This document shows positions 1 through 64,000 of a stretch of 64,000 nucleotides of DNA, piece after piece. The stretch comes from Armatimonadetes bacterium 55-13. GTDB taxonomy: Bacteria > Armatimonadota > Fimbriimonadia > Fimbriimonadales > Fimbriimonadaceae. The notes under the pieces are model-generated. The model saw only the letters and a program-made list of their open reading frames with translations. It did not search any database and was not told where the DNA came from. The DNA lies in contig MKRX01000010.1 of NCBI GenBank assembly GCA_001898035.1, positions 45,513 through 109,512 of the forward strand, in the 5' to 3' direction. The position numbers and the translations under genes are program-made. The first letter of the stretch is position 1; every line of letters begins with the position of its first letter.

Positions 1-2
1 CC

Positions 3-227
3 GCCGTTGTTACCACTGATCTCCGGCTGAACGAACCCCGCTATATCGCTCTCCCCGGCATTATCAAGGCGCGAAGCAAGCCACTGGAAAAGCGTCCCGC
101 CCAAACCAATCCTTCTGCCAAAACGAGAATCACAAAGGTTGAAGCTCCTGCACCTCGCGCTGCCGGTCGCAAAGTGAGCTCGGTTGCCGAGTTGGTAAAC
201 GCTCTGAAAGAAAGAGGTGTTCTCTGA
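3..227 (+). CDS. etfB: Electron transfer flavoprotein beta subunit, C-terminal part (5' end outside window)
   Basis: Only the last 74 codons are present. EtfB and EtfA form the cytoplasmic heterodimer that carries electrons from acyl-CoA and related dehydrogenases to the quinone pool. The visible part contains the NEPRY...LPGI.KA stretch typical of the EtfB C-terminus, followed by a basic, Ala/Pro-rich linker and a short terminal helix (VAELVNALKERGVL) that probably contacts EtfA. The stop codon overlaps the etfA start by one base (TGATG at 225-229), so the two genes are translationally coupled, as usual for this pair. Confidence 0.85.
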   Translation, partial: AVVTTDLRLNEPRYIALPGIIKARSKPLEKRPAQTNPSAKTRITKVEAPAPRAAGRKVSSVAELVNALKERGVL

Positions 228-1120
228 TGTCGAAGCTCTTGATCGTTGCCTTCCAGCCGAGCGACATCGCCCAACTGTCTGGGTTCGCCAAAAAGCTTGG
301 ACTTCCGTTCGATATCTTGCTCTTGACCGGCTCCCCGGCCCAAGGCTACGGCGCAAATCGCCTATTTGTAGGAAGTCTGCCAGAGCTTCCGCCGGCCGAT
401 GCGCTCGCCAAGGCCGTTCAGCCGATCGCCGCGAATTACACGCATATTGCCTCCGTCTCCAGCATGTCCAGCAAGGATTCCCTGGCCAGACTCGCAGGTC
501 TTCTAGATGCTGCGATGGTCACCGATGTCCTCGACCTGGAGTCGCCCACCGTCTTTAAGCGCCCTATGGTCGCCGGGTCAATCGTCGCCACCGTCGAAGT
601 CTTAGCCTTTCCCGTCGTTCTCACCGTCCGCCCAGCCGGCTTCGGTACCACCGACCCCGGCGGTATGGTAGAGCAAACCCCGGCAACACTAACGCTGGAA
701 GGAAGAGCCAGCCGACTCTCCGCCACGAGCAGAGGCGGAAGCCGACCCGATCTCGGCCAAGCAAGCGTCGTAGTCAGTGGAGGGCGCCCATTGAAGGACG
801 CGGCCACCTTCGAGAACGTGATTGGCGGACTCGCCGATGCTCTCGGAGGCGCTGTCGGCGCAACTCGAGCCGCCGTCGATTCCGGCATTGCCCCCAACGA
901 ACTTCAAGTCGGTCAGACCGGCAAGATTGTTGCCCCGGATCTCTATATCGCCGCCGGAATTTCGGGCTCCACTCAGCATATGGCTGGGATCAAGGACTCT
1001 AAGGTCATCGTCGCCATCAATAAAGATCCCGACGCTCCCATCTTCGAGGCGGCGGACTTTGGCCTCGTTGCCGATCTTTTTGACGCCATTCCGGAATTTC
1101 GGGCGGCCATCGGCAAGTAG
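227..1120 (+). CDS. etfA: Electron transfer flavoprotein alpha subunit
   Basis: EtfA, 297 residues, slightly short for the family (about 310-330). It binds FAD and, with EtfB, transfers electrons from flavin dehydrogenases. The N-terminal half is the Rossmann-like ETF domain. The C-terminal half carries the FAD-binding signature: VVVSGGRPLKD near residue 183, VGQTGKIVAPDLYIAAGISG near 230-248, then STQHMAG and VAINKDPDAPIF. The ATG at 227 overlaps the etfB stop by one base. A strong inverted repeat follows the gene and may end or attenuate the transcript. Function is secure from motifs; the physiological electron donor is unknown. Confidence 0.93.
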   Translation: MSKLLIVAFQPSDIAQLSGFAKKLGLPFDILLLTGSPAQGYGANRLFVGSLPELPPADALAKAVQPIAANYTHIASVSSMSSKDSLARLAGLLDAAMVTDVLDLESPTVFKRPMVAGSIVATVEVLAFPVVLTVRPAGFGTTDPGGMVEQTPATLTLEGRASRLSATSRGGSRPDLGQASVVVSGGRPLKDAATFENVIGGLADALGGAVGATRAAVDSGIAPNELQVGQTGKIVAPDLYIAAGISGSTQHMAGIKDSKVIVAINKDPDAPIFEAADFGLVADLFDAIPEFRAAIGK

Positions 1121-1129
1121 GCCTTTTGA

Positions 1130-1170
1130 GAGTTGGAGACCAATTCCGGATACGATTCGGTCTCCAACTC
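1130..1170 (+). terminator. Perfect 12-bp hairpin after etfA
   Basis: Arms 1130-1141 (GAGTTGGAGACC) and 1159-1170 (GGTCTCCAACTC) are exactly complementary with a 17-base loop. The downstream sequence (GTCTTATTA) has only a weak T-run, so termination may be partial. It lies between etfA and the SD of the next gene and could separate the two units. Confidence 0.45.
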
Positions 1171-1216
1171 GTCTTATTACCTAGAATTGAGCTCGGCTCA
1201 GATACGGAGGATTCGT

Positions 1217-2188
1217 TTGAACAAGCTTTACAGCCTTTTGGTCGTTTTGGCGGCCGGAGCAGCCCACGCCCAAGTCGACACCAATAAAACCGTCGCTATC
1301 ATTAACGGTGAAGAGATCAAGGGTGGCGAGTATTACCACCGCATGGAATATCTCTCTGGCGTCGGCAAAGTCTCTAGCTCTGGTGTCATGGAGTTCCCTC
1401 CCGGATTTCTCACCATTGAGCAAATCATCACCGAACGGCTGATCCTCCAACTGGCCAAAAATAAAGGTGTCTATCCATCGGATCTTGAAGTGGACAAGGA
1501 ACTCCAGACCCGTCAAGAGGAGAATCCCAAGATGATGGAAAACTGGATCAACTCCGGTCGGTCTGAGGCAGATCTCAAATATATGACCCGCCTGGAACTA
1601 GCCCAATTCAAAATCTCCACTGCCGGCGTTACGGTGACCGATCAAGAGGTTGAAGATCACTACAAAAACAACCCTGAAATGTACACCACCCCCAAGATGG
1701 TCAAACTTGCCGTAATCGTCGTGAGGGACGATGCGGCGAAGAAAGCCGTTGATGACGGGCTTACCGCCAAAAAACCATTTTCTGAACTCGCCAAGAGCTA
1801 CAGCGCGGATGTTACCAAGGGTGTTGGCGGCGAACTTGGAACAATCTATATCACCGCATTGAGCGGCGAAGTCCGAGCCGCCATCGAAAAAATCAAAATC
1901 GGAGAGATCACGCCCTGGCTAAGCACGCAAGATGCCCGAGTTCGTTTCCTCCTAGAAGATGTCACCGCCGCTAAGAAGGACCCGCTCACCCCTGCATTGA
2001 AGCGAGATATTCGCAAGCGCCTCATGCTGGATCGTGGCAAGGTCCGAAACAATATCGGTAAGGAGATGTTTGACCTCCGCATGAATGCCAAGATCGATAT
2101 CAAAGATAAGGTCTTCGCCGAGGCATACACCAAGTACATCGACGCGTACAAGAAAGACATGTCGCTGAAGGGCGTTAGTGGGAACTAG
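1217..2188 (+). CDS. Exported parvulin-type peptidyl-prolyl isomerase (SurA/PrsA-like)
   Basis: A 323-residue exported folding factor. The N-terminus MNKLYSLLVVLAAGAAHAQ is a signal peptide with cleavage probably after AHA. Residues about 25-170 form a SurA-like helical chaperone domain, beginning with the AIINGEEI motif seen in these proteins. Residues about 180-265 look like a rotamase (PpiC) domain with FSELAKSYSAD and GGELG motifs. The start is taken as TTG 1217 because an SD (CGGAGG, 1205-1210) lies seven bases upstream and a signal peptide follows directly. An in-frame ATG at 1133 would add 28 residues encoded by the hairpin region. Likely role is periplasmic protein folding. The catalytic residues of the PpiC domain are not all recognisable, so chaperone-only activity is possible. 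Confidence 0.85.
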   Translation: MNKLYSLLVVLAAGAAHAQVDTNKTVAIINGEEIKGGEYYHRMEYLSGVGKVSSSGVMEFPPGFLTIEQIITERLILQLAKNKGVYPSDLEVDKELQTRQEENPKMMENWINSGRSEADLKYMTRLELAQFKISTAGVTVTDQEVEDHYKNNPEMYTTPKMVKLAVIVVRDDAAKKAVDDGLTAKKPFSELAKSYSADVTKGVGGELGTIYITALSGEVRAAIEKIKIGEITPWLSTQDARVRFLLEDVTAAKKDPLTPALKRDIRKRLMLDRGKVRNNIGKEMFDLRMNAKIDIKDKVFAEAYTKYIDAYKKDMSLKGVSGN

Positions 2189-2191
2189 CGG

Positions 2192-3154
2192 TTGATCCGA
2201 ATCCTTCGTATCGAAAAGGACCCGGTGGCCGCCATCCAAGGCAGCCCTGGGCCCTTCTATCATTCCGATCCCTCTCACCACACTTACGAGCAACTCCAGG
2301 CTAGTGGCATCGAAGTAAAGCCCCTCCCCGAGGGAGATCTAGAGGCTGGAACCTTAATCGTTCCCCAAAACGCCGGCCCCGTCTATAACTTGGTTCACGT
2401 GGTAGATCGCCTTCTGGGGCCTGGTGGGTGCCCGTGGGATCAGGAACAAACTCATTCTTCGCTAAAGAAGTATCTCCTGGAAGAAGCATATGAGGTCCTC
2501 GATGCGATCGATTCTGAAAACCTCGAACAGCTTCAGGAAGAGCTGGGTGACCTTCTCCTCCAACCCCTCATGCATACCCAAATGGAATCGCGCGATGGAG
2601 GCTGGGATATTGACGCCGTTGCTCAAGGCATTACCAACAAACTGGTTCGTCGCCATCCCCATGTATTCGGCGATCTTTCTGTCGCAGACGCAAGTGAAGT
2701 GCTGAAGAACTGGGACCGCATCAAACAAGAGGAAAAGGGCGGCGAACCCAAGTCCATCCTCGCGGGGGTTCCCAAAGGGATGGCTTCCCTGCTTCGTGCC
2801 CACGAAGTCAGCAAACGAGCGGCCGGCGCGGGATTCGAATGGCAAGACATTGAGGGAGTGTTTAACAAGCTCCGAGAAGAAGAGTCAGAACTCCGCGAGG
2901 CCATTGCCGAAGGAAACTCCACCCACATTGAAAGTGAAATCGGCGATCTCTTGTTCACAGTCGTTAATATCGCCCGCTGGTCCGGGGTAGAACCAGAGGA
3001 AGCGCTCCGGCGCATGTTGAATCGATTTACAGAGCGATTTATGTTGGTGGAAAAGGCCGCGACCAAGCCACTCCGCGAGCTCACCGCCCAGGAATGGGAC
3101 GATCTGTGGAACGCATCCAAACGGCAACTCTCCGCATCCCCTCAAACATCATGA
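2192..3154 (+). CDS. mazG: MazG family nucleoside triphosphate pyrophosphohydrolase
   Basis: MazG hydrolyses (d)NTPs to the monophosphate and pyrophosphate, cleaning aberrant nucleotides in the cytoplasm. At 320 residues it is longer than E. coli MazG (263) because of a roughly 67-residue N-terminal extension without obvious motifs. The first MazG domain starts at LVHVVDRLLG.GGCPWDQEQT (near residue 68-85), with the EEAYE and EELGD metal-binding helices at about 97-120. The second has EEESELREAI near 229 and EIGDLLF near 249, as in other two-domain MazG proteins. The start is TTG 2192, four bases after the preceding stop. The end overlaps the nuclease gene by four bases (ATGA), so the two are coupled. 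Confidence 0.9.
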   Translation: MIRILRIEKDPVAAIQGSPGPFYHSDPSHHTYEQLQASGIEVKPLPEGDLEAGTLIVPQNAGPVYNLVHVVDRLLGPGGCPWDQEQTHSSLKKYLLEEAYEVLDAIDSENLEQLQEELGDLLLQPLMHTQMESRDGGWDIDAVAQGITNKLVRRHPHVFGDLSVADASEVLKNWDRIKQEEKGGEPKSILAGVPKGMASLLRAHEVSKRAAGAGFEWQDIEGVFNKLREEESELREAIAEGNSTHIESEIGDLLFTVVNIARWSGVEPEEALRRMLNRFTERFMLVEKAATKPLRELTAQEWDDLWNASKRQLSASPQTS

Positions 3155-4011
3155 AAACATCCAGGATTCTCTTGACCTTCGTTTCGGCCCTGGCCGTCAC
3201 TTCCGCATTTGCATGGCACGATACCGGCCATATGGTCGTCGCCGCCATCGCGAAGCAATCTCTTACCCCCAAAGCCTTGTCGGAAGCAGAGTGGTTGCTG
3301 AAAATGGATGCCGACCCCAAATCCGACAACTTCGTCACCGCTGCCTGCTGGGCAGACGACGCCAAGACCAAAGAGAGCGGGCCGTGGCACTACATCAACA
3401 TCCACTTCCGAACCGATGATAAGCCCACCTCGAATGAGCCGCTGAAGCAGAACATCGTCTGGGCTATCTCGAAGTTCTCGGAGGTGCTGAGGGACAAGAA
3501 GAGAGATCCTAAGGAACGCGCCGAAGCCCTTCGTTACTTGATCCACTTTGTCGGTGACATTCACCAGCCCCTTCACGCCGTCGCGCGCGATAGCGACGAA
3601 CATCCGGACGGTGACCGTGGTGGGAACGAGTTTAAGATTTCCCCCCCTGAGCGATTTTCAAGGCAAGATCGCCCTCCCACCAACCTGCACTCTCTGTGGG
3701 ATTCCGGCCTCGGACTCTTCAAAAGCGTTCCCCGCCCCTTGACTGACGATGGTCTCGCAACGATCAATCGAACAGCCAATGCAATCAAATCGCGCTTTCC
3801 CGAAATTTCACTTGATGGCGTCAAGCAATCCGACCCAATGGCCTGGGCCCAAGAGAGTGCCGATATCGCCAAACGCTTTGTTTACAAAGACATCACGGAG
3901 GGAACCGTCCCTTCGCCCGAATACATGCGAAAGGGCGAAGACGAATGCGCCAAACGGGTCGCCTATGCGGGTTACAGGCTCGCCGCGCTACTCAATAAGC
4001 TCCTAAATTGA
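3151..4011 (+). CDS. Exported S1/P1-type zinc nuclease
   Basis: S1/P1 nucleases are tri-zinc phosphodiesterases that cut single-stranded DNA and RNA. The signal peptide MKTSRILLTFVSALAVTSAFA is followed immediately by Trp (WHDTGH), which fits the family rule that the mature N-terminal Trp is a zinc ligand. Further ligand motifs are visible: WHY.NIHF near residue 87, FVGDIHQPLHA near 130, and NLHSLWDSG near 182. Length (286) is normal. ATG 3151 overlaps the mazG stop by four bases. An upstream GTG/ATG in the mazG frame region would bury the signal peptide and was rejected. Pairing with MazG suggests nucleotide salvage or housecleaning, but that link is inference. Confidence 0.92.
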   Translation: MKTSRILLTFVSALAVTSAFAWHDTGHMVVAAIAKQSLTPKALSEAEWLLKMDADPKSDNFVTAACWADDAKTKESGPWHYINIHFRTDDKPTSNEPLKQNIVWAISKFSEVLRDKKRDPKERAEALRYLIHFVGDIHQPLHAVARDSDEHPDGDRGGNEFKISPPERFSRQDRPPTNLHSLWDSGLGLFKSVPRPLTDDGLATINRTANAIKSRFPEISLDGVKQSDPMAWAQESADIAKRFVYKDITEGTVPSPEYMRKGEDECAKRVAYAGYRLAALLNKLLN

Positions 4012-4020
4012 GCTTTTTTT
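3997..4020 (+). terminator. Intrinsic terminator after nuclease gene
   Basis: Stem AAGCTC (3997-4002) and GAGCTT (4010-4015) with a seven-base loop, followed by a T-run to 4020. It overlaps the nuclease stop codon and ends the parvulin-mazG-nuclease unit. Confidence 0.75.
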
Positions 4021-4041
4021 CAGCCTGATCGGACCCAAACC

Positions 4042-4068
4042 TAAACTTATTCCATAGTGTGCCGAAGA
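4042..4068 (+). promoter_or_regulatory. Sigma-28 (FliA) type promoter of flagellin
   Basis: TAAA at 4042-4045, 15 bases, then GCCGAAGA at 4061-4068. This matches the established sigma-28 consensus TAAA-N15-GCCGATAA at TAAA, the spacing and GCCGA. It lies 64 bases upstream of the flagellin start and after the preceding terminator, exactly where a class-3 flagellar promoter is expected. Confidence 0.85.
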
Positions 4069-4132
4069 TTTCACATGGAATTTGCGGGGTTTTTTAAAAA
4101 TTCCCGAATTTCGAGGTCAAGGAGTCCGATCA

Positions 4133-5584
4133 GTGAGTCTGAGAATCAACACGAATATTCCGGCGATGCACGCCCTGTCCAATCTGGCAAACACGAATGC
4201 CCAGATGGAAGGGTCGATTGCTCGCCTTAGTTCAGGTCTGCGCATCAATAGCGCAGCCGATGATCCTGCGGGTCTTATCATTAGTGAAGGCATGCGGGCG
4301 CAGATCAAAGGTCTCGACCAGGCTGTCCGCAACTCGCAAGATGCGATCAACATGGCGAAGACCGCGGAAGCGGCGATGGACGAAGTCCAGCGGCTGCTTC
4401 GCGACATTAGAGGTTTGGCCGTTAGCTCTGCAAATACCGCCGTTGCCGATGCATCGGTTCTGCAGGCTAACCAAACCCAGATCCGATCCACCATCGCTTC
4501 GATCAACCGAATTGCTCAACAAACCCAGTTCGGCACGAAGAAGCTACTTGATGGTTCGGCAGGCGCTCTTGCCAACGTAACCTCCACCGCCAATGTGGAC
4601 AGCATCTACATGGGTGGCACCTTCGCCGGCGAGTCAGTTGCCAGCGGCCCCATTACAATCGATCGCGTGTCGCCGGGTTCCGTGGCTACCACCGCTCTGG
4701 GTAAGACATTCGCCACCACTAACACCATTGTTCCAACCGCTGGCTCGTTTGTCATCAACGGCTATTCGTTCACCAGCAGCGGCACCGAAACTTTGGCCAG
4801 CTTGGCGGCCAAGATCAATGAGATGTCCTCCACCACCCACGTGACGGCTCAAATCACGGGTTCGGGTCCCTACGGCATCTCCTTGAGCCAAACCACCTAC
4901 GGTTCACAGCACAGCATCAATTTCTTTGATCCCTCGGGAGTCCTCCACACGTCTTCCGCCGCGTCGGCAACTGGAGCCGATGCCGTGTTCAACGTGTCAG
5001 TAACAACGACCTCGGGCGTTCAGACCACGCTTTTCACCGGTGGGCAGGGCCCCGGCGAATCCGGTCTCAGCCTTTCCGACCGAGAGGGTAACCGAATCGT
5101 CGTGAATCAAAACGGAAACTCGTCCATCGCTGCGCCGACTCAGGTCGGTGTGGTCACCGCAGGCAGCGTGCACTTCCAGATTGGCGCTTTCGCAAACCAA
5201 TCGGTAGCGTTCTCTATGCCCGCCGTATTCGCGCAGAATTTGGGCACAGGCGTGGTGCCAAACGGTTCGATTTCAAGCCTCGACGTCACCACCCAGCAGG
5301 GTTCCTATGACGCGATGAAGATCATCGACGCCGCCATCACCCAACTGGCGCAAGCTCGAGGTGAACTCGGTTCGTTCCAAAAGAACTTCCTAGAGTCCAC
5401 ATCCCGCTCTCTCGGAATCGCCAAGGAGAATTTAACCTCCAGCGAAAGTCAGATCAGAGACGCGGACATGGCTCAGGAAATGACCGAATACACCCGTGTA
5501 CAGATTCTTCAACAGAGCGGCATGGCAGTATTGGCGCAAGCCAACCAACAGCCACAGCAGGTTCTCCAGCTCCTTAAGGGCTAA
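4133..5584 (+). CDS. fliC: Flagellin
   Basis: Flagellar filament protein, 483 residues. The N-terminal D0/D1 region starts SLRINTNIPAMHALSNL and continues with the SSGLRINSAADDPAGL signature near residue 36. The C-terminal D1/D0 region (about 400-483) has LGSFQKNFLEST and ends in QILQQSGMAVLAQANQ...QVLQLLKG. The middle (about 145-385) is a variable Ser/Thr/Gly-rich domain that would be surface exposed. GTG 4133 is chosen because AAGGAG (4119-4124) lies eight bases upstream and the protein then begins exactly where flagellins begin. The earlier in-frame ATG 4082 lies too close behind the promoter. Expression probably depends on FliA and hook completion. No other flagellar gene is in the window. 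Confidence 0.96.
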   Translation: MSLRINTNIPAMHALSNLANTNAQMEGSIARLSSGLRINSAADDPAGLIISEGMRAQIKGLDQAVRNSQDAINMAKTAEAAMDEVQRLLRDIRGLAVSSANTAVADASVLQANQTQIRSTIASINRIAQQTQFGTKKLLDGSAGALANVTSTANVDSIYMGGTFAGESVASGPITIDRVSPGSVATTALGKTFATTNTIVPTAGSFVINGYSFTSSGTETLASLAAKINEMSSTTHVTAQITGSGPYGISLSQTTYGSQHSINFFDPSGVLHTSSAASATGADAVFNVSVTTTSGVQTTLFTGGQGPGESGLSLSDREGNRIVVNQNGNSSIAAPTQVGVVTAGSVHFQIGAFANQSVAFSMPAVFAQNLGTGVVPNGSISSLDVTTQQGSYDAMKIIDAAITQLAQARGELGSFQKNFLESTSRSLGIAKENLTSSESQIRDADMAQEMTEYTRVQILQQSGMAVLAQANQQPQQVLQLLKG

Positions 5585-5621
5585 TCGAAAAGACTTACTA
5601 TTAACCTCCAAAACCTCTCTC

Positions 5622-5652
5622 GCCCGTGCTTTGGCCAGCACGGGCCTTTTTT
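5622..5652 (+). terminator. Intrinsic terminator after flagellin
   Basis: Nine-bp perfect stem GCCCGTGCT (5622-5630) / AGCACGGGC (5637-5645), six-base loop, T6 at 5647-5652. Strong rho-independent terminator. Confidence 0.93.
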
Positions 5653-5667
5653 GTTTCGCCTTCGCGC

Positions 5668-5673
5668 CATAAT
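5668..5673 (+). promoter_or_regulatory. -10 element directly before parA
   Basis: CATAAT ends six bases before the parA GTG (5680), and no SD is present. This is the spacing expected of a leaderless mRNA. No good -35 is seen. Confidence 0.45.
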
Positions 5674-5679
5674 CTTTTC

Positions 5680-6465
5680 GTGCCGGTTTGGGGTGTGGTT
5701 AATCAGAAAGGTGGCGTCGGCAAGACGACCACAGCGGTAAATTTGGCGGCGGGCCTCGCCCTCAAGGGCCAACGCACCCTCGTAATCGACTGCGACCCTC
5801 AAGGAAACGCCACAACTGGCCTCGGAGTGGATAAGCACCAAATCTCAGCCACGCTTTATGAAGTCCTCTCAGAGGTCGTTGACAATCCGGACAGCGAGAC
5901 GGCCATCGAAAAGGCCATTGTCGACGTATCGCCAAACCTTCACATCGTCCCCGCCACCCTCGATCTCGCCGGTGTGGAGGCTGTTCTCTTGAATGCCGTA
6001 GGCAAAGAGCTGATTCTCCGAGACGCCCTGGTACCCATCCTGAGCAGATATGACTGGATCATCATGGATTCACCGCCCAGCCTCGGAATCCTAACCATCA
6101 ATATCCTTGCCGCCGTAGACAGCGTCCTGGTACCGATGCAATGCGAGTTCTACGCTCTCGAGGGATTGAGTCAACTCCTCAAGACCATCGAGATGGTTCG
6201 TCGCCGAATCAATCCATCTCTCGGTGTCAGAAAGGTGTTGCTCACCATGCACGATCCAAGAAATCGCCTAACTCAGCAGGTCCAAGACGAGGTGATCGAG
6301 TATTTTGGAGATAAAGTTTCGAAAGTGGTGATCCCACGCAACGTTCGACTGAGTGAAGCTCCCAGTTTTGGCGAGCCCGCCGTAAGTCGTTTCCCCGGCT
6401 CAAGAGGAGCCGGAGCCTACATCGAATTTGTGGAAGAGGTGATGACGGAATGCGCCGCGCGCTAG
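5680..6465 (+). CDS. parA: Chromosome-partitioning ATPase ParA (Soj)
   Basis: ParA ATPase, 261 residues, which forms nucleoid-bound dimers and drives segregation of ParB-parS complexes. The deviant Walker A motif KGGVGKTT lies at residues 10-17. IDCDPQGNATTGLG follows near 37, and the Walker B region WIIMDSPPSLG near 127. The start is set at GTG 5680, giving MPVWGVVNQKGG, the normal distance from start to Walker A. The alternative ATG 5626 lies inside the flagellin terminator. There is no SD, but a -10-like CATAAT sits six bases upstream, suggesting a leaderless transcript. The 3' end overlaps parB by 16 bases. Assignment is secure. Confidence 0.94.
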   Translation: MPVWGVVNQKGGVGKTTTAVNLAAGLALKGQRTLVIDCDPQGNATTGLGVDKHQISATLYEVLSEVVDNPDSETAIEKAIVDVSPNLHIVPATLDLAGVEAVLLNAVGKELILRDALVPILSRYDWIIMDSPPSLGILTINILAAVDSVLVPMQCEFYALEGLSQLLKTIEMVRRRINPSLGVRKVLLTMHDPRNRLTQQVQDEVIEYFGDKVSKVVIPRNVRLSEAPSFGEPAVSRFPGSRGAGAYIEFVEEVMTECAAR

Positions 6466-7301
6466 GAAAAGGATTATCGCAACTGATCGCTGAGCAGTAT
6501 GACGGCGCCCCCAACGAGGTGGAGATCGACTCGATCGAACCCAACTCTCGTCAGCCGCGCACCATCTTCGATCCCGGCGCGCTTAAGGACCTGTCGAGTT
6601 CGATCAAGGAGCACGGCATTATTCAACCGCTCGCCGTGCGCCCCCTTGCCGACGGAAAGTACGAACTGATCGCCGGGGAACGTCGCCTTCGCGCCGCAAA
6701 AATGGCCGGGCTCAAGACGGTACCGGTCACCGTTCGCTCTGCAACGAACGAAGCCAGCCTCGAACTCGCACTGATCGAGAACATTCAGCGTGAAGACATT
6801 AACGCAATGGAGTGCGCTCGCGCCTATCGCCAACTCATCGATGAGTTTGACCTAACCCAGGAAAAGGTCGCTGAGAAAGTCGGCAAATCGCGCACCGCCA
6901 TCGCGAATACGCTCCGCCTCCTGCAACTGCCTAAGCGAATTCAAGAAGGTGTTAGCGAAGGCGCCATCACAGAAGGTCACGCTCGCGCTCTTCTCGGATT
7001 CGAAAGTGACGCTCATCGCCTTGCCGTATACGACCAAATCCTCGAACGCGGCCTCACGGTGAGGGACGTGGAACAGAAGTCCAAACCAACCACCAAGGCC
7101 ACCGGGAAAGGCGCTGCGAAGAAAGCATCCCCTGCCTCCAAAGGTGACCCCAACGACGAGGCTCTCGCCGAAGCGCTTTCAACCTACTTCGGAACCCCTG
7201 TTCGGCTCATCAAGTCGGGAGTTGGCGGTGAAATGGCCATCGAGTTCTACTCGGACGATGATCTCGAACGCATTCTCGATATCCTCGGCTTTCGGCTGTG
7301 A
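6450..7301 (+). CDS. parB: Chromosome-partitioning protein ParB (Spo0J)
   Basis: ParB, 283 residues, binds parS sites near the origin and, by established work on the family, spreads as a CTP-dependent clamp. The N-terminus ALGKGLSQLI is the ParA-stimulating peptide region. The ParB/Srx domain carries the CTP-binding GERRLRAAK motif near residue 76, and the helix-turn-helix LTQEKVAEKVGKSRTAI follows near 134-150. A Lys/Ala/Pro-rich linker (about 210-235) leads to a short C-terminal dimerisation domain. It overlaps parA by 16 bases and ends in a GTGA overlap with the acetyltransferase gene. A parAB pair usually lies near the replication origin, but no dnaA, gidA/mnmG or parS array is seen here. 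Confidence 0.94.
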   Translation: MRRALGKGLSQLIAEQYDGAPNEVEIDSIEPNSRQPRTIFDPGALKDLSSSIKEHGIIQPLAVRPLADGKYELIAGERRLRAAKMAGLKTVPVTVRSATNEASLELALIENIQREDINAMECARAYRQLIDEFDLTQEKVAEKVGKSRTAIANTLRLLQLPKRIQEGVSEGAITEGHARALLGFESDAHRLAVYDQILERGLTVRDVEQKSKPTTKATGKGAAKKASPASKGDPNDEALAEALSTYFGTPVRLIKSGVGGEMAIEFYSDDDLERILDILGFRL

Positions 7302-7924
7302 ACGCCGAAATTCGCATTGAATCCATGACGACCGAGTACATCGCGGGAGCGGTGGCTCTTCAACGTGCCTGTTTCCCTGCTCCATTCCCAGAGGATCAAC
7401 TCTGGAATCAAGACCACTTGACTCGGCACTTGGAGATCTTCTCTCAGGGCCAGTTCGTGGCTCTTGATCAGGGCCATGTGGTCGCCAGTGCTAGCGCCAC
7501 CCTCATTTCCGAAGCAAACTGGCAATCTCACCGCTCTTGGAACGAAACCGTTGGCGGTCCCTTCCTAGAGAACTTTGACGCTACTGGCCAAACCCTCTAT
7601 GGACTTGATATTAGCGTCCATCCTGACTATAGGGGTCGGGGAATTGGGAAGAGACTCTATCGTGCACGTTTCGATCTCGTACGCACCCTCGGTCTGACCA
7701 GGTACGGCACCGCTTGTCGGCTCCCTGACTTCCGGAACTTTCAAACGAAGTTCCCGGAAAAGACAGTCGCCGATTATGCCGAAGATGTTGTGAGGGGCTC
7801 TGCCACCGACCGTACCCTTAGTCCCCTCCTCAAATACGGTCTGGTCTATAACACCGTAATTAACGATTACATGGAAGACTACGAATCTGCCAATGCGGCC
7901 GCTCTTTTGGAGTGGAAGCCTTGA
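7298..7924 (+). CDS. GNAT N-acetyltransferase, partner of the following nitrilase-type enzyme
   Basis: A 208-residue protein of the RimI-like GNAT fold. The acetyl-CoA pyrophosphate-binding loop is seen as VHPDYRGRGIGKRLY near residues 106-120, preceded by the LYGLDIS strand. The start GTG 7298 overlaps the parB stop (GTGA) and the end overlaps the nitrilase start (TTGA), so translation is coupled on both sides. In some bacteria (for example YhcX of Bacillus subtilis) a GNAT domain and a nitrilase domain are one polypeptide. Here the same two modules are adjacent separate genes, which argues that they act together. Substrate unknown. Confidence 0.85.
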   Translation: MNAEIRIESMTTEYIAGAVALQRACFPAPFPEDQLWNQDHLTRHLEIFSQGQFVALDQGHVVASASATLISEANWQSHRSWNETVGGPFLENFDATGQTLYGLDISVHPDYRGRGIGKRLYRARFDLVRTLGLTRYGTACRLPDFRNFQTKFPEKTVADYAEDVVRGSATDRTLSPLLKYGLVYNTVINDYMEDYESANAAALLEWKP

Positions 7925-8775
7925 AAATAAAAGTTGCCTCCGTCGCGTGGAAGATCAGGAAGATCGCCAGCGATAGTGAGTTCTTCGCCCATTTTTACGA
8001 CCTTGTCGAACAAGCCTACGACGCAGGTGCAAATGTTGTCGTACTCCCAGAACTTCAGGTCTTGGAGCTACTCCACCTGGAACCTCAACTCAAAGAAGTC
8101 CATGTCCCGGAGTATTTAGTTCAATATAGCGATGCCTTTGAAGACTGGATTCAGCGAATCTCAACCAGCAGCGGCCTGACTCTCGTGGGAGGCTCCTACT
8201 TCAAAAAAACCGATGCCGGAATTGTAAACGCCTGCGCCGTAGGCCATCCAAGCCTCGGCTTAGTCGTCGGCGCGAAGAACAATCTCACCCGTTACGAGCG
8301 AGAGATATGGGGTCTGACCACAGGCAATAGCTTGGTGAAAATCCCAGATCGTCGCCTCGGCGTCACCATTTGTTACGATTCCGAGTTTCCCGAGTCCGGT
8401 CGCGCGCTTGCTGAAGAAGGCGTTGTCATCCAATGCGTCCCTGCATTCACGGAAACGGAACATGGATTTCATCGTGTTCGCTGGTGTTGCCACGCCCGGA
8501 CCATTGAAAATCAGGTCTTCGTTGTTCATTCATCGCTAGTGGGCGATTTGGGCAGGGAGCCGGTTCCTAGTACGTACGGCTCGAGCGCGATTCTCTGCCC
8601 TGCCCACCAAATGTTTCCGGCCAAAGGCATCCTGGCGGAAACGGATCTGAATAAAGAAGGGGTAGCCATTGCCGATCTCGACCTCGATCTGCTCGAAGAG
8701 TGTCGCGAAACCGGCGACGTCCAAAACTGGCACGACCGCCATTCGAGCGAATGGCCTCTCGGCCGTTCGCTATAA
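7921..8775 (+). CDS. Carbon-nitrogen hydrolase (nitrilase superfamily, RimI-associated branch)
   Basis: A 284-residue amidase-type hydrolase. The catalytic triad of the superfamily is visible in order: Glu in VVLPELQ (near residue 43), Lys in GAKNNLTRYE (near 119) and Cys in GVTICYDSEFPE (near 150). TTG 7921 is preferred because GGAG (7909-7912) lies eight bases upstream and the start overlaps the previous stop as TTGA; GTG 7912 is an alternative. By its context after a GNAT gene it probably belongs to the branch whose members are often fused to a RimI-like domain. It would hydrolyse a C-N bond of an unknown amide. It ends six bases inside the convergent peptidase gene. Confidence 0.9.
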   Translation: MKIKVASVAWKIRKIASDSEFFAHFYDLVEQAYDAGANVVVLPELQVLELLHLEPQLKEVHVPEYLVQYSDAFEDWIQRISTSSGLTLVGGSYFKKTDAGIVNACAVGHPSLGLVVGAKNNLTRYEREIWGLTTGNSLVKIPDRRLGVTICYDSEFPESGRALAEEGVVIQCVPAFTETEHGFHRVRWCCHARTIENQVFVVHSSLVGDLGREPVPSTYGSSAILCPAHQMFPAKGILAETDLNKEGVAIADLDLDLLEECRETGDVQNWHDRHSSEWPLGRSL

Positions 8776-10941
8776 CTTGGCCGTATAGGCGCCTGAAGTC
8801 TTCGGATCGGTAACCCCGCGCAAGAACCGCCCGTACTCGTCAAAGACGGCGAGACGGGCTCTTCCGATATTCAGCGAACCTCTGATCTGCCCGAGCCCTA
8901 TTGCACACTTCTTTCCGCCTGGTAAGTCGATCACGGCGATCGCCCCACCTTTGGTCAAATCGACTGATGTGCCCTTGTAAGTAAGGGCATTTCCTTTAAC
9001 TGCAAATCCTGCTTTGGTGCAGAGGGGTGCCATTTGTCGTAACGTTTCGGGCGAGCCAACGATAAATCGCCCTGCTACATCGCTGCCAAGCGCCGAACCA
9101 TCGCCGCGGCCTATGCCCTTCAACCAGTCTTGCTGAGCAGGCGCTGTATATCGATTCATCGACCTCAAATCACGCGAAATACTCGTCGGCTCCTCGGAAC
9201 TTTCAAATTTGCGCACGACCCGTCGCCAAGGATCGAACGAAACCAGCACCGGTTTCTCCTTCGAAGGAACTTTCCAAACGTGCTTGTTCCCCACTACCTC
9301 GTTCGTCGCGGTCATGATCGCCTGTCGACCGTCCTTGTATTTCAGAAGCACATCCGCCGTGATCTTCCATTTTCCGTTGGAAATGGGAATAGAGATCACC
9401 GCGTTCCCTTGTTTGTAAGAAGCCGTCATCTCCCCTAACCGCGGGTAGCCCGGTCGCCGAACCCATTCGTCAAAGAACCACTTGACGTCTTTCCCCGCCA
9501 CGTCTTGAACCACGACTTCAAAGTCTTCCCACTCGCCACCGCGGGTCGGATCTTGTCGCTTAATCCACTCCTGGCAGGCCTTCAGCATCTTCTCTGGACC
9601 AATTTCTTGCTCCAGCATCTGCAAAACAAACGCGCCCTTGCCGTATCCCAAAGTAGTGGAAGCCGGTCCAATGTCTGGCGGTGAATCGTTCAGCGGCGCC
9701 GCGTCGTAGTCCTCGTTCACATCTGGAGTCTGGATGAAGGCCAGTCCTCGCTCCGCCTTATTCCCAAGTTCGGCATTGCGTCCATAAAACCCACCCGACC
9801 AGTCAGCGAAACTTTCATTCCATAGCGAATTCAGGTAGGTGTTATTGATCAAGCCGCCCCACCAGGTGTGCGCCGGCTCATGGCTATCTTCTCCAGGATA
9901 GTAGCCATAGGTTGCGAACGAATACGCCTCCAGGGCCCCTCCCCCATAAAGAGGAGTGATGCAGGCGCCATACCCGCTAAATGGAAACTTGGCGAACTTC
10001 TCGTAAGTCTTCAAGATCAAAGGATAGAGCTCTGTCTGAAGGTTCATTCGAGGTTCCGGTGTCGTCTTACTCCACACCCGAAACTTTCGCCCATCTATCG
10101 TATTTTCGACCTTCTTATAGGGCGCGACGTTGAGACTCCAATAGGTACAGGGCAAATCCATTCGGTAGGAAGTAACTCGCGTCCCAAACTGAGTTCGCGT
10201 CCCCACCATTTCTCCCTGAGCTACCACCGTCCAATCCTCGGGACCAAACACCGTGATTCCGTAAGGCGATGGCTTGCGAGCGATCATGGGATACCAATAG
10301 TCATTGGTGAGCATCGCCTCGCTCGGTGTGATGGAGCCCGCATAGTTCGGTTTGTCCACCGTTCCCTCGTAGGTTACGATGAAGGTCTGACCATCTTTGG
10401 CGTCAGGAAGAAACACGATTCCCCCTAATTGAGTAAACGGAACCTTCTCTAGCCCTTTCGCCTCTTGGATGGATTGAACAACATAGTTCGGACCCATCCG
10501 AAATATCAACGGTCCTTCCTCCCCCGTGTGTCGGAATCGAAGCCGATCGTTGACCTTCACCTTCTTGCCGGGAATATCGAATGAAACGGACATGCTGTGA
10601 CTCTCGATCCGCCAGCCAAAGTCTTCCCGTTCGTCGATGTACTTGGTTAGCTTGTCTCCATCGGTCTCGAAGAGACGTTCCCCAATATCTTCACTGGTCA
10701 GCGGCGTCGAAAGTACGATATATCTCTTACCGTTCGCTTCCCCTTCTAACGCTGTCCAACCGAATTTTCCGGTTTCATAAGCGCCATTCGTCTTGATCAC
10801 TGTAAACGGATTCCGGCCCGACCAGCTGCCCGGGGCGGCATATTTCATCAGGCCGGATACATCCCTATGAACCGCCAAGGAGTTAAGCTCCTCGCGAATC
10901 GAAGGACGCCAGATGAGCAGGGTGAGAGCCGTCAAGACCAT
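8770..10941 (-). CDS. M1-family (gluzincin) aminopeptidase-like protein, membrane-anchored or exported
   Basis: A 723-residue zinc metallopeptidase. The N-terminus VLTALTLLIW is a hydrophobic segment that could be an anchor. The zinc motif HEPAH is at residues 354-358, followed by WWGG and LWNESFAD with the third ligand Glu at 376. An acidic substrate loop GGGALEAYSF precedes it in place of the classic GxMEN. The spacing between HEXXH and Glu is 17 rather than the canonical 18 residues. C-terminal regions about 440-560 probably form a beta-sandwich as in M1 enzymes; the last 130 residues have no obvious family. A -10-like CATACT lies seven bases before ATG 10941, supporting this start. Peptidase fold is well supported, substrate unknown. 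Confidence 0.85.
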   Translation of the reverse strand: MVLTALTLLIWRPSIREELNSLAVHRDVSGLMKYAAPGSWSGRNPFTVIKTNGAYETGKFGWTALEGEANGKRYIVLSTPLTSEDIGERLFETDGDKLTKYIDEREDFGWRIESHSMSVSFDIPGKKVKVNDRLRFRHTGEEGPLIFRMGPNYVVQSIQEAKGLEKVPFTQLGGIVFLPDAKDGQTFIVTYEGTVDKPNYAGSITPSEAMLTNDYWYPMIARKPSPYGITVFGPEDWTVVAQGEMVGTRTQFGTRVTSYRMDLPCTYWSLNVAPYKKVENTIDGRKFRVWSKTTPEPRMNLQTELYPLILKTYEKFAKFPFSGYGACITPLYGGGALEAYSFATYGYYPGEDSHEPAHTWWGGLINNTYLNSLWNESFADWSGGFYGRNAELGNKAERGLAFIQTPDVNEDYDAAPLNDSPPDIGPASTTLGYGKGAFVLQMLEQEIGPEKMLKACQEWIKRQDPTRGGEWEDFEVVVQDVAGKDVKWFFDEWVRRPGYPRLGEMTASYKQGNAVISIPISNGKWKITADVLLKYKDGRQAIMTATNEVVGNKHVWKVPSKEKPVLVSFDPWRRVVRKFESSEEPTSISRDLRSMNRYTAPAQQDWLKGIGRGDGSALGSDVAGRFIVGSPETLRQMAPLCTKAGFAVKGNALTYKGTSVDLTKGGAIAVIDLPGGKKCAIGLGQIRGSLNIGRARLAVFDEYGRFLRGVTDPKTSGAYTAKL

Positions 10942-10948
10942 GCTAGCC

Positions 10949-10954
10949 AGTATG
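10949..10954 (-). promoter_or_regulatory. -10-like element before M1 peptidase gene
   Basis: CATACT on the minus strand ends seven bases before ATG 10941, with no SD. Candidate leaderless promoter. Confidence 0.35.
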
Positions 10955-10967
10955 TCCCAAGCCCCGG

Positions 10968-10997
10968 TTGCGAATGCGACGGAACCTGCGCCATAAT
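10968..10997 (+). promoter_or_regulatory. Promoter of tRNA-Met
   Basis: TTGCGA (10968-10973), 18 bases, CATAAT (10992-10997), 13 bases before the mature tRNA 5' end. A reasonable housekeeping promoter by position and hexamers. Confidence 0.5.
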
Positions 10998-11010
10998 AGT
11001 CACCTCGGTT

Positions 11011-11087
11011 GGCGACGTAGCTCAGTTGGTTAGAGCGAACGGTTCATACCCGTTAGGTCATCAGTTCAAGTCTGATCGTCGCTACCA
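11011..11087 (+). tRNA. tRNA-Met(CAT), elongator type
   Basis: A 77-base cloverleaf with encoded CCA. Acceptor arms GGCGACG and CGTCGCT pair with a G-U at position 1-72. The D stem is GCTC/GAGC, the anticodon stem AACGG/CCGTT with loop TTCATAC (anticodon CAT at 11045-11047), and the T arm ATCAG-TTCAAGT-CTGAT. The paired first base and lack of three G-C pairs in the anticodon stem argue against the initiator. Similarity to known elongator Met tRNAs favours Met over lysidine-type Ile2, which cannot be excluded from sequence alone. Confidence 0.9.
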
Positions 11088-11140
11088 TCCCCACCTAATG
11101 AAGTCAGTGAGGGGCCTTGCAAGCGCCCGTTCGCTGCTCT

Positions 11141-11545
11141 CTAAGGCAGCCCAATCGGGATTCGCTTGTCGTCTGAAGATGCCCCTAAATAAGAAGGGAC
11201 CGTAGGTGACCAAGTCGCGACGATATGAACGTTATCCTGACTAGGTGAAGTCGGCACGTAGAAAGCCAAATCTGCCAGATTCGTTTGCCCGTTACTGGTG
11301 TAGAGCGTCCCGATAGAAGTGAGTCCCTGAACATCGGAATACCACTTGAATACGACCTTGCCAGGCACCGAGACCGTCAGCCCAAGGTTCTTGGTTACGG
11401 TACTCCCCGTGACCAAGTCGCCTCGTGCGTATCGACTACGGCTGAGATTGATCGTCGTCTTTGTCAAATCGCCAGGCGCCTGAACGAAACCTGTCGTAAT
11501 GAAGAACGCACAGACAATCGACACAACGGTGGGTAGATGTTTCAC
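11141..11545 (-). CDS. Small exported protein of unknown function
   Basis: 134 residues with a clear signal peptide (MKHLPTVVSIVCAFFITTGFVQA). The mature part is short, beta-rich and Ser/Thr-rich, without Cys pairs or a motif I recognise. Phrases such as VFKWYSDVQGL and DNVHIVATWSP suggest an immunoglobulin-like or CARDB-like sandwich, but this is only an impression. GTG 11545 is chosen because AAAGGAG lies five bases upstream; ATG 11566 would add seven residues upstream of this SD. It stands alone between the tRNA gene and another exported-protein gene on the same strand. Function unknown. Confidence 0.7.
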   Translation of the reverse strand: MKHLPTVVSIVCAFFITTGFVQAPGDLTKTTINLSRSRYARGDLVTGSTVTKNLGLTVSVPGKVVFKWYSDVQGLTSIGTLYTSNGQTNLADLAFYVPTSPSQDNVHIVATWSPTVPSYLGASSDDKRIPIGLP

Positions 11546-11655
11546 GGCCGCTCCTTTTAAGGACATACAGCAATCCTACACCATAATCAGTAACTAAGAA
11601 CTACAAATAACATACTTTAATATCTGACAGAAAAACCTCCCGGCAGAGGCGAATC

Positions 11656-12648
11656 TCAAATTCGAGAATAAGAGACTGACTGAACGTTTGCCGTACCTGC
11701 CCCAAGGATCACGGTGTAACGATATCTTCCCGGCTGACTTCCATTTCTGGCCGTGAACTCGCCACGAACCGTGACCCTACCAAAAATCGCATTCCCTACC
11801 GACTCCGAGTTCCAATTGAAGGAGGTTGAAGAAGAAAACTTCTTACGAACCGCCTCGCGGGCAGACTTGAGGAAGCGGTTATTCTCAGGCTGATCATGAT
11901 CTCTCGAAGATCGAAAGTCCAATTCGTATCTCAAGTTACGAATTGAACCGCTCAAGGTCACCTTTTCAAAGCTTCCCCGCTCGTCCAGCTCGATCGAACC
12001 CGATCCCGACGCATACTCGTTACCCAAGTGATCTATGTCGATCCGAACCTTGTTACGGCCATCCTGCCACCAACGCCCTTTCCATGTCTCGCTGACCCCC
12101 GACAAAGTGCGGATCTCAAAATCACTGTTAGACCGTAAATTGACCGATAGCCTAGTCACCCGAGAATTGCTTGACCGAGCCATAAACTTCAGATTGCCGG
12201 TTCCTTCTCGGGTTGAGGAAAGATTCGTCAGTCCACCGCCGGATCCTGACGCCGAAAAGTCAAGTTCGAATCGAACGCCGCGCATCGTACCACTCATCGT
12301 AACGTCGGTTATTCCTCCCCGCCCATCGTGCCGCACATATCCGCTGCCGCTCGCCGCATCGCGACCCACGTTCCGAATATCGATGCGACACGCCCGTGAA
12401 CCGTCGTTGCTCCATCGACCGCTGAAGGTCTCGGATGCGCCCGATAAAACAGAAATCTCCGCATACCCATCTCGACGGAGTGAAACGCGAATCCTGTTAA
12501 TCGTCGAAGTGCTAGATCGAGTAATGAATCGAAGCGTGCCGCGACCATCCTTGGTCGAGGTCAAATCCACGAGTTGGGCGCCAGCCACTCCGTAGAGGGC
12601 GCATAACAGCAAGAGGACCCAAATGGGTCGCTGAGATCGATTCTTCAA
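11656..12648 (-). CDS. Exported protein with two tandem beta-rich repeats
   Basis: 330 residues with a signal peptide ending near VAGA. Two copies of a roughly 110-residue unit follow, at about 22-130 and 133-245. Each opens with LTSTKDGRGTLRF or LSSTREGTGNLKF, continues with a SETFSGRW / SETWKGRW motif and an RIDI strand, and closes with an RFELDF / RYELDF strand. The last 80 residues form a separate module. Start TTG 12648 has an AGGAG SD about six bases upstream; the longer reading from 12696 lacks one. The repeats look like a small beta-barrel or sandwich of unknown function, perhaps a cell-surface or periplasmic binding protein. Confidence 0.75.
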   Translation of the reverse strand: MKNRSQRPIWVLLLLCALYGVAGAQLVDLTSTKDGRGTLRFITRSSTSTINRIRVSLRRDGYAEISVLSGASETFSGRWSNDGSRACRIDIRNVGRDAASGSGYVRHDGRGGITDVTMSGTMRGVRFELDFSASGSGGGLTNLSSTREGTGNLKFMARSSNSRVTRLSVNLRSNSDFEIRTLSGVSETWKGRWWQDGRNKVRIDIDHLGNEYASGSGSIELDERGSFEKVTLSGSIRNLRYELDFRSSRDHDQPENNRFLKSAREAVRKKFSSSTSFNWNSESVGNAIFGRVTVRGEFTARNGSQPGRYRYTVILGAGTANVQSVSYSRI

Positions 12649-12709
12649 GTTCTCCTCTCCTGGCGGCTCAACAAATCGCCGCCTAGCGTTACCCAAGTCT
12701 ACGGTATTT

Positions 12710-13120
12710 CTACCGTATTCCGGCTTGACGCAAGAGGTCGCTCGCGTGTGAATCGGGCATGAGATCGATGCCTGCCTTCGACTTCAGAATGTAACCACAG
12801 ACGAGAAAAACAATCAGGGCCACTAAGGCGCCAATCCCCAAAACCCAAGCGATGACCCATCTGCCCGCTTCCTGGCGGCGGTCGACCATCTTCTCTTGAG
12901 TCTCACGACGTAGATCCTTTCCTACGAACAGCACGAAGTAAAGCTGAGTAAAAATCAGGGGGATCACGAATCGAATATCAATGGCGTGCTTGCGACGAGA
13001 TTCCCTCAAAGCCGCAGTAATCGCCGACCGTTGTTCAAACGTCAAGCTCCGCCGAATCTCCAGCGGAACGCGTTCCAACACCTCGCTAAACTCCGGCTCC
13101 TCGTAAACTCGCTGGACCAT
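12710..13120 (-). CDS. Membrane protein of unknown function, two TM segments
   Basis: 136 residues. The N-terminal 45 residues are charged and cytoplasmic-looking (EFSEVLERVPLEIRRSLTFEQRSAI). A hydrophobic segment follows (FVIPLIFTQLYFVLFVG), then a basic loop RRETQEKMVDRRQEAGRW, a second segment (VIAWVLGIGALVALIVFLVCGYIL) and a short tail. The opening region is found at the start of various membrane proteins, but I do not recognise the family. It is 60 bases downstream of the ABC permease on the same strand and may be co-transcribed with it. Function unknown. Confidence 0.7.
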   Translation of the reverse strand: MVQRVYEEPEFSEVLERVPLEIRRSLTFEQRSAITAALRESRRKHAIDIRFVIPLIFTQLYFVLFVGKDLRRETQEKMVDRRQEAGRWVIAWVLGIGALVALIVFLVCGYILKSKAGIDLMPDSHASDLLRQAGIR

Positions 13121-13180
13121 GGTTCCCTTAGGAATCTTCCAGGCCCAGCAAATTCACGAATCGGCAATAGTACGAGGTTC

Positions 13181-14404
13181 CTACTCTCGCCGTAACGCCA
13201 CAATGGGATCAAGTCGGGAAGCGCTTATTGCCGGATAAAGTCCGAAGACCATTCCTATGAGCGCAGAAAACACGGCCGACCCTATCGCCGCCGTAACCGG
13301 AAACGGGGTGGGAAGACCTTCTGGAGAGGGCCATTTCATGGCTGCCGTCGCCAAGGTAACGAGATTTCCTAACAACCAGGCAATCCCCATCCCGATCAAT
13401 CCTCCCACCAAAGAAAGCGTGCCCGCCTCAACCAAGAATTGAGTCAAGATCGAGCCCCGCTTAGCTCCAACTGCTTTGCGCAAGCCAATTTCCTTGGTAC
13501 GTTCGGTTACGGAAACCAACATGATGTTCATGATCCCGATTCCACCCACCAAGAGCGAGAGCGCAGCAATGCCCGAAAGCGCAACTCCGGCAACACCAAA
13601 GATCGTGTTGAACACGTTCAAAATCGACTCATTGGAGTCCACGCGATAAATCGGTCGATTCCCAGATTTCCGCATCATGGCCTGCCAAACTGCTTCCATA
13701 GCATCCTTAACCTGAACGCCTTTCTTGGCGCGGGCCGTGATGTACTGAATCGATTCGCCGCCTTTCCACTTGTCTTGAATCGTAGTAATCGGCAACATCA
13801 CATCTTTGGAGTTGGACTGCCCCATAATGTCTTGCCGCTTGATAACCCCAATGACTTCGAGCGTAATCCCCGGAAAAGTGATGTACTTTCCGATTGCGCT
13901 CTGGCCGGGGAAAAGCCTTTGTTCCAACTCCTCGCCAATGACGCAAACGTTGGAACGCATGGTCACATCGGATGTATCGAAAAATCGACCGGAGTTGAGT
14001 TCCAGACTATTCAAGATCGGATAGTTCTGATCCGTCCCATAAATTCGCGCTCCCGTTACCTCCTTATCGGCGGCGGTGGCCGTATCCGAGGATTGAGTGA
14101 TCGGCGAGGCTAAGTCCAAGTCGCTCACGTTATCCATGAGGTATTTCACATCGGAAGTCTTCAGACCTTCGATGCTCCCTAAGGAAGTCCCTCGCATCCG
14201 CCGCCCGGGATCGAACGCAATGATGATGGTGTCGGCGCCAATCTTCTTGAACTGGCTTGTCATGAAGTATTGGAATCCGTTGGAGATCATGACGATAATC
14301 GTCACACTCATCACGCCGATAATCACGCCCAGCATCGTCAGGAAGCTGCGGAGTTTGTGCTGCCGCAGCATCGTGAGTGCGATTAAAAACGACTGTAGTA
14401 GCAT
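13181..14404 (-). CDS. MacB-like ABC transporter permease (FtsX/MacB_PCD type)
   Basis: 407 residues with the MacB topology. TM1 (residues about 15-40, HKLRSFLTMLGVIIGVMSV) is followed by a large periplasmic core domain (about 45-270) and three C-terminal TM segments within the FtsX domain. The latter contains VGGIGIMNIMLVSVTERTKEIGLRKAVGA, the hallmark of this family. It begins three bases after the adaptor-protein stop, so the two form an operon. No ATP-binding subunit (MacB-type nucleotide-binding domain) lies next to it or is fused to it. MacB-type systems are mechanotransmission pumps for peptides, lipoproteins or antibiotics; substrate unknown here. Confidence 0.92.
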   Translation of the reverse strand: MLLQSFLIALTMLRQHKLRSFLTMLGVIIGVMSVTIIVMISNGFQYFMTSQFKKIGADTIIIAFDPGRRMRGTSLGSIEGLKTSDVKYLMDNVSDLDLASPITQSSDTATAADKEVTGARIYGTDQNYPILNSLELNSGRFFDTSDVTMRSNVCVIGEELEQRLFPGQSAIGKYITFPGITLEVIGVIKRQDIMGQSNSKDVMLPITTIQDKWKGGESIQYITARAKKGVQVKDAMEAVWQAMMRKSGNRPIYRVDSNESILNVFNTIFGVAGVALSGIAALSLLVGGIGIMNIMLVSVTERTKEIGLRKAVGAKRGSILTQFLVEAGTLSLVGGLIGMGIAWLLGNLVTLATAAMKWPSPEGLPTPFPVTAAIGSAVFSALIGMVFGLYPAISASRLDPIVALRRE

Positions 14405-14407
14405 GGC

Positions 14408-16036
14408 TTATTCGTCGTCCGGTCCGGCTTGCATCATCCCCATGCGCTTCGGACCCTTAAATTCCGGATGAACCAATTTCTCGCCGCCACTCAGGCCAGA
14501 AACAACCTCATACTGCGCCCCACTCTCCGCTCCGACCTTGACCTCCTTAGGAGTTGGTTTCCCTTTCGGAGTAGAGGGTGCCAGACTCACGAAATACTTA
14601 TCGCCATCCTTGCTCACATAGTCCTTGTTAACCACAACAACATTGTTTTTGCGGATGACGTCCAAGGTGCATTTCGCAGACATTCCTGACCGCAGTCGCT
14701 CGTCCGTCGAGTTAAGGCGAATTTCAACCTCATACTTCACCACCGCGTCGGCAGACGCCGCTCCGGTGGTCGATTCATTGGAAGTCGGTGCGATGCGCTT
14801 AACGACCCCCTTGAAGGTTTCATTCGGGAAAGCGTCGACCGTAATCGTCGCCTCCATCCCTTCTTTCATTTTCGCTACGTCGATCTCGTTGACGTTCAAT
14901 TTGACTCGCAGTGAATTTCGATCCTCGATACGAACGATCGCCGTTCCTGCGCTAAAGCTACTCAAGCCCGTCGCTAGTTCGCCAACCTTCAACTCTTTCT
15001 TTGTGACCACGCCCGTTATCGGCGCCCGAATCTGAGTTTCCCGAAGCTGACGCTTGGAGTCATTTAGAACCGAGGAAAGTTGCGCCACCGTGGCTAGATT
15101 CTGCTGGCGAGACTTTTGGAGGGAAGCCACGTCGGAAAGTGCCGCCCTCGCCTTGGCGACATCGGCGATGGCCTGATAGTACTCCTCTCGTTTCACGCCG
15201 TTTTGAATCGAATTTGCTTTAGCTCTCCGTAATGCTGCTTCGCTTGAGCGGACAGCTTCATCTGCTTTCGCTAACTCTAGCCGCTGCTCATTGTCCAGTC
15301 GACCCAGCTTGTCCGTGGCCGCATCCAACTTGAGCTTTGCGGTATCCATCTGCAGTTTCGCCGTATCGACGTCGCGACTCGCCACAAATCCCTTTCCTAA
15401 CAGAGAACTTTGTCGTTGAAACTCTCGTTGCGCGTTCAGAAAGTTAACTTCGGCATCTTTCTTCTCCGTGACCGCCGCAGTTCGAGCGTTTGGTTGATCG
15501 TTTCGAACCAAATTTTCCCGATCTCGGAGCGTCCGGTTATATTCCGCTTGCGCCTCCTGAATAGAAGATGACGTAAGGGTTGGCTGTGCCTTCAACTCCA
15601 TCTCAAGCCGCTTGAGCCGAGATTCTGCCTGCTCCAAATCCGCTTGGGAAGAAACTCGTCGCTGCTGGATATCGATAGCTGTCTTTTCCGCGGCGCTTTC
15701 CGCCCCGTTTAGCTGAGCCTGATTCTGTTCCACCATTAGCTGGGTTTCTAAGGGATCGATTACGCCGATCACTTGTCCCGCCGTGACGAAATCCCCCTCG
15801 TCAACAAGAAGTTCCTTCAGTCGTCCGCTGACTCGGCTCTTAACCTCCACCGAATTGACCGCGTCGATCGTCCCCGAATCGACGACGGAAACCACGAGAT
15901 TGCCCTTAGAAACAACATAGTCCGCCTCGACTTTCTTGTTCGCCGCCTGCATCCCAGCCATGTTCTTCATGAACATTCCGCCGAGACCACAGATCACGAC
16001 CAAAACAATCACCACGATGACCGTAGTCTTTTTCAT
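14408..16036 (-). CDS. Periplasmic adaptor (MacA/HlyD-like membrane fusion protein)
   Basis: 542 residues, longer than MacA (about 370). One N-terminal TM anchor (TTVIVVIVLVVICGLGGMF) is followed by the first half of a lipoyl/biotinyl-like domain. A very long alpha-helical hairpin follows at about 100-340, rich in Gln, Ala, Glu and Lys. The second lipoyl half contains TQIRAPITGVVTKKELKVGE, then beta-barrel and membrane-proximal domains (VRIEDRNSLRVKLNVNE and after). The extra length is mostly in the coiled-coil hairpin. ATG 16036 is used because the anchor follows directly; the upstream extension to 16240 would overlap the C39-like gene. Likely pairs with the MacB-like permease downstream and an outer-membrane channel elsewhere. 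Confidence 0.9.
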   Translation of the reverse strand: MKKTTVIVVIVLVVICGLGGMFMKNMAGMQAANKKVEADYVVSKGNLVVSVVDSGTIDAVNSVEVKSRVSGRLKELLVDEGDFVTAGQVIGVIDPLETQLMVEQNQAQLNGAESAAEKTAIDIQQRRVSSQADLEQAESRLKRLEMELKAQPTLTSSSIQEAQAEYNRTLRDRENLVRNDQPNARTAAVTEKKDAEVNFLNAQREFQRQSSLLGKGFVASRDVDTAKLQMDTAKLKLDAATDKLGRLDNEQRLELAKADEAVRSSEAALRRAKANSIQNGVKREEYYQAIADVAKARAALSDVASLQKSRQQNLATVAQLSSVLNDSKRQLRETQIRAPITGVVTKKELKVGELATGLSSFSAGTAIVRIEDRNSLRVKLNVNEIDVAKMKEGMEATITVDAFPNETFKGVVKRIAPTSNESTTGAASADAVVKYEVEIRLNSTDERLRSGMSAKCTLDVIRKNNVVVVNKDYVSKDGDKYFVSLAPSTPKGKPTPKEVKVGAESGAQYEVVSGLSGGEKLVHPEFKGPKRMGMMQAGPDDE

Positions 16037-16095
16037 CGCGCCCAGTTTCGCAGGCTTGCTGCACTTTGCAAAGTCGTGTGGGCCCAAACTCCCAA

Positions 16096-17244
16096 CTAAG
16101 AATGACTCAGGACGGCTGGGCCAATCGCTTTTGGCGGTTCCTTTGACTCTGGATAAGCCAAATAAACTGTGTTGAACGACTTGCCCCACGCTTTCACAAA
16201 GTCTGCGCGCTTGTACGTCTGTCGAATTTTCTCGGACCACCCTGGATCGTTAAAAATTGGATCTCCGTTGGCCTCAAACCCCACCAAAACAACCAAATGG
16301 CCATCCCCACCGGCTGGTTTTCCGTTGCCCTGCAAAAGGTTGTACGCGACTGAGCAGATAACCGGAAATCCCGCGTCGATCAATCTTTCGAGGTCAGAAA
16401 CGCCATTCAATCGAGCGACATAAGATCGGATCCCGACGAATGATCCCATGTAGGCGCAGTTGAACGGCCAGTTGCCGGTCCCGGGCATGTTTTCATCGAA
16501 GACTCCGACCACTACGTCGGGCACATCGACTGCCAAATCGGGTCGCCCCAGAGCCTTTCCCCAATAGTTCAACACCATCGAAGAAGACGTTGGACTGCAA
16601 TACTGCGCCGAAGTCACTCCTTTGAACCAGGTCTCAAAGTTGCTGGAAACCCGATCCGGGTTGTATTTCAGATGTCCGTTTTCATACGGCATCTGGGAAC
16701 GTCGCGGGACATCCAAGACCTTGCCCCATGCCTGTTTGAAAGCAGACGCGTCCTGAGGCACTCCCACGGTATTGGTGAAGCTCACTCCCAAGAATCTCAA
16801 TTCGGGCGTATTATCTGTTACTGATCGCTGAGTTATTCTTAAACGTAAGGTTTTCGCCATCCCTTGTAGCCGCAACGTGTCCGTTAGTACGGACCCTTCG
16901 TCATCTTTCTGATCGTTGACGCTGCGACGGGCGCCGCCATGCATGTTGCCCGCCCACTCGGCTAACGTGTACCAACGGGAAGAGTGATCCTCATAAACCG
17001 CCTGTCCCTCAATTTTCAGCGATGCGCCATCCGCGTGAGAAACGTTCCAAGAGACGATCGCCTCATTCCACGCAAATTCGGTAGTGACAGGCTCCAAAGT
17101 CGTTACAATCTCCTTGTCTTTCTGAAACTCAGGCAGGTGGTCGAGGCTGCGCATAGCGCTAAAGGGAGAGGTTTGAGTCATTGCGATACAGGCCAGAAAT
17201 GCGGGATGCATGGCGATTTGAAATAAACGGTACCCGTTAGACAT
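16096..17244 (-). CDS. C39-like cysteine peptidase family protein, exported
   Basis: 382 residues. The C-terminal half matches the C39-like (peptidase_C39_2) papain fold. The catalytic Cys is in SAQYCSPTSSSMVLNYWG (near residue 223), the His in GDGHLVVLVGF (near 320) and the Asp in FNDPG. The N-terminal half (about 45-170) is a beta-sandwich-like domain. The first 30 residues include a weak hydrophobic stretch (MHPAFLACIAMTQ) that may be a poor signal peptide, so ATG 17211 is an alternative start. It is 60 bases upstream of the adaptor gene on the same strand. Linkage with an ABC exporter pair is reminiscent of C39 peptidase/transporter systems, though family membership differs from the leader-peptide-processing C39. 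Confidence 0.8.
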   Translation of the reverse strand: MSNGYRLFQIAMHPAFLACIAMTQTSPFSAMRSLDHLPEFQKDKEIVTTLEPVTTEFAWNEAIVSWNVSHADGASLKIEGQAVYEDHSSRWYTLAEWAGNMHGGARRSVNDQKDDEGSVLTDTLRLQGMAKTLRLRITQRSVTDNTPELRFLGVSFTNTVGVPQDASAFKQAWGKVLDVPRRSQMPYENGHLKYNPDRVSSNFETWFKGVTSAQYCSPTSSSMVLNYWGKALGRPDLAVDVPDVVVGVFDENMPGTGNWPFNCAYMGSFVGIRSYVARLNGVSDLERLIDAGFPVICSVAYNLLQGNGKPAGGDGHLVVLVGFEANGDPIFNDPGWSEKIRQTYKRADFVKAWGKSFNTVYLAYPESKEPPKAIGPAVLSHS

Positions 17245-17297
17245 TCGGACCTAGGCAGAATCTGGCGATCTTAGGGTATAGTCCGATGATTGTAGGA

Positions 17298-17313
17298 GTG
17301 TCCCCCGGGACAC
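17298..17313 (+). promoter_or_regulatory. Hairpin in rpsD leader
   Basis: GTGTCCC/GGGACAC form a seven-bp stem (17298-17304 and 17307-17313) with a two-base loop, ending ten bases before the rpsD ATG. A GGAG at 17295-17298 lies just upstream, so the hairpin sits between a possible SD and the start codon. It could be part of an S4 autoregulatory site. Confidence 0.5.
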
Positions 17314-17323
17314 GTACGGATTT

Positions 17324-17932
17324 ATGGCGACATACCGAGGAAGAAAAACTGATATCTGCCGCACCGTCGGCTTCGACATTTGGGGACGACCGTCCAAATC
17401 GGTCACCAAGCGACCTTATCCGGTTGGACAGCATGGTCCCAACCTAAAGGATCGACGACAGTCGGAGTATGGTGAGCAGCTCCTGGCCAAGCAGGTCATC
17501 CGCCGCTATTACAATATGCTTGAGAAGCAGTTCTCAAACACGTTTAAGAAAGCGCAGCGAATGAGCGGCAACACCAGCCTGAACTTCCTTCGACTTTTGG
17601 AAATGCGATTGGCCACCGCCGTTTGGCGACTTGGTTACGCAAAGTCCATCTTCCAAGCACGACAGATGGTTTCCCACTGTCACATCGTCGTTAATGGAAA
17701 GGTCGTTAACATCCCCAGCTTCCAACTGAAAGTTGGCGATGTCGTTGAAGTCCGAGATCGAGAGTCCAGCCGACGTATCGCTCGTGACAACCACTACGAA
17801 GGCGCTGCCGTTCCTGCTTACATGGAGGCCGAGGTCGCCCAGTTCCGAGGCAAGCTGATCAGCCTGCCGGAGCGCGAGGACTTCCCCAAGTTCTTCCAAG
17901 AGCAGCAAGTGGTCGAGTACTACGCTCGTTAA
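17324..17932 (+). CDS. rpsD: Small ribosomal subunit protein S4
   Basis: S4, 202 residues, a primary 16S rRNA-binding protein that starts assembly of the 30S body. The N-terminal S4 domain (MATYRGRKTDICRTVG...) is followed by the KQVIRRYYNMLEKQF helix region. The S4 RNA-binding domain at about 92-155 has LEMRLATAVWRLGYAKSIFQARQMVSHCHIVVNGK. It is monocistronic between a leader hairpin and a strong terminator, not in an alpha operon with rpsM, rpsK, rpoA and rplQ. Stand-alone, self-regulated rpsD genes are known in Firmicutes. Assignment is certain. Confidence 0.98.
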   Translation: MATYRGRKTDICRTVGFDIWGRPSKSVTKRPYPVGQHGPNLKDRRQSEYGEQLLAKQVIRRYYNMLEKQFSNTFKKAQRMSGNTSLNFLRLLEMRLATAVWRLGYAKSIFQARQMVSHCHIVVNGKVVNIPSFQLKVGDVVEVRDRESSRRIARDNHYEGAAVPAYMEAEVAQFRGKLISLPEREDFPKFFQEQQVVEYYAR

Positions 17933-17950
17933 GATCCCAACCTTCCTCAC

Positions 17951-17986
17951 AAAAACCCTTCGATTCTTCAATCGAAGGGTTTTTTT
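17951..17986 (+). terminator. Intrinsic terminator after rpsD
   Basis: Twelve-bp perfect stem AACCCTTCGATT / AATCGAAGGGTT (17954-17965, 17970-17981), CTTC loop, T-run to 17986. The A-run on the left arm could let it work in both directions. Confidence 0.95.
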
Positions 17987-18063
17987 GTTGTCCTCTGGAC
18001 CTAGCGAATGGAACACCTTTTCGCAAACCCGCAGTTCATAGATACATGCAAAAGGAGATGCCT

Positions 18064-18444
18064 ATGAACTGGAAAACACTTGCCCTAGCCATCCTCGCTG
18101 GCATCACAGTATTCGGATGCTCGCCCGAAGCCAAGGAAGACATGAGCCAAGCCGGCGATTCTGCTTCTAAAGCCGTCGAAAAAACGGGAGACGCAGTTGC
18201 GACGGAAGCTGAGGGCGTAAAACAGGCAAGCGCCGACTCGATGATGACCGGCAAGGTCCGTAGCGCCATCACCACGGCAAACGATCTAAAGATCGAAGAT
18301 TTGGACGTGGACACCACGAACGGAGTCATTACGCTACACGGAGTTGCCGAATCCTCGGATGCGAAAGAAAACGCAGGCAAGATCGCCGAACTCCAAGGAG
18401 GAGACGACTACAAAATCGACAATCAGATTTCTGTGAAGGGATAA
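18064..18444 (+). CDS. BON-domain lipoprotein (OsmY-like)
   Basis: 126 residues. The signal peptide ends in a lipobox (TVFGC, Cys near residue 19). An Ala/Lys/Glu-rich helical spacer (about 22-60) precedes one BON domain at about 62-126, with the TTNGVITLHGVAES core strand and a terminal KIDNQISVKG strand. BON domains bind phospholipid or other envelope ligands and are common in osmotic-shock proteins. ATG 18064 is chosen because AAAGGAG lies just upstream; ATG 18046 would sit before that SD. The gene is probably monocistronic, with a hairpin at its 3' end inside the convergent trpA tail. Confidence 0.88.
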   Translation: MNWKTLALAILAGITVFGCSPEAKEDMSQAGDSASKAVEKTGDAVATEAEGVKQASADSMMTGKVRSAITTANDLKIEDLDVDTTNGVITLHGVAESSDAKENAGKIAELQGGDDYKIDNQISVKG

Positions 18445-18450
18445 CCGAGC

Positions 18451-18476
18451 GCGGCTAATCTTGAGTAGCCGCTTTT
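18451..18476 (+). terminator. Terminator of BON lipoprotein gene, overlapping trpA 3' end
   Basis: Stem GCGGCTA (18451-18457) / TAGCCGC (18466-18472), eight-base loop, T4. It overlaps the trpA stop codon on the opposite strand. Confidence 0.65.
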
Positions 18477-19240
18477 AATTCACGAATGGCCCCAATGATC
18501 GCTCCGCGATTGTGGGGCCAATTCTCTTTAAGAAGATTTACGATGAATGAGCCCACCACGGCTCCGTCCGCGTGTTGACAAACCATCCGCACATGCTCTG
18601 GCTTAGAGATTCCAAAGCCCACGCACACCGGTAAATTTGTCCGAACTTTAATTCGAGTCACCAGATCTTTGACTTCCGGTGGAACTTCACTCTCCGCCCC
18701 GGTTACCCCGGTCCGAGAAACCGCGTAGACAAACCCTGTTGTCTGACCGCAGACTTCATCCAGTCGCTGGTCCGTACTCGTAGGCGCCGCCAAGTAAATC
18801 GTATCTAATCCCGCCGAGGCTGCCGCCCGGTCCCACGCCTCGCCTTCATCGGGAATCAAGTCGCTAATGATGGCGCCTGAAACGCCAACTTTGGCAGATT
18901 CCTTAGCGACTTGTTCCAGCCCCAGACGAAGATAGGTGTTGTAATAACCCATTGTCACTAATGGAACTGAAACCTTGACGTTCGACAGAGCTTCCAGGAT
19001 CCCCATCGGTGTGGTCCCATTGTCCAACGAGCGTTGACTGCTGGCCTGAATCGTCGGTCCTTCCCCAAACGGATCGCTAAAGGGAATCCCGACCTCGATC
19101 AAGTCCGCTCCGCCTTCCTCAAGGGTTGCCAGAATCTCTGGCAAATCGGAAAGCGATTGGTCGCCTGCCGTCAAAAACAAAACGAGGGCCTTTTCGTTGC
19201 GGGCCCCCAGTTCTTCAAACTTTGCGATGATCCTACTCAA
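18455..19240 (-). CDS. trpA: Tryptophan synthase alpha subunit (Asp60 replaced by Glu)
   Basis: TrpA, 261 residues, cleaves indole-3-glycerol phosphate to indole and glyceraldehyde 3-phosphate and passes indole to TrpB. The TIM-barrel signature LIEVGIPFSDP is present with Glu49. The position equivalent to catalytic Asp60 is Glu (codon GAA at 19063-19061, within PFGEGPTIQ). Phosphate-binding GFGISKPEHV and GAVVGSFIV are intact. It is the last gene of a four-gene operon with two LTXXQ proteins and an unknown exported protein (four-base overlap at its start), not next to trpB or other trp genes. The fold assignment is secure; activity may be altered. Confidence 0.95.
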   Translation of the reverse strand: MSRIIAKFEELGARNEKALVLFLTAGDQSLSDLPEILATLEEGGADLIEVGIPFSDPFGEGPTIQASSQRSLDNGTTPMGILEALSNVKVSVPLVTMGYYNTYLRLGLEQVAKESAKVGVSGAIISDLIPDEGEAWDRAAASAGLDTIYLAAPTSTDQRLDEVCGQTTGFVYAVSRTGVTGAESEVPPEVKDLVTRIKVRTNLPVCVGFGISKPEHVRMVCQHADGAVVGSFIVNLLKENWPHNRGAIIGAIRELKAATQD

Positions 19241-19917
19241 CGCTTCGAGTCTACCAGCGCCGGTTCCTTATCCCGAGCTACCTCAATGCAGTCCAAACAA
19301 AACGCCAGCACGTGGTCGGACCGGGAACGATTCAATTTCTTGGCGACGGCCACCACGCGCCGGAAAAGCGAACGGCACTCGTCCAGCCATTTCAAAACGT
19401 CCGAGCGCTTAAACTCTTTGTTCCATTCCGTTTCTTCGTGGCTAGAAATCTCCTTTTGGAGAACATCCATTTCTCGCTCGACTTTTGAAACGACCATCGG
19501 CGCCTTCGACTTGCTGCCTTTAACGAGAGCCTGCACGGTTTCTTCCAAGGTCACGTCTTGGCTAGACCCAATCAGCGTCCACATCGTGCCCCCGCCAGAA
19601 AAGGCTCGGCCAATTCGCAGAGTCGTCTCATTCAGTTTGACAAAGAGAGGACGTAGCGTTCTTATCTGAGCCTGCAATGCCGAAGAAAGCTTGGTGGCAG
19701 CTCTGTCATTGCTCCACTTCAGCGCCGAAGCGTAGAAATAGTTAGCCCGAGACATCCCATAGGTGGTCTCTCCTTCTTTTCCCGTGTAGAAGTCGTACCA
19801 CTTCTCGTAACCCATGGCCAGAATCTGCGCATTAGCCTTTCCGTGAGTTTCTTTCAGATCCTGGCCCGCCGCCACAACGAACAGAGGAAGAAAGAGGCCC
19901 ATGAGGCCCGATTTCAC
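19237..19917 (-). CDS. Exported protein of unknown function in the trpA operon
   Basis: 226 residues with an N-terminal signal peptide (GLMGLFLPLFVVAAG). The mature part is helical and charged, with a YEKWYDFYTGKEGETTYGMSR stretch and late Cys residues (DECRS, FCLDC). I do not recognise a family. GTG 19917 overlaps the stop of the upstream LTXXQ gene and its own stop overlaps trpA, so translation is coupled through all three genes. Its place between envelope LTXXQ proteins and a cytoplasmic biosynthetic gene gives no clear hint of function. Cell location is predicted to be periplasmic. Confidence 0.75.
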   Translation of the reverse strand: MKSGLMGLFLPLFVVAAGQDLKETHGKANAQILAMGYEKWYDFYTGKEGETTYGMSRANYFYASALKWSNDRAATKLSSALQAQIRTLRPLFVKLNETTLRIGRAFSGGGTMWTLIGSSQDVTLEETVQALVKGSKSKAPMVVSKVEREMDVLQKEISSHEETEWNKEFKRSDVLKWLDECRSLFRRVVAVAKKLNRSRSDHVLAFCLDCIEVARDKEPALVDSKR

Positions 19918-20618
19918 TTGTCCACCAATTTAAACGGCTTTCCAAGCAGGCCCTTCCACTTTGAAAGCTGGGCGGCTGTCAAAACAGCCAAAACTCCAGT
20001 CTTGCCCTTTTCGTCCGCCGCATCAATCTTGGGATTGTATTGAGAAGCAACGGCGTTCACTTTCTTCTCATAAGCCTTCGAAGCCTTAGTATCGCCGGTC
20101 TTTGGTGCCGGGATCTTTTCGATGGCTTCACCCATTTTCGCGCTCAAGTCATCGATCGTTGCCAGAGTCGCTTTCGCCAAACTCTCGATCGAAGCGCGCT
20201 GCTGAGCGGACAAACCGAGTTTCCCTGCTAAAGCAGCGTTTCGGAGCGCCCATGGGCCGGTTTCTTGATAGGCCAGTTGCTCCAATCGCCCCTTTTGCAC
20301 ACTCGAAAGCACCGCCAGCAACTGATTCGCCGTCTGTTGATCGAGCTTTTCTTGCTTCACAACAATTCCTGCGTATTGATCCGGCTTGGCTTTGGCGAGC
20401 GCGTCGCTGAAGCCGGTTTGCGCAGAGTTGTGGCTAGCAAAGATCGAATTGATCTTGTCGACCTGAGTCGAAGACAACTTCAATTCAGTCTTGTAACGAA
20501 AATCGTTGAGGTGAAAAGCAGCCTTTGCAACCATTCCAAGCTTCTCCGCATAAAGTTGCGAAGCGCCAATTGCTGCCATGGCGATCAAGCCAATAACTGT
20601 AGGAATCTTCATTTTCAA
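19914..20618 (-). CDS. Exported LTXXQ-motif protein (Spy/CpxP-like), copy B
   Basis: 234 residues with a signal peptide ending near ASQLYA. The mature part is all-helical with repeated LTXXQ-like motifs: LSSTQVDKI (near 52), LSSVQKGRL (near 105), LSAQQRASI (near 135) and LTAAQLSKW close to the C-terminus, which ends in GKPFKLVDK. Spy and CpxP use such motifs in a periplasmic cradle-shaped chaperone fold; this protein is longer, perhaps two such units in tandem. It lies two bases after the paralogous gene upstream and shares its terminal (L.G.PFK) signature. A periplasmic chaperone or stress-sensor role is inferred. Confidence 0.8.
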   Translation of the reverse strand: MKMKIPTVIGLIAMAAIGASQLYAEKLGMVAKAAFHLNDFRYKTELKLSSTQVDKINSIFASHNSAQTGFSDALAKAKPDQYAGIVVKQEKLDQQTANQLLAVLSSVQKGRLEQLAYQETGPWALRNAALAGKLGLSAQQRASIESLAKATLATIDDLSAKMGEAIEKIPAPKTGDTKASKAYEKKVNAVASQYNPKIDAADEKGKTGVLAVLTAAQLSKWKGLLGKPFKLVDK

Positions 20619-20620
20619 AA

Positions 20621-21331
20621 TTAGCCCTTGAACGGGGTGCCTTGAAGCGACTTGAACTTTGCCCGTTGCGCCGCCGTCAGAGCCGCCTCGAGCTGTTTTT
20701 GAGTGCTATTCTTCAGGGCTCGCATCTTTGGCTCGGCCTTCTTCCCCGCTTCCGCTACTTCCTTCTGAAACTTCTCTTGGAGCGATTTCTTTTCTGCGTC
20801 GGTCTTCGGCTTCATCGCCTTGTATTTGTTCAAGATCGGTTCGAGAGTTTGACGTTCCAATGCTGCCGCTTTTTCAGCGCCTGACTCAAAAACTTTTCGA
20901 TACTTGTCTAGCTGAGCATCCGACATTCCTAGTTTCTGGGCGACGACCTTGTCCAAAATCGCCGTCAAACCCGCCCGTTGCAGAGTTAATTCGCGAAGAC
21001 GCTTTAGCTGGGTAGCAGAAAGTTGGGTGAGCACCGATTTTTTCAGCTCATCGTAGTAACCCTTCAACTTCGTCCGTTGCTGCGCTTCCGTATCCTTGAC
21101 CTTTGCCGCGCGCTGCTGCTGCTCGTAGGTGCTCAGTCTCGTACGGTGTGTGTCCGCCGCGTCGTTCATCTTCTTCCGCTGCGCATCGTTGATCTTCAGA
21201 TCCTTTTGTATTTCCTTGGCCTGAAGGAGCGCCACGTCCGCGCAGTGGTAGTCAAATGCGTCCACGGCTTTGGCGGACGGAGCCAGAGCAAAGAGCCCTG
21301 AGCACAGGAAAAGAAGCAAGCGAAATCTCAT
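20621..21331 (-). CDS. Exported LTXXQ-motif protein (Spy/CpxP-like), copy A
   Basis: 236 residues, first gene of the four-gene operon ending in trpA. The signal peptide (LLLFLCSGLFALAPSAKA) is followed by a long charged helical region. LTXXQ-type motifs include LSATQLKRL (near 107) and LTAAQRAKF near the end, with a closing GTPFKG that matches copy B. Two units of related architecture suggest an internal duplication as well as gene duplication. ATG 21331 is chosen because GGAG lies six bases upstream and the signal peptide follows; the reading from 21454 overlaps dnaE. Periplasmic chaperone or stress function is inferred. Confidence 0.8.
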   Translation of the reverse strand: MRFRLLLFLCSGLFALAPSAKAVDAFDYHCADVALLQAKEIQKDLKINDAQRKKMNDAADTHRTRLSTYEQQQRAAKVKDTEAQQRTKLKGYYDELKKSVLTQLSATQLKRLRELTLQRAGLTAILDKVVAQKLGMSDAQLDKYRKVFESGAEKAAALERQTLEPILNKYKAMKPKTDAEKKSLQEKFQKEVAEAGKKAEPKMRALKNSTQKQLEAALTAAQRAKFKSLQGTPFKG

Positions 21332-21401
21332 GAATACTCCGACGGCCAACCAAGACCGCCACTCCCTACAAGTATGCCTAATCCGATCGAGAGGTTCCCG
21401 T

Positions 21402-24400
21402 CTAGCTAGGAACGAGTTCCATCCCCTTCCAATGACTGACCTCAACGCTGGCACTTAAGACCTGCTTCTTAATTCGCTGCAGGAAGTCATCAGAAGGCTT
21501 AACATGCTGAATGAGCTCGATGGGTAAGGCGAACTCGTCGTCCGCAACCTCGATCATCACTTCATAGCTGCCCGGGTTTTCGTCGATCAGATGCTTGAGT
21601 TGTAACAATTGCCGAGGAGTTGCCCGACGTAGTTTGATCTGAACCAATCCTTCGGCATTACTCTCTTTTGGGTGCCCAAAATCGAGCGTTCCCTCCAGTG
21701 GTTTGACTTCATCGACGCGAATCTCGACCGATCTTTCACCCCGCATTTCCCGAATCATGACGAACCCAGAAAGCTGAACGACCGAATCTTTAACGAGAAG
21801 TTCCCTCAGCTTGGAGTAAGTCGCTGGAAAGGCGATCGCCCCGATCTGTCCGCTAAAGTCTTCCAAGGTGATCGTAGCCATCTTCTCGCCCTTCGACTTG
21901 GTAACAATGGTGCGGACCCCGGCAATGACTCCCGCCACCTTCACAAAGGTGTTCTCTTCCAACTCGGCCACCGCCTCGCACTTATGCGTCGCCGCCTGCC
22001 GCAGCGTGTTCTCATGCCCTCGCAGCGGGTGGTCGGAAACATAGATTCCCATTGTTTCCTTCTCCATCGCCAACCGATCGGACCGAGATTCCATTTCGGC
22101 GTCGGGAAGAATCGGATAGCTCAAAACCTCGGGCGTATCGGAATCGCCGCCAAACAACGAGTCTTGCCCTGCCAAGCGGTTCCGATTGGCGTTTTCCGCA
22201 AACACTAATGCCGCTTCTGCCATATGGAGAAGCTTCGTGCGACACATGTCGATTCCGTCCAAAGCTCCGGCACGGATTAACGCTTCCATAGCCGTCTTAT
22301 TCAATCCGGCTGGCTTAACCCGATCCGCAAATTCGAACAAGTGCGTATAGGGTCCATTCTCGTCACGATCTCGGATGATCGCCTCGACAATCCCTTCGCC
22401 AACTCCCTTGATTGCTGCCAGCCCAAACCGAATGGATGTCCCGTTCTCGATGGCAAAGTCTTTGTGCGACCGATTCACATCGGGTGGCAAAACCGGAATC
22501 TTCTTTCGGCGGCACTCCTCAATGAAGGCGATGACCCGATCTTCCTTAGAGCGATAGACCGCCAAGAGTCCCGCCATGTACTCCACCGGATAGTTCGCCT
22601 TTAGATACGCCGTTTGATAAGCCAAAATCGAGTAGCAAACTGCGTGTGCCTTGTTAAATGCATACCCGGCAAACGGCAGCAGCATTTCCCAAATCTTATT
22701 CGCCGATTCCTCGCTGATGCCGGCCTCGGAGGTTCCGTTCATGAACTCCGTCTTCATCTCGGCCATCGCCTTGGCGTCCTTCTTGCCCATGGCGCGCCGA
22801 AGGATGTCCGCCTTACCAAGCGTAAAGCCTGCAATCGCTTGAACCAGCTTCAAAACCTGGTCCTGGTAGACAATGATGCCGTACGTCTCTTCCAAAATCG
22901 GCCGCATCCGCTCGTCCAGATACTCTGGCTTGGTGCGCCCAAACTTGGTGTCGATAAAACGAGGAATATGCTCCATCGGGCCGGGTCGATAGAGCGCGAT
23001 CATGGCCGCCAATTCGCGAATACTCCCCGGTTTCAGTTGCGTAACCCACCGGGTCATTCCGCCACCTTCTAGCTGGAACACTCCCGTTGTTTCGCCCTTG
23101 GCCAACATCTCAAAAGTCGCCTCGTCGTCCTCAGGAAACTTTTGGACATCGATATCGATACCCTGACTCTGTTTGATGTTCGCCACCGCGCGGGCCAAAA
23201 CGGTAAGGTTAGAGAGTCCCAGAAAGTCCATCTTGAGAAGACCAATCTTCTCGAGAATTCCCATTTCGAACGCCGTCACCGGCTGTCCGTCGTTGCCGCG
23301 ATAGAGCGGCACATATTCCACAAGGGGGTCCCTAGAAATAACGACTCCCGCCGCATGCACGCCTGCGTGCCGGGCAATTCCCTCGACCGATTTGGCGGTG
23401 TCCACCAAACTCCGGTACCGAGGATCGTTATCGACCATCTCCCTGAATTCAACGATCTCCTTATAGGCACGGTCGATCGACCATCCCGGCAAGGTCGGGA
23501 TCGTCTTACAAAGTCGGTCCGTCTCTTGAGGCGAATACCCTTGTACGCGGCCGCAGTCCTTGATTGCCGCCTTGGCCCCAAGCGTCCCAAACGTGATGAT
23601 CTGGGCAACACGGTCCTTACCGAACCGGTCGTTGACATACTGGATAACCTCGTCACGCCGAGCGTCCTCAAAGTCCATGTCGATATCGGGCATGGAGATT
23701 CGCTCTGGATTCAAGAAGCGTTCGAAGGTGAGGTCATATTCCACGGGATCAACGTCGGTTATCCCAATGCAATAAGAGACAAGCGAACCCGCCGCCGAAC
23801 CTCGGACACCGAAATAAATGCCTCGATCGCGTGTCGCCTTCGCAAACTCTCGGACTAAAAGGAAGTAATCGCCAAATCCTGTAGTCTTGATAACATCTAG
23901 CTCATAGTTGAGCCGATTCAAACATTCTTCCGGATTCTTCGTCCGCGCGCTCAGACCTTCCATCGCCACTTCGCGCAGATATTCAAAGTTGTCCTTACCA
24001 TCCGGCACGTCCGGTTGAGGCATCGGAGCGCGCTGCTTGTCCAGCTCCACGTTGCACATATCTGCGATCATCGCCGTGTTCTCAAGCGCCTCCGGCACAT
24101 CCGAGAATAACGCCGACATCTCCTGGGCTGATTTGAGATAGAACTCGTCTGTCTCAAATTTCATGCGGTTCGTGTTTGCCACCAACTCGCCCATTTGGAT
24201 ACAGAGCAAAACGTCGTGGGGCTGAGCGTCTGATTTGCAGAGATAGTGTGCGTCGTTCGTCGCCACCAAAGGCAGTTTCAATTCGCGGGCAATTCGAATG
24301 AGCGGCTCCCGGATGGCCGCCTGCTCTTTCAATCGATGGTCTTGCAGTTCAATAAAGTAGTTGCCTTCCCCAAACATTTCGGCGTACATACCAGCGATGT

Positions 24401-24872
24401 ACTGAGCCCGGTCGTAGTTCCCCTTCAGAAGCTCCTGACAAACTTCAGAACCCAGACACGTGCTCGTCGCGATCAAGCCCTTGGAGTGAGCCCTCAACAA
24501 ATCGTGGTCGATTCGGGGCCGGTAGTAATAACCTTCCAGCGCTGCGATGGTCGAAAGCTTGCAGAGGTTTCGATACCCCTCCAAATCCTTCGCCAAAAGG
24601 ATTTGATGAAAACTGTCCTTTTCTTCTCCGCGCCCTTTCTTCTGATATCCACCCGGCGCAACATAAGCTTCTACACCCAAGACCGGCTTAATCCCGGCCT
24701 TTTTGCACTCCATGTAGAACTCCATGACCCCAAACATGACGCCGTGGTCGGTGATCGCCAGCGAAGGCATTTCAAGCTCCTTCGCCCGCTTGACCATGTC
24801 TGGAATGCGGTTGGCTCCGTCAAGGAGCGAATACTCGGTGTGGTTATGGATATGACAGAAGGATCGGCACAT
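21402..24872 (-). CDS. dnaE: DNA polymerase III subunit alpha
   Basis: The replicative polymerase catalytic subunit, 1156 residues, a normal DnaE size. An N-terminal PHP domain (about 1-270) begins with HIHNHTEYSLLDGAN and has LAITDHGVMFG. The polymerase palm carries PDIDMDFED near residue 394 and LLKMDFLGLSNL near 546, which hold the three catalytic aspartates. Fingers and tau/clamp-binding regions follow, and an OB fold near 985-1060 (VKVAGVIAGVRTI...MATITLEDFSG). The PHP metal-binding His and Asp residues look conserved, so built-in 3'-5' proofreading is possible. It is separated from the downstream LTXXQ operon by 70 bases. Assignment certain. Confidence 0.98.
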   Translation of the reverse strand: MCRSFCHIHNHTEYSLLDGANRIPDMVKRAKELEMPSLAITDHGVMFGVMEFYMECKKAGIKPVLGVEAYVAPGGYQKKGRGEEKDSFHQILLAKDLEGYRNLCKLSTIAALEGYYYRPRIDHDLLRAHSKGLIATSTCLGSEVCQELLKGNYDRAQYIAGMYAEMFGEGNYFIELQDHRLKEQAAIREPLIRIARELKLPLVATNDAHYLCKSDAQPHDVLLCIQMGELVANTNRMKFETDEFYLKSAQEMSALFSDVPEALENTAMIADMCNVELDKQRAPMPQPDVPDGKDNFEYLREVAMEGLSARTKNPEECLNRLNYELDVIKTTGFGDYFLLVREFAKATRDRGIYFGVRGSAAGSLVSYCIGITDVDPVEYDLTFERFLNPERISMPDIDMDFEDARRDEVIQYVNDRFGKDRVAQIITFGTLGAKAAIKDCGRVQGYSPQETDRLCKTIPTLPGWSIDRAYKEIVEFREMVDNDPRYRSLVDTAKSVEGIARHAGVHAAGVVISRDPLVEYVPLYRGNDGQPVTAFEMGILEKIGLLKMDFLGLSNLTVLARAVANIKQSQGIDIDVQKFPEDDEATFEMLAKGETTGVFQLEGGGMTRWVTQLKPGSIRELAAMIALYRPGPMEHIPRFIDTKFGRTKPEYLDERMRPILEETYGIIVYQDQVLKLVQAIAGFTLGKADILRRAMGKKDAKAMAEMKTEFMNGTSEAGISEESANKIWEMLLPFAGYAFNKAHAVCYSILAYQTAYLKANYPVEYMAGLLAVYRSKEDRVIAFIEECRRKKIPVLPPDVNRSHKDFAIENGTSIRFGLAAIKGVGEGIVEAIIRDRDENGPYTHLFEFADRVKPAGLNKTAMEALIRAGALDGIDMCRTKLLHMAEAALVFAENANRNRLAGQDSLFGGDSDTPEVLSYPILPDAEMESRSDRLAMEKETMGIYVSDHPLRGHENTLRQAATHKCEAVAELEENTFVKVAGVIAGVRTIVTKSKGEKMATITLEDFSGQIGAIAFPATYSKLRELLVKDSVVQLSGFVMIREMRGERSVEIRVDEVKPLEGTLDFGHPKESNAEGLVQIKLRRATPRQLLQLKHLIDENPGSYEVMIEVADDEFALPIELIQHVKPSDDFLQRIKKQVLSASVEVSHWKGMELVPS

Positions 24873-24983
24873 GGGTGAAACGGAGGGTGAAGTCGGGAAC
24901 GACTTCTCCTTCTATGATGACGGCTAGAACCCCGTTTGCGCCGCAAGGAAATAGACCTATGCTCAAATGCGCAGACTTCACGC

Positions 24984-24989
24984 TAGAAT
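24984..24989 (+). promoter_or_regulatory. -10-like element before DUF4397 gene
   Basis: TAGAAT ends eight bases before ATG 24998 and there is no SD. Candidate leaderless promoter. Confidence 0.35.
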
Positions 24990-24997
24990 TGACTTCG

Positions 24998-25681
24998 ATG
25001 AGAGCAAAATTCTTCGTACTCGGTCTCTTAACCCTTATAGGACTCTTGATGCAGGGTTGCGGTGGAAGCGTAACCTCCCAAGGTATTAGCCGTGTGAGGG
25101 CGCTGAACCTGCTCGATAGTCCAGCCAGTATCGACGTCGTTTCCGATGGGACGCTTGTTGCCCTTGGCCTCGGCACCGGCAACCTCAGTGGCTATAGTCA
25201 AGTTCAATCTGGATTCGTGCCCTTCAATGCCCGTCCCGATGGCTCAACGAACACCATTGCATCTTTTGATCTCACCGCGTCAAACAACGTCAACTACACG
25301 GTAGTCGCCTATAAGAATTCGAGCAATCAGCCCGCGATGTCTGCGACGATTGACGACTACACAGCTCCGGACGCTGGTCTCTACAAGGTACGCATTATCC
25401 ACCTTGATCGCTTGGTCGGGAATGTCGATCTCTATGTGACGCAACCTGACGCCGATCTTGCCGACGAAACCCCTGTCGTCACCAATGTTCCGTTTGAATT
25501 CGCCACCGGATATTACCAATTCACCGCAGGCAGTTCACTCGAGTTCCGCATCACCAACGCCGGGACGAAGACCGTTATCGGCCAAGCTCTGACCCTAAAT
25601 CCAAATGCCGGAGTTTTTCGATCCATCGCCATTTATGACAACTCGGGAGTCCAAACCAAGCTCATTTCTGACAACGGCTAA
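24998..25681 (+). CDS. DUF4397-type lipoprotein
   Basis: 227 residues. The signal peptide ends in the lipobox LMQGC (Cys near residue 22), so the protein should be membrane-anchored. The mature part resembles DUF4397: VRALNLLDSPASIDVVSDG near residue 32, a GYSQVQSGFVPFNARP strand set, and a second repeat-like segment beginning VRIIHLDRLVGNVDLYVTQP. The paired segments suggest two beta-sandwich units. ATG 24998 places the signal peptide at the N-terminus; the ORF is open back to 24875 but the extra residues are charged and unlikely. Function of the family is unknown, probably surface or periplasmic binding. Confidence 0.82.
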   Translation: MRAKFFVLGLLTLIGLLMQGCGGSVTSQGISRVRALNLLDSPASIDVVSDGTLVALGLGTGNLSGYSQVQSGFVPFNARPDGSTNTIASFDLTASNNVNYTVVAYKNSSNQPAMSATIDDYTAPDAGLYKVRIIHLDRLVGNVDLYVTQPDADLADETPVVTNVPFEFATGYYQFTAGSSLEFRITNAGTKTVIGQALTLNPNAGVFRSIAIYDNSGVQTKLISDNG

Positions 25682-25801
25682 CCCGGATTGTTAAATCTTT
25701 GCATAGCGTTGGGTCCTGTATTTCTGTATACTCTCTGCACCGTGGGCGCTGTAACGTGGCGCCCTAAAACAACTTGCAAGTGTGATTCGGTGAGAGAATT
25801 T

Positions 25802-27058
25802 ATGAAGAAATCCCTAGTCTTAGCGGCACTCGCGGGCGTATTGGTTGGATTGGTCGGCTGCAATGGCGGCAGCGAGACCCCTGCCAACACGAACGCTTCG
25901 GGGCCAAGCACTGATAACGGCGGTTCCCCAACCTCAACTTCGGCTCGCTCGATGCCGACGGCTGCAGGAAATACCGCCACCGGCGACACCATCAAGATTG
26001 GTCTCGTCGCCAGTCTCAGTGGCGATCTTCGCCCCTGGGGGGCAGATTGCGAGAACGGCGCTAAGCTCGCCGTCGAGGAATTCAACGCGGCGGGTGGCGT
26101 CAACGGCAAGAAAGTTGACCTGATGGTACAAGACAGCCAGTCCGCTCCTGAAAAGGGCAAGACCGCGGCGGAGAAGCTGATTTCCGATGGCGCCCTCGGC
26201 CTCGTGGGTGAAGTCGCCAGCGGCATCACCGCCCAAATCGGTCAGTCCGCTTACGAGAAGGGCGTTCCCGTCGTCGCCGTCGGCGCAACTCGAACCGACA
26301 TCACCGACATCGGCGCCAACATCTTCCGCGTCTGCTACACCGATGATTTCCAAGGCCCGGTCATGGCGAAGTTCGCTTATGAAGAACTCGGCCTCCGAAA
26401 CATCGCCATCATGACCGACATTAAGCAACCGTACTCGGTCGGACTCAGCGCAAGTTTCAAATCCTATTTCGAGAAGCTGGGTGGCAAGGTCGTTGACGAG
26501 CAGAAGTATGAGTCCCAGCAGACCCAGTTCAGCAGCCAGCTCACGGCGATCAAGGACAAGACCCCAGACGGTCTCTTCCTGAGCGGCTACTTCAATGAAG
26601 TCGGCCCCATCATCCGCCAAGCCAACGAAATGGGCATCAAAGGCCCTTACCTCGGTGGCGACGGTTGGGACAGCCGAGAAATCATCACCAACGCCGGCGA
26701 GGCCATCAAGAACGGCTACTTCTGCAACCACTACAACAACGATGAGGATCGTCCCGCCGTCAAGGACTTCCTCGCTGCGTGGCAAGCCAAGTATAAGAGC
26801 CTTCCCGCCACCACCATGGGCGCGCTAGGCTATGACGCCATGAAGGTCACTCTCGAAGGCCTCAAGAATGCCAAGGAACTCAATTCCAAGTCGCTCATCG
26901 AAGCGATCGAGAACACCGAAAATCTCCATGGCGTAAGCGGCGACATCACCCTCAAGGGAAGAAACGGCAACCCGCCCAAGCGAGCTCTTGTCGTTGGTCT
27001 CGATCCTGTGGCGATGAAGCAGGTCTTCAAAAAGGCTTACGAGTACTTCGACAAATAG
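25802..27058 (+). CDS. livK: Branched-chain amino-acid type ABC transporter substrate-binding lipoprotein
   Basis: 418 residues. The lipobox is LVGLVGC, followed by a long Asn/Ser/Thr/Gly-rich tether (about 22-60) and a periplasmic binding protein of the Leu/Ile/Val family: IKIGLVASLSGDLRPWG near residue 63, GAKLAVEEFNAAGGVNGKKV near 85, and LVGEVASGITAQIGQSAYEKGVPVV near 140. ATG 25802 follows a weak purine-rich SD, and GTG 25742 in the same frame lies beside a leader hairpin and gives no signal peptide. It heads the livK-H-M-G operon, three bases before livH. Ligand may be branched-chain amino acids, but this family also binds amides, urea and other compounds. Confidence 0.93.
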   Translation: MKKSLVLAALAGVLVGLVGCNGGSETPANTNASGPSTDNGGSPTSTSARSMPTAAGNTATGDTIKIGLVASLSGDLRPWGADCENGAKLAVEEFNAAGGVNGKKVDLMVQDSQSAPEKGKTAAEKLISDGALGLVGEVASGITAQIGQSAYEKGVPVVAVGATRTDITDIGANIFRVCYTDDFQGPVMAKFAYEELGLRNIAIMTDIKQPYSVGLSASFKSYFEKLGGKVVDEQKYESQQTQFSSQLTAIKDKTPDGLFLSGYFNEVGPIIRQANEMGIKGPYLGGDGWDSREIITNAGEAIKNGYFCNHYNNDEDRPAVKDFLAAWQAKYKSLPATTMGALGYDAMKVTLEGLKNAKELNSKSLIEAIENTENLHGVSGDITLKGRNGNPPKRALVVGLDPVAMKQVFKKAYEYFDK

Positions 27059-27061
27059 CCG

Positions 27062-28240
27062 ATGCTTCTCACCCACGCTCCGGTGGCAGAGTTGACCTTC
27101 TCATCTCTGCCTCAGTTCTTCGTAAATGGCGTCTTAAACGGCGCCATTTACGCGCTCATTGCCCTCGGTTACACGATGGTTTATGGCGTCCTTCGTTTAA
27201 TTAACTTTGCCCACGGCGAGGTTTACATGCTGGGAGCCTATGCGGCGCTGCTGACCTCCTACGCGCTTGGCTACGGACCAGGTCAATCTGGCCCCGGTTT
27301 CCCGTCCATTCTCACCCTCGCGATTATGCTCCTCGTCAGCATGTCGTTCTGCGCCCTTCTCGGCGTATTGATCGAGCGATTCGCTTACCGCCCGATGCGC
27401 AGCCAGCCCCGAATTGCCTCCCTCATCACGGCAATCGGTGTTTCGCTTTTGTTCCAATTTGGTGGACAACTCGTTCTCCCTGTCTCACCCCCACCGTCGA
27501 TCAGCGAACGGGTCAACCCAGATTTTCTCCGTACTCCGGTTGAAATCACGCTCAAAGCGCCTGATCGGCAAATGGTCGCGACCGCTACTTCCCTCAAGCC
27601 AGCCTATGAAGCCGCCAAACAAGCTTGGGAAGAACAAAAGAAGCACGAGGCAAACGAGTTCGACCTCTCTCCCGAAGGCAAGACTCTTCGAACGTCATTC
27701 CAAGATGCCGAACGAGCCTACCAAGACGCCGCTCGAAAGGCCGATGCCAGCGCTAACAAGATTCTGATTCCCAAGGGCAAGCTGGTGATGTTCAGCACGT
27801 CCATCTTCCTCATGATCATCCTTTGGTGGTTGGTCACACGAACGTCGGCGGGCCGAGCTATGCGAGCCGTGTCTCACGACTTCAACGCTGCCTCTCTCAT
27901 GGGTATCAGCGTCGATAAAACCATCACCTTCACCTTCATCATCGGTTCCGCCCTCGCTGGCGCTGCTGCCATGATGCTCGCTACATTCCAGGGCACCCCC
28001 TTAACTACGTTCTACGGTGTCCAACCGGGCGTTAAGGCGTTCGTCGCCGCTGTTCTGGGCGGCATTGGAAACATCCCGGGCGCGGTTATCGGTGGTCTTT
28101 TGATGGGAGTGGCGGAAGACCTCGTCATCGGCATGGGCTACAGCCAATACAAAGACGCCATCGCCTTGGTTATCCTGATCGGAGTACTGCTCCTGAGACC
28201 CGGCGGCATCCTTGGATCGAGCAAGGTGGAGAAAGTCTAA
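27062..28240 (+). CDS. livH: Branched-chain amino-acid type ABC permease LivH, with hydrophilic insertion
   Basis: LivH-type permease, 392 residues against about 300 usual. It starts with FVNGVLNGAIYALIALGYTMVYGVLRLINFAHGEV, the family's signature, and ends in the usual GGIGNIPGAVIGGLLMGVAEDLV...LRPGGILG. The extra length is one insertion at about residues 143-238, highly charged and predicted helical (AYEAAKQAWEEQKKHEANEF and QDAERAYQDAARKAD). It lies between the segment LFQFGGQLVLP and the next TM LVMFSTSIFLMIILWW. The stop overlaps livM by one base (TAATG). Transport function is secure, role of the insertion unknown. Confidence 0.94.
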   Translation: MLLTHAPVAELTFSSLPQFFVNGVLNGAIYALIALGYTMVYGVLRLINFAHGEVYMLGAYAALLTSYALGYGPGQSGPGFPSILTLAIMLLVSMSFCALLGVLIERFAYRPMRSQPRIASLITAIGVSLLFQFGGQLVLPVSPPPSISERVNPDFLRTPVEITLKAPDRQMVATATSLKPAYEAAKQAWEEQKKHEANEFDLSPEGKTLRTSFQDAERAYQDAARKADASANKILIPKGKLVMFSTSIFLMIILWWLVTRTSAGRAMRAVSHDFNAASLMGISVDKTITFTFIIGSALAGAAAMMLATFQGTPLTTFYGVQPGVKAFVAAVLGGIGNIPGAVIGGLLMGVAEDLVIGMGYSQYKDAIALVILIGVLLLRPGGILGSSKVEKV

Positions 28241-29460
28241 TGTTCTGGATTTCACGACTCGGGTCCATTCTCGGCGCATTGCTGTTCTGCTTCTTGCTGG
28301 ACAAGGTCACGGGCGGTCTGAGCGACTTCTCAAGTCGCTTGGTCGTTCTCGCTGGCCTATACGTCACTCTCAGCGTCAGCCTAAACCTGATTAACGGCAT
28401 CACCGGTCAGTTCTCCATGGGCCACGCTGCCTTCTACCAAGTGGGCGCTTATACCGCGGGATACTTATCGGTAACTTATTTCTCAAAGGCTCATCTCCCG
28501 GGATTCCTTTGGATCGTCTTGATGATGATCGTCGCCGCCATCGGCGCCGCGCTCGCGGGTCTAATTGTGGGACTCCCCTCGCTACGGCTTAAGGGAGATT
28601 ATCTGGCCATTGTCACCCTCGGATTCGGAGAGATCATTCGCATTGTCGTTCAGAACCAACCCTCCATCGGCGGGGCATACGGTATGAACGTTCAACCCAA
28701 ATTCCCCCAGCTCTTCGCTTCGACGGGGACCCACGGCGTTTGGTTGGTCTGGCTCCTTGCCATCCTATGTATCGCCGTCTGTCGTAACTTGTTAAAGAAC
28801 GTCCACGGACTTCCCTTCCTCGCCGTTCGCGAGGACGAAATCGCAAGTTCGGCCATGGGGGTAAACGTCACCGGAGTGAAGGTCACCGCATTCCTGATCG
28901 GTTCTGCCTTTGCCGGTGCTGCTGGTGCATTGCTGGCTCATTACGAAGGCTTCCTTTCGCCCACCATGTTCACCATGGAACTTTCGTTCATCGTCTTGAC
29001 GATGGTCGTTCTGGGCGGAACGGGATCGATCACCGGATCGACCCTCGCTGCGATCGTGTTGTTCTATCTGCCCGAGAAGCTCCGCGATCTTCCACCGGTC
29101 CCTGTTAGCTTCTTGGTGGGAGCCGTGATCGGCGCGGTTGGGATTGTCGTCTTCCTGAAAAAGACCATTGATAATTACCACGGCAGCAGTTCCCAAAAGA
29201 CGGTTCGGATGATTCTTGGAACGGCAACGGGAATCGTTGTCGCCGCCGCTCTAGGCTTCGTTCTGAAGGTCATTCCCACCATTGGCCACGCCGCTCCGGT
29301 TGAGGCCGCAAAGCTGAGAATGGTGATCTTCGCCGTGACCCTCATCTTCTTGATGCTCCTCCGACCTCAGGGCGTCTTCGCTCACCACGAGTTCAGTTGG
29401 AGTTGGGTCAAAAAGCTCCTTGGCAAGAAAGACGTCCCCACAACGGCGGTGTCCACATGA
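28240..29460 (+). CDS. livM: Branched-chain amino-acid type ABC permease LivM
   Basis: LivM-type inner-membrane permease, 406 residues. The N-terminal TMs lead to LNLINGITGQFSMGHAAFYQVGAYTAG (near 45-70), the family signature. Further on GLPSLRLKGDYLAIVTLGFGEI (near 108) and MGVNVTGVKVTAFLIGSAFAGAAGAL (near 205) are conserved. After VVLGGTGSITGSTLAA the protein is longer than usual, with an added TM region before the terminal LRPQGVFAHHEF motif. The final bases overlap livG as ATGA. It pairs with LivH in the membrane channel. Confidence 0.95.
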   Translation: MFWISRLGSILGALLFCFLLDKVTGGLSDFSSRLVVLAGLYVTLSVSLNLINGITGQFSMGHAAFYQVGAYTAGYLSVTYFSKAHLPGFLWIVLMMIVAAIGAALAGLIVGLPSLRLKGDYLAIVTLGFGEIIRIVVQNQPSIGGAYGMNVQPKFPQLFASTGTHGVWLVWLLAILCIAVCRNLLKNVHGLPFLAVREDEIASSAMGVNVTGVKVTAFLIGSAFAGAAGALLAHYEGFLSPTMFTMELSFIVLTMVVLGGTGSITGSTLAAIVLFYLPEKLRDLPPVPVSFLVGAVIGAVGIVVFLKKTIDNYHGSSSQKTVRMILGTATGIVVAAALGFVLKVIPTIGHAAPVEAAKLRMVIFAVTLIFLMLLRPQGVFAHHEFSWSWVKKLLGKKDVPTTAVST

Positions 29461-30221
29461 GCCTCCTAACGCTCAAAGACGCCACCATCCGTTTCGGTGG
29501 GCTTGTCGCCGTCAACAAGGTCAATTTCGAGATCGAGACCGGGGACCTCTTCGGTCTCATCGGCCCCAACGGTGCGGGCAAGACAACATGTTTCAACCTG
29601 ATCACCGGTGTGTACACGCCCACTAGTGGTCATATCCTTTTCAACGGCCGCCCCATCGGCGGAACTCCGCCCAACAAGATCGCTAAGCTGGGAATCTGCC
29701 GGACCTTCCAAAACATCCGCCTCTTTGGCGCCCTGTCTTGTCTGGAGAATGTGATGGTCGGGGCCTACCTCCGACATCGCACCGGGCTCTGGACCGCCCT
29801 TTCGGATATCCCTCCTGCGATCAAGGAAACCAGGGCGCTCAAAGAAGAAGCCATGCGACTCCTGGAAGTTGTAAATCTGGAAGACGTGGCGAATGCGCGG
29901 AGCGCGGATCTCAGCTACGGCTCTCAGCGACGCCTAGAAATTGCCCGAGCCATGGCAACCCAGCCTAAACTCCTTCTCCTGGACGAACCCGCCGCAGGCA
30001 TGAATCCTCAGGAAAAAGCCGAGCTCATGGAAACCGTGCGGCGCATCCGAGACGATCACCAAAAGACTGTCTTGCTGATCGAGCACGACATGCGCTTTGT
30101 GATGGGCCTGTGCGAAAAAATCGTCGTGCTAGACCACGGCGAAGAGATCGCTTCGGGACCACCCGACGCCATCCGAAACGATCCCAAGGTCATCGCCGCA
30201 TACCTGGGCGAAGCCGTTTAG
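29457..30221 (+). CDS. livG: Branched-chain amino-acid type ABC transporter ATPase LivG
   Basis: 254 residues. Walker A is GPNGAGKTTCFNLITG (near 36), the ABC signature LSYGSQRRLEIARAMA (near 150) and Walker B LLLLDEPAAGMN (near 170), with a long LivG-type insertion carrying the FQNIRLFGALSCLENVMVG region near 85. ATG 29457 overlaps the livM stop by four bases. LivG normally works as a heterodimer with LivF, but no livF follows; the next gene is a convergent M56 peptidase overlapping by four bases. Either LivG acts as a homodimer here or LivF is encoded elsewhere. Confidence 0.95.
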   Translation: MSLLTLKDATIRFGGLVAVNKVNFEIETGDLFGLIGPNGAGKTTCFNLITGVYTPTSGHILFNGRPIGGTPPNKIAKLGICRTFQNIRLFGALSCLENVMVGAYLRHRTGLWTALSDIPPAIKETRALKEEAMRLLEVVNLEDVANARSADLSYGSQRRLEIARAMATQPKLLLLDEPAAGMNPQEKAELMETVRRIRDDHQKTVLLIEHDMRFVMGLCEKIVVLDHGEEIASGPPDAIRNDPKVIAAYLGEAV

Positions 30222-31621
30222 TTGGAACTCCAGTTCGAGGAGTGACTCGAAGAAGCACTGCTCGAACTGGAAGAAGAGGCCCCCCAAACTCCTGAAGAGC
30301 TCGAAGAACTCGACTGGCTCCAATCGCCCGATGCACTTGAACTCGACGACGATTGCGATGTCTGAGAAGTGCCGGAAGTCTCCACGGAACTGGTAGGCCC
30401 GTAAGACGTTTCTGTCACCTGCTCATCTCCCCCATCATCCGACCGAGTGGTCACCACCACATAGGTCGCCTGATACATCGTGGGTCGAGGATTCTGTACC
30501 TTGACCATTCGAATGGAGTCAACTCGCTCCAAGGTCAAAACGGGACTCATCGCAGCCTGAGAGGGGAGCAAAACATCGTATTGCGCCGGCGACACGGACG
30601 AACGCATGAACATCACCGTGGACTTTTTGGCAATCGAGAGGGGCTCTCCCTTCAGCAAAAGCTCTTTGGCCTTGACAAACGCCGCGCCGTTAGATTGCTT
30701 ACCCGGCGCCGCCCAGACGCCTACCGCCAATGCGCTGAGCAACAGCATCAGTACTACCGAGATGGCCGACAACGAAATACGTGGTTCGTGTGAAAGTCTC
30801 TGAATTCGCAATCGTCGTACTCGTTGCAGTAGACTTCCCCCCGTTGCCGCCACCGCCAGCGCTGGCTGAGGCCCCTCAACCAATCTCAGGAGCGCGTTGG
30901 CATAAACTTTGGGCGACCCAACGTAGCGAACGGCCAAGTCGTCGCAACAATGTTCGCGCTCCTTCCGAATCTGTGCAGAAATCCACCACACCGCCGGATG
31001 GAAGAACAGCACTGATTCCACGAGGCCCTGGACTAAACTGACTAAGAAGTCCTGTCGCGCCATATGCGCGATCTCGTGAGCCAAAACCGCTTCGAATTGT
31101 TCGCGGGAGAGACGGGACATCAAGCTCGCAGGAACCACCAGCACATGCTTTATGATCCCAAAGGTCGCCGGGCCAAAGTCGTCCACCGCTTCTAAAACTC
31201 GGATATAGCGCCGGAATCCCAACTCACGAGCCACTGTTCGAACCCGATCGATCAAAAAGGTTGAAGCCCGCCGTGTGCGCTGCTTCAACATCCGGTGAAG
31301 CTTCAACCAAGCCAGCGGGTAACGAGAAAGACTGAGAACCGCGCCCATCGCCCATAGCCCTAGCACTAATTGCCGAGCGTCAAATTGCTGAATAAGCTCG
31401 CCGCCTAGCCGAATCACCAGGCGATGCGGAACCGCAGACAAAATCGCAAAGTTAACGATGGGCAGCGCAAGCAAGACAAAAAGTCCCCCCACCAAGGCGA
31501 CATAACGATCTTGCGGGTTACGATAACCCTTCAGCAAAATTGCAACCACCATGCTGAGCGCTACTCCCTGCCACAAGAAATGGCCAAGGGACAAGATGAG
31601 GTTGTCGTAAAGAGTCGCCAC
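30218..31621 (-). CDS. BlaR1-like M56 membrane metallopeptidase with Ser-rich tail
   Basis: 467 residues. Four N-terminal TM segments surround a cytosolic M56 zinc-protease domain with VLAHEIAHMARQDF (HEIAH near residue 181), and a further TM near 290-315 (ISLSAISVVLMLLLSALAVGVWA). In BlaR1/MecR1 the C-terminus is a penicillin-binding sensor. Here a roughly 100-residue segment of different type follows, then a low-complexity tail of Ser, Gly, Trp and Ala (SSSSSSASGDW, SSSSSSSGVWG). GTG 31621 overlaps the BlaI-like stop by one base, so the two are coupled. By analogy it cleaves its BlaI partner after sensing an external signal, but the signal is unlikely to be a beta-lactam. Confidence 0.88.
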   Translation of the reverse strand: MATLYDNLILSLGHFLWQGVALSMVVAILLKGYRNPQDRYVALVGGLFVLLALPIVNFAILSAVPHRLVIRLGGELIQQFDARQLVLGLWAMGAVLSLSRYPLAWLKLHRMLKQRTRRASTFLIDRVRTVARELGFRRYIRVLEAVDDFGPATFGIIKHVLVVPASLMSRLSREQFEAVLAHEIAHMARQDFLVSLVQGLVESVLFFHPAVWWISAQIRKEREHCCDDLAVRYVGSPKVYANALLRLVEGPQPALAVAATGGSLLQRVRRLRIQRLSHEPRISLSAISVVLMLLLSALAVGVWAAPGKQSNGAAFVKAKELLLKGEPLSIAKKSTVMFMRSSVSPAQYDVLLPSQAAMSPVLTLERVDSIRMVKVQNPRPTMYQATYVVVTTRSDDGGDEQVTETSYGPTSSVETSGTSQTSQSSSSSSASGDWSQSSSSSSSGVWGASSSSSSSASSSHSSNWSSN

Positions 31622-32007
31622 TAATCTTTCTCCATTGCTTCGATCTCTTTTCGGATCTCCGCAAGTTCCTCGGATGACACCGACTGGGTGCCTAAAGCGT
31701 GCATCAGCAAAGCTTTGGTCGAACCGCCAAAGGCCCGCTCCACCATATCTTTCAAAAGGTTCGTCTTAGACTCCTCGGAACTGGCCTTCGCCTGGTAGAC
31801 ATGGGGACGCTCATCTTCGTTTCGGGTCACCAATCCCTTCGTCAACATGATTTGAAGAAACTTCAGCACAGTTGTATATCCAACTTCAGAGGTCTTCTTG
31901 ACCTCTTCGTGCAAGTCCTTGACCGTACTGGGACCGCGCTCCCACAAGTGATTCAATATTTCAAGCTCGGCTTGGGTGGGACCGTTAGACTTCTTTCTTC
32001 CGCGCAT
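31621..32007 (-). CDS. BlaI/MecI-type transcriptional repressor
   Basis: 128 residues with a winged-helix BlaI fold: PTQAELEILNHLWERGPSTVKDLHEEV at residues about 12-38, GYTTVLKFLQIMLTKGLVTRNEDERPHVYQA at about 45-75, then a C-terminal helical dimerisation part. Such repressors bind inverted-repeat operators and are inactivated by cleavage by the partner M56 protease. It is followed without gap by the M56 gene, as in blaI-blaR1 systems. The gene diverges from the serpin gene, and the 100-base region between contains TTTTAC repeats that may be its operator. No beta-lactamase is nearby. Regulated targets are therefore unknown; the operon itself and the serpin are candidates. Confidence 0.94.
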   Translation of the reverse strand: MRGRKKSNGPTQAELEILNHLWERGPSTVKDLHEEVKKTSEVGYTTVLKFLQIMLTKGLVTRNEDERPHVYQAKASSEESKTNLLKDMVERAFGGSTKALLMHALGTQSVSSEELAEIRKEIEAMEKD

Positions 32008-32017
32008 GATTTTTACT

Positions 32018-32045
32018 GTTTTACGATATTTTTCGTCGATAAAAC
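32018..32045. promoter_or_regulatory. Candidate BlaI-type operator
   Basis: Inverted repeat GTTTTA (32018-32023) / TAAAAC (32040-32045) with a 16-base spacer, plus a direct TTTTAC pair at 32011-32016 and 32019-32024, in the divergent region between the repressor and the serpin gene. Confidence 0.35.
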
Positions 32046-32107
32046 TCCCCTACTCTCAATAAACGCATTGAACCATCTCAAGAATTCCCGTCACAAAGAG
32101 ATTGAAC

Positions 32108-33331
32108 ATGACCCAACGTGTACTTTCCGTCGCCATTGTGGGAGCACTGGGACTCATCGGGTGCGGAGATTCTCCCGAAGAACCAAACCTCCCACTTCCC
32201 ACGCCCACTCAGCAGGAGGCCGGAGCCAAGATGCAATCTAAAGTGAATGACTTCGTATTTCGCCTGATCAACGCGTCGACGACTCCAACCACCGAGGGAA
32301 ACGTGTGCATCGCCCCCCTCAGCGTCTCGTTATGTCTAAGCGCACTCCTCAACGGCGCCAGCGGAAGTTCCATTGCGGATTTAGAAACTACCCTTGGCTA
32401 CAAAGGTCTTTCGCTTCAAGAGGTTAATGACGGATCGTATGCCATCGTTCAGGGTCTGCTCGGCTCCAAGGGTTCCCCCATCACCGTTGCCAACTCTATC
32501 TGGATTCGTGGCGACTTCAAACCCAAGCCCGCCTACGTTTCCAGCCTGTCCAACTATTACCGGGCACTCTTGACTCCCGTGAAGAACTTTCAAAAGCCTA
32601 CGGTTGACAAAATAAACGCCTGGACGTCGGAGAAGACCAAGGAAAGAATTCCCAAGCTGTTTGATAGCCTAGATCCGGCGACCGTCGTCGTACTCGCCAA
32701 CGCCCTGACGTTCGATGGGAAGTGGTCACACCCGTTCAAGAAGCAACGCACTGCCCAAGCTGCTTTCCATCTCGCAAACGGAGACACCATTCAGGTTCCC
32801 CGCATGTTTGGTAACTTTGAGGTCCCCTACTATGAGGCCGAGACCTGGAAAGCCATACGCCTTCCCTATCAAGGCGAAGAATTCAGCATGATCTGTGTGC
32901 TTCCGAAGGAATCACCTATCCAGTGGCTACGGAAGCAAACTTCGAAATCGATGAGCGATCTCATCCAAAATCTCAAGAGTGGGGGCATTGATACTCCTAT
33001 ATCCATACCTCGATTTAACGCTTCCTACACCTTGGATCTGGAAGCCCCTCTTTCAAACCTCGGAATGGGCAAACTGTTCAAAAGCATTGAGCTAAACAAT
33101 CTGGCCGACTTCGGCCCTCTCAAGGACCAGCTCAGCATCGGGGAGGCAGTCCACAAAACTTATATCAAGGTCGATGAAGAAGGTACTGAGGCCGCCGCCA
33201 CAGGAATTGGGGTAAAAGCGGCCGCCTTTCGCGGTAACTTTCTGGCAGACCGACCCTTCGCGTACTTCATCGTCCATCACAAGACCAACCTCGTTCTGTT
33301 CGCAGGCGTCTGCGCGGATCCTCGCTCCTAA
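32108..33331 (+). CDS. Serpin (serine/cysteine protease inhibitor), lipoprotein
   Basis: 407 residues. The lipobox is LGLIGC (Cys near residue 19), so the inhibitor should be anchored on the envelope. A full serpin fold follows, including NSIWIRGDF, VVLANALTFDGKW, VPRMFG and IPRFNASYTLDL. The reactive-centre-loop hinge reads VDEEGTEAAATG (nt from about 33169), the small-residue pattern required for inhibitory serpins. Counting 15 residues from the hinge Gly places P1-P1' near Ala-Phe in VKAAAFRG, suggesting an elastase- or subtilisin-like target. ATG 32108 has AAAGAG seven bases upstream; TTG 32102 is an alternative. It is divergent from the BlaI/M56 pair. Bacterial serpins often act against external or host proteases. 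Confidence 0.95.
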   Translation: MTQRVLSVAIVGALGLIGCGDSPEEPNLPLPTPTQQEAGAKMQSKVNDFVFRLINASTTPTTEGNVCIAPLSVSLCLSALLNGASGSSIADLETTLGYKGLSLQEVNDGSYAIVQGLLGSKGSPITVANSIWIRGDFKPKPAYVSSLSNYYRALLTPVKNFQKPTVDKINAWTSEKTKERIPKLFDSLDPATVVVLANALTFDGKWSHPFKKQRTAQAAFHLANGDTIQVPRMFGNFEVPYYEAETWKAIRLPYQGEEFSMICVLPKESPIQWLRKQTSKSMSDLIQNLKSGGIDTPISIPRFNASYTLDLEAPLSNLGMGKLFKSIELNNLADFGPLKDQLSIGEAVHKTYIKVDEEGTEAAATGIGVKAAAFRGNFLADRPFAYFIVHHKTNLVLFAGVCADPRS

Positions 33332-33336
33332 AAGCA

Positions 33337-33371
33337 AAACTTCCCCGGTTCCAGAGGAACCGGGGAAGTTT
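33337..33371. terminator. Bidirectional terminator between serpin and E1 beta genes
   Basis: Sixteen-bp perfect stem (33337-33352 / 33356-33371) with a three-base AGA loop, flanked by T-rich sequence on the minus strand and a short T-run on the plus strand. It serves the two convergent genes. Confidence 0.95.
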
Positions 33372-33383
33372 AATGAAGGCGAA

Positions 33384-34400
33384 TTAGAACTTAACGACGC
33401 GCTTTGCGGCCGTCACGATCTTATCGACCGACGGAAGGACGTAAGTTTCCAGTGGCTTCGCCCACGGCACCGGGGTGTCCATCCGGGTGACACGAACAGG
33501 CGGAGCATCCAAGTATTCGAACGCGGAATCGCTGATGCGAGCCACTAACTCGCCTGCAAATCCACAGGTCATCGGAGCCTCGTTTACCACCACAACGCGA
33601 TTCGTCTTAGCGATTGAGTTCACGATCGTCTCTTCGTCCAACGGAACCAGCGAGCGGATATCGATAACCTCGGCAGTAATTCCCTCTTCCGCGAGCTGCG
33701 TAGCCGCTTCCAGACAGTGATAGACATTCTGTCCATAAGACACGAATGTCACATCCTTGCCCTCGCGTCGAATGGCCGCCTTGCCCAGCGGCACGATGTA
33801 ATCGTCCACTGGAAGCTCTTCTTCGATTTCGCGCTTTCGATAAAGTTCTTTGATCTCGTAGAACAGCACCGGGTTTCCATCGCGTAAGGCTGCCTTCATC
33901 ATGCCCTTGGCATCGTATGGCGTCGATGGGCAGACAACTTTGAGTCCAGGCGAATGGCAGAACCATGCTTCATTCATTTGGCTGTGATAAAGAGCCCCAC
34001 CACCATAGGCGCCCGCCGGACCACGGACCACGATCGGCAAATTCACCTCACCGGCAGTCCGGTAATGATAGGTTGCCATCATATTGACAATCTGGTCGAA
34101 ACCGCAAGAGATGAAGTCGATGAACTGCATCTCCGCCATCACCGTCTTGCCATTGAGAGCGGCTCCAACGCTGGCGCCAATGATTGCCGCTTCGGAGATC
34201 GGCATATCCATGACGCGGTGAGCGCCAAATTCCTTTTGCAATCCTTCGGTAACGCCGAAAGCGCCACCCAGAAGCCCGATGTCCTCACCCATGCAGATCA
34301 TATCCGCATTTCCGGCCATCTCTTCGAACAGGGCTTCTTTCAAAGCCGAAAGATAGTTCTTCTTCAGCGCGATCGGCGCTTCAGTTACGGTCGCACTCAT
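33384..34400 (-). CDS. 2-oxoacid dehydrogenase E1 beta subunit
   Basis: 338 residues, transketolase-like pyrimidine and C-terminal domains. MICMGEDIGLLGGAFGVTEGL (near 33) and MPISEAAIIGASVGAALNG (near 75) are conserved. QFIDFISCGFDQIVN follows near 105 and NPVLFYEIKELYR near 175. E1 beta pairs with E1 alpha to decarboxylate a 2-oxoacid with thiamine diphosphate. The ATG at 34400 has AAGGAG six bases upstream and overlaps the alpha stop by four bases. The sequence is compatible with pyruvate or branched-chain type enzymes; no E2 or E3 is nearby to decide. The liv-like transporter lies 3 kb away, a weak hint at branched-chain substrates. Confidence 0.94.
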   Translation of the reverse strand: MSATVTEAPIALKKNYLSALKEALFEEMAGNADMICMGEDIGLLGGAFGVTEGLQKEFGAHRVMDMPISEAAIIGASVGAALNGKTVMAEMQFIDFISCGFDQIVNMMATYHYRTAGEVNLPIVVRGPAGAYGGGALYHSQMNEAWFCHSPGLKVVCPSTPYDAKGMMKAALRDGNPVLFYEIKELYRKREIEEELPVDDYIVPLGKAAIRREGKDVTFVSYGQNVYHCLEAATQLAEEGITAEVIDIRSLVPLDEETIVNSIAKTNRVVVVNEAPMTCGFAGELVARISDSAFEYLDAPPVRVTRMDTPVPWAKPLETYVLPSVDKIVTAAKRVVKF

Positions 34401-35530
34401 GCGTTCTCCTTGAAAACCCACATGGCGCCCTCTGCCTCATCCGGTACCGGCGACTTAAGGGCGAACTCGATTCCTTCCTTCAGGTACTCAACCACTTCCG
34501 GCGGGAAGTCTTCGTCGGTTACCTCGGCCGCATTCTTGCCCTCGGCAAAGAACTTCTTCGCGGCTTCACCTTTCAAGTAACCCTTTTCGATCAACTTCTT
34601 GCGGCAAACGGCGATCGGATCTCGCTCCCGCCCCTTCTCTACTTGGTCGGGCTCACGGTATCGAACGGCTCGGTCGTCATCGTGGTCGCCATGACCATAG
34701 GCCCGGAAGGTTTTGCACTCAACGATGCTCGGACCATTTCCGGCTCGGGCATACTCAACCGCTTGCATAACCTTATCGTAAACATCGAAAACGTCCTGTC
34801 CATCCGCGATCAGTCCCGGGATGCCATAGCCATCTGCACGGCGAGCAAAATCCGGAAGGGAATATTCCAACTCAGTCGGCGTTCCGTATGCCCACTGGTT
34901 GTTTTCGACGATGGTGATCACCGGCAATTTATGAACTGCCGCGAAGTTGATCGCCTCGTGGAAAATGCCCTGGGCGGTCGAGCCCTCGCCGTTAAAAGTC
35001 AGAACGACTGAGTTTCCACCATTGAGCTTGTCAGCCAGCACCACACCGGCCGCAACCGGAATCGTGCCTGCCAGCATCGACGTGGAGTGAATGATCTTCG
35101 CATCCCGCTTTCCAATGTGCGACCAGTTGTCTCGCGCCCGGCCGGGAGATCCAACCTTGCCCCAAACTTGGCAGCAAACTTCTTCGATCGACATTCCTTT
35201 GCGCTCTGGATTACGCCAACCCGCACGAATGTCCTTTAAGAAGAACGCCGGCATATCGCGGTGAATGGGGCTGATCCAGTCGTTGGCCTGCAGGCCAAAG
35301 AGGGAGCCAACAAGGACGGCTTCCTGGTTGTGGGAAGAATAGAGTGTTCCGCGGAGTCGCCCTCGTTTTTTCTCCTTAATCAGGCGAACGTCAAAATAGC
35401 GCGCCAAATAGAGCAGGCGGAAGAGTTCGAGGCATTCGTCTTTAGAGAGCGCCTCGGATGGACGTTGTGGGACACTGCTGTCCTCAGACTTTGGCTTGTC
35501 GGCCGTTGCCGAACCTGAGGTGGAACTCAA
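34397..35530 (-). CDS. 2-oxoacid dehydrogenase E1 alpha subunit
   Basis: 377 residues with a roughly 30-residue Ser/Thr/Pro-rich N-terminal extension. The thiamine-diphosphate and magnesium-binding region is LTFNGEGSTAQGIFHEAINFA (near 170-190) with VENNQWAYGT about 20 residues later. RGRLRGTLYSSHNQEAVLVG (near 60) and IVECKTFRAYGHGDHDDDRAVRYR (near 275-300) are also family features. The start is TTG 35530 with GGAG about nine bases upstream; no better ATG precedes the conserved part. It is first in a two-gene operon with E1 beta. Substrate (pyruvate, acetoin or branched-chain 2-oxoacid) cannot be fixed from the sequence. Confidence 0.93.
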   Translation of the reverse strand: MSSTSGSATADKPKSEDSSVPQRPSEALSKDECLELFRLLYLARYFDVRLIKEKKRGRLRGTLYSSHNQEAVLVGSLFGLQANDWISPIHRDMPAFFLKDIRAGWRNPERKGMSIEEVCCQVWGKVGSPGRARDNWSHIGKRDAKIIHSTSMLAGTIPVAAGVVLADKLNGGNSVVLTFNGEGSTAQGIFHEAINFAAVHKLPVITIVENNQWAYGTPTELEYSLPDFARRADGYGIPGLIADGQDVFDVYDKVMQAVEYARAGNGPSIVECKTFRAYGHGDHDDDRAVRYREPDQVEKGRERDPIAVCRKKLIEKGYLKGEAAKKFFAEGKNAAEVTDEDFPPEVVEYLKEGIEFALKSPVPDEAEGAMWVFKENA

Positions 35531-35602
35531 AATTGTGGTCTCCGATAAGGTTTTGGGTGGTATCGAATGTTACCTTAACACCCCATTCTAAAGACTCGGC
35601 AA

Positions 35603-35642
35603 AAAACAGTAGGCCCGTCACCCATAAGGCAACGGGCCTACT
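35603..35642 (-). terminator. Terminator of thioredoxin-fusion gene
   Basis: Eleven-bp stem AGTAGGCCCGT / ACGGGCCTACT (35608-35618, 35632-35642), 13-base loop. On the minus strand it is followed by GTTTTTT, giving a rho-independent terminator for the gene ending at 35665. Confidence 0.88.
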
Positions 35643-35664
35643 AATTATTGTTTATTCCTTAGAT

Positions 35665-36654
35665 TCAGATGCCTAACGCGCCGTTTACAAACGCATAGAA
35701 GTCGGACGGGTTAGCGTATCCAACCTTCGTCGCAAGCACGGAACCATCGGCGGCCAATACCATCTGAGTAGGCATTGCCGTGATGTTGTAGGCCGAAGCT
35801 ACGCTTTTCTGTTCATCTACGTCGATCTTGCAGAAAACGAGATACTTGCTCATCTTCTTCCAATCTTCCTTCTGGAAAACGTCTCGGTCGAGCATCTTGC
35901 ACGGTCCGCACCAGCTAGCCATAAAGTCTACGAAAACCTTCTTTCCAGTCTTCGCTGCCAGCGCTTTTGCCTCTTCCAAGTCCGTGAACCATCGTGCAGA
36001 ACTCATTTCCTCAAGGGAAACTTCTCGAGAGCCGTCGGGAGCGTTGAACGCGAACTGATTGGAGTTAGCCGCGCCCAGTTCCAAAGACTTCGTATCCAGA
36101 ACCGTCGTGTCCTTCACGCCCTGATCGTTAATGATGATCTCGGCTTGTCGCGCCACGTTGTCCTTGTTATTCAGGTACAGCGTGATGGTCTTGCGACCCT
36201 GTGAGTCCACAGAAGCCTCAACCACATTCAAGGTCATGCCCTTACGATTCTTGGTTCCCAAAGACTTGCTGGAAGCGACCTTCGTAAAGGCCTTGTTCGA
36301 GAAAAATCCGGCCCAAATTGCCGTCTCATCGGATGAAAAGAGTCCTTGAAGCTCTGATTCCGTTTGAGGAACCTTGTAATAGGTCTTCTCTTTCTTATCG
36401 TAAGTCGTAATGTTTGTGCCATCCGCAACGATCAACTGCGAAGGCGAATCGATCTTTGCCAGGTTCGGCTTTGCCAACTCAACGTTGTAGTTCATTGGCG
36501 CGCCGCCCACTGGCGTAACCACGTACGTGGTGCTCAAAGATTTCGCGTCTCCCAGTGCTTTAGTAAAGTTGGCCAGAAGCTGCGAACCCTGCCCCTGGGC
36601 AAGGATGACTGCCGCAAGCGATGCGGCTCCGAAAAATGCGAGTGCCCTTCTCAT
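35665..36654 (-). CDS. Exported LolA-like/thioredoxin fusion protein
   Basis: 329 residues with a signal peptide (LAFFGAASLAAVILAQ). Residues about 25-215 resemble LolA/DUF2092-like outer-membrane lipoprotein carriers: LLANFTKALGDAKSLSTTYVV at the start, AKPNLAKIDSPSQLIVADG, TTYDKKEKTYYKVPQ, and a KTITLYLN strand. A thioredoxin domain follows (about 228-325) with FVDFMASWCGPCKML (WCGPC near 248-252) and the cis-Pro loop TAMPTQMVLAADG. Start ATG 36654 has AGGAG six bases upstream. Periplasmic thiol-disulfide exchange acting on a lipoprotein or lipid-modified client is inferred. The fusion is unusual; single-domain alternatives are ruled out by the continuous frame. Confidence 0.88.
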   Translation of the reverse strand: MRRALAFFGAASLAAVILAQGQGSQLLANFTKALGDAKSLSTTYVVTPVGGAPMNYNVELAKPNLAKIDSPSQLIVADGTNITTYDKKEKTYYKVPQTESELQGLFSSDETAIWAGFFSNKAFTKVASSKSLGTKNRKGMTLNVVEASVDSQGRKTITLYLNNKDNVARQAEIIINDQGVKDTTVLDTKSLELGAANSNQFAFNAPDGSREVSLEEMSSARWFTDLEEAKALAAKTGKKVFVDFMASWCGPCKMLDRDVFQKEDWKKMSKYLVFCKIDVDEQKSVASAYNITAMPTQMVLAADGSVLATKVGYANPSDFYAFVNGALGI

Positions 36655-36743
36655 AGAGTTCTCCTGCTAAGATTCAAGCGGTTACCAACATCATAGCGTA
36701 TTACGCGCTCCCGCAACATCCCTGCAAGCGCTCCAAAAAATTC

Positions 36744-38165
36744 ATGACTCGCAAAACCGCCCTTATTCTTGCGTCGATCGTCGCGCTCGTTCATCTCTTG
36801 CTTGCTTGTTATTACGCGTCCATCACCCCCTACCGAACCCCGGGCATCCTTCTCGGCCAGCGCGGCCCTGATGGGGGGCCAGCCAAGATCCCGGACGTGG
36901 GCGCGCCCGACGAGCGCCAGCATGCCAACTACGTCCTTCACTTGCTAGATGGCAAGGGCTTTCCTGTCCTCGATCCCAAAGACCCCAACTTAGGAGAGAA
37001 CTACCAAAGCCACCAACCACCTCTCTTCTATCTCCTGGAAGCCGGTTGGACCAAGATCACATCCGCCGACATTGAAAGCTCTTCAGATGGCCTCAAAGTA
37101 AGATCGCTCAATGCTCTCATCGGCGCGGTCACCGTCGTTGGAGTCTTCTTTGTGGGACTCTGGGGATTTAAGCGAGAGGATGTCGGTGTAATCGCCGCCA
37201 CCTTCGCGGCACTGCTCCCAATGAACTGCGCCCTCAGCGGCTCCCTCAGTAACGATCCCCTTCTCTATTGCCTCGTAACCTGGACGCTCGCCTTTTGCGC
37301 AAAGGGCATTCGCGAGGGATGGGATCTCAAACTGGCGATCGCCACCGGCGTTGCCACCGGGCTCGCCATCATCACGAAGACCACCGCCGTCGCTCTTCTG
37401 CCCGCCTTGCTTCTCGCGGCCTACCTTTCAAATCCCCGACCGAACGCCAAAACGATCCTCGCCGTTCTCGCACCCACCGTGGTCGTTGCTCTGCCTTGGC
37501 TTCTCAGAAACAAGTCCTTGTATGGCGATTTCTTCGGCATGAGGGCCTTCAACGAAGCATTCGTCAATTCACCCCAGGCATCCACCTTCATCGATGGCTT
37601 CGGCGCTTTTTCCTACTGGACGGACTGGGTCGGTTGGTGGACCGCACGTAGCTTCTTCGGCGCCTTTGGCTACATGGACATCTTTCTCAACGAGCGAGGG
37701 ACTCCTGCCACCGGTCCTCAGGCGCCCAATGCTCTCTACCGTGTTTTGATTGCCCTTATGGTCCTCGCCTTCATAAGTTGGCTGGTCCGTCTCAAGGCAG
37801 ATGAATGGAAGAGTTCGCGTTCCGTACAAGTCTTGCTCGGCGCATTCACGGCCATTGTGCTGGTCCTCTTTGCGCTCTTCAATATGCGCTACTTCCAGGG
37901 ACAGGCTCGCTACGTCTTCCCCGCCATAGCCCCTATTGGCATCGGCGTCGCCATGGGAATCCTGAACGTTGCCCAAAAGAAATGGCGAGTGGGCTGGGGA
38001 GTTCTCACGGCAATACTCCTCGCTCTCAATATCTTCGCGCTCTCTCGGCTCCCCGGCGAGTTTCAGCGCCGCACGGGTCTTTTGTCTCAGAGAATCTTCG
38101 AATCAGAACCGGTTCTCATCCCGTCCTTCTCAGCGAGTAACTGCCGAGACTTGCCTGGCGTCTAA
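36744..38165 (+). CDS. Multi-spanning GT-C-type glycosyltransferase-like membrane protein
   Basis: 473 residues with roughly ten or more TM helices. The first periplasmic loop carries VGAPDERQHANYVLHLL, an Asp-Glu pair typical of GT-C (PMT/ArnT-like, GT39) enzymes, and SHQPPLFYLLEA, also common there. Later segments such as NRCALS-like loops and IITKTTAVALLPALLLAAYL are typical of the family. It would use a polyprenyl-phosphate sugar donor to modify an extracytoplasmic target. Start ATG 36744 has no clear SD. The gene is divergent from the thioredoxin fusion and ends six bases before the sigma factor, so it may be in the same unit. Acceptor unknown. Confidence 0.8.
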   Translation: MTRKTALILASIVALVHLLLACYYASITPYRTPGILLGQRGPDGGPAKIPDVGAPDERQHANYVLHLLDGKGFPVLDPKDPNLGENYQSHQPPLFYLLEAGWTKITSADIESSSDGLKVRSLNALIGAVTVVGVFFVGLWGFKREDVGVIAATFAALLPMNCALSGSLSNDPLLYCLVTWTLAFCAKGIREGWDLKLAIATGVATGLAIITKTTAVALLPALLLAAYLSNPRPNAKTILAVLAPTVVVALPWLLRNKSLYGDFFGMRAFNEAFVNSPQASTFIDGFGAFSYWTDWVGWWTARSFFGAFGYMDIFLNERGTPATGPQAPNALYRVLIALMVLAFISWLVRLKADEWKSSRSVQVLLGAFTAIVLVLFALFNMRYFQGQARYVFPAIAPIGIGVAMGILNVAQKKWRVGWGVLTAILLALNIFALSRLPGEFQRRTGLLSQRIFESEPVLIPSFSASNCRDLPGV

Positions 38166-38171
38166 GGATTA

Positions 38172-38735
38172 TTGTTGTCAGCCGTAATCGAGAAAACACG
38201 GAACGAAGCGTTTGACGAGGACCTCATCCTCGTTGAGCGGCACCTCACCGGAGATGCCGCCGCTTTCGAGTTGATCTACCGCAAATACTATGACAAGGTC
38301 TTTGCCATTGCTCGTGGTGTGTTAATGGACGCTGACGAAGCGGCCGACGCGGTTCAAGAAGTCTTCACGCTGGTATACCGCCACATCTCTCGATTTGACC
38401 GACGCTCCAAGTTCAGCACCTGGCTCTTCCGTATCGCCGTTAACCGGAGCATTCAGGAGGCCAGAAAGCACCGCCACCGTCATCGAAACGTGGAGCTCAC
38501 CGAAGCCGCTGGCAAGGAAGCTCCGGTCGAGACTGAGGAAATGGATCCAAGGGTCCAAGCTTCGTTGGCCCAACTGGCTCCGCAGGACCGCGCCCTGCTT
38601 ACATTGTTCTACTGGGAAGAGCTCAGCCTGAACGAAATCGCCGATAGCATTGGTTGCAACGTGAACGCCGCCAAAACCCGCCTCTATCGAGCCCGCGAGC
38701 GATTCCGATCTCATTATGAGGAGGAAATCTCGTGA
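38172..38735 (+). CDS. ECF-type RNA polymerase sigma factor
   Basis: 187 residues, sigma-70 regions 2 and 4 only. Region 2 contains FELIYRKYYDKVFAIARGVL and DADEAADAVQEVFTLVYRHISRFD (near 30-75), then FSTWLFRIAVNRSIQEARK. Region 4 is LAPQDRALLTLFYWEELSLNEIADSIGCNVNAAKTRLYRARERF. The start is TTG 38172 (or TTG 38175) with AAGGAT upstream. GTGA overlap at the 3' end couples it to the following anti-sigma-like gene, the standard ECF arrangement. The regulon is unknown. No autoregulatory promoter was identified. Confidence 0.95.
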   Translation: MLSAVIEKTRNEAFDEDLILVERHLTGDAAAFELIYRKYYDKVFAIARGVLMDADEAADAVQEVFTLVYRHISRFDRRSKFSTWLFRIAVNRSIQEARKHRHRHRNVELTEAAGKEAPVETEEMDPRVQASLAQLAPQDRALLTLFYWEELSLNEIADSIGCNVNAAKTRLYRARERFRSHYEEEIS

Positions 38736-39493
38736 AGGGCCGAATTCCCGCCGATGTCGAGCGTCTCATGTGGCTCGTCGCCGAAAGCAATGATCCTCAA
38801 GCGATCGCGGATTTCGAACAGCGCTTCCCGGACTTCAGATACGAGCTCGCCCAACGCAGGCGCATGGTTTCGGACCTGAAAGGAGCCAAGACTGGAGGAA
38901 TCGCAAGCGTTCCTATCCCTGCCTTTAAGTTACGGTCTCAGACAAGAACCGCCCCACCGAAACAAGTTTGGATCGCAACCGGATTTGCGTTGGCCGCACT
39001 CGCCGTCGCTTCTTATTCCGTAACCGTCTGGCTTAATTCTGCGCCTTCCAAATTGCCGGCGCCCCCCGTCGTCCAAACGGACACGCCCAAAGCGCCTAAC
39101 TACGTGCAATACAGCCCCTCGCAAGAACAACAGATCCCGCCAAAGGTGGAAACGCCTCCTCAAAACCCCGCCCCAACCCCGGAGCCTGAACCTTCTACTG
39201 CCGATCGCCCCAAGACGGTGAAGATGTCGAATACTTCGCTTGTCGCCGCCCTGAAGATGATCGGGAGCGAAGCGGGCTACAGCGTGGAAATCGCCCCCGG
39301 ATTCCAAGATCAAAAAGTCACCTTGGATTACGAAAACGCCACCACCTCGGAAATCCTCAAGGATCTGGGCATTCAATACACCTTCACTGCTTTCGATCAG
39401 GGAGATGGCACCATCATCATCGTCCCTGCGATAACCGATGGACCAGCCACCACCGGAAGCCCCAACGGCCCCACTCGCCAGATTGGCGGCTAA
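38732..39493 (+). CDS. Probable anti-sigma factor with C-terminal STN-like domain
   Basis: 253 residues. The N-terminal cytoplasmic part (about 1-70, DVERLMWLVAESNDPQAIADFEQRFPDFRYELAQRRRMV) would bind the sigma factor. A single TM lies near 80-100 (VWIATGFALAALAVASYSVTVWL), followed by a Pro-rich spacer. The last 75 residues (SLVAALKMIGSEAGYSVEIA...TLDYENATTSEILKDLG) match the secretin/TonB short N-terminal domain pattern. GTG 38732 overlaps the sigma stop (GTGA). STN domains normally sit at the N-terminus of secretins and TonB receptors, so the periplasmic part may sense or mimic such a partner. Anti-sigma function is inferred from position and topology. Confidence 0.78.
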   Translation: MKGRIPADVERLMWLVAESNDPQAIADFEQRFPDFRYELAQRRRMVSDLKGAKTGGIASVPIPAFKLRSQTRTAPPKQVWIATGFALAALAVASYSVTVWLNSAPSKLPAPPVVQTDTPKAPNYVQYSPSQEQQIPPKVETPPQNPAPTPEPEPSTADRPKTVKMSNTSLVAALKMIGSEAGYSVEIAPGFQDQKVTLDYENATTSEILKDLGIQYTFTAFDQGDGTIIIVPAITDGPATTGSPNGPTRQIGG

Positions 39494-39501
39494 CGCAGCA
39501 C

Positions 39502-39530
39502 TTGGCGAATAGCAAAGCCATTGCTATACT
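39502..39530 (+). promoter_or_regulatory. Housekeeping promoter of zinc-ribbon gene
   Basis: TTGGCG (39502-39507), exactly 17 bases, TATACT (39525-39530) with an extended -10 TG at 39522-39523. It precedes an SD (GGGAGG) and ATG 39558. Strong sigma-70 type promoter. Confidence 0.8.
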
Positions 39531-39557
39531 GACTTCAATTCAGTTGGGAGGCAGCAT

Positions 39558-40271
39558 ATGCCATCGGTACAACGTAGCTCAGATGTCGTAGAGTCCCACT
39601 CGGAACGCGCCGTGATGTCAGGCATCGCCGGCGTGATCCTCTTGGCCCTGGGAGGGGTCCTGTGGATGTTCCGCGGAGACGGAATGTTCTCCATTCTTTC
39701 CCTGATGCTCATGGCTGGCGGACTCGGCGCCGTAATTTATGCCGCCGTGTGTATCGCTCAGGCGCGCAAGGTTACTTGCTTCAAAATTGAGTGTCCCTAC
39801 TGTCACTCCGCCGTCAGCCTCCTAACTGCGCCGGATCGTGACGTCTCCTGCCGGTCCTGCCTCCGAATGATTCCCATCGTGGACGGTAAGCCTATCGCGG
39901 TAACTCAGGTCAGGTGTGGTTATTGCAATGCACTCAACTATTACAGCGATAAAACCATCGTTCTCCTCTGCGAGGAATGTAATCACGAAATTCCCATATC
40001 CCGAGCCGACGGCCAAGTCGCGCACTCCAGGTTCGCCGTAGTCGATGATGAGCGCTTTTATGAACTCAAGCTCGTCGGATTCGAGCATCCAACCGAAGAT
40101 CTCCTCTCGACTCTCCAGCAAGCCCTTGCCCTCAATCGCAACCAAGTTAAAGATATGCTTGGCGAGTTGCCCGTCACTCTTCTCTCCGGAATCCCGAAGA
40201 AGAAAGCTGAAATGCTCACGGCGCAATTGAACTTGCACGGCGCTAGCTGTCAGTTCTATCCGCTGAACTAG
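39558..40271 (+). CDS. Membrane protein with two zinc ribbons and an L7/L12-like C-terminal domain
   Basis: 237 residues. Two TM segments (MSGIAGVILLALGGVLW and ILSLMLMAGGLGAVIYAAVCIAQ) lie near the N-terminus. Two zinc-ribbon-like units follow: ECPYC...CRSC near 78-100 and RCGYC...CEEC near 118-140. The last 50 residues (NQVKDMLGELPVTLLSGIPKKKAEMLTAQLNLHGASCQF) look like the C-terminal domain of ribosomal L7/L12, in which a VKxxVxxLP...ikeGvsKeeAexikxxLexaGAxV pattern is conserved. GGGAGG lies upstream of ATG 39558. Such zinc-ribbon/L12-like proteins may tether a complex at the membrane. Function unknown. Confidence 0.85.
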   Translation: MPSVQRSSDVVESHSERAVMSGIAGVILLALGGVLWMFRGDGMFSILSLMLMAGGLGAVIYAAVCIAQARKVTCFKIECPYCHSAVSLLTAPDRDVSCRSCLRMIPIVDGKPIAVTQVRCGYCNALNYYSDKTIVLLCEECNHEIPISRADGQVAHSRFAVVDDERFYELKLVGFEHPTEDLLSTLQQALALNRNQVKDMLGELPVTLLSGIPKKKAEMLTAQLNLHGASCQFYPLN

Positions 40272-40326
40272 CTTTGATGCCGGTTTCGATCCGCATTCCC
40301 CTCGGTTTGGCATAAACTAAGCGGGT

Positions 40327-40341
40327 ATCCTGCCGCAGGAT
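40327..40341 (+). promoter_or_regulatory. Small leader hairpin before pyrophosphatase gene
   Basis: ATCCTG / CAGGAT (40327-40332, 40336-40341) with a three-base loop, about 60 bases before ATG 40404. No T-run, so a regulatory or structural role is more likely than termination. Confidence 0.3.
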
Positions 40342-40403
40342 GTAAAGGCGGCCAAGTGTCTGCGGACATGGAAGCGCTCAAATTCAGGAGGTTTCTCTCA
40401 CAG

Positions 40404-43400
40404 ATGAAGTTACTTCGGGAAGCGATGCGCCAGACACTTGCTCACGCATCGCTCAGAGGGCTCTATACAGTGTTGGCGATCATCGCCTCACTCATCGTGC
40501 CCGCCGCCGCCTTTGCCGGCGAGGCAGATGTCAAACTAACGTTCTCCAATAGCGACAAGTTGTATCTCTACATCTCGCTCGGTATTGGCATTCTCACCAT
40601 CATCGGCGCGTTCATGCTGCGCTCCGCCGTTCTCAAACGGTCCCCTGGTAGTGAGAAGATGCAATCGGTTGGACAGGCCATCCGAGAAGGCGCACTGGCG
40701 TACCTAACCCAGCAGATCAGGCTGATGGTCGTCTTCGTCGTCATCCTCGGTATCGGCCTTTACTTCCTCACCAATAACGTTTTGGTTCCGGTCGCCTTCG
40801 TCGCCGGTGTTGCCGCCTCATACTTCGCCGGATTTATGGGCATGCTCACCGCCGTCGACGGCAATATGCGAACCGCTCATGCCGCTCTGACGAGCTACAA
40901 GAGATCGTTGGAAACGGCATTCCAAAGCGGAGCGGTCGCCGGTCTCTTCACGGTTGGTATGGGCCTTCTGGGCGCCACTATCATCCTCCTCGTTGGCGGA
41001 GACCACGCCATGACCCTCCTCGTCGGATTCGGCTTTGGTGGCTCCCTGGCTGCACTCTTCATGCGAGTCGGTGGAGGCATCTTCACGAAAGCCGCAGACG
41101 TCGGCGCCGACCTCGTCGGCAAAGTCGAAGCTGGCATCCCCGAGGATGACCCCCGCAACCCTGCCACCATCGCAGATAACGTGGGTGACAACGTCGGAGA
41201 CTGCGCAGGAATGGCCGCCGACGTTTTCGAGTCCTACGAAGTCACCCTGGTCGCCGCCATTGTATTGGGCGCGGCCACCGCATCCATCTTCGACCAGACC
41301 ACCTGGATGAAGCTCATCATCTTCGCTCTGATGGCGCGCGGAGTTGGTATTGTCGCCTCCGTCATCGGCATTTTCAGCGTGAAAGGGACCGACGATATCG
41401 ATGCCGACCCGCTGAAGAAGATCCGAACAGGCTTCTACGCATCCGCTGGCGTCGCTGGCATCGCTACCCTTGTCCTCGCCTACTTCATGATGGGTGGAAC
41501 GGGTAGCCCGATCAAGACTTCCAAATTGGAGTCCATCGAGGCGGTCCGACTTCCCTCCTACGAGAAGATACGATCGATCCGAGATAAGATTCTCGCCGAT
41601 GACAAGGAAGGCAAGCTCACTCAATTCCCAATTGAGCAGATGCAAAAGGACTCCGAAATTGTCGCCATGGGGCTCGACAAACAAGACGGCGTCCAAGCCA
41701 TTCAAACCGCGCTTTCCGCGGACACCTCGGTGACCATCACCCCGAAGCCGATTGAAGGGTTCAAGCCTGTCGACTTCACGGACCCCAACGATGTAGTAGC
41801 CAACTACACCACCGTCATTCCGGCGGCCAAGCCTGGCGACAAACCAAAGTTCGTATCGCTAAAAGACGCTTACAGCAAGGAACAACTTCAATACTTCCGG
41901 CTGAGCGTCACTCAAAAGAACGCCACGGCCCCCGCCGCTCCAGACACTCGAGAAGTCTATGCTGGACCGATGACCGAATCGGTCCTGGATGCCCAGATCA
42001 AAGGTGCAGAAAGCCTCAAGATCGAAAAAATCCACGCATACCCGGTTAGCCTGTTCTACAACAGCGAGAAAAAAGAAATTCTCGCCGCGGTATCGGACGA
42101 CTCCAACAAACCGCTCAATTCGCTCACTATCCCCGTCCCGCAGTTGATGGTGTGGAAAGAGGACGCTTCAACTCTCGATAAAGCCTACAATTCGGCGACG
42201 CCCGATCCCAACGCGCCACGTCCATTGAGTAGCGTAAAGCTTGCGGTGAACACGTCTCAGGTTGTGCCCTGGTACATGTTCTTCGCTGCCATCGCCTTCG
42301 GTCTGATCATGGCGTTCATCATTGAGTGGCTGACGGACTACTACGTATCAACCCACAAGAAACCGGTTCAGGAAGTCGCTGGCGTATCCAACGCGGGGCC
42401 TGCCCCCATGATCATCCAAGGCTTCGCCTATGCGGCGGAATCCAGCGTGTTCATGGTGTTCGGCATCGTGCTCGCACTCATCGCGCCTCTCTTCTTCTTC
42501 CCACCTGCCACATACGGCACATACATCCTCAGCTTCTATGGCGTCGCCCTCGTAGGCCTCGGTCTCTTGACGACCACTGGCTACGTACTGGCGATGGACA
42601 CCTTCGGCCCCATCTCAGACAACGCTCAAGGCGTGTACGAGATGTCGGGTGAAGGCCATGATAACGAGTACGGCAGCAAAGCCGTTCAGCGACTCGACGC
42701 CGCAGGCAACACAACGAAAGCTCTCACCAAGGGATTCGCCATTGCCACCGCCGTCGTTGCCGCCGTTGCTCTGTTCCACTCCTATCTTGAGGATGCGAAG
42801 CTGGGAACCCTTGGCCTTCGACTCGACCTACCCGAGATCTTCCTCGGACTTCTCATCGGCGGCGCCGCACCTTATCTCTTCTCCGCTTCCACGATCAACG
42901 CAGTAGGCCGAGCCTCCTTCCAGTTGATCAACGAAGTGCGTCGTCAATTCCGAAGAGATCCGGGAATTATGGCGGGCACCAGCAAGCCAGACTACGCTTC
43001 CTGCGTCAGCATCGTAACCGCTGCTGCTCAAAAGGAACTTCTCGGCCCTGGAATCCTCGCGATCGCTCTTCCTGTCGCCGTTGCCTTTGGCTTCTCGATC
43101 GGTAAGCCGCAGGTCGCCATCAATGGTGAGATGTATAACCTCACCGGTGCGCAGGCCCTTGGCGGATTCCTCGCCGGAGCCATCCTCAGTGGCCAACTTA
43201 TGGCCGTCCTTCTCGCCAACTCCGGCGGCATGTGGGACAATGCCAAGAAGCTAATAGAAGATGGACTCTATGGCGGAAAGGGAAGCGAAGCCCACAAGGC
43301 TGGCGTGGTCTGCGATACCGTCGGTGATCCTTTCAAGGACACCGCGGGCCCTGCCCTCAATCCGCTGATCAAGGTCATGAACTTGGTCGCGCTGCTGCTC

Positions 43401-43646
43401 GCGCCGTTTGTAATCAAACCGCTCGGCAACCCTGCGTTGATCGGAATCACCGTCGGCGCCATCATTCTCCTCGCAATCGCAATCTTCATTTCCAAGAAAG
43501 GCTCCCTTTCGGAAGAAATGCAAAAAGTTGCGGCTGAAGAAGGCGATGCTCATCCCTCTCCCGCTCACGCTGTGATTGAGCCCTCAAAGCCCACCCAGCG
43601 AATCACCGTCGACGACGATGAGCCGGTGAGCGAAGAGACGCACTAA
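40404..43646 (+). CDS. hppA: Membrane-bound H+-translocating pyrophosphatase, enlarged
   Basis: Membrane PPases couple PPi hydrolysis to H+ (or Na+) export. This one has 1080 residues against about 650-800 usual. The catalytic loop KVEAGIPEDDPRNPATIADNVGDNVGD is at about 240-265; a second conserved region, EGHDNEYGSKAVQRLDAAGNTTKALTKGF, lies near 752-778, and the final conserved loop is VVCDTVGDPFKDTAGP. Lys after GNTT at the position of residue 460 in the family (GNTTKA) is the signature of K+-independent enzymes. A hydrophilic insertion at about 366-618 (nt 41500-42258) interrupts a loop facing the periplasm by topology. ATG 40404 is preferred because AGGAGG is 12 bases upstream; GTG 40356 and ATG 40368 are alternatives. 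Family secure, insert unexplained. Confidence 0.97.
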   Translation: MKLLREAMRQTLAHASLRGLYTVLAIIASLIVPAAAFAGEADVKLTFSNSDKLYLYISLGIGILTIIGAFMLRSAVLKRSPGSEKMQSVGQAIREGALAYLTQQIRLMVVFVVILGIGLYFLTNNVLVPVAFVAGVAASYFAGFMGMLTAVDGNMRTAHAALTSYKRSLETAFQSGAVAGLFTVGMGLLGATIILLVGGDHAMTLLVGFGFGGSLAALFMRVGGGIFTKAADVGADLVGKVEAGIPEDDPRNPATIADNVGDNVGDCAGMAADVFESYEVTLVAAIVLGAATASIFDQTTWMKLIIFALMARGVGIVASVIGIFSVKGTDDIDADPLKKIRTGFYASAGVAGIATLVLAYFMMGGTGSPIKTSKLESIEAVRLPSYEKIRSIRDKILADDKEGKLTQFPIEQMQKDSEIVAMGLDKQDGVQAIQTALSADTSVTITPKPIEGFKPVDFTDPNDVVANYTTVIPAAKPGDKPKFVSLKDAYSKEQLQYFRLSVTQKNATAPAAPDTREVYAGPMTESVLDAQIKGAESLKIEKIHAYPVSLFYNSEKKEILAAVSDDSNKPLNSLTIPVPQLMVWKEDASTLDKAYNSATPDPNAPRPLSSVKLAVNTSQVVPWYMFFAAIAFGLIMAFIIEWLTDYYVSTHKKPVQEVAGVSNAGPAPMIIQGFAYAAESSVFMVFGIVLALIAPLFFFPPATYGTYILSFYGVALVGLGLLTTTGYVLAMDTFGPISDNAQGVYEMSGEGHDNEYGSKAVQRLDAAGNTTKALTKGFAIATAVVAAVALFHSYLEDAKLGTLGLRLDLPEIFLGLLIGGAAPYLFSASTINAVGRASFQLINEVRRQFRRDPGIMAGTSKPDYASCVSIVTAAAQKELLGPGILAIALPVAVAFGFSIGKPQVAINGEMYNLTGAQALGGFLAGAILSGQLMAVLLANSGGMWDNAKKLIEDGLYGGKGSEAHKAGVVCDTVGDPFKDTAGPALNPLIKVMNLVALLLAPFVIKPLGNPALIGITVGAIILLAIAIFISKKGSLSEEMQKVAAEEGDAHPSPAHAVIEPSKPTQRITVDDDEPVSEETH

Positions 43647-43669
43647 CTCTTCTCCATTGCGAAGAAAAG

Positions 43670-43698
43670 AGTCCCTGGCGCCTTGCCAGGGACTTTTT
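43670..43698 (+). terminator. Intrinsic terminator after hppA
   Basis: Ten-bp perfect stem AGTCCCTGGC / GCCAGGGACT (43670-43679, 43685-43694), five-base loop, T5. Strong terminator. Confidence 0.93.
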
Positions 43699-43764
43699 AG
43701 TTTATTTCTAGAGCTGTTATGAGTTTCCGCTCTGATTCCCTTACCACTAGGCTCGTTCTGGGTG

Positions 43765-43770
43765 TACATT
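43765..43770 (+). promoter_or_regulatory. -10-like element before BON-like gene
   Basis: TACATT ends eight bases before ATG 43779 with no SD; TTACCA lies 18 bases upstream as a weak -35. Candidate leaderless promoter. Confidence 0.4.
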
Positions 43771-43778
43771 AGCAACCA

Positions 43779-44024
43779 ATGGCAAACGAAGATGATGTTC
43801 GGGGCACGAAAGCCGCTCGCTCGGAAATGGGACGTCGAGGAATCGACACCACTTACGCCGATATTCGCGTAATGCACGGCACTTGCTATATTCGGGGCAC
43901 CGTCAAGGCCCTGCGAGGTTCGAACATTCCAGATATCCGCTCGGAAATGGAAATCGTCGCCAAGGTACTTAGAGCCAAACCAGAAATCAAAGATGTCGTC
44001 ATCGATTGCATCTTCCGAACCTGA
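43779..44024 (+). CDS. Small BON-like protein, cytoplasmic
   Basis: 81 residues, no signal peptide. Residues about 25-81 resemble a BON fold: YADIRVMHGTCYIRGTVKALRG, a helix with SEMEIVAKVLRAKPEI, and a closing KDVVIDCIF strand. Two Cys residues lie in strand positions. It stands between hppA and the convergent folC (stop 2 bases from folC stop). The match to the BON pattern is by shape, so confidence in the fold is moderate. Function unknown; perhaps a dedicated cytoplasmic BON-like binding module. Confidence 0.7.
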   Translation: MANEDDVRGTKAARSEMGRRGIDTTYADIRVMHGTCYIRGTVKALRGSNIPDIRSEMEIVAKVLRAKPEIKDVVIDCIFRT

Positions 44025-44026
44025 CG

Positions 44027-45355
44027 CTATTCGCTATCGCGGGCCGCACCAATTCGGCGACCTACCTCACCCACGAGATAAAAGCTTCCGGTAACCAAGA
44101 TCAGATCGTTACTCGCGGTATCCAAAATCGATGCCGCTAACGCCTGATCCATGGTCGGATACCAAGTCGAGCTTTCAAACAAATTCCCCGCTACTTCCTT
44201 GAGTTCGATCGGCTCAACCGCCCGATGAAAATCGATCGGAGCAAAGTGAGCCGACTTAATCAACGGTGAGATCTGGGCATAAAACTCCCGAACATCGTGA
44301 CCCCGCACCATTCCCGAGAGGAGAACGATTCTTCGATCTGCCCACCCTGTCTCTCGCAGACTCTGCGCCAGCACTCTGGCCGAATCTAGGTTGTGCGCTC
44401 CGTCAAGAAGGAACTGTCTTCCCTCAAACCGAACGCGTTGAAACCGCCCAGGCGCCCATGCCCTTCGCGCGCCATCCTGTAATCCGCGAAGTGTACGCGT
44501 TGCTCCTGCTGCGTCAAGCGCCGCCACCGCCAGCGCCATATTGTGAGGCTGCATCGTTCCCGTCAGCCCTGGCCTCAGCCCTGCGTGACTTCCCTTCGGC
44601 GTGGTGACAACAAATGCTCCTTCGTCGTTCGGATCTTCCTGAACAGAGATCTCCTGGCCCATGCGCCAGATTTCGGAGCCATGCTCGTTAGCAACGTCCT
44701 CGATAACCTGAAGCGCTTCGTCCGGTAGAGCTCCCACAACGACGGGAATTCCGGCCTTAATAATCCCAGCCTTCTCCCGCGCCACTTTTGCCAGGGTATC
44801 GCCCAAAAGCTGAACATGGTCGAGCCCAATACTGACAATAACCGAACAACGCGGCATGATGATATTTGTTGCATCCAACCGTCCGCCCAACCCAACTTCC
44901 AGCGCGACCCAGTCGCACTCTGCTTCTTTCCAAAACTGAAAACCCAAAGCCGTCTTCAATTCAAACTCGGTGATACCACCGAACTCCGTCTCCGCTAGAG
45001 ATTCTCCAACTGGCTTGATCAGGGCCGTCAAATACCCGAATATCTTCTTCGGAATCAGCCGTCGCCCGAGTTGTACGCGCTCTCGAGGGTCATAGACAAA
45101 CGGACTAAAGAATGCGCCTGTTGAATATCCCGATTCGATGAGCATGCTCTGAACGTAAGCCGTCACCGACCCCTTTCCATTGGTCCCGGCGATATGAATA
45201 AACTGAGGACCACCAGGTGCACCTAAGGCGTCTTCCAGACCTAATCGATTTGCAAATTCCTGCATCCGATCTAAAGCCAACCTCCACCCGCGTGATTCGA
45301 GCGAGGCAATGTAGTCAAGCGCTTCTTCGTAGGTCATACCGTTCTTAGAACTCAA
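44027..45355 (-). CDS. folC: Folylpolyglutamate synthase / dihydrofolate synthase
   Basis: FolC, 442 residues, adds glutamate to dihydropteroate and/or folates with ATP. The P-loop is IAGTNGKGSV (near 56), the Mur-ligase centre LEVGLGGRLDATN (near 150-165) and SIGLDHVQLLGDTLAKVAREKAGIIK (near 178-203), with the C-terminal domain containing DGAHN near 317. TTG 45355 is used because a CATAAT -10-like hexamer ends five bases upstream. ATG 45337 (MTYEEALDYI) gives the classic N-terminus and is a good alternative. Stops two bases before the convergent BON-like gene. Confidence 0.95.
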   Translation of the reverse strand: MSSKNGMTYEEALDYIASLESRGWRLALDRMQEFANRLGLEDALGAPGGPQFIHIAGTNGKGSVTAYVQSMLIESGYSTGAFFSPFVYDPRERVQLGRRLIPKKIFGYLTALIKPVGESLAETEFGGITEFELKTALGFQFWKEAECDWVALEVGLGGRLDATNIIMPRCSVIVSIGLDHVQLLGDTLAKVAREKAGIIKAGIPVVVGALPDEALQVIEDVANEHGSEIWRMGQEISVQEDPNDEGAFVVTTPKGSHAGLRPGLTGTMQPHNMALAVAALDAAGATRTLRGLQDGARRAWAPGRFQRVRFEGRQFLLDGAHNLDSARVLAQSLRETGWADRRIVLLSGMVRGHDVREFYAQISPLIKSAHFAPIDFHRAVEPIELKEVAGNLFESSTWYPTMDQALAASILDTASNDLILVTGSFYLVGEVGRRIGAARDSE

Positions 45356-45360
45356 TTGAA

Positions 45361-45366
45361 ATTATG
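45361..45366 (-). promoter_or_regulatory. -10-like element before folC
   Basis: CATAAT on the minus strand ends five bases before TTG 45355, with no SD. Candidate leaderless promoter. Confidence 0.4.
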
Positions 45367-45376
45367 AATAACCGGA

Positions 45377-45419
45377 CAAAATGAAAGGGCCGTCCGGCGA
45401 ACGCCAGACGGCCCTTTCA
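45377..45419 (-). terminator. Terminator after dapL
   Basis: Twelve-bp perfect stem GAAAGGGCCGTC / GACGGCCCTTTC (45383-45394, 45407-45418), 12-base loop, then TTTT on the minus strand. It ends dapL transcription before the folC promoter. Confidence 0.85.
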
Positions 45420-45430
45420 ATAAAGAAAAA

Positions 45431-46627
45431 CTAGACGCCTGCAGGAGTAGGAACCAGCCCGGATTCCTTGATCCGTCGGACTGCTTCCTTGAATCGTTCG
45501 CCATCCTTGTCACCCTGCAATGTCAGTGCCATCCGGACATACCCTTCGCCCTCCGGCCCATAGCCGTTTCCGGGAATCATCACGATGTTTGCCTTCTTCA
45601 GCACTTCCGCGGCAAATTCAGCACTCGTCATGTCGGACCGAGGCACACGTGCCCAGACATAGAAAGCCGACTTCGGCTTAGTGACCTTCCAACCGATCTC
45701 GTTTAAACCATCGCAAAGCATGTCTCGACGGCGTTGATACATCTCCAAAGTGTGCTTGTTATCAACATTTAGCAACGCTTCCGCCCCTGCCTCAGCAATC
45801 GCTGGGAACTGCTTACTGTCGATGTTCGACTTCAGACGTTGAAGGTTTGCCACGGCATCCGGGTTGCCCAAAGCAAAGCCCAACCGCCAACCTGTCATAT
45901 TGAACATCTTCGAAAGAGAGTGGAACTCGATAGAAACATCCTTGGCCCCCTCAACTTGCAGAACCGTCGGATTCTGATACCCGTCATAGGCCACCGTGGC
46001 GTATGCCATGTCATTCACCAACAAGATATCGTGGTCTTTGCAGAACTTGACCAAGTCCGCATAGAACTCAATCGTTGCCGTTGCGCCGGTCGGATTGTTC
46101 GGATAGCAGACGTAAAATAGCTTCGCCTTTTTGGCCACGTGGGTCGGAATGTCCTCTAAAATAGGCAGAAAACTATTCTCCTCACGAAGCGGTGTCTCAT
46201 AGACCTCACCGCCAGCCATCAACGTATTGACCTTGTAAACCGTATAGCCGGGATTGGGCACAATCGCCAAGTCTCCCTCATCGATATAGGCCCAGGCCAA
46301 ATGAGCTAGACCCTCCTTGGATCCAATAAGTTGGACCACCTCGTTGGCGGCTTCGACCTTGACCCCAAATTCTTTCTCGTACCAAGACGCGGCAGCATTC
46401 AAAAAGGAAGTCCAACCTCGTGCTGTCTCATCGTACCGGTGAGTCTCTGGATTCTGAACGGACTTGCACAAAGCATCGATAACCGGTTGCGGAGTCGGAA
46501 GATCCGGATCGCCAATTCCAAGGTCAATGACATCGGCTCCGCTCGCAATGGCTTCGGTTTTGATACGCGAAATCTCCGCAAAGAGATAGGGCGGAATCAT
46601 GTCGAGGCGCTTAGATCGCTGGGGCAT
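45431..46627 (-). CDS. dapL: LL-diaminopimelate aminotransferase-like enzyme
   Basis: 398 residues, class I/II PLP aminotransferase. DLGIGDPDLPTPQPVIDAL (near 35), YPNNPTGA (near 175) and SLSKMFNMTGWRLGF (PLP-binding Lys near 237) are all present, with GYVRMALT near the end. DapL-type enzymes make LL-diaminopimelate for lysine and peptidoglycan in one step from tetrahydrodipicolinate. Other aminotransferases of this clade also use broad substrates, so the reaction is probable rather than certain. ATG 46627 follows a TAAAGT element at seven bases; a GGAGGG lies further upstream. Monocistronic. Confidence 0.88.
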   Translation of the reverse strand: MPQRSKRLDMIPPYLFAEISRIKTEAIASGADVIDLGIGDPDLPTPQPVIDALCKSVQNPETHRYDETARGWTSFLNAAASWYEKEFGVKVEAANEVVQLIGSKEGLAHLAWAYIDEGDLAIVPNPGYTVYKVNTLMAGGEVYETPLREENSFLPILEDIPTHVAKKAKLFYVCYPNNPTGATATIEFYADLVKFCKDHDILLVNDMAYATVAYDGYQNPTVLQVEGAKDVSIEFHSLSKMFNMTGWRLGFALGNPDAVANLQRLKSNIDSKQFPAIAEAGAEALLNVDNKHTLEMYQRRRDMLCDGLNEIGWKVTKPKSAFYVWARVPRSDMTSAEFAAEVLKKANIVMIPGNGYGPEGEGYVRMALTLQGDKDGERFKEAVRRIKESGLVPTPAGV

Positions 46628-46634
46628 GCCTAAA

Positions 46635-46640
46635 ACTTTA
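46635..46640 (-). promoter_or_regulatory. -10-like element before dapL
   Basis: TAAAGT on the minus strand ends seven bases before ATG 46627. A GGAGGG just upstream of it could instead be an SD at a long distance, so this is less certain. Confidence 0.3.
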
Positions 46641-46749
46641 CCCTCCGATACCTAGAATCCGATGAGCCCTTCCCAGTTCAATTCTTGCCAATAGACGGCC
46701 CAATTTGCATCTCTTCTCTAAAGGAGCTGTGGTATCATCTCCTTCCCGT

Positions 46750-46825
46750 CGGGGCGTGGCGCAGTTGGTAGCGCGCGTGCTTTGGGAGCATGAGGTCGCA
46801 CGTTCGAATCGTGTCGCCCCGACCA
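46750..46825 (+). tRNA. tRNA-Pro(TGG)
   Basis: A 76-base cloverleaf with encoded CCA. Perfect acceptor stem CGGGGCG / CGCCCCG, D stem GCGC/GCGC, anticodon stem CGTGC/GCATG with loop TTTGGGA (anticodon TGG at 46783-46785), T arm GCACG-TTCGAAT-CGTGT. It borders the polysaccharide cluster on the left. Confidence 0.95.
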
Positions 46826-46889
46826 TCACCTCGTGCACTCACATAGAAACAAGCCTTCCATCAAGCAGACACGGTCGGCGGATATGCTC

Positions 46890-47681
46890 CTAAAATCCAA
46901 AGACAAGTGAGAGATAGAGGTATTTTCCACGGACCAGCCCGGCCGAAACTGCGCCGGTGGCCGTTCGAGATCCAACTCTTCCAATAGATCCGAGGTTGTA
47001 GCTCGCCAGCCCGTTGAAATTGTATCCGTCGTGCTCTACTTCAAACGTTAACCTATCCGACACATTGTGGGATAAACCCAGGAATCCAAATCTAAATCGA
47101 TTAGATCCCCAACCTCCTGAGACATAAGTATTTTTGCATGCGGTCCAAGTGGCAACCGCGAAACATGAGCGGCTGTTTCCTCCTCCTCGGCTATCGATTG
47201 CCTCTCCACCAGAGCCGCCATCCCCAATAATGTCCTGAACTCCGAGAGCAAATTCCCAGTCCCGCAGTCTGGTCCGCGGCGTCAACTGCCCGTTGAAGAC
47301 ATTATCAAATTTCGAACTAAGAGCCATAACGCTCAAAGTAGCCCTTCCCCAGTTCCCCTCCATCCCTCCGGCGAGCCAAGCCGTGCCATTCCCTCTTGCT
47401 TCTTTTTCCGCATTTAGACTAGGAACACGTACACCAAATCCATCGCTGGTGTACGCTCCTCCTATCATCCAAGTGTCGCGACCAAGAGAGAACGCGGTGG
47501 GGATACTAAGAGAGATCACTCCAAGGCCACCGACCTTTCCGTCTTTTGAAACCGTAAGGCTTGATCCTGCGAGGCCCGAAGCAGTTCGGAATTGAGGATA
47601 TTGCCGTTTCCCAGAAAGATCTTCTTGAGCTACGCAGGACGCAACTATGACGAAAAACGCGAGGCAGAAGATTCTGGACAT
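46890..47681 (-). CDS. Predicted outer-membrane beta-barrel protein beside polysaccharide cluster
   Basis: 263 residues. The signal peptide MSRIFCLAFFVIVASCVAQ has a possible lipobox (VASC) or signal peptidase I site. The mature sequence alternates short amphipathic strands with Gly/Asn turns and ends in LYLSLVFGF, a C-terminal aromatic signature for outer-membrane barrels. Strands such as WMIGGAYTSDGFGVRVP, FRFGFLGLSHNVSDRLTFEVEHDGYNF and GLVRGKYLYLSLVFGF are typical. ATG 47681 has a TACATT -10-like element eight bases upstream. Divergent from the glycosyltransferase operon, it may help to secrete or anchor the polysaccharide, but the role is inferred. Confidence 0.75.
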   Translation of the reverse strand: MSRIFCLAFFVIVASCVAQEDLSGKRQYPQFRTASGLAGSSLTVSKDGKVGGLGVISLSIPTAFSLGRDTWMIGGAYTSDGFGVRVPSLNAEKEARGNGTAWLAGGMEGNWGRATLSVMALSSKFDNVFNGQLTPRTRLRDWEFALGVQDIIGDGGSGGEAIDSRGGGNSRSCFAVATWTACKNTYVSGGWGSNRFRFGFLGLSHNVSDRLTFEVEHDGYNFNGLASYNLGSIGRVGSRTATGAVSAGLVRGKYLYLSLVFGF

Positions 47682-47689
47682 TGATTGAT

Positions 47690-47695
47690 AATGTA
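47690..47695 (-). promoter_or_regulatory. -10-like element before beta-barrel gene
   Basis: TACATT on the minus strand ends eight bases before ATG 47681, the same hexamer and distance as at the BON-like gene. Candidate leaderless promoter. Confidence 0.4.
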
Positions 47696-47867
47696 CATGA
47701 ATTGATGGGTTGACATACCAAATCGCCGCCTTCATATTCCAAATTCGAACAGGATCTCCGAACAAGCCCCGCAACGTTCTCGTCAAACCGTAATAAAATG
47801 TGAAGTAGCCGGTTCTTTTGCCAGGTTTCACACGTCCGGTAATAAGTGAGGGAGTTGGGGGGAAAGA

Positions 47868-49076
47868 GTGTCTCAGGCTGTCGCCGATAGTAACATCGCG
47901 CTTGATCGCGCAGTAGTGCTCAGGCCCGTTCGCAGATATCTGCTAACGACAATACAAGTAGATGGAGTGATTCGTTATAGAATGCCCATTTTGCGCGAAA
48001 TGCAAAGACGCGGATGGGAGGTACATGTTGCGGCGCCTAACTCAGACACATTACGGGCTCTTTCGCAGAACGGAATTCACACTCATCAACTCCACCTCGA
48101 TAGAAGTAGTACAAACCCCTTCCAAGAACTAAAAACTCTACGCAATTTCAAGGCAATTGCCGACCTTGTAAGACCGCATTTGTCCCATCACTTTTCAACA
48201 AAAGCGGTTATTTATGGATGCCTTTCCGGCAAGGGTTTGAATGTTGCCACCATCACTGGCTTAGGCTATAGCCTCTCCGGTGCGGCTGGTACCGCAAAGC
48301 ATATTCCGGTCCGCATCATAGGTAAAACGCTTTACAAGCGGGCAATGCAAAAGTGTCATCATGTCATCTTTCAAAACGATCACGACTGTTCATTCTTTTT
48401 GAACAAGAAGATTGCCAAAGACCACCAGGTCAGCATTATCCAGGGATCGGGAATAGATATGAGCTACTTCCACCCGGACAAATTGAGCAAGAAAGATAAA
48501 CCGATTAAATTTGTAGTCTTATCGCGAATGCTCATTAGCAAAGGGATTGAGGATTTCGTCGCAGCTTCCCGAATAGTTCGCGAGCGCACGAACGAAAAGT
48601 GCGAATTTATCCTCGCCGGCCCCTTAGATGTAGACAATCCTTCTTGCATCAAAGAGTCAATTTTCAACGGATGGCTAACCGAAGGAAGCGTGAAATGGAT
48701 TGGCCAGGTGCCCGATGCTCTGGAAGCATATTCAGACGCAGACGTAGTCGTGCTCCCATCATTTTATAAAGAAGGACTTTCTCGATCATTGATTGAGGGT
48801 GCCGCGATGGGTCTCCCCTTGATTACCACCGACAATCCCGGCTGCCGCGACGCGGTTATTCACAATGAAACTGGGCTCATTGTGCCGCTCCGCGACCCAC
48901 ATGCTCTAGCAGAAGCCATGCTGACCCTGATTTCCAACGCCAGCATGAGACGACAGATGGGCAAGGCGGGTCGCAAATTCGTAGAGCAACATTTTTCTCA
49001 GGATCAAGTACTATCAAAAACGCTCGAAACCTATGATGCAGTGCTAACCAGAAACGGAGGCGTTGGCCTTGACTAG
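47868..49076 (+). CDS. GT4-family glycosyltransferase (polysaccharide biosynthesis)
   Basis: 402 residues, GT-B fold. The N-terminal acceptor half begins RYLLTTIQVDGVIRYRMPILREMQRRGWEVHVAAP. The C-terminal donor half has VVLSRMLISKGIEDFVAAS (near 220), the E(x)7E region in FYKEGLSRSLIEGAAMGLPLITTDNPGCRDAV (near 300-330). Start GTG 47868 follows a GGGGGGAAAGA SD. It would transfer a sugar from a nucleotide or lipid donor to the growing repeat unit at the inner membrane. First gene of the cluster on the plus strand. Donor sugar cannot be read from the sequence. Confidence 0.92.
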   Translation: MSQAVADSNIALDRAVVLRPVRRYLLTTIQVDGVIRYRMPILREMQRRGWEVHVAAPNSDTLRALSQNGIHTHQLHLDRSSTNPFQELKTLRNFKAIADLVRPHLSHHFSTKAVIYGCLSGKGLNVATITGLGYSLSGAAGTAKHIPVRIIGKTLYKRAMQKCHHVIFQNDHDCSFFLNKKIAKDHQVSIIQGSGIDMSYFHPDKLSKKDKPIKFVVLSRMLISKGIEDFVAASRIVRERTNEKCEFILAGPLDVDNPSCIKESIFNGWLTEGSVKWIGQVPDALEAYSDADVVVLPSFYKEGLSRSLIEGAAMGLPLITTDNPGCRDAVIHNETGLIVPLRDPHALAEAMLTLISNASMRRQMGKAGRKFVEQHFSQDQVLSKTLETYDAVLTRNGGVGLD

Positions 49077-50433
49077 AACATTACCCTTGCTGTTGCTGAG
49101 TGCCAGCCTGTTTTATCCCACCTTCGCCCAAGGCGACTTGCCACTCAGACTCTCGCCTGGCGACAGCATTTCCGTAGTCGTATCAAACTTCAAAGAATAT
49201 AGTTCCGAATACACTATACTTTCCGACGGATCTGTAACCGGTCTGGGGTTTGGTCGAATTATCCTGTCTGGAAAAACCCTTCAACAATCACGAGAACTTA
49301 TCCGAGCGAGCCTGGCAAAAAAACTCCGCAATCCTGCTGTTGAGCTTATATTGCGAGGAGAAAAGCCCAAAGTTGTCTATTTCGTCGGAAATGTGGAAGC
49401 ACCAGCCGTCGTCACTTGGTCGTCGGGACTCTCAATCGCAAAAGCAATAGCCGGAGTCAATGTGAGCATCCCACCCGATCAAGCAACGGTCACCATCTAT
49501 CGAAAAGGAAAGGAGACAACCTCGGCTTCTCTCGAGAGCGTCTTGCGAGGCGACGCTCGGAACTTTGGACAAGATCTTCAACCTGAAGATCTGATATCGA
49601 TCCTTCCCAAGCGTCAAATACGAATCTGGGTTCTGGGCCAGGTCAGTAAACCAGGAGAACTACAAGTCACCGAAGGATCCGACCTTTACCAAGCTATTTC
49701 CCTCGCTGGAGGAATCAATAGAGGCTCTTCCCTCGATACTGAAATGGAACTTAGCCTTCGCCGTGGCCTTGAGATCACTAAATACGATGCCCACTTCCGA
49801 AACTATAAACCAGTCCCTCTCCAAGCTGGCGACACCATCGTGGTGGCCGCCCCAGAGTACGTTCGCGTAACCCTTGCCGGAGAGATAACCCAACCTGGCG
49901 AAATCATCCTCAAGAAAGGCGCCTCTATCACATCAGCGCTTGCCTTAGCAAAAGGCAAAACACCCCAAGGCACCCTCGAAAACATCATGCTATTTCGCGG
50001 TGGAACCCTCTCCCTCATCAACGCGATTCATCCTCAAGTCGAAGAAAAGTCTCTTCAAAACGGTGACATTCTCTTCATCCAAAAATCTGAAAGAATCATT
50101 TATGCCCTCGGAAATGTCGCGTCCCCCGGGCCGATCTTACTTCCAGAAGGTAAGAAATTCTATGCCGCGGATGTTCTGAGCCAAGCCCACGGAATATCAG
50201 GCGCCGGAACTCTAAGAAGGGTCATTCTTATCCGCCCAGACCCTCTCGGCAAATTCGCCATCAAACACCAATTTAATCTTGATGAATACCTAAAAGACGG
50301 CAAAACCACTTCCAATCCCGAGGTGTTGCCAGGCGATATTCTCTATTTTGGAACCCCCAAGGGAATCACCGCAAACAACATTCTCCAGGGAGTCTCAGCA
50401 GCCCTCCTCATCGAATCCCTACTGCGGAGATAG
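49069..50433 (+). CDS. Wza-like polysaccharide export protein with multiple SLBB domains
   Basis: 454 residues with a signal peptide (LLLLSASLFYPTFAQ). The poly-export domain starts LRLSPGDSISVVVSNF (near 27). Four SLBB-like units follow: KVVYFVGNVEAPAVVTW, IRIWVLGQVSKPGELQV, VRVTLAGEITQPGEIIL and RIIYALGNVASPGPIL. Wza-type proteins form the outer-membrane exit pore for capsular or exopolysaccharide. TTG 49069 is preferred because GGAGG lies eight bases upstream; TTG 49063 is also possible. It overlaps the glycosyltransferase by eight bases. No C-terminal TM helix such as Wza uses is evident, so it may be only partly Wza-like. Confidence 0.9.
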   Translation: MTRTLPLLLLSASLFYPTFAQGDLPLRLSPGDSISVVVSNFKEYSSEYTILSDGSVTGLGFGRIILSGKTLQQSRELIRASLAKKLRNPAVELILRGEKPKVVYFVGNVEAPAVVTWSSGLSIAKAIAGVNVSIPPDQATVTIYRKGKETTSASLESVLRGDARNFGQDLQPEDLISILPKRQIRIWVLGQVSKPGELQVTEGSDLYQAISLAGGINRGSSLDTEMELSLRRGLEITKYDAHFRNYKPVPLQAGDTIVVAAPEYVRVTLAGEITQPGEIILKKGASITSALALAKGKTPQGTLENIMLFRGGTLSLINAIHPQVEEKSLQNGDILFIQKSERIIYALGNVASPGPILLPEGKKFYAADVLSQAHGISGAGTLRRVILIRPDPLGKFAIKHQFNLDEYLKDGKTTSNPEVLPGDILYFGTPKGITANNILQGVSAALLIESLLRR

Positions 50434-50434
50434 A

Positions 50435-51787
50435 GTGAAAGAAAGGCGTATCTTGAAAGCGATCATATCGGTTGGCGCTGTTACAATTCTTGCAAAATCC
50501 TTCTTAGTTATTAGAGATTTAATTATTGCCAAATATTTTGGAATAGACGCAGATATCGACGCCTTCTTCTTCGCTTCTTTAGTTAGAATGCACATTGTAA
50601 ATGTTCTTGGCGGTGCCATTGCAATAGCGTTTTTACCGCGCCTAATAAAAGTTAGGATGAGACTAAGCCAGGCGGAGTTACAACGCATCTATTCATCTTT
50701 GTGCAGTACACTGGCTCTCGCTCTCGTCATAGTGTCCTTGATATCTGTGCTAGCCATGCATCTTTATACAACTATGGCATCCGGCATATCGAGCAAACTT
50801 GTTGTTCTTTTCTTCATTATGTTTCCAGCGCTAATAACGTCAGCATTGAGCAACGTACAAATTGCCATGTTAGCAGCCTATGAAAAGTACACAACACCAG
50901 CATTAATCTCCTCAATTTCGCCCATTGTCTCCATCTTTTGCCTGCCTTTAGCACCCAGTATGGCCAAAGTATACTGGTTGGCAACTTCTGTTTCATGTGG
51001 AGCAATCCTAGAATGTATGTTGCTACAGTTAATTCTGAAACGAAATGGTCTAATGGTTATTAGAATACAGGAATTCGCGTGCCGATTCCGGATTCCAAGG
51101 CGTTACAAGTCGATTCTGATTGGAACAGCTATTCTGACACTAGTATCAATTATTCCACAAGGAATAGCAGGCATTCTTGGATCCGGAAACATAGCAATTT
51201 TAGCCTATTCACAGAAAATAGCATCTGTTGTTTCAGCCATTGCAGGCACTGCCATTGCGACTGTATCTCATACATATTTTTCTCAGCTAGCATCGCAAAA
51301 GGCGTGGAGGTCACTAAGTTATACATTAGTGCGATTTGTAACATTCTATAGCCTGGCCCTGGTGATGATATGTATAATTTTGATTTACCTTAATGACTCT
51401 TTGGTAAATATGCTGTTTGTCCACGGGTCATTTTCCGAACAAAACGCGTCAAAATTGCGCCCTGTCCAAATAGCCAGCATCATCCAAATTCCATTCGCAG
51501 CGCTCAGTATTCCGTTATACAGAGTACTCACAACACTAAATCTATCAAAACCTCTATGGAGGATTCCCTTGTTCGGCGTTCTCTTTATGTTAATCGCGAT
51601 TGCGCCACTCACACACACGTACGGTATTACAGGAATTGCCCTTGCCATCACGAGCTATCATATATTCTCTACTACTTCATATTTGTTTGCCATTAGAAGG
51701 AAGCTATCACTAAAAGATAGCACTTCACAACCGTTAGGCGAAGTGGAGAGAGATTCAAACCTAGAAACATCTCTAAACCTATCTTGA
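50435..51787 (+). CDS. MurJ/Wzx-like lipid-linked oligosaccharide flippase
   Basis: 450 residues, about 13-14 TM helices of the MVIN/MATE-like flippase family. The first segment has AKSFLVIRDLIIAKYFGIDADIDAFFFASL, the MurJ-type opening (R-D..A.YFG...DAFF). Being in a polysaccharide operon, it probably flips undecaprenyl-linked repeat units rather than lipid II, although MurJ homology is closer than to most Wzx proteins. GTG 50435 overlaps nothing but lies just after the Wza stop with GCGGAGA upstream; TTG 50453 is also possible. The gene is visibly AT-richer than its neighbours, suggesting acquisition. Confidence 0.88.
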   Translation: MKERRILKAIISVGAVTILAKSFLVIRDLIIAKYFGIDADIDAFFFASLVRMHIVNVLGGAIAIAFLPRLIKVRMRLSQAELQRIYSSLCSTLALALVIVSLISVLAMHLYTTMASGISSKLVVLFFIMFPALITSALSNVQIAMLAAYEKYTTPALISSISPIVSIFCLPLAPSMAKVYWLATSVSCGAILECMLLQLILKRNGLMVIRIQEFACRFRIPRRYKSILIGTAILTLVSIIPQGIAGILGSGNIAILAYSQKIASVVSAIAGTAIATVSHTYFSQLASQKAWRSLSYTLVRFVTFYSLALVMICIILIYLNDSLVNMLFVHGSFSEQNASKLRPVQIASIIQIPFAALSIPLYRVLTTLNLSKPLWRIPLFGVLFMLIAIAPLTHTYGITGIALAITSYHIFSTTSYLFAIRRKLSLKDSTSQPLGEVERDSNLETSLNLS

Positions 51788-52539
51788 ATCTTTGTTGTAT
51801 GAATTCTGCTACCACTAATCCAAATCTAATTGTTATCAGATACCAGGAACTTCTTGAAGTAAGGAAGCATTTAAACGAGGGATGTTTACTAGAGATCGGC
51901 GGAGGAAGTGGCTATCAGGCGATGCTTCTTGCGGAGATGGGCTACCATGTTACATCGGTTGATGTCACGATCCGAAGCGATGCGATATTTCCCATTCAAC
52001 CGTATGATGGCATTCACCTTCCCGGCAGAGATCAAGAGTTTGGAACTATCTTTTCTTCGAACGTGCTTGAGCATGTGCAACACCTTCCGGAACTCTTTGG
52101 CGAAATGAGACGCGTGCTCAAGGACGAAGGACTTGCGGTTCACGTGATGCCTAGTTCCGTATGGCGATTTTGGACGACAGTAGCAAGATATCCATTTCTC
52201 CTGAAGGTTGCATTGGGATTGAAGAAACCGGGTAGAGGCATAGCTTCAGTAGCTGACCTACCAAAAGCCCAACGCTTTATTAAGATTCTTAAGCGCATTT
52301 GCTTTGAACCTCCTCATGGAGAATTCAAGAGCGCCTGGCAAGAGCTTGTTGAGTTTAGAGGCAAACGGTGGAAACAGCGATTTGAGAGCAATGGATTTGA
52401 GATCGTGTCACAAAGGGGTAATGAGCTTTTCTATACAGGCTATTCCACGTTTCCAAAGATGTCTCTCAAAGTGAGAAGGCATCTGGCGAGGCTCTTCGGG
52501 TCATCCTGCCATGTATTCGTAGTAAGGAAATCCCTTTGA
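51784..52539 (+). CDS. Class I SAM-dependent methyltransferase in polysaccharide cluster
   Basis: 251 residues. Motif I is CLLEIGGGSGYQAMLLAEMGYHVTSVD (near 34-60), with the post-I VDVT acidic residue, and motif-like SSNVLEHVQHLPELFGEMRRVLKDEG near 92-117. This resembles methyltransferase type 11 enzymes that modify sugars or lipid-linked intermediates. The TTG 51784 start gives a TTGA overlap with the flippase; ATG 51799 is a good alternative since no clear SD exists for either. It stays in the AT-rich part of the cluster. Methylation of the polysaccharide or a sugar precursor is inferred. Confidence 0.87.
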   Translation: MNLCCMNSATTNPNLIVIRYQELLEVRKHLNEGCLLEIGGGSGYQAMLLAEMGYHVTSVDVTIRSDAIFPIQPYDGIHLPGRDQEFGTIFSSNVLEHVQHLPELFGEMRRVLKDEGLAVHVMPSSVWRFWTTVARYPFLLKVALGLKKPGRGIASVADLPKAQRFIKILKRICFEPPHGEFKSAWQELVEFRGKRWKQRFESNGFEIVSQRGNELFYTGYSTFPKMSLKVRRHLARLFGSSCHVFVVRKSL

Positions 52540-53678
52540 TTCGTATCCTCTGGGTTGTGACCGGGCTAGAAATCGGCGGAGCGGAAGCCATGCTCTCAAA
52601 GATCGTCACGAGACTCGATCCGGAGCGATTCCATTCATTGGTGGTGAGCTTAAGAGGAGAGGGACCGATGGGTCAAGTGCTGGATTCTCAACGAATTCGC
52701 AGAAGAAACGTTGATTGGACAAAGGTTACACACGCCCCACAAGCCATTCAAAGGCTAAGACAAATTTCACGAGAGTTTCAACCTTCTGTGATTCAAGGCT
52801 GGATGTACCATGGCAATCTGGCTGCATCGTTTGTAGACTCAAATATCCCCCTTGTCTGGAGCATTCGTGTGGCCGCAGAAGGAAGGAAGCATCAAAAGCT
52901 TCTCACCAAATTGACAGTTAATCTAGGCGCGAGGTTATCAAAGCGAGCCTCTCGCATCATATATAACTCGCGCAGAGCCATGCAACAACACCAGAGCTTG
53001 GGTTATCAAGTCAATTCGAGCGTTTATATTCCAAATGGGTTCGATACCCAGCTCTATAAGCCATTAGATAGCTCCAAGTTTATTCGCGAAACTCTAGAGC
53101 TTCCTGTTGACAAGAAAGTTGTTGGCATTGTGGCTCGTTATCATCCTAACAAAGACCATAAAACGTTCTTGCTAGCAGCAAAAGAACTAGTCGCCAAAGA
53201 TCCAAACGTCTATTTCGTCATGGTGGGTCCGGAAATTACCGCATATAATCAGGAACTGGTCAGCACGATAAAGGCGCTGCATCTCGAATCATTCGTTTCT
53301 TTGCTAGGCCCGCGTCAAGACCTTCAAGGCATCTACCCTGCTTTCGACGTGTGCGTTCTTTCTTCACGGACTGAGGGGTTTCCAAATGTGATTGGTGAAG
53401 CCATGAGTTGTGGGATTCCGTGTGTGACCACTGACGCTGGAGACTGCGCCGAGATAGTGGACACGACAGGAGCCGTCGTGCAGAAAGAAGATCCCGGTGC
53501 GCTCGCGTTCGCTATCGCTCACATACTGGGAGAGTCGCCAGCCCAGCGCAAGTTAAGATCAGAGGCCGCGCGCACAAGAATCGTCGATCACTTTGAACTG
53601 TCGAAGGTCGTGAAACAGTTCGAGTCTTTATACGAGCAACATTCCATTGCTCCTATCGGTGATCCAAGATCGTCTTGA
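52536..53678 (+). CDS. GT4-family glycosyltransferase, second
   Basis: 380 residues, GT-B fold. RILWVVTGLEIGGAEAMLSKIV opens the acceptor half, and VVGIVARYHPNKDHKTFLLAAKELV (near 198) and SSRTEGFPNVIGEAMSCGIPCVTTDAGD (near 280-310) are the GT4 donor-binding motifs. TTG 52536 overlaps the methyltransferase stop (TTGA) and has AAGGAAAT upstream. Acts after or before the first GT4 in building the repeat unit; the sugar is unknown. Confidence 0.93.
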   Translation: MIRILWVVTGLEIGGAEAMLSKIVTRLDPERFHSLVVSLRGEGPMGQVLDSQRIRRRNVDWTKVTHAPQAIQRLRQISREFQPSVIQGWMYHGNLAASFVDSNIPLVWSIRVAAEGRKHQKLLTKLTVNLGARLSKRASRIIYNSRRAMQQHQSLGYQVNSSVYIPNGFDTQLYKPLDSSKFIRETLELPVDKKVVGIVARYHPNKDHKTFLLAAKELVAKDPNVYFVMVGPEITAYNQELVSTIKALHLESFVSLLGPRQDLQGIYPAFDVCVLSSRTEGFPNVIGEAMSCGIPCVTTDAGDCAEIVDTTGAVVQKEDPGALAFAIAHILGESPAQRKLRSEAARTRIVDHFELSKVVKQFESLYEQHSIAPIGDPRSS

Positions 53679-53698
53679 AGTTTTTGGAGAGAGAGTCG

Positions 53699-55042
53699 TT
53701 GAGCATTTCGTCCACAGAAGGAGAACCTAACGCCAGAAAGTCTGCCCTAGACTGGATGCGCATAATCCTGCTCTCGGCTTGTGCCGGTGTGCTTGCTTTC
53801 GGATTGAGCTTCTTCTTCCGACCGAAATATGAGAGTTACGCGACCTACTACTTCCCGATGACGTCCCAGGGCTCTTCTCTCCTGGCGGTAGCAGGCGCGC
53901 CGTCCGGCGATGCGGGGGTGGTCAGTAACCTTGGGGGCGCTTTGACTTCACCTGTAGTGGGCAGCGCACCCCAAACAGCCATTGGAATTCTGTCAAGTAG
54001 AGCTTGCCGACAACGGGTTATTGAATTGACGACAGCAGAAGGCGTTTCAAGCCCCGTCTTAAACGACAAGGATCTTGACGATGCTACCGATGCACGATTG
54101 GACCGTAATGGCTTACTCCGACTTTCGGTCACCACGGAGTCACCTGAAGTCGCGCAAAAAATCGTTCAATCATATCAAACGGCATTTGAAGAAATAGCCC
54201 AGAACCTGACCCTGAACGTCAGTAAAAAGAACCGTCAGTTGATTGAAGCAAGGCTAAAGAAGCTGAAGAACGATGCTGACACTACGAGTCGAGAACTTCT
54301 AACGGCACTGTCACGGCCCGGCGCAGTGAACGCCGAGCTAGCTAAGTCCAGCATCGAAGAGACGGAGCGACAGCTTATCGCCGCTCGCCAACTGCGTGCG
54401 GCAACCAAAGCGAAGGTTCGTGGGCTCATGGAGTCCCTCATCAAATTCTACGATTCGGGAGAAGTAGTATCCAACCCAGGCGATACAAACGCCTCTCCAT
54501 TGATGACGGCTCTTCAAAATCGACAGCTTGAGTTCGAGGACACAAGAAAGGCGTTTATGCCCTCAAGCCCTGAGTATCAAAGGAGCGAGGAGGTCTATCT
54601 TAATGCCAGTAAGCTAGTACGGCAACTCGCAAACCGTAAAGCTGAACTTGCCAAAGCTGGCATCGATCCTCAAACCATTGTCGCGGCCTCGGACTATTCT
54701 GCCCAGCTTGCGGCCGAGCGTGAATTAGAAAAGCAACTTTCCGCAACCCGCCGACGCGCGAAAAAGACGGCAACGGATGAAACGACAATCGATGGCCTGA
54801 CGGCTCGGTCGGAACAACTAAACAAGACAATTGCGCAACTTGAGTCCGAATATCAGCTTGCCGTCATTGCGGAGGCTCGAGATCCCTCCCGCTTTGAGAT
54901 TCTAGACAAACCTGAGATTGATCTCAAGCCCGTCTTTCCGCGTCGAATACTCATCGCCGCGCTCGCATTTGCCATAGCCTTTGCCGCCTTGGGCATCAGA
55001 AATGGACTGGCGTGGGTCCGTAAACAAGAAGCCGAATCGTGA
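53699..55042 (+). CDS. Wzz-like polysaccharide co-polymerase / chain-length determinant
   Basis: 447 residues with two TM segments, at about 22-42 (IILLSACAGVLAFGLSFFF) and near the C-terminus (ILIAALAFAIAFAALGIRNGLAW). A large periplasmic helical region sits between them (about 60-410) with coiled-coil character (RQLIEARLKKLKNDADTTSRELL and SATRRRAKKTATDETTIDGLTARSEQLNK). Short PxxP-like FRPKYES after TM1 and PVFPRR before TM2 are family traits. TTG 53699 has GGAGAG upstream; TTG 53675 overlaps the previous stop. No kinase domain is attached and no BY-kinase gene follows, so phosphorylation-based control is not evident. Confidence 0.85.
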   Translation: MSISSTEGEPNARKSALDWMRIILLSACAGVLAFGLSFFFRPKYESYATYYFPMTSQGSSLLAVAGAPSGDAGVVSNLGGALTSPVVGSAPQTAIGILSSRACRQRVIELTTAEGVSSPVLNDKDLDDATDARLDRNGLLRLSVTTESPEVAQKIVQSYQTAFEEIAQNLTLNVSKKNRQLIEARLKKLKNDADTTSRELLTALSRPGAVNAELAKSSIEETERQLIAARQLRAATKAKVRGLMESLIKFYDSGEVVSNPGDTNASPLMTALQNRQLEFEDTRKAFMPSSPEYQRSEEVYLNASKLVRQLANRKAELAKAGIDPQTIVAASDYSAQLAAERELEKQLSATRRRAKKTATDETTIDGLTARSEQLNKTIAQLESEYQLAVIAEARDPSRFEILDKPEIDLKPVFPRRILIAALAFAIAFAALGIRNGLAWVRKQEAES

Positions 55043-56349
55043 AACCAACTCAACGGGGATTGCCGATTGATCTAAAGTCACTAGGCTTGGCGGTGGGTGC
55101 GGTTTTGATCTCACTTCCCCTGAGCGGAGCGATCAAGAAGCTGGGCGCAAACATTCCTTCGCACGCATTACTGGAAGGGCATATTCAGGCAACGCTCATC
55201 GGGGCATTGTTGGCGTTTTCGATCCTTTTGTGGCCCTCCCAGCAGAACGAGAAGAAGATTTTGCTCATGGCTTGGGGCATCAAGCTCTGCGTAGTGCTTG
55301 GAGCGATGCTGTTCTACGAGAACAACTATCTCACTTTGGATGCCTACTCTTACTATGCCGGATATGGCCTTGACCCAGGATCAGCTCCCAGAGACCATGG
55401 CTATTCTCTTGGCATTGGAACCGGGACCGCCAACATAACGTTGCTCACCCAGTTCATTAAGAACTCCTTCGGCCTGTCTTACCACGCCATCAAACTTCTC
55501 TATGCCTATGCCGGATTTGCTGCCTGTTGGATCACCTACCGTGCTGGCGCATTGATCCTGGGAAGATCGTCCTTTATCTGGTTATGCGTGATGCTTCTTA
55601 CCCCGTCCATGCTCTTTTGGACGGGAATCCTCGGCAAAGATCCTCTAGTCGTCCTCGGCATCGCACTCTATATCTACGGAAGCGCTCGCTACCTCAAGCA
55701 GCCCACTTTTCGCAATTTTGGCTGGGCCATCACGGGAATTGTCCTTGCCTCGGTGCTTAGACTCTGGATGGCGCTGGTGTTTGTGCCGCCGCTTGTGTTT
55801 CTCTTCGCCTGTTGTGGGCCCAAGCGGTACCGAGGCGCCCTTGCCTTTGGCGCAGCGATTACCATCGTGATTGCCGCCATTGGCCTCGCCGCTATGCGAG
55901 GAGTAACAAGCCCCTCCGACATCGTCCCAATGTTGGCAAAGGTTTCCCAACAATGGGCCGAAGGGGGGTCGGCACAGAAAATCGAAATACCCTTTACCAG
56001 CATCGGTGGCTTAGTCGCATTCATTCCTCTGGGTGCATTTACCGCCCTTTACCGGCCGCTTCCACTTGAGGTCTCAAACGCCTTTGGTCTTCTAGCGGGC
56101 ATGGAAAACCTTTGTCTACTTGCCTTCTCCGCGTACGTGTTCATCAGAAAAGGGTTCAGACTCCTTAAAAATCCCTTTGCCGTATTCCTTCTTATTTGCC
56201 TCATCTGCTGGTGTCTCCTTTACTCACTAATCTCCTTCCAAAATCTCGGCACGGCTTCTCGGTTCAAAGTCCAAGCGTTACCGTTCCTCCTGCTCTTCTT
56301 TTGGACCAGTCTTGCCCATCGACCCGACCTCCCAGGAGATCATCAGTAA
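55039..56349 (+). CDS. Polytopic membrane protein, possible polysaccharide polymerase (Wzy-like)
   Basis: 436 residues, about 10-11 TM helices. A periplasmic loop (YYAGYGLDPGSAPRDHGYSLG, near 98-118) and the segment LTPSMLFWTGILGKDPLVVLGIALYIYG (near 183-211) resemble polymerase or GT-C proteins of exopolysaccharide clusters, but no decisive motif is present. GTG 55039 overlaps the Wzz-like stop by four bases (GTGA). In a Wzx/Wzy cluster with flippase and co-polymerase, the missing part is the polymerase, and this is the only candidate. Function is thus inferred from context. Confidence 0.72.
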   Translation: MKPTQRGLPIDLKSLGLAVGAVLISLPLSGAIKKLGANIPSHALLEGHIQATLIGALLAFSILLWPSQQNEKKILLMAWGIKLCVVLGAMLFYENNYLTLDAYSYYAGYGLDPGSAPRDHGYSLGIGTGTANITLLTQFIKNSFGLSYHAIKLLYAYAGFAACWITYRAGALILGRSSFIWLCVMLLTPSMLFWTGILGKDPLVVLGIALYIYGSARYLKQPTFRNFGWAITGIVLASVLRLWMALVFVPPLVFLFACCGPKRYRGALAFGAAITIVIAAIGLAAMRGVTSPSDIVPMLAKVSQQWAEGGSAQKIEIPFTSIGGLVAFIPLGAFTALYRPLPLEVSNAFGLLAGMENLCLLAFSAYVFIRKGFRLLKNPFAVFLLICLICWCLLYSLISFQNLGTASRFKVQALPFLLLFFWTSLAHRPDLPGDHQ

Positions 56350-56352
56350 TTC

Positions 56353-58230
56353 ATGTGCGGAATCGCGGGCTTCATCTCAAAGTCCGAGTCGATCGACGGA
56401 TCGGATCGACTTAGGTCGATGACGGACCGCATCCGGCATCGAGGACCGGACGATTCCGGTCAATGGATCGACCAAAGAGCCGGTATCCACATGGGATTTC
56501 GGCGCTTAAGTATCTTGGATCTCAGCCAAGCTGGCCATCAACCCATGCTGAGCCACTCGGGTCGATATGTCTGCGCCTTTAACGGTGAGATTTATAACTT
56601 CAGTCAACTCAAATCAGCCTGCGAAAACACTCACTGGCGTGGCCATTCGGATACCGAAGTGTTACTCGAACACATTGAACGCTACGGGCTCGAAAGGACC
56701 CTTAAAATTGCTTCGGGTATGTTTGCCATCGCCCTTTGGGACAAAGAGGCTCAAACGCTGAGCTTGGCCCGAGACCGACTCGGCGAAAAGCCGCTCTACT
56801 ACGGCTGGCTAGGTTCAAACTTTGTCTTTGCTTCAGAGCTAAAAGCTCTCGCCCCCTTCCATCCCAAAATAGATCTTGCCGTGCTTCCTGCCTACCTAAG
56901 CTCTGGCTATATCGCCGCCCCATTCACCATTTATCAGGGCATTCACAAACTCCCGGCCGGAACTGTCGCCGTCGTCCGACCAGGTACCTCAATCGTCGAG
57001 ACGAGACCATACTGGTCGATCTTGGATGACTCTCATCAAGACAAATTCGCGGGCTCAGATCAGGAAGCCGTGGATCAACTAGATCACATTCTGCAGAGCG
57101 TGGTGAAAGATCAGATGGTTGCCGACGTTCCGCTGGGTGCGTTCCTCTCGGGCGGTGTCGACTCATCGCTCATCGTCGCCCTCATGCAAGCATCTTCATC
57201 GCGCCCCATCAAGACCTTCACCATGGGCTTTCAAGATGAGAAGTTCAACGAGGCTCCCTACGCTCGGGCCGTTTCCCATCACCTGGGCACGGAACATCAC
57301 GAGCATATCGTCAGTCCTCAAGACGCCCTGGATGTATTGCCCCTCCTCCCGAAGATTTTTGACGAGCCCTTCGCTGACAAGTCTCAGATCCCAACGTATC
57401 TCGTGTCTCAAATCGCCAGGCACAATGTCACCGTGAGCCTTAGCGGGGATGGCGGAGATGAAGTCTTCGGAGGCTACTCTCGATACCTCACGGCCCAGCG
57501 CCTATGGTCCAGGCTCAGTCGCGTTCCCAAACCAGTCAGAGCCATGTCTGCCAAGACCATCCAAGCCGTCTCACCCCGTGCCATCCAATCTCTTGCTGGC
57601 AAACGCCGACCGCTTACCGGTGATCGAGTTCATAAATTCTCTCATCTTCTTCTTGATGCCCACACACAAGATGATCTCTATTCGCAGTTGACTGACCAAT
57701 GGCCCCGTGGCTATTCGCCGCTCTCGGCATCGCAAGAGCCTCTCAAAGTCACTCAACCAGACTTGGGACATCTGGACTTCGCGCATCGCATGATGGCTCG
57801 CGACACTCTCACCTATTTGCCGGACGACATCTTGGTCAAAGTCGACCGATCATCCATGGCCGTCAGTCTTGAATCTCGTGCTCCATTCCTCCATCCCCGT
57901 GTCGTTGAGTTCGCTTGGCAACTCCCGCTAAACTTCAAAATGAGAGACGGAAAAGGTAAGTGGATACTACGCCAAGTTCTCGAGCGCTACGTCCCCCGAG
58001 AACTCATTGAGCGCCCCAAGCGAGGGTTTTCCGTTCCCATCGACTCCTGGCTAAGAGGTCCTCTCCGCGAATGGGGAGAGAACCTAATCGCCGCCGTCCC
58101 TAAGCAAGGCATTCTCAATCCGCAGACCATCCAGCGGCTCTGGTCAGAACACCAATCGGGAATCAGAAACTGGCAACACCCGCTCTGGTCGGTCCTCATG
58201 TTCCAAGCCTGGCTAGAGGAATACACCTAG
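56353..58230 (+). CDS. asnB: Glutamine-hydrolysing asparagine synthetase, polysaccharide-cluster type
   Basis: 625 residues. The N-terminal glutaminase begins [12 protein letters not shown] with catalytic Cys2 and has [11 protein letters not shown] near 29. The synthetase domain has the PP-loop [14 protein letters not shown] (near 265) and [15 protein letters not shown] near 363. It uses glutamine and ATP to amidate a carboxylate. In exopolysaccharide clusters such AsnB homologues often amidate a sugar acid or related group rather than aspartate. ATG 56353 comes three bases after the previous stop. It is probably the last gene of the cluster. Substrate unknown. Confidence 0.93.
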
Positions 58231-58261
58231 AAACCACCAGGCCGGTATCATCCCACCAGCA

Positions 58262-59869
58262 ATGGAGCCAATCAAATCGAACCTCAACCTGCAAGACGCG
58301 GAGCACCAAGCCAATCGCCGCGCCATGGATGCCATCCTCGCCGAGTATCGCCAGAAGATGGATCAGACGATGCAGGGCGGAGGCGAAGCTGCCGTTGCCA
58401 AACATAAGGCAAGAAAGAAACTCCTCGCCCGCGAAAGAATCGACGCCCTCGTCGACCCCCAATCTCCCTTCCTCGAATTCAGCACCCTTGCCGCCAATGG
58501 CATGTACAACGACGATGCCCCCTGTGCGGGCGTCGTCACCGGTATGGGCCGCATCCATGGCCGCGAGTGCGTCATCGTCGCCAATGACGCCACCGTCAAG
58601 GGCGGTACCTACTATCCCATCACCGTAAAGAAGCACCTCCGAGCCCAAGAAGTGGCGCTAGAGAACCGCCTCCCTTGCATCTACTTGGTCGATTCCGGCG
58701 GCGCGTTCCTGCCCCTCCAAAGCGAAGTCTTCCCTGACAAAGAGCATTTCGGCCGCATCTTCTACAACCAAGCACAGCTGTCATCCAAAGGCATCCCTCA
58801 AATTGCGTCTGTCATGGGATCCTGCACCGCGGGGGGGGCTTATGTACCCGCGATGAGCGACGAAACCGTCATCGTCAAAAACCAAGGCACCATCTTCCTC
58901 GGCGGCCCTCCCCTCGTAAAGGCCGCCACTGGGGAAGAAGTTTCCGTCGAAGACCTGGGCGGCGCTGATGTCCACACCCGGCTCTCCGGCGTCGCTGATC
59001 ATCTTGCCGAGAACGACGCCCATGCCATCGAGATCGTCCGCAATATCGTCGAATCCTTTGGTCCCTCAAACCGCCGAACCTCAGACGCTCACCCTGCTGA
59101 AGCCCCCCTCTACGATCCCAAGGACCTTTATTCACTCGTTCCTTCCGATCCTAAGGTCCCCATGAACATGCGAGAGCTTCTCGCCCGGGTCATCGATGGC
59201 TCTCGGTTCCAAGAGTTCAAAGCCAACTATGGCAAAACCCTCATCTGCGGATTCGCCCGTTTCCACGGCCACCTTACCGGCGTCCTCGCCAACGACGGCA
59301 TCCTTTTCTCTGAATCCGCCCTCAAGGGCGCGCACTTCATCGAACTTTGCTGCCAACGCGGCATCCCCCTCGTCTTCCTCCAAAACATCACCGGATTCAT
59401 GGTCGGCCGTAAGTACGAAAACGAGGGCATTGCCAAGAACGGCGCCAAGCTTGTCACTGCCGTATCCACCGCCAACGTTCCCAAGTTCACCGTCGTCGTC
59501 GGCGGCTCCTACGGTGCGGGCAACTACGGCATGTGTGGCCGAGCCTACGGCCCCCGACAGCTTTGGATGTGGCCAAACGCACGCATCAGCGTCATGGGTG
59601 GTGAGCAAGCCGCCAATGTACTCCTCACCGTCAAGCAAGACCAACTCGCCGCGAAGGGTGAATCCATGTCGCCGGAAGAGCAAGCCGCCTTCAAACAGCC
59701 CACGTTGGAAAAGTACGCCGCCGAATCATCTGCCTACTTCTCCACCGCCCGCCTCTGGGATGACGGCATCATCGATCCGGTAGACACCCGCCGCGTTCTC
59801 GCCCTCGGCATCGAAGCGGCCCTAAATGCCCCTCTTGAACCCGCCGGATTCAGCATGTTCCGTATGTAG
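58262..59869 (+). CDS. Acyl-CoA carboxylase carboxyltransferase subunit (methylcrotonoyl-CoA type)
   Basis: 535 residues with both crotonase-like halves. Motifs include [14 protein letters not shown] (near 56), [19 protein letters not shown] (near 142), [40 protein letters not shown] (near 185-225) and [11 protein letters not shown] (near 376) with [39 protein letters not shown] (near 412-450). The [22 protein letters not shown] stretch is typical of methylcrotonoyl-CoA carboxylase beta. It carboxylates an acyl-CoA with a biotin-carboxylase partner not found here, so the exact acyl-CoA is not proven. Such enzymes act in leucine degradation, loosely consistent with the branched-chain transporter upstream. 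Confidence 0.9.
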
Positions 59870-59873
59870 GTGC

Positions 59874-59879
59874 GATAAT
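59874..59879 (+). promoter_or_regulatory. -10 element directly before gene at 59886
   Basis: GATAAT ends six bases before GTG 59886, exactly the parA geometry, without an SD. Candidate leaderless promoter. Confidence 0.45.
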
Positions 59880-59885
59880 AGCCCC

Positions 59886-60614
59886 GTGAGCCAAGGCGAG
59901 CGAATCTTCAGCGAAAAGCAAGCGTCGGACATTCTCCAGCGCGCCGCCCGCTTGCAGGAAGAACGGGGCGATCCCACCGATCCGTACGCTCCCGGCCTGC
60001 GTCAAGAAGACCTCGCCAAAATCGCCGCCGAAGCCGGGATCGATCCCAAGTACCTGGAAGCCGCCATCCGGGAAGCTCAGCAGCAAAAAGAAGATCGCCG
60101 CTTCTTCAACCTCTCAGAAGAGCAGGAACGGATCGTGGAGGGCGAACTAGATCCTGCCGAGTTCGACGTCATCTTTGAAGTCGCCAAGCCAGCCCGCACT
60201 CGCCGCCATCCCCCGACCCAGGTGGGCCGAACCCTTACTATGCGCACTAGCTATAAGGGCAGCCTCTACCACGTCGAAGTCTCATCCCGAAATGGCAGAA
60301 CCCGGGTTCGCGTCCGTTCGCTTCCCTTCTTCGCCTATCTCATGTCGCTGCACCCGGCCATCCTCCTATCCTTCTTTGGCGCGGGCAATCTCGGCGCTCA
60401 CGGCCAGTTGACCAGTGCCGTCCTCTTCGTGCTCGTGTGCATGATCGCCGGAGCCGGTGCGTTCCTCGGACTCGTCCGTCGGGCCAAGAGCAAGTCAGGC
60501 GAACTTGCCGACCTGATCGAAGATCGCATCGTCGAAGCGAACAAAGACCTCCGAACGCGACTCTCGTCACCCTCAACCCAGGGGTCGACCTCGGAACTCC
60601 ATCAAAGGACCTGA
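59886..60614 (+). CDS. Membrane protein with N-terminal helical module, unknown function
   Basis: 242 residues. The N-terminus has a helical module (ILQRAARLQEERG...GLRQEDLAKIAAEAGIDPKYLEAAI) common at the start of many bacterial membrane proteins. A beta-rich middle (about 95-150) is followed by two TM segments near 160-200 and a charged tail. GTG 59886 lies six bases after GATAAT; the in-frame ATG 59826 would overlap the carboxylase gene. It is followed three bases later by a GNAT gene. Possibly a small membrane sensor or scaffold; family not recognised. Confidence 0.75.
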   Translation: MSQGERIFSEKQASDILQRAARLQEERGDPTDPYAPGLRQEDLAKIAAEAGIDPKYLEAAIREAQQQKEDRRFFNLSEEQERIVEGELDPAEFDVIFEVAKPARTRRHPPTQVGRTLTMRTSYKGSLYHVEVSSRNGRTRVRVRSLPFFAYLMSLHPAILLSFFGAGNLGAHGQLTSAVLFVLVCMIAGAGAFLGLVRRAKSKSGELADLIEDRIVEANKDLRTRLSSPSTQGSTSELHQRT

Positions 60615-60617
60615 TTC

Positions 60618-61196
60618 ATGTCGGACAATCCCATTCTCTTGGACCTTCCCGAGCACATCGTCGGAGAACGCATCCTCCTTCGTTCCTGGCTCCCGGGTGA
60701 CGGCGCTGCCTTGTTTGAAGCGATCGAGGAATCCCGAGATCACATCCTTCCCTGGCTTCCCTGGGGTCCTTGGCATGACAAGGTCGAAACCACCGAAACC
60801 CGTGTTCGAGAATGGCATGCCCATTACCAACTTCGAGACGACATGGCCATCGCCATCTTGAGCCGGGATCAATCCCGAATCCTCGGCGGAACTGGACTTC
60901 ACCGCATCGATTGGCACAATCGCTCTTTCGAAATCGGCTACTGGATTCGCCAATCCGAACACGGCAAAGGCTACGTCACCGAGGCCGTCAAACTCCTGAC
61001 CGACTTCGCCTTTGACCACCTCGAAGCAAACCGAGTCTTCATCCGTTGCGCCACCACCAACGTCCGTAGCAATGCCGTCCCGAAGCGCCTCGGCTTTATC
61101 CATGAGGGCACCACCCGGCAATCGATCAAAGACACCGAAGGCGTTATTCATGATGTTGAGGTCTATTCCCTCATCAAAAGTGACCGATTGCGCTAA
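60618..61196 (+). CDS. GNAT N-acetyltransferase, RimJ/RimL-like
   Basis: 192 residues. The GNAT signature is FEIGYWIRQSEHGKGYVTEAVKLLTDFAFD (near 104-133), with the opening ERILLRSWLPGDGAALFEAIEES and the closing KRLGFIHEGTTRQSIKDTEGVIHDVEVYSL. RimJ/RimL-type enzymes acetylate protein N-termini, aminoglycosides or other amines. ATG 60618 lies three bases after the preceding stop. Substrate unknown. Confidence 0.92.
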   Translation: MSDNPILLDLPEHIVGERILLRSWLPGDGAALFEAIEESRDHILPWLPWGPWHDKVETTETRVREWHAHYQLRDDMAIAILSRDQSRILGGTGLHRIDWHNRSFEIGYWIRQSEHGKGYVTEAVKLLTDFAFDHLEANRVFIRCATTNVRSNAVPKRLGFIHEGTTRQSIKDTEGVIHDVEVYSLIKSDRLR

Positions 61197-61206
61197 CCTC
61201 ATACCT

Positions 61207-61875
61207 ATGCCCTGGTTCACCGAGGACGCCTACGACTTCTTCCGAGAGCTTGAGCTCAATAACGATCGAGAGTGGTTCGAGAAGAACAAGAAACGGTACG
61301 AGGCCAACGTCAAAAAGCCGATGGAAGCCTTCGCCGCGGAAATGATTCCGCGAATGAAGGAAATCGATCCCGCTATCGACATGACCGCCAAGAGCGCCCT
61401 CTTTCGCATCTATCGGGACACGCGGTTCAGTAAGGACAAACGCCCCTACAAAACCAACGCGGGCATGCATGTCAACAGCGCCCACAAAGGGGACCTTGGC
61501 CGCCCCGGTCTCTACTTCCACATCGATCCCCGCGTCATGGGCATTGCCAGTGGCTGCTACATGATCGAGACGCCAAAGCTCAAACAGATTCGAACATTCA
61601 TCAGTCAAAACCTCGATGAGTTCGACGCTCTCCTCGCCGACTCTCATTTCAAAAGGTGCTTTGGAACCATCGCCGGCGAAAAGAACAAGATCCTTCCTCC
61701 TGACCTAAAGGCCGCTGCCCAGCGTCAGCCGCTTCTCTTCAACAAACAGTTCTACTACTGGGCGGAGTATGAAGTGGAAGATGCCGGTCGAGAAGATCTC
61801 CCCGAGTTCGTCATGGATCACATGCGCGCCGCCAAGCCTATGAATGACTTCCTCACGCGCGCCCTAACCCCTTAG
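61207..61875 (+). CDS. DUF2461 family protein
   Basis: 222 residues. The DUF2461 pattern is visible: FTEDAYDFFRELELNNDREWFEKNKKRYEANV (near 4-36), LFRIYRDTRFSKDKRPYKTNAGMHV (near 68-93) and GLYFHIDPRVMGIASGCYMIE. The function of the family is unknown. ATG 61207 is chosen over an open reading back to 61012 because the family starts here. A TAACCT hexamer ends seven bases upstream but overlaps the previous stop, so its meaning is doubtful. Cytoplasmic protein. Confidence 0.93.
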   Translation: MPWFTEDAYDFFRELELNNDREWFEKNKKRYEANVKKPMEAFAAEMIPRMKEIDPAIDMTAKSALFRIYRDTRFSKDKRPYKTNAGMHVNSAHKGDLGRPGLYFHIDPRVMGIASGCYMIETPKLKQIRTFISQNLDEFDALLADSHFKRCFGTIAGEKNKILPPDLKAAAQRQPLLFNKQFYYWAEYEVEDAGREDLPEFVMDHMRAAKPMNDFLTRALTP

Positions 61876-61880
61876 ATCCA

Positions 61881-62954
61881 ATGAAAGCTTGGTGCCTAAC
61901 GGTTGTCGCTCTCACCGCCGCCCTCACCAGCTGTGGCCCCAAGTCTGCGCCAAAGCCCGTCGCCAAACTCATCGAACCCAGCCCTTCCCCTGATGCCGTT
62001 TGGCCCTGGAAAGATTCCCAAAAAGCAGCTCTCCACAAAGGCATCACCCGCTGGCGCAACGAGAAAACCGCGGACGGCACCGTCCTCGATCTCTATCAAT
62101 TCGACTTCAAAACCAACCCCAAGCTCCGCTTCGAAATCTACGACCAGGACGAAGACGACGCCAAACCCTTCGACAACGAAGCTGACTACTTCCCGAACGG
62201 AGTCGGCCAAGTCGTCCGCCACCTCAATGAACGCCAGAGCGGAAAAGTTCTCGTCGCCTGGAACGGCCTCTTCTTCGCCTACGACCGCGGCCCCAAAACT
62301 CCATCCCGAGGTTTCGCCAAACACATCGGACCTGTGGTTCTCCGTTCGAAGGCTTATCACAATGTTGGCAAATACCGGTGGACCTTCGGCGTCAAATCCG
62401 TTGACGGCAAGCCCTCCTTTCGAGTCCGCCACGAACCTCCTTTCAAGTCGCTCCCCGGCCTCTTCGATTTCGCCTCCACCGGAGCCCAGTGCCTCATCCT
62501 AAACGGGGCACCTCTCCGCCTTACCGCCATCGACGAAAAGCCCCGTCCGTCCACCCCCGCCGAAGTAGGAAGCATCGCCCTCGTCGACCACATGCGAACT
62601 TCCCGAACCTCCATGGCCTGGAGCAAGGACGACCGGTACTTCTATCTCCTCGTCGTCGATGAACCCGATTCCGAAACCGCCAGCAAACTCGCTCTTAAAC
62701 GAGGCGAAAGCCCAACCGGTGGCTGGACCCTCGCCGACCTCCAACGCTTCTGGATCGCCTTCGGCGCCTGGGGAGCCGTCAATAGCGATGGCGGTTCGGT
62801 CACCCAACTCGCCAGTATTGACCCCGAAGGCGGGTATGAAGTGCTCCCTCCCCGCATTGTTTCTTCCGAACGCCGCATCCATCTCGACAAGGACCTCAAA
62901 GACGCCCCCGAAGGCGGCACCCTCCTCACCTTCTACATTACCGAGTCCCGTTAA
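61881..62954 (+). CDS. Phosphodiester-glycosidase-like lipoprotein
   Basis: 357 residues. Lipobox ALTSC (Cys near residue 18) follows a short signal peptide, then a Pro/Ser-rich tether. The rest matches the phosphodiester glycosidase (NAGPA) family: ALVDHMRTSRTSMAW, then LQRFWIAFGAWGAVNSDGGSVTQLA near 288-312, the equivalent of the GA.NALNLDGGGST motif. In the family the motif lies at the sugar-phosphate active site. Here LDGGGST is replaced by NSDGGSVTQ, so activity could differ. Five bases separate it from the DUF2461 gene. Confidence 0.8.
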   Translation: MKAWCLTVVALTAALTSCGPKSAPKPVAKLIEPSPSPDAVWPWKDSQKAALHKGITRWRNEKTADGTVLDLYQFDFKTNPKLRFEIYDQDEDDAKPFDNEADYFPNGVGQVVRHLNERQSGKVLVAWNGLFFAYDRGPKTPSRGFAKHIGPVVLRSKAYHNVGKYRWTFGVKSVDGKPSFRVRHEPPFKSLPGLFDFASTGAQCLILNGAPLRLTAIDEKPRPSTPAEVGSIALVDHMRTSRTSMAWSKDDRYFYLLVVDEPDSETASKLALKRGESPTGGWTLADLQRFWIAFGAWGAVNSDGGSVTQLASIDPEGGYEVLPPRIVSSERRIHLDKDLKDAPEGGTLLTFYITESR

Positions 62955-63039
62955 CGAGCCTTAACCAATTCCCAAAAGCCCACAACCACATTTGCAACCC
63001 ATTGGAGAAAATGGATGTACTATCCCGTGGACTTTCTCA

Positions 63040-64000
63040 ATGGATCTAAATACTTCGCCCCAAGAACTCAAAGCTAAGGCAGATGATCTCTATGCCAAGC
63101 AAGACTACGCCGGAGCCGTAGTCGAATACCGAAAGCTGCTAGACCTGATGCCCACATCGGTGCCGGTTCTCAAGTCCTTCGGCCTCGCCCTTACCCTCAC
63201 CGGCCAGCCCGAAGAAGGCATCCAGTTCTGTGCCAAAGCCGCCACCATGCAACCCGCCGATGCCGATGTACGGTACGCCTACGGCTACGCATTGGGAGCC
63301 GCAAACCACTTCGGAGAAGCCATTCCCGAGCTAGATGCCGCCCTCAACCTTCAGCCCAACCATATCCCCGCGCGCCAGGGCCTCATTTACTGCCTCATGA
63401 ACGCTGGCCAAGCCGCCGCCTCCCCCAACCCCGTTTTCGCCGAGCAGTGCCTTACCCGTGCTCACAAACTGGACACCAAGAACGCCCATCTCGCAAACTC
63501 ACTCCTGGAATTCTACGTCGGCACCCAGCAGAAAGGGAAAGCGATCAAATTCGTCCAATCGCTCGATGACTCCGTAAAGTCCCAATCTCCTCTCAAGGAT
63601 CAATTGGATCGCCTCTCCCAAGATCCCGAGTTTTCGACGCATCTGAAAGTTGCCGCCGCCTCCAAGCCCAGCGCACCCCCCTCACCGGCAGCGCCGACTT
63701 CGCAAGCTATCAAGCAGGTGCCCTGCCCCAATTGCAAGCAGATGATCATGGACTACGCTGCCATCTGCCCCCACTGCAATTTCCGAATCCGAGCCACCGG
63801 AACCTTCGCTGGTATGGATACCGGACCAAAGCACGAGTGGCAGGAAATCGCCTACACGATCATGTCCATTATCTGGATCGCCCTCGCCGGATTAGACCTC
63901 GCCCGCGTCTTGCCCACCGCCATGAAAGAAGGCTTCTCAGGGCCATCCACATTCAGCTTCATCGTCGCATGCGTGCAGATCCTCATCGGCTTCGGCGTCC
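63040..64000 (+). CDS. TPR/zinc-ribbon membrane protein (3' end outside window)
   Basis: 320 codons are present and the frame is open to the window edge. TPR repeats fill residues about 8-190 (LKAKADDLYAKQDYAGAVVEYRKLLDLMP, then ALTLTGQPEEGIQFCAKAATMQP and NHFGEAIPELDAALNLQP). A Pro/Ala-rich spacer (about 208-225) leads to a zinc ribbon (PCPNCKQMIMDYAAICPHCNF, near 228). One TM segment near 272-292 (TIMSIIWIALAGLDLARVL) precedes a second starting at the edge. ATG 63040 is the first start in this frame after the preceding gene and has no clear SD. Role unknown. Confidence 0.8.
   Translation, partial: MDLNTSPQELKAKADDLYAKQDYAGAVVEYRKLLDLMPTSVPVLKSFGLALTLTGQPEEGIQFCAKAATMQPADADVRYAYGYALGAANHFGEAIPELDAALNLQPNHIPARQGLIYCLMNAGQAAASPNPVFAEQCLTRAHKLDTKNAHLANSLLEFYVGTQQKGKAIKFVQSLDDSVKSQSPLKDQLDRLSQDPEFSTHLKVAAASKPSAPPSPAAPTSQAIKQVPCPNCKQMIMDYAAICPHCNFRIRATGTFAGMDTGPKHEWQEIAYTIMSIIWIALAGLDLARVLPTAMKEGFSGPSTFSFIVACVQILIGFGV

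Follow-up and report, generated by a model that had tools for sequence, protein, structure and literature searches.

Positions 38172 to 39493 of the window (the whole stretch of 64,000 nucleotides that was analysed, from Armatimonadetes bacterium 55-13; source genome G000, 4.5 Mb in 27 contigs) encode an ECF sigma factor and, overlapping it, a membrane protein that ends in an STN-like domain. The questions raised by this locus are whether the second protein can be regarded as an anti-sigma factor, whether its last domain is an STN domain, and which partner such a domain would contact. The features of the locus are as follows.

36744 to 38165, + strand: upstream neighbour, a membrane glycosyltransferase-like gene (PMT_2, E 9.8e-11), ending 6 bp before the sigma gene
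38137 to 38141, + strand: -35 element GTAAC, inside the 3' end of the upstream gene
38159 to 38162, + strand: -10 element CGTC, 17 nt after GTAAC and 9 nt before the TTG start at 38172
38172 to 38735, + strand: ECF sigma factor gene, 187 aa, TTG start (Pfam and NCBIfam)
38274 to 38477, + strand: sigma region 2 (Sigma70_r2, Pfam E 3.8e-17, above cut-off)
38553 to 38702, + strand: sigma region 4 (Sigma70_r4_2, Pfam E 5.2e-13, above cut-off)
38732 to 39493, + strand: anti-sigma-type protein gene, 253 aa, GTG start inside the sigma stop, 4-bp overlap with the sigma gene
38750 to 38890, + strand: N-terminal three-helix bundle, residues 7-53, putative anti-sigma domain (AF2 pLDDT about 90; conservation)
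38972 to 39037, + strand: predicted single transmembrane helix, model residues 81-102 (hydropathy; AF2 at low confidence)
39038 to 39193, + strand: predicted disordered Pro/Gln/Ser/Thr-rich tether, residues 103-154 (pLDDT mostly <50; composition)
39194 to 39436, + strand: predicted STN-fold domain, residues 155-235 (AF2 pLDDT about 90; Foldseek, VIA and profile-profile comparison)
39558 to 40271, + strand: downstream neighbour, a zinc-ribbon-type membrane protein (weak Pfam matches)

The earlier note had called the first gene an ECF sigma factor, and this was borne out by the recognition of both region 2 and region 4 by Pfam and by a match of the product to NCBIfam TIGR02937 (E 1.3e-26). A contig scan with the single anti-sigma-type protein found no relatives, and the alignment of all 40 homologues was too variable for such a scan; the sigma alignment was scanned instead. 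The sigma alignment and the promoter set exclude L001, which is the window's own gene, and L023 and L032, where the contig end cuts the sigma gene. Among named records found in this way, the six with the closest sigma (57-66% identity) are Fimbriimonadaceae and Armatimonadetes MAGs (L065-L070), and the gene order around the pair agrees in L066 and other relatives. A gene of the downstream neighbour's type lies 3' of the anti-sigma-type gene in 13 of 20 loci; in the window its product weakly matches the C-terminal domain of ribosomal L7/L12 (E 0.0046).

The anti-sigma-type protein was found in 41 of the 61 genomes searched, source genome included (E <= 5.4e-13; G047, with a weak partial match, was left out of the 41), and is therefore not a chance open reading frame. 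With a profile of 40 members, 87 of 113 genomes of the class matched at E <= 5.2e-31, N-terminal part included. The full-length protein is present in 81 of 85 genomes of family f1 and 6 of 8 of family f5 and in 0 of 20 of families f2-f4, where the same profile gave partial, STN-type matches only. Within its lineage the gene appears to belong to the single-copy core. A sigma open reading frame (E <= 2.8e-43) lies directly 5' of the homologue in 40 of 40 loci read, which represent all anti-bearing genomes except G011, and the two genes overlap by 4 bp in 31 of the 40 when the start nearest the sigma stop is chosen by script.

The second protein is termed a putative anti-sigma factor from its operon, its topology and weak NCBIfam matches, and not from a fold match. 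The matches are to NF052375 ('anti-sigma factor'; 5 of 40 members, best E 6.3e-4, weak) and NF010501 (4 of 40, best E 0.0018, weak); both are anti-sigma models, and they match more members than the other NCBIfam models do. Within the N-terminal stretch of about 50 residues, W14 and P33 are invariant in all 40 members, and the HxxxCxxC zinc motif is absent from the first 70 residues of each. No meaningful sequence or structure match to an anti-sigma fold was obtained for this domain (a second look by structure gave Z < 5 only), and profile-profile comparison with a zinc anti-sigma profile, built from 28 sequences of which one is a wrongly picked frame (L256), indicated no relation (Probab 1.55). 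The class I anti-sigma domain (ASDI) is described in PMC7406223 as a three-helix bundle plus a fourth helix; by comparison, the AF2 model of the N-terminal domain here, built with six sequences, has three helices and no fourth cytoplasmic helix. A hydrophobic segment near residues 75-100 and a Pro/Gln/Ser/Thr-rich stretch past it occur in all 40 members. An F/Y-x-P motif in the cytoplasmic linker was dropped as a family feature, being kept in 23 of 40 members only.

For the C-terminal domain, searches with the single protein against Pfam (none at E <= 10), NCBIfam and PDB sequences gave nothing useful, so that the HMM match to STN proposed in the earlier note failed for the single sequence and was recovered in part among the homologues, where PF07660 (STN) is the Pfam family that matches most members (4 of 40, best E 0.0032, below the curated cut-off). 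As the curated score is not reached, the domain is classed as an STN-fold relative and not as a PF07660 entry. In the AF2 model residues 155-235 follow the order beta-alpha-beta-beta-alpha-beta-beta. The top Foldseek match is the N0 domain of PilQ (4ar0; E 7.5e-4, the sole one <0.001), followed by GspD N0 (1.9e-3), the anti-sigma BDI_1681 (1.1e-2), and PupR (3.8e-2). VIA superposition gave Z 11.4 for EscC, 10.8 for BDI_1681 (4m0n; 1.7 A over 73), and 9.8 for PupR (6ovk; 2.2 A over 73), and phage and contractile-injection baseplate domains score in the same Z range (9.8-11.4), so the fold alone does not reveal function. Profile-profile comparison, using an STN profile (A5) that leaves out L033, L035-L038, and L040 with their long insert, gave Probab 96.1 against five Pfam-placed STN domains (three secretins, one pil-operon STN protein, and one M56 peptidase) and 98.7 against 18 free STN domains, a value that is partly built in because these domains were located with the same profile; unrelated profiles gave 0.07-1.06. 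Among the homologues, one matches the type III secretin (SctC) in NCBIfam at 9.4e-6 and two match the PilN-family secretin (best 5.9e-4), and a PDB profile search is headed by five PilQ and GspD/XcpQ sequences, which at E 0.04-0.21 are not significant by themselves. Predicted structure and profiles thus agree that the last ~80 residues adopt an STN fold, and the STN-like module that the earlier note had placed at the periplasmic end of the protein stands.

The premise of the same note that STN domains belong to the receptor or secretin side is outdated, as the anti-sigma factors PupR and FoxR (PMC7186176, PMC11637429), as described there, and BDI_1681 (PDB 4m0h/4m0n, titled putative anti-sigma factor) carry the fold too. 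An anti-sigma factor with a C-terminal STN domain is already known and is not new. In PupR, the periplasmic part is described as consisting of a juxtamembrane beta-solenoid and, after it, an STN subdomain that forms the extreme C-terminus, an arrangement called previously unobserved in 2020, and binding of the PupB signalling domain is reported to have required both subdomains (PMC7186176). FoxR has been modelled with a PupR-like build, and the receptor was proposed to shield FoxR from proteolysis (PMC11637429). The protein studied here resembles both in having an N-terminal cytoplasmic domain, one predicted transmembrane helix, and the STN domain at the extreme C-terminus. It differs from them in that a Pro-rich tether replaces the juxtamembrane beta-solenoid (CJM), which is absent from the AF2 model, where residues 103-154 are disordered; in that no FecR or FecR_C Pfam match was found in 40 members at E <= 1; and in that a TonB-dependent transducer is not nearby and is mostly absent from the genome. 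Because beta-solenoid and transducer were both looked for and neither was found as in those systems, the protein is not classed as a FecR/PupR member. Secretins such as PilQ, GspD, and EscC share the domain fold with weak sequence-profile similarity; they carry it N-terminally, on the periplasmic side of a ring protein of the outer membrane, whereas here it forms the C-terminus of an inner-membrane anti-sigma protein. Literature searches on Armatimonad ECF/anti-sigma systems or cell-surface signaling found none, and a search with anti-sigma alone returned papers unrelated by title.

ECF sigma factors commonly, though not obligatorily, read an AAC/CGT-type promoter of their own. The upstream gene's stop codon directly follows CGTC in the window. 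Of 38 regions upstream of the sigma gene (the window and 37 loci, which are kin and not independent, though mostly from different genera), 30 score at least 9 of 10 against GGTAAC-N-CGTC, compared with 1.3% of shuffled regions. The exact pair GTAAC-N18-CGTC occurs in 12 of the 38, and any pair reached at most 4 in ten shuffles, which preserved base composition only. The occurrence of GTAAC-N16-18-CGTC before the sigma gene is strong sequence-level evidence that the sigma factor is autoregulated and reads the promoter of its own operon. The distance from CGTC to the start codon is 8-14 nt in 34 of 38 regions; given the usual transcription start, almost no leader would remain, which suggests that the transcript is leaderless or nearly so, or else that the RNA of the upstream gene is used. 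A purine stretch lies between the -10 element and the sigma start (38159-38177 in the window, and in 37 relatives).

Beyond the operon, the whole source genome has two sites of the strict pattern GTAAC-N17-18-CGTCNAA, one before the sigma gene and one 8 nt before the gene for a 306-aa protein. When 2.06 Mb of this genome was scanned for GTAAC-N16-18-CGTC, 4 of 41 sites had a start codon 6-14 nt downstream; for 40 permuted motifs the figure was 13 of 1816 (Fisher p 4e-4, or 0.004 when the sigma site is left out). The four sites so placed precede the genes for the sigma factor, the 306-aa protein, a PrcB_C-domain protein (E 7.8e-6), and a 598-aa protein in which PPC is seen below cut-off. The three non-sigma genes, each with the promoter 8-10 nt before the start codon, are as follows.

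L310, 12272 to 12874: promoter-bearing gene
L272, 2925 to 3842, - strand: promoter-bearing gene
L336, 14868 to 16661, - strand: promoter-bearing gene

By eye, all three products have signal-peptide-like starts, and we hold with moderate confidence that the sigma factor also reads a few genes for exported proteins. In a scan of 16 genomes, sites of the strict pattern were not in excess (28 sites, 8 of them sigma promoters, against 31 in a reversed control), so the regulon beyond the sigma gene is small or varies between species. A large regulon is not claimed; GGTAAC-N16-18-CGTC gave 30 sites in the source genome and 19 in the reversed control, mostly inside long frames.

The partner of the STN domain was sought among the neighbouring genes. 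In 6 of 20 loci with ~8 kb flanks (genomes G013, G018, G015, G033, G025, and G008), and also in the MAG locus L067, a gene for a 720-790-aa protein headed by an STN domain ends ~26-70 bp before the sigma gene. No further adjacent gene of this kind was seen in the remaining 20 loci, for some of which the upstream sequence is short, and in the window the sigma gene is directly preceded by the PMT_2 gene and not by an STN-headed one. The STN-headed proteins begin signal-peptide-like by eye. Their N-terminal ~75 residues match the STN profile of the anti-sigma-type protein at Probab 92.5 (94.6 with the own-genome homologues added), the free STN domains at 97.2, the Pfam-placed STN set at 93-94, and unrelated profiles at <0.3; as they are closer to the free STN domains than to that of the anti-sigma-type protein, no special kinship is claimed. 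Pfam gives no clear match for the C-terminal ~600 residues, and a sensing function for this part is a guess. The family as a whole has ~650-790 aa and comprises L332 and L362 in the source genome and L151, L153, L157, L158, L160, L166, L067, and L227 in relatives. The two own-genome homologues (E 6.4e-122 and 7.9e-36, with ~44% of the genome read) are as follows.

C5, 40866 to 43127 (= L332, 866 to 3127), - strand: STN-headed homologue (profile/homology match)
C26, 4401 to 6392 (= L362, 4401 to 6392), + strand: STN-headed homologue (profile/homology match)

The promoter is absent from the 400 bp upstream of both. The member in L227 is a further homologue elsewhere in G006; a strict-pattern site inside its gene was taken as chance. 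The nearest parallel is VreA-VreI-VreR (PUMA3) of Pseudomonas aeruginosa, in which a barrel-less exported STN protein is described as encoded with an ECF sigma and an anti-sigma factor (PMC2729926). According to the same source, VreA is small with a TolA/TonB-like C-terminal domain (PMC2729926), whereas the proteins here have ~720-790 aa with no clear Pfam match. A TolA/TonB-like C-terminal Pfam match was found neither in 7 relatives (E <= 1) nor in the 2 own homologues (E <= 0.1), and unlike in VreAIR the STN-protein gene is adjacent in only some of the genomes.

The reading favoured here, to which we give a probability of about 0.5, is that the locus encodes an autoregulated ECF sigma/membrane anti-sigma pair for cell-surface signalling by contact between STN domains, mostly without a TonB receptor. 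The N-terminal three-helix bundle would keep the sigma factor at the inner membrane, and the transmembrane helix and the ~50-residue disordered tether are predicted to place the STN domain in the periplasm. For partner and signal of this domain we infer the following: an exported ~750-aa protein, for which adjacency and homology are observed, would occupy it with an N-terminal STN domain of its own, and a change in the exported protein would alter the STN-STN contact and open the anti-sigma factor to stepwise proteolysis, by analogy with PupR and FoxR. The freed sigma factor would then read GTAAC-N16-18-CGTC, with strong evidence for its own operon and moderate evidence for a few genes of exported proteins. 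Counted against this reading are the minority of wide loci in which the STN-headed gene adjoins the sigma gene and the ability of STN domains to form pairs among themselves or with secretins as well. The system is conserved and apparently single-copy; by retaining the STN domain of the anti-sigma factor and doing without the beta-solenoid and, in most genomes, the TonB receptors, it may indicate which part is essential, and it supplies concrete candidate partners of an STN anti-sigma factor.

The earlier note had suggested that the domain may bind a secretin or a ligand of its own and report export or pilus state. Docking of the STN domain on the N0 ring of a secretin such as PilQ, with assembly or export state as the signal, would agree with the secretin N0 domains that lead both the fold matches and the PDB profile search. 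Secretins were found in 41 of 41 anti-bearing genomes, and three secretin-less relatives (G030, G052, and G054) lack the anti-sigma-type protein too. This co-occurrence over 61 genomes looked promising and was broken by G092, which has secretins and no anti-sigma-type protein, and by families f2-f4; 17 of 20 genomes without the protein have secretins, and the genomes in which secretins are missing are themselves reduced or incomplete. A profile of five secretins, with which an untrained partial secretin as control scored 6.6e-8, gave no match in the window or within ~8 kb at 20 loci, and the one promoter-like match in the pil operon sits inside a coding frame. Beyond the shared fold nothing was found for a secretin partner, which we regard as improbable, and the STN-headed exported protein is the better-placed candidate from gene order and homology.

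Equally improbable as the partner is a double-STN protein that occurs throughout the class and is usually paired with a zinc-type (HxxxCxxC) anti-sigma-like protein. By profile its domains are the nearest STN relatives of the anti-sigma domain (the 98.7 given above, for domains located with the same profile), the own-genome member matches at E 6.6e-10, and in a Chthonomonadaceae operon such a protein is encoded with a sigma and an anti-sigma factor. Against this, such proteins are present in families without the STN anti-sigma factor, and a membrane partner gene of their own adjoins in the source genome and in the two f2 loci inspected by hand. The pair in the source genome (contig C15) is as follows.

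L271, 3743 to 4780: zinc-type (HxxxCxxC) membrane protein
L271, 4804 to 5499: double-STN protein with a signal-peptide-like start

The STN domain could also be a self-contained sensor, in which self-pairing or the binding of a ligand from the envelope would set off proteolysis and no dedicated partner protein would be needed. The absence of an adjacent STN-headed gene from 14 of 20 wide loci would fit, as would the statement in PMC11637429 that STN domains interact mutually; we nevertheless consider it a small chance, as it leaves the recurrent STN-protein gene directly before the sigma gene unexplained. Classical cell-surface signalling with a TonB-dependent transducer, by which PupR and FoxR operate and for which the source genome has one TonB-receptor barrel match, is very improbable here and unlikely as a general mechanism, given that 30 of 41 anti-bearing genomes have no barrel match (26 of the 35 that are >=90% complete), that the nearest barrel on the contig of the anti-sigma-type gene among the 11 genomes with both is ~88 kb off (G019), and that the FecR/FecR_C matches and the beta-solenoid are missing.

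A related arrangement is found elsewhere in the phylum. In Chthonomonadaceae the locus L071 has an ECF sigma gene, then a gene with HxxxCxxC and a hydrophobic segment, then a double-STN-like protein with a signal-peptide-like start; Pfam sees no STN in the last and zf-HC2 only weakly in its neighbour (E 0.44). The set resembles the pair in the window in that ECF sigma, one-TM anti-sigma-type protein, and STN module are encoded together, and differs in that the STN module is a separate secreted protein and the anti-sigma factor carries HxxxCxxC. The double-STN protein is found in 16 of 17 Chthonomonadaceae genomes, and in the flanks read for these 16 it is accompanied by the sigma gene 11 times and by the zinc-type anti-sigma gene 12 times, on the same strand and in the same order; the exceptions are three loci cut by a contig start, one cut by the flank limit, and one weak match without such neighbours. 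The order sigma, zinc-type anti-sigma-like, double-STN was seen in L071, L175, L177-L179, L182-L186, and L189. In sister family f2 and in the source genome a zinc-type membrane protein precedes the double-STN protein, and the stretch read there contains no sigma gene. In this phylum, then, STN modules recur together with anti-sigma-type proteins, in the window as a part of the anti-sigma-type protein itself.

The known cases of an outer-envelope transducer pairing with an anti-sigma factor through STN domains come mainly from iron uptake, a setting in which the TonB receptor is dominant. For the Armatimonadota it can be proposed tentatively, at somewhat less than even odds, that cell-surface signalling is free of TonB receptors: a new family of exported STN-headed proteins, and in sister lineages the free double-STN proteins, would serve interchangeably as periplasmic transducers that dock on anti-sigma factors by STN-STN pairing, and in Fimbriimonadia the STN domain would have become a part of the anti-sigma factor itself. 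An STN protein beside the anti-sigma gene in one lineage and a fused STN domain in another would suggest an origin of the PupR-type architecture.

Some further observations concern STN modules at other loci. The STN protein of the f2 locus L256 has a zinc ribbon at its end and no signal peptide by eye. In one free STN protein of the source genome, STN (1.6e-7) and FecR_C (2e-5) both score above their Pfam cut-offs. The locus L109 encodes a different Fimbriimonadaceae ECF sigma factor (4001-4585) followed by a membrane protein gene (4610-5458), in whose product the last ~65 residues are STN-like by eye, while Pfam finds no STN. In the source genome, contig C1 near 131.5 kb (L043, 1219-3132, - strand) encodes a BlaR1-type M56 peptidase (E 7e-35) with two STN matches (E 5.1e-12), possibly a membrane sensor-protease that shares the STN module.

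Follow-up and report, generated by a model that had tools for sequence, protein, structure and literature searches.

An L7/L12 C-terminal-type domain on a two-helix, double zinc-ribbon membrane protein of the Armatimonadota

Described relatives and the architecture of the protein

The C-terminal domain (CTD) of ribosomal protein L7/L12 is the ribosome's recruiting hand. In bL12 (PF00542, structure 1ctf) this domain comes after an N-terminal dimerisation domain and a flexible hinge. Zinc ribbons on transmembrane (TM) segments are found in YgzB, which we take to be the gene name for DUF2614/PRK02935 and which is covered by a 118-position model without an L12 domain. Domains of the L12 type have also been described outside the ribosome. 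Excerpts of one study describe single-TM proteins that carry either a cytoplasmic zinc ribbon and a helix, or an HTH and a ClpS-ribosomal L7/L12 domain (PMC12419801), and excerpts of another describe vWA proteins, from conflict systems of bacteroidetes, into which L12/ClpS domains are inserted (PMC7159879).

The protein analysed here is encoded in the window, that is, the whole stretch of 64,000 nucleotides from Armatimonadetes bacterium 55-13. Where bL12 has its dimerisation domain and hinge, the window protein has TM helices and zinc ribbons. Like the single-TM proteins it is anchored in the membrane and carries a non-ribosomal domain of the L12/ClpS type, here in a part predicted to be cytoplasmic, and ribbon variants exist among them too; according to the excerpted text, however, those proteins have one TM segment and the ribbon and L12 domain are apparently alternatives, whereas the window protein has two TM helices, two ribbons and the L12 domain (PMC12419801). 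The vWA conflict proteins likewise carry the domain outside the ribosome but differ in architecture, with no TM anchor mentioned in the excerpts (PMC7159879). A narrow literature search did not come upon the window protein's full set of parts in a single protein in the excerpted text of either paper (PMC7159879, PMC12419801). TM proteins with cytoplasmic L12/ClpS domains are thus already in print, and the present architecture is a further variant. The features of the locus are as follows.

39502..39530, + strand: promoter-like site TTGGCG-17-TATACT, with TG before the second hexamer (9/12 matches)
39558..40271, + strand: whole gene, ATG start and stop included, for a 237-aa protein with two TM helices, double zinc ribbon and L12-like domain
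39606..39668, + strand: TM helix 1, about residues 17-37 (hydropathy; AF2 helix 7-37)
39690..39767, + strand: TM helix 2, about residues 45-70, with RKV directly after (hydropathy; AF2)
39792..39860, + strand: predicted zinc ribbon 1, C79, C82, C98 and C101 (cysteines invariant in 73/73 rows)
39915..39980, + strand: predicted zinc ribbon 2, C120, C123, C138 and C141 (cysteines invariant in 73/73 rows)
40059..40262, + strand: L7/L12 C-terminal-type domain, residues 168-235, beta-alpha-alpha-beta-alpha-beta (profiles, AF2)
40131..40151, + strand: LNRNQVK motif, residues 192-198, on the turn between helix 4 and helix 5, where E. coli L7/L12 has LGLKEAK (78-84)
40356-43646, downstream of the gene: H+-pyrophosphatase, 1096 aa

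The reading frame 39558-40271 is open over 237 codons. AF2 modelling of the full protein from an alignment of 62 sequences (the window protein and 61 loci) gave a mean pLDDT of 81.5 and a pTM of 0.46, with helices at residues 7-37 and 45-70 and two ribbon-like strand sections between residues 75 and 129. Each predicted zinc site has two CxxC knuckles. Two TM helices and two zinc ribbons had been proposed in the initial annotation, and both the AF2 model and the invariance of all eight cysteines agree with it. Residues 151-160 form a linker that is loose in the model (pLDDT below 50), and the orientation of the domain behind it is undefined there. The compact C-terminal domain consists of E168-175, H180-190, H194-202, E206-212, H214-226 and E229-235; its elements were unchanged when the domain was modelled alone from 61 sequences (pLDDT 85.1), and in these models their order is that of the L7/L12 CTD.

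The content of K+R per residue is 0.133 before TM helix 1, 0.072 in the loop and 0.168 after TM helix 2. Because the outer flanks are richer in K+R than the loop, both termini are predicted, from this charge count, to lie on the cytosolic side; the net negative charge of the N-terminal tail (D/E 3.86 vs K/R 2.76 per row) weighs against this. The promoter-like site is separated from the start codon by 27 bases, and 0.8 such sites would be expected by chance in the region. Its -35 and -10 hexamers (CTTG.CGA and TATACTG) are kept in two congeners, which makes it likely that the gene has its own promoter; of the strong promoter claimed in the initial annotation, the presence of a promoter-like site is supported.

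The N-terminal half of the family resembles YgzB. The NCBIfam model PRK02935 matched 14 of 23 distant members at E<=0.1 (best 5.3e-7), and Pfam DUF2614 matched 14 of 46 members and 12 of 23 distant members at E<=1, while the window protein itself falls below the curated cut-offs of both (16.8 of 108 bits for NCBIfam and 13 of 21 bits for Pfam). A second combination of membrane anchor and L12 CTD part is present in the same genome (G000:C6; L002:1450-2142:-), in a 2TM-domain protein (PF13239, 2.3e-12) that carries the helix 4/5 hairpin of L12 (G000:C6:152102-152194; PF00542, 3.8e-5, positions 9-38 of 67). Unlike the window protein it has the two-helix hairpin only, in which the equivalents of K65, I69, K70, R73, L80 and K84 are kept, as judged by eye.

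Identity of the C-terminal domain

In an unguided PF00542 scan of the entire genome the true bL12 scored highest (109.8 bits) and a different membrane protein came second (26.4 bits); the window gene took third place (20.0 bits, E 0.0036). As bL12 has a separate locus (G000:C11), the window protein is an additional protein and not the bL12 of this genome. Searched singly, the window protein scored 17.7 bits against a Pfam curated cut-off of 25.9 bits. By hand tallies of the result tables, the family gene was matched by PF00542 at E<=0.1 in 56/61 genomes, its own included (all except G010, G022, G027, G030 and G039), and exceeded the curated cut-off in 14/61. Single-member searches at E<=1 matched 44 of 46 members (best 1e-7) and 17 of 23 distant members (best 2.4e-8), the other six missing it, and the NCBIfam L12 model matched 15 of the 23 distant members (best 1e-7).

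Profile-to-profile comparison gave the same assignment. Aligned by hhalign against 28 bL12 domains of relatives (28 of 30 loci, L197 and L210 being left out; one sequence of these 28 seems shifted in register), 62 family domain sequences reached a probability of 94% and a score of 40.0 over 67 gap-free columns, as against a peak score of 16.6 and probability of 3.6% in 40 column shuffles. The position of K84 is kept, as are P91 and A103. A sequence-only profile search of 177,635 PDB sequences put E. coli L7/L12 (1ctf) at the top of its ranking (E 3.9e-6); another six bL12 sequences came next, ahead of the first unrelated one, a designed TPR (E 0.0011). Structural searches agreed: Foldseek ranked 1ctf first for the full model (E 5.7e-4, TM 0.90, rmsd 1.3 A) and second for the domain model, after the Deinococcus L7/L12 chain 2zjq_5, and the ten best chains by VIA-align were all bL12 (Z 11.8 to 10.6), with 1ctf tied first (Z 11.8). 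The window protein is therefore taken, from profiles and predicted structure together, to carry a complete L7/L12 CTD-type fold that is homologous to the L7/L12 CTD. An L7/L12 CTD on a membrane zinc-ribbon protein is what the initial annotation had read from the sequence, and structure prediction returned that fold and not a differing one. Its interval, 40110-40268, corresponds in frame to residues 185-237 and begins within the first helix; the true start of the domain is residue 168 (40059), so beta-1 and the start of alpha-1 had been missed.

ClpS belongs to the same fold class, and its chains score well structurally, with a TM to target of 0.55-0.69 against the full model in Foldseek and Z values of 8.3-10.1 in VIA-align, interleaved with the lower bL12 chains; PBP3, presumably unrelated, reached Z 8.0. 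If the likeness extended to function, the domain could act as a ClpS-like adaptor that brings substrates to the Clp or FtsH protease at the membrane. The hhalign comparison with 26 ClpS sequences of relatives (26 of 30 loci, selected by a motif filter) gave a probability of 2.3% over 23 columns, vs 94% over 67 columns for bL12, so that ClpS was rejected as the nearest relative although the folds are related; bL12 against ClpS of relatives gave 19.8%. The genome also has two separate ClpS-type hits (G000:C3). We consider a protease adaptor, which the initial annotation had also entertained, very improbable. The two ClpS-type hits lie side by side (G000:C3:77985-78472), and at least two ClpS hits were counted in 39/61 genomes by hand tally.

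The Corynebacterium supercomplex chain 7q21_K, which ranked 49th with the full model in Foldseek, was set aside as a precedent, since it is probably a match to the TM hairpin. It was absent among the best 50 matches listed with the domain alone, and excerpts of the supercomplex paper name no L12 domain.

Conservation of the factor-contact face

VIA-align pairs residues 8-75 of the domain model with 1ctf 53-120, so that window residue r corresponds to E. coli residue r-114. Conservation was counted over 73 of 78 aligned rows (50 from the window's order and 23 distant), after removal of two rows without the domain (L044, L251), two truncated rows (L074, L249) and one duplicate (L053, of L030); L243 had been omitted earlier as a duplicate of L034. 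The basic factor-contact positions of E. coli L7/L12 considered here are K65, K70, R73 and K84, and EF-Tu reportedly contacts helices 4 and 5 of L7/12 (Kothe et al. 2004). The equivalents of K65, K70, R73 and K84 are basic in 9, 3, 2 and 71 of the 73 family rows, respectively. In bL12 of relatives the four residues themselves are kept in 27, 26, 26 and 27 of 28 sequences, and a basic residue is present in 28, 27, 27 and 27. The equivalent of position 66 has turned acidic (E/D in 58/73 family rows), that of position 73 is Q in 57/73, and P205 (E. coli P91) is invariant in 73/73. As the equivalents of K65, K70 and R73 are mostly non-basic, the classical L7/L12 grip is mostly gone.

These counts bear on a reading that follows the initial annotation, namely that the domain recruits a translation GTPase (of the EF-Tu, EF-G, IF2, RF3 or LepA type), or the ribosome, to the membrane. 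The homology to L12 in profile searches and the retention of K/R at the K84 equivalent are in keeping with such a tether, and some distant members have an NLKEAR-like turn that is close to the GLKEAK of bL12; such turns also accord with an origin from a genuine L12 domain. The ribosome-related genes obg and rsfS are found close to the family gene in f5. The bL12 CTD has been described bound to RF3 and RF1 (excerpts of PMC6076264). Against the tether stand the loss of three basic contacts that bL12 of relatives keeps and the acidic position 66, and, according to excerpts of PMC6110070, K65 mutants that do not preserve the charge lose ribosome activity: K65R is fully active, and activity declines through K65H, K65Q, K65A and K65E in that order. 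The counts thus speak against recruitment of a translation GTPase as first proposed, and we regard it as distinctly unlikely.

Within the order (50 rows) no other seven-residue stretch of the domain is as well conserved as LNRNQVK (rank 1 of 62), and R194, V197 and K198 are among the ten best-conserved columns there. Over all 73 rows it drops to rank 8 of 62 and the first rank goes to IPKKKAE, with which helix 6 begins; among the 23 distant rows it falls to 43 of 62, and helix 6 and the last turn are best conserved there. Several of the best columns (L172, L186, A217 and P205) are probably core residues. This pattern suggests that the helix 4/5 turn is a re-specified interface within the window's order; because of its rank in the distant rows, a single interface cannot be claimed for the whole family.

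Alternatively, the domain may merely homo-oligomerise or stabilise the protein, with no outside partner. In conflict proteins the L12/ClpS domain has been termed 'multimerizing' by a 2020 survey, as excerpted (PMC7159879). In one genus the protein consists of the other parts alone, and distant families do not conserve the putative interface, both of which would fit such a role. On the other side, the sharp motif on one turn within the order suggests a specific interface, and dimerisation of L7/L12 is not known to involve the CTD. A domain with no partner is, in our view, unlikely.

Our preferred reading, which we put forward tentatively, is that the protein is a membrane-anchored cytosolic adaptor that docks a partner. 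The two-helix anchor would place the double zinc ribbon on the cytosolic face of the inner membrane and, behind the loose linker, a docking domain derived from the L7/L12 CTD, likewise in the cytosol. In the window's order the partner would most likely be gripped via the helix 4/helix 5 turn, the same face that L7/L12 uses; in distant families the interface may differ. Since the side chains of the gripping face have changed, a canonical GTPase of elongation, initiation or release is an improbable partner. The architecture, the conservation and the loss of three of the four basic contacts are shown, as are fold and homology by prediction and profiles; the adaptor role, the cytosolic side and the use of the helix 4/5 face are what we infer. 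Against this reading count the low rank of the turn in distant rows, the probable core position of several of the best columns, the genus that lacks the domain, the merely local conservation of the gene neighbourhood and the undefined orientation of the domain in the model.

Distribution, gene neighbourhood and implications

The window protein was matched in 60/61 genomes, its own included. At E<=1.6e-19 the family model matched 109/113 genomes of the window's order and 147/291 genomes of the phylum Armatimonadota (hand tallies of result tables); weaker matches in the phylum probably represent bL12 or other zinc ribbons. The four order genomes without a match are two of 1.5 Mb (G030, G157) and two incomplete ones (G151, G174), and three of the 109 matches are partial (G036, G154, G161). 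One genus (G022, G148, G149, G150) matched over the TM and ribbon part only, without the L12 domain, as read from the proteins of G022 and G148 and judged by match range for G149 and G150; the domain-less proteins (loci L044, L251) are about 152 aa long. Members in four further families (f12, f13, f14, f19) have TM helices, two ribbons and an L12-like end, and one distant-family member carries extra hydrophobic sequence. A contig scan for occurrence outside the Armatimonadota, run with a single peptide pattern, yielded 96 stretches, 62 of which were confirmed, all in records titled as Armatimonadota groups or 'bacterium' except for one. The exception (L088) is titled 'Methanoregulaceae archaeon isolate SJ84' and carries the family gene; the record title is probably mislabelled. 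A tblastn search of plasmids with one distant member gave no match.

Upstream of the window gene are an ECF sigma factor gene and a gene without a Pfam match (STN-like by eye), and downstream is the H+-pyrophosphatase (H+-PPase), in which a long insert splits the PF03030 match in two; most H+-PPase reading frames of relatives exceed 1000 codons. The sigma factor, the STN-like gene and the H+-PPase recur as neighbours in the window's family, and several f5 loci have obg, rsfS and a TPR gene directly upstream. The neighbourhood listing comprised 102 loci, in which many genomes are counted twice. No gene cluster spans the loci examined and conservation is local only, so the neighbourhood was dropped as a clue to the partner. 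In some distant genomes a glutaredoxin-like gene (L230, L237, L240, L241, L246) and/or a bL28 gene in the opposite orientation (L237-L241) was seen after the family gene.

The protein could also be an accessory subunit of the neighbouring membrane H+-PPase. Naive ORF calling has the H+-PPase gene directly after the family gene, on the same strand, in 22/66 loci (an antisense ORF was preferred in four loci and the family gene missed in two). All 22 are in families f1 and f5, and the adjacency was absent from those more distant loci that were inspected. The H+-PPase of one genome (G044) bears an L12-like domain within its insert (L048:6821-10216; G044:C7:48799-49023), with E values of 0.0026 against PF00542, 3.8e-8 against the family-domain model with distant rows, 0.0022 against the narrower family-domain model and 2.9 against the bL12 model. 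By phmmer its closest matches are domains from its own family (3.6e-7 to G042 and 1.6e-5 to G044), and it appears to have been copied from the domain in the neighbouring family gene. It is also the only clear copy among 42 H+-PPases, some of them partial, and none was found in the other 39 of the 40 genomes searched. From what we take to be known H+-PPase topology, the insert loop should be periplasmic, opposite to the predicted side of the window domain. With the adjacency restricted to two families, the fused copy a single case and the two domains on opposite predicted sides, an accessory subunit appears quite improbable.

An unnamed conserved family gains a defined, testable face here, and a membrane protein that occurs in almost every sampled genome of one order, with an altered L12 grip, offers a clean test of how this domain was re-specified. 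A bolder version, which we consider improbable, would make the protein a membrane counterpart of the ribosomal stalk, with a translation-linked GTPase or the ribosome docked via the re-specified L12 face; if true, translation would be coupled to membrane insertion or to the energy state alongside the normal bL12. Should the partner prove to be translation-linked, the family would represent a new route for bringing translation to the membrane.
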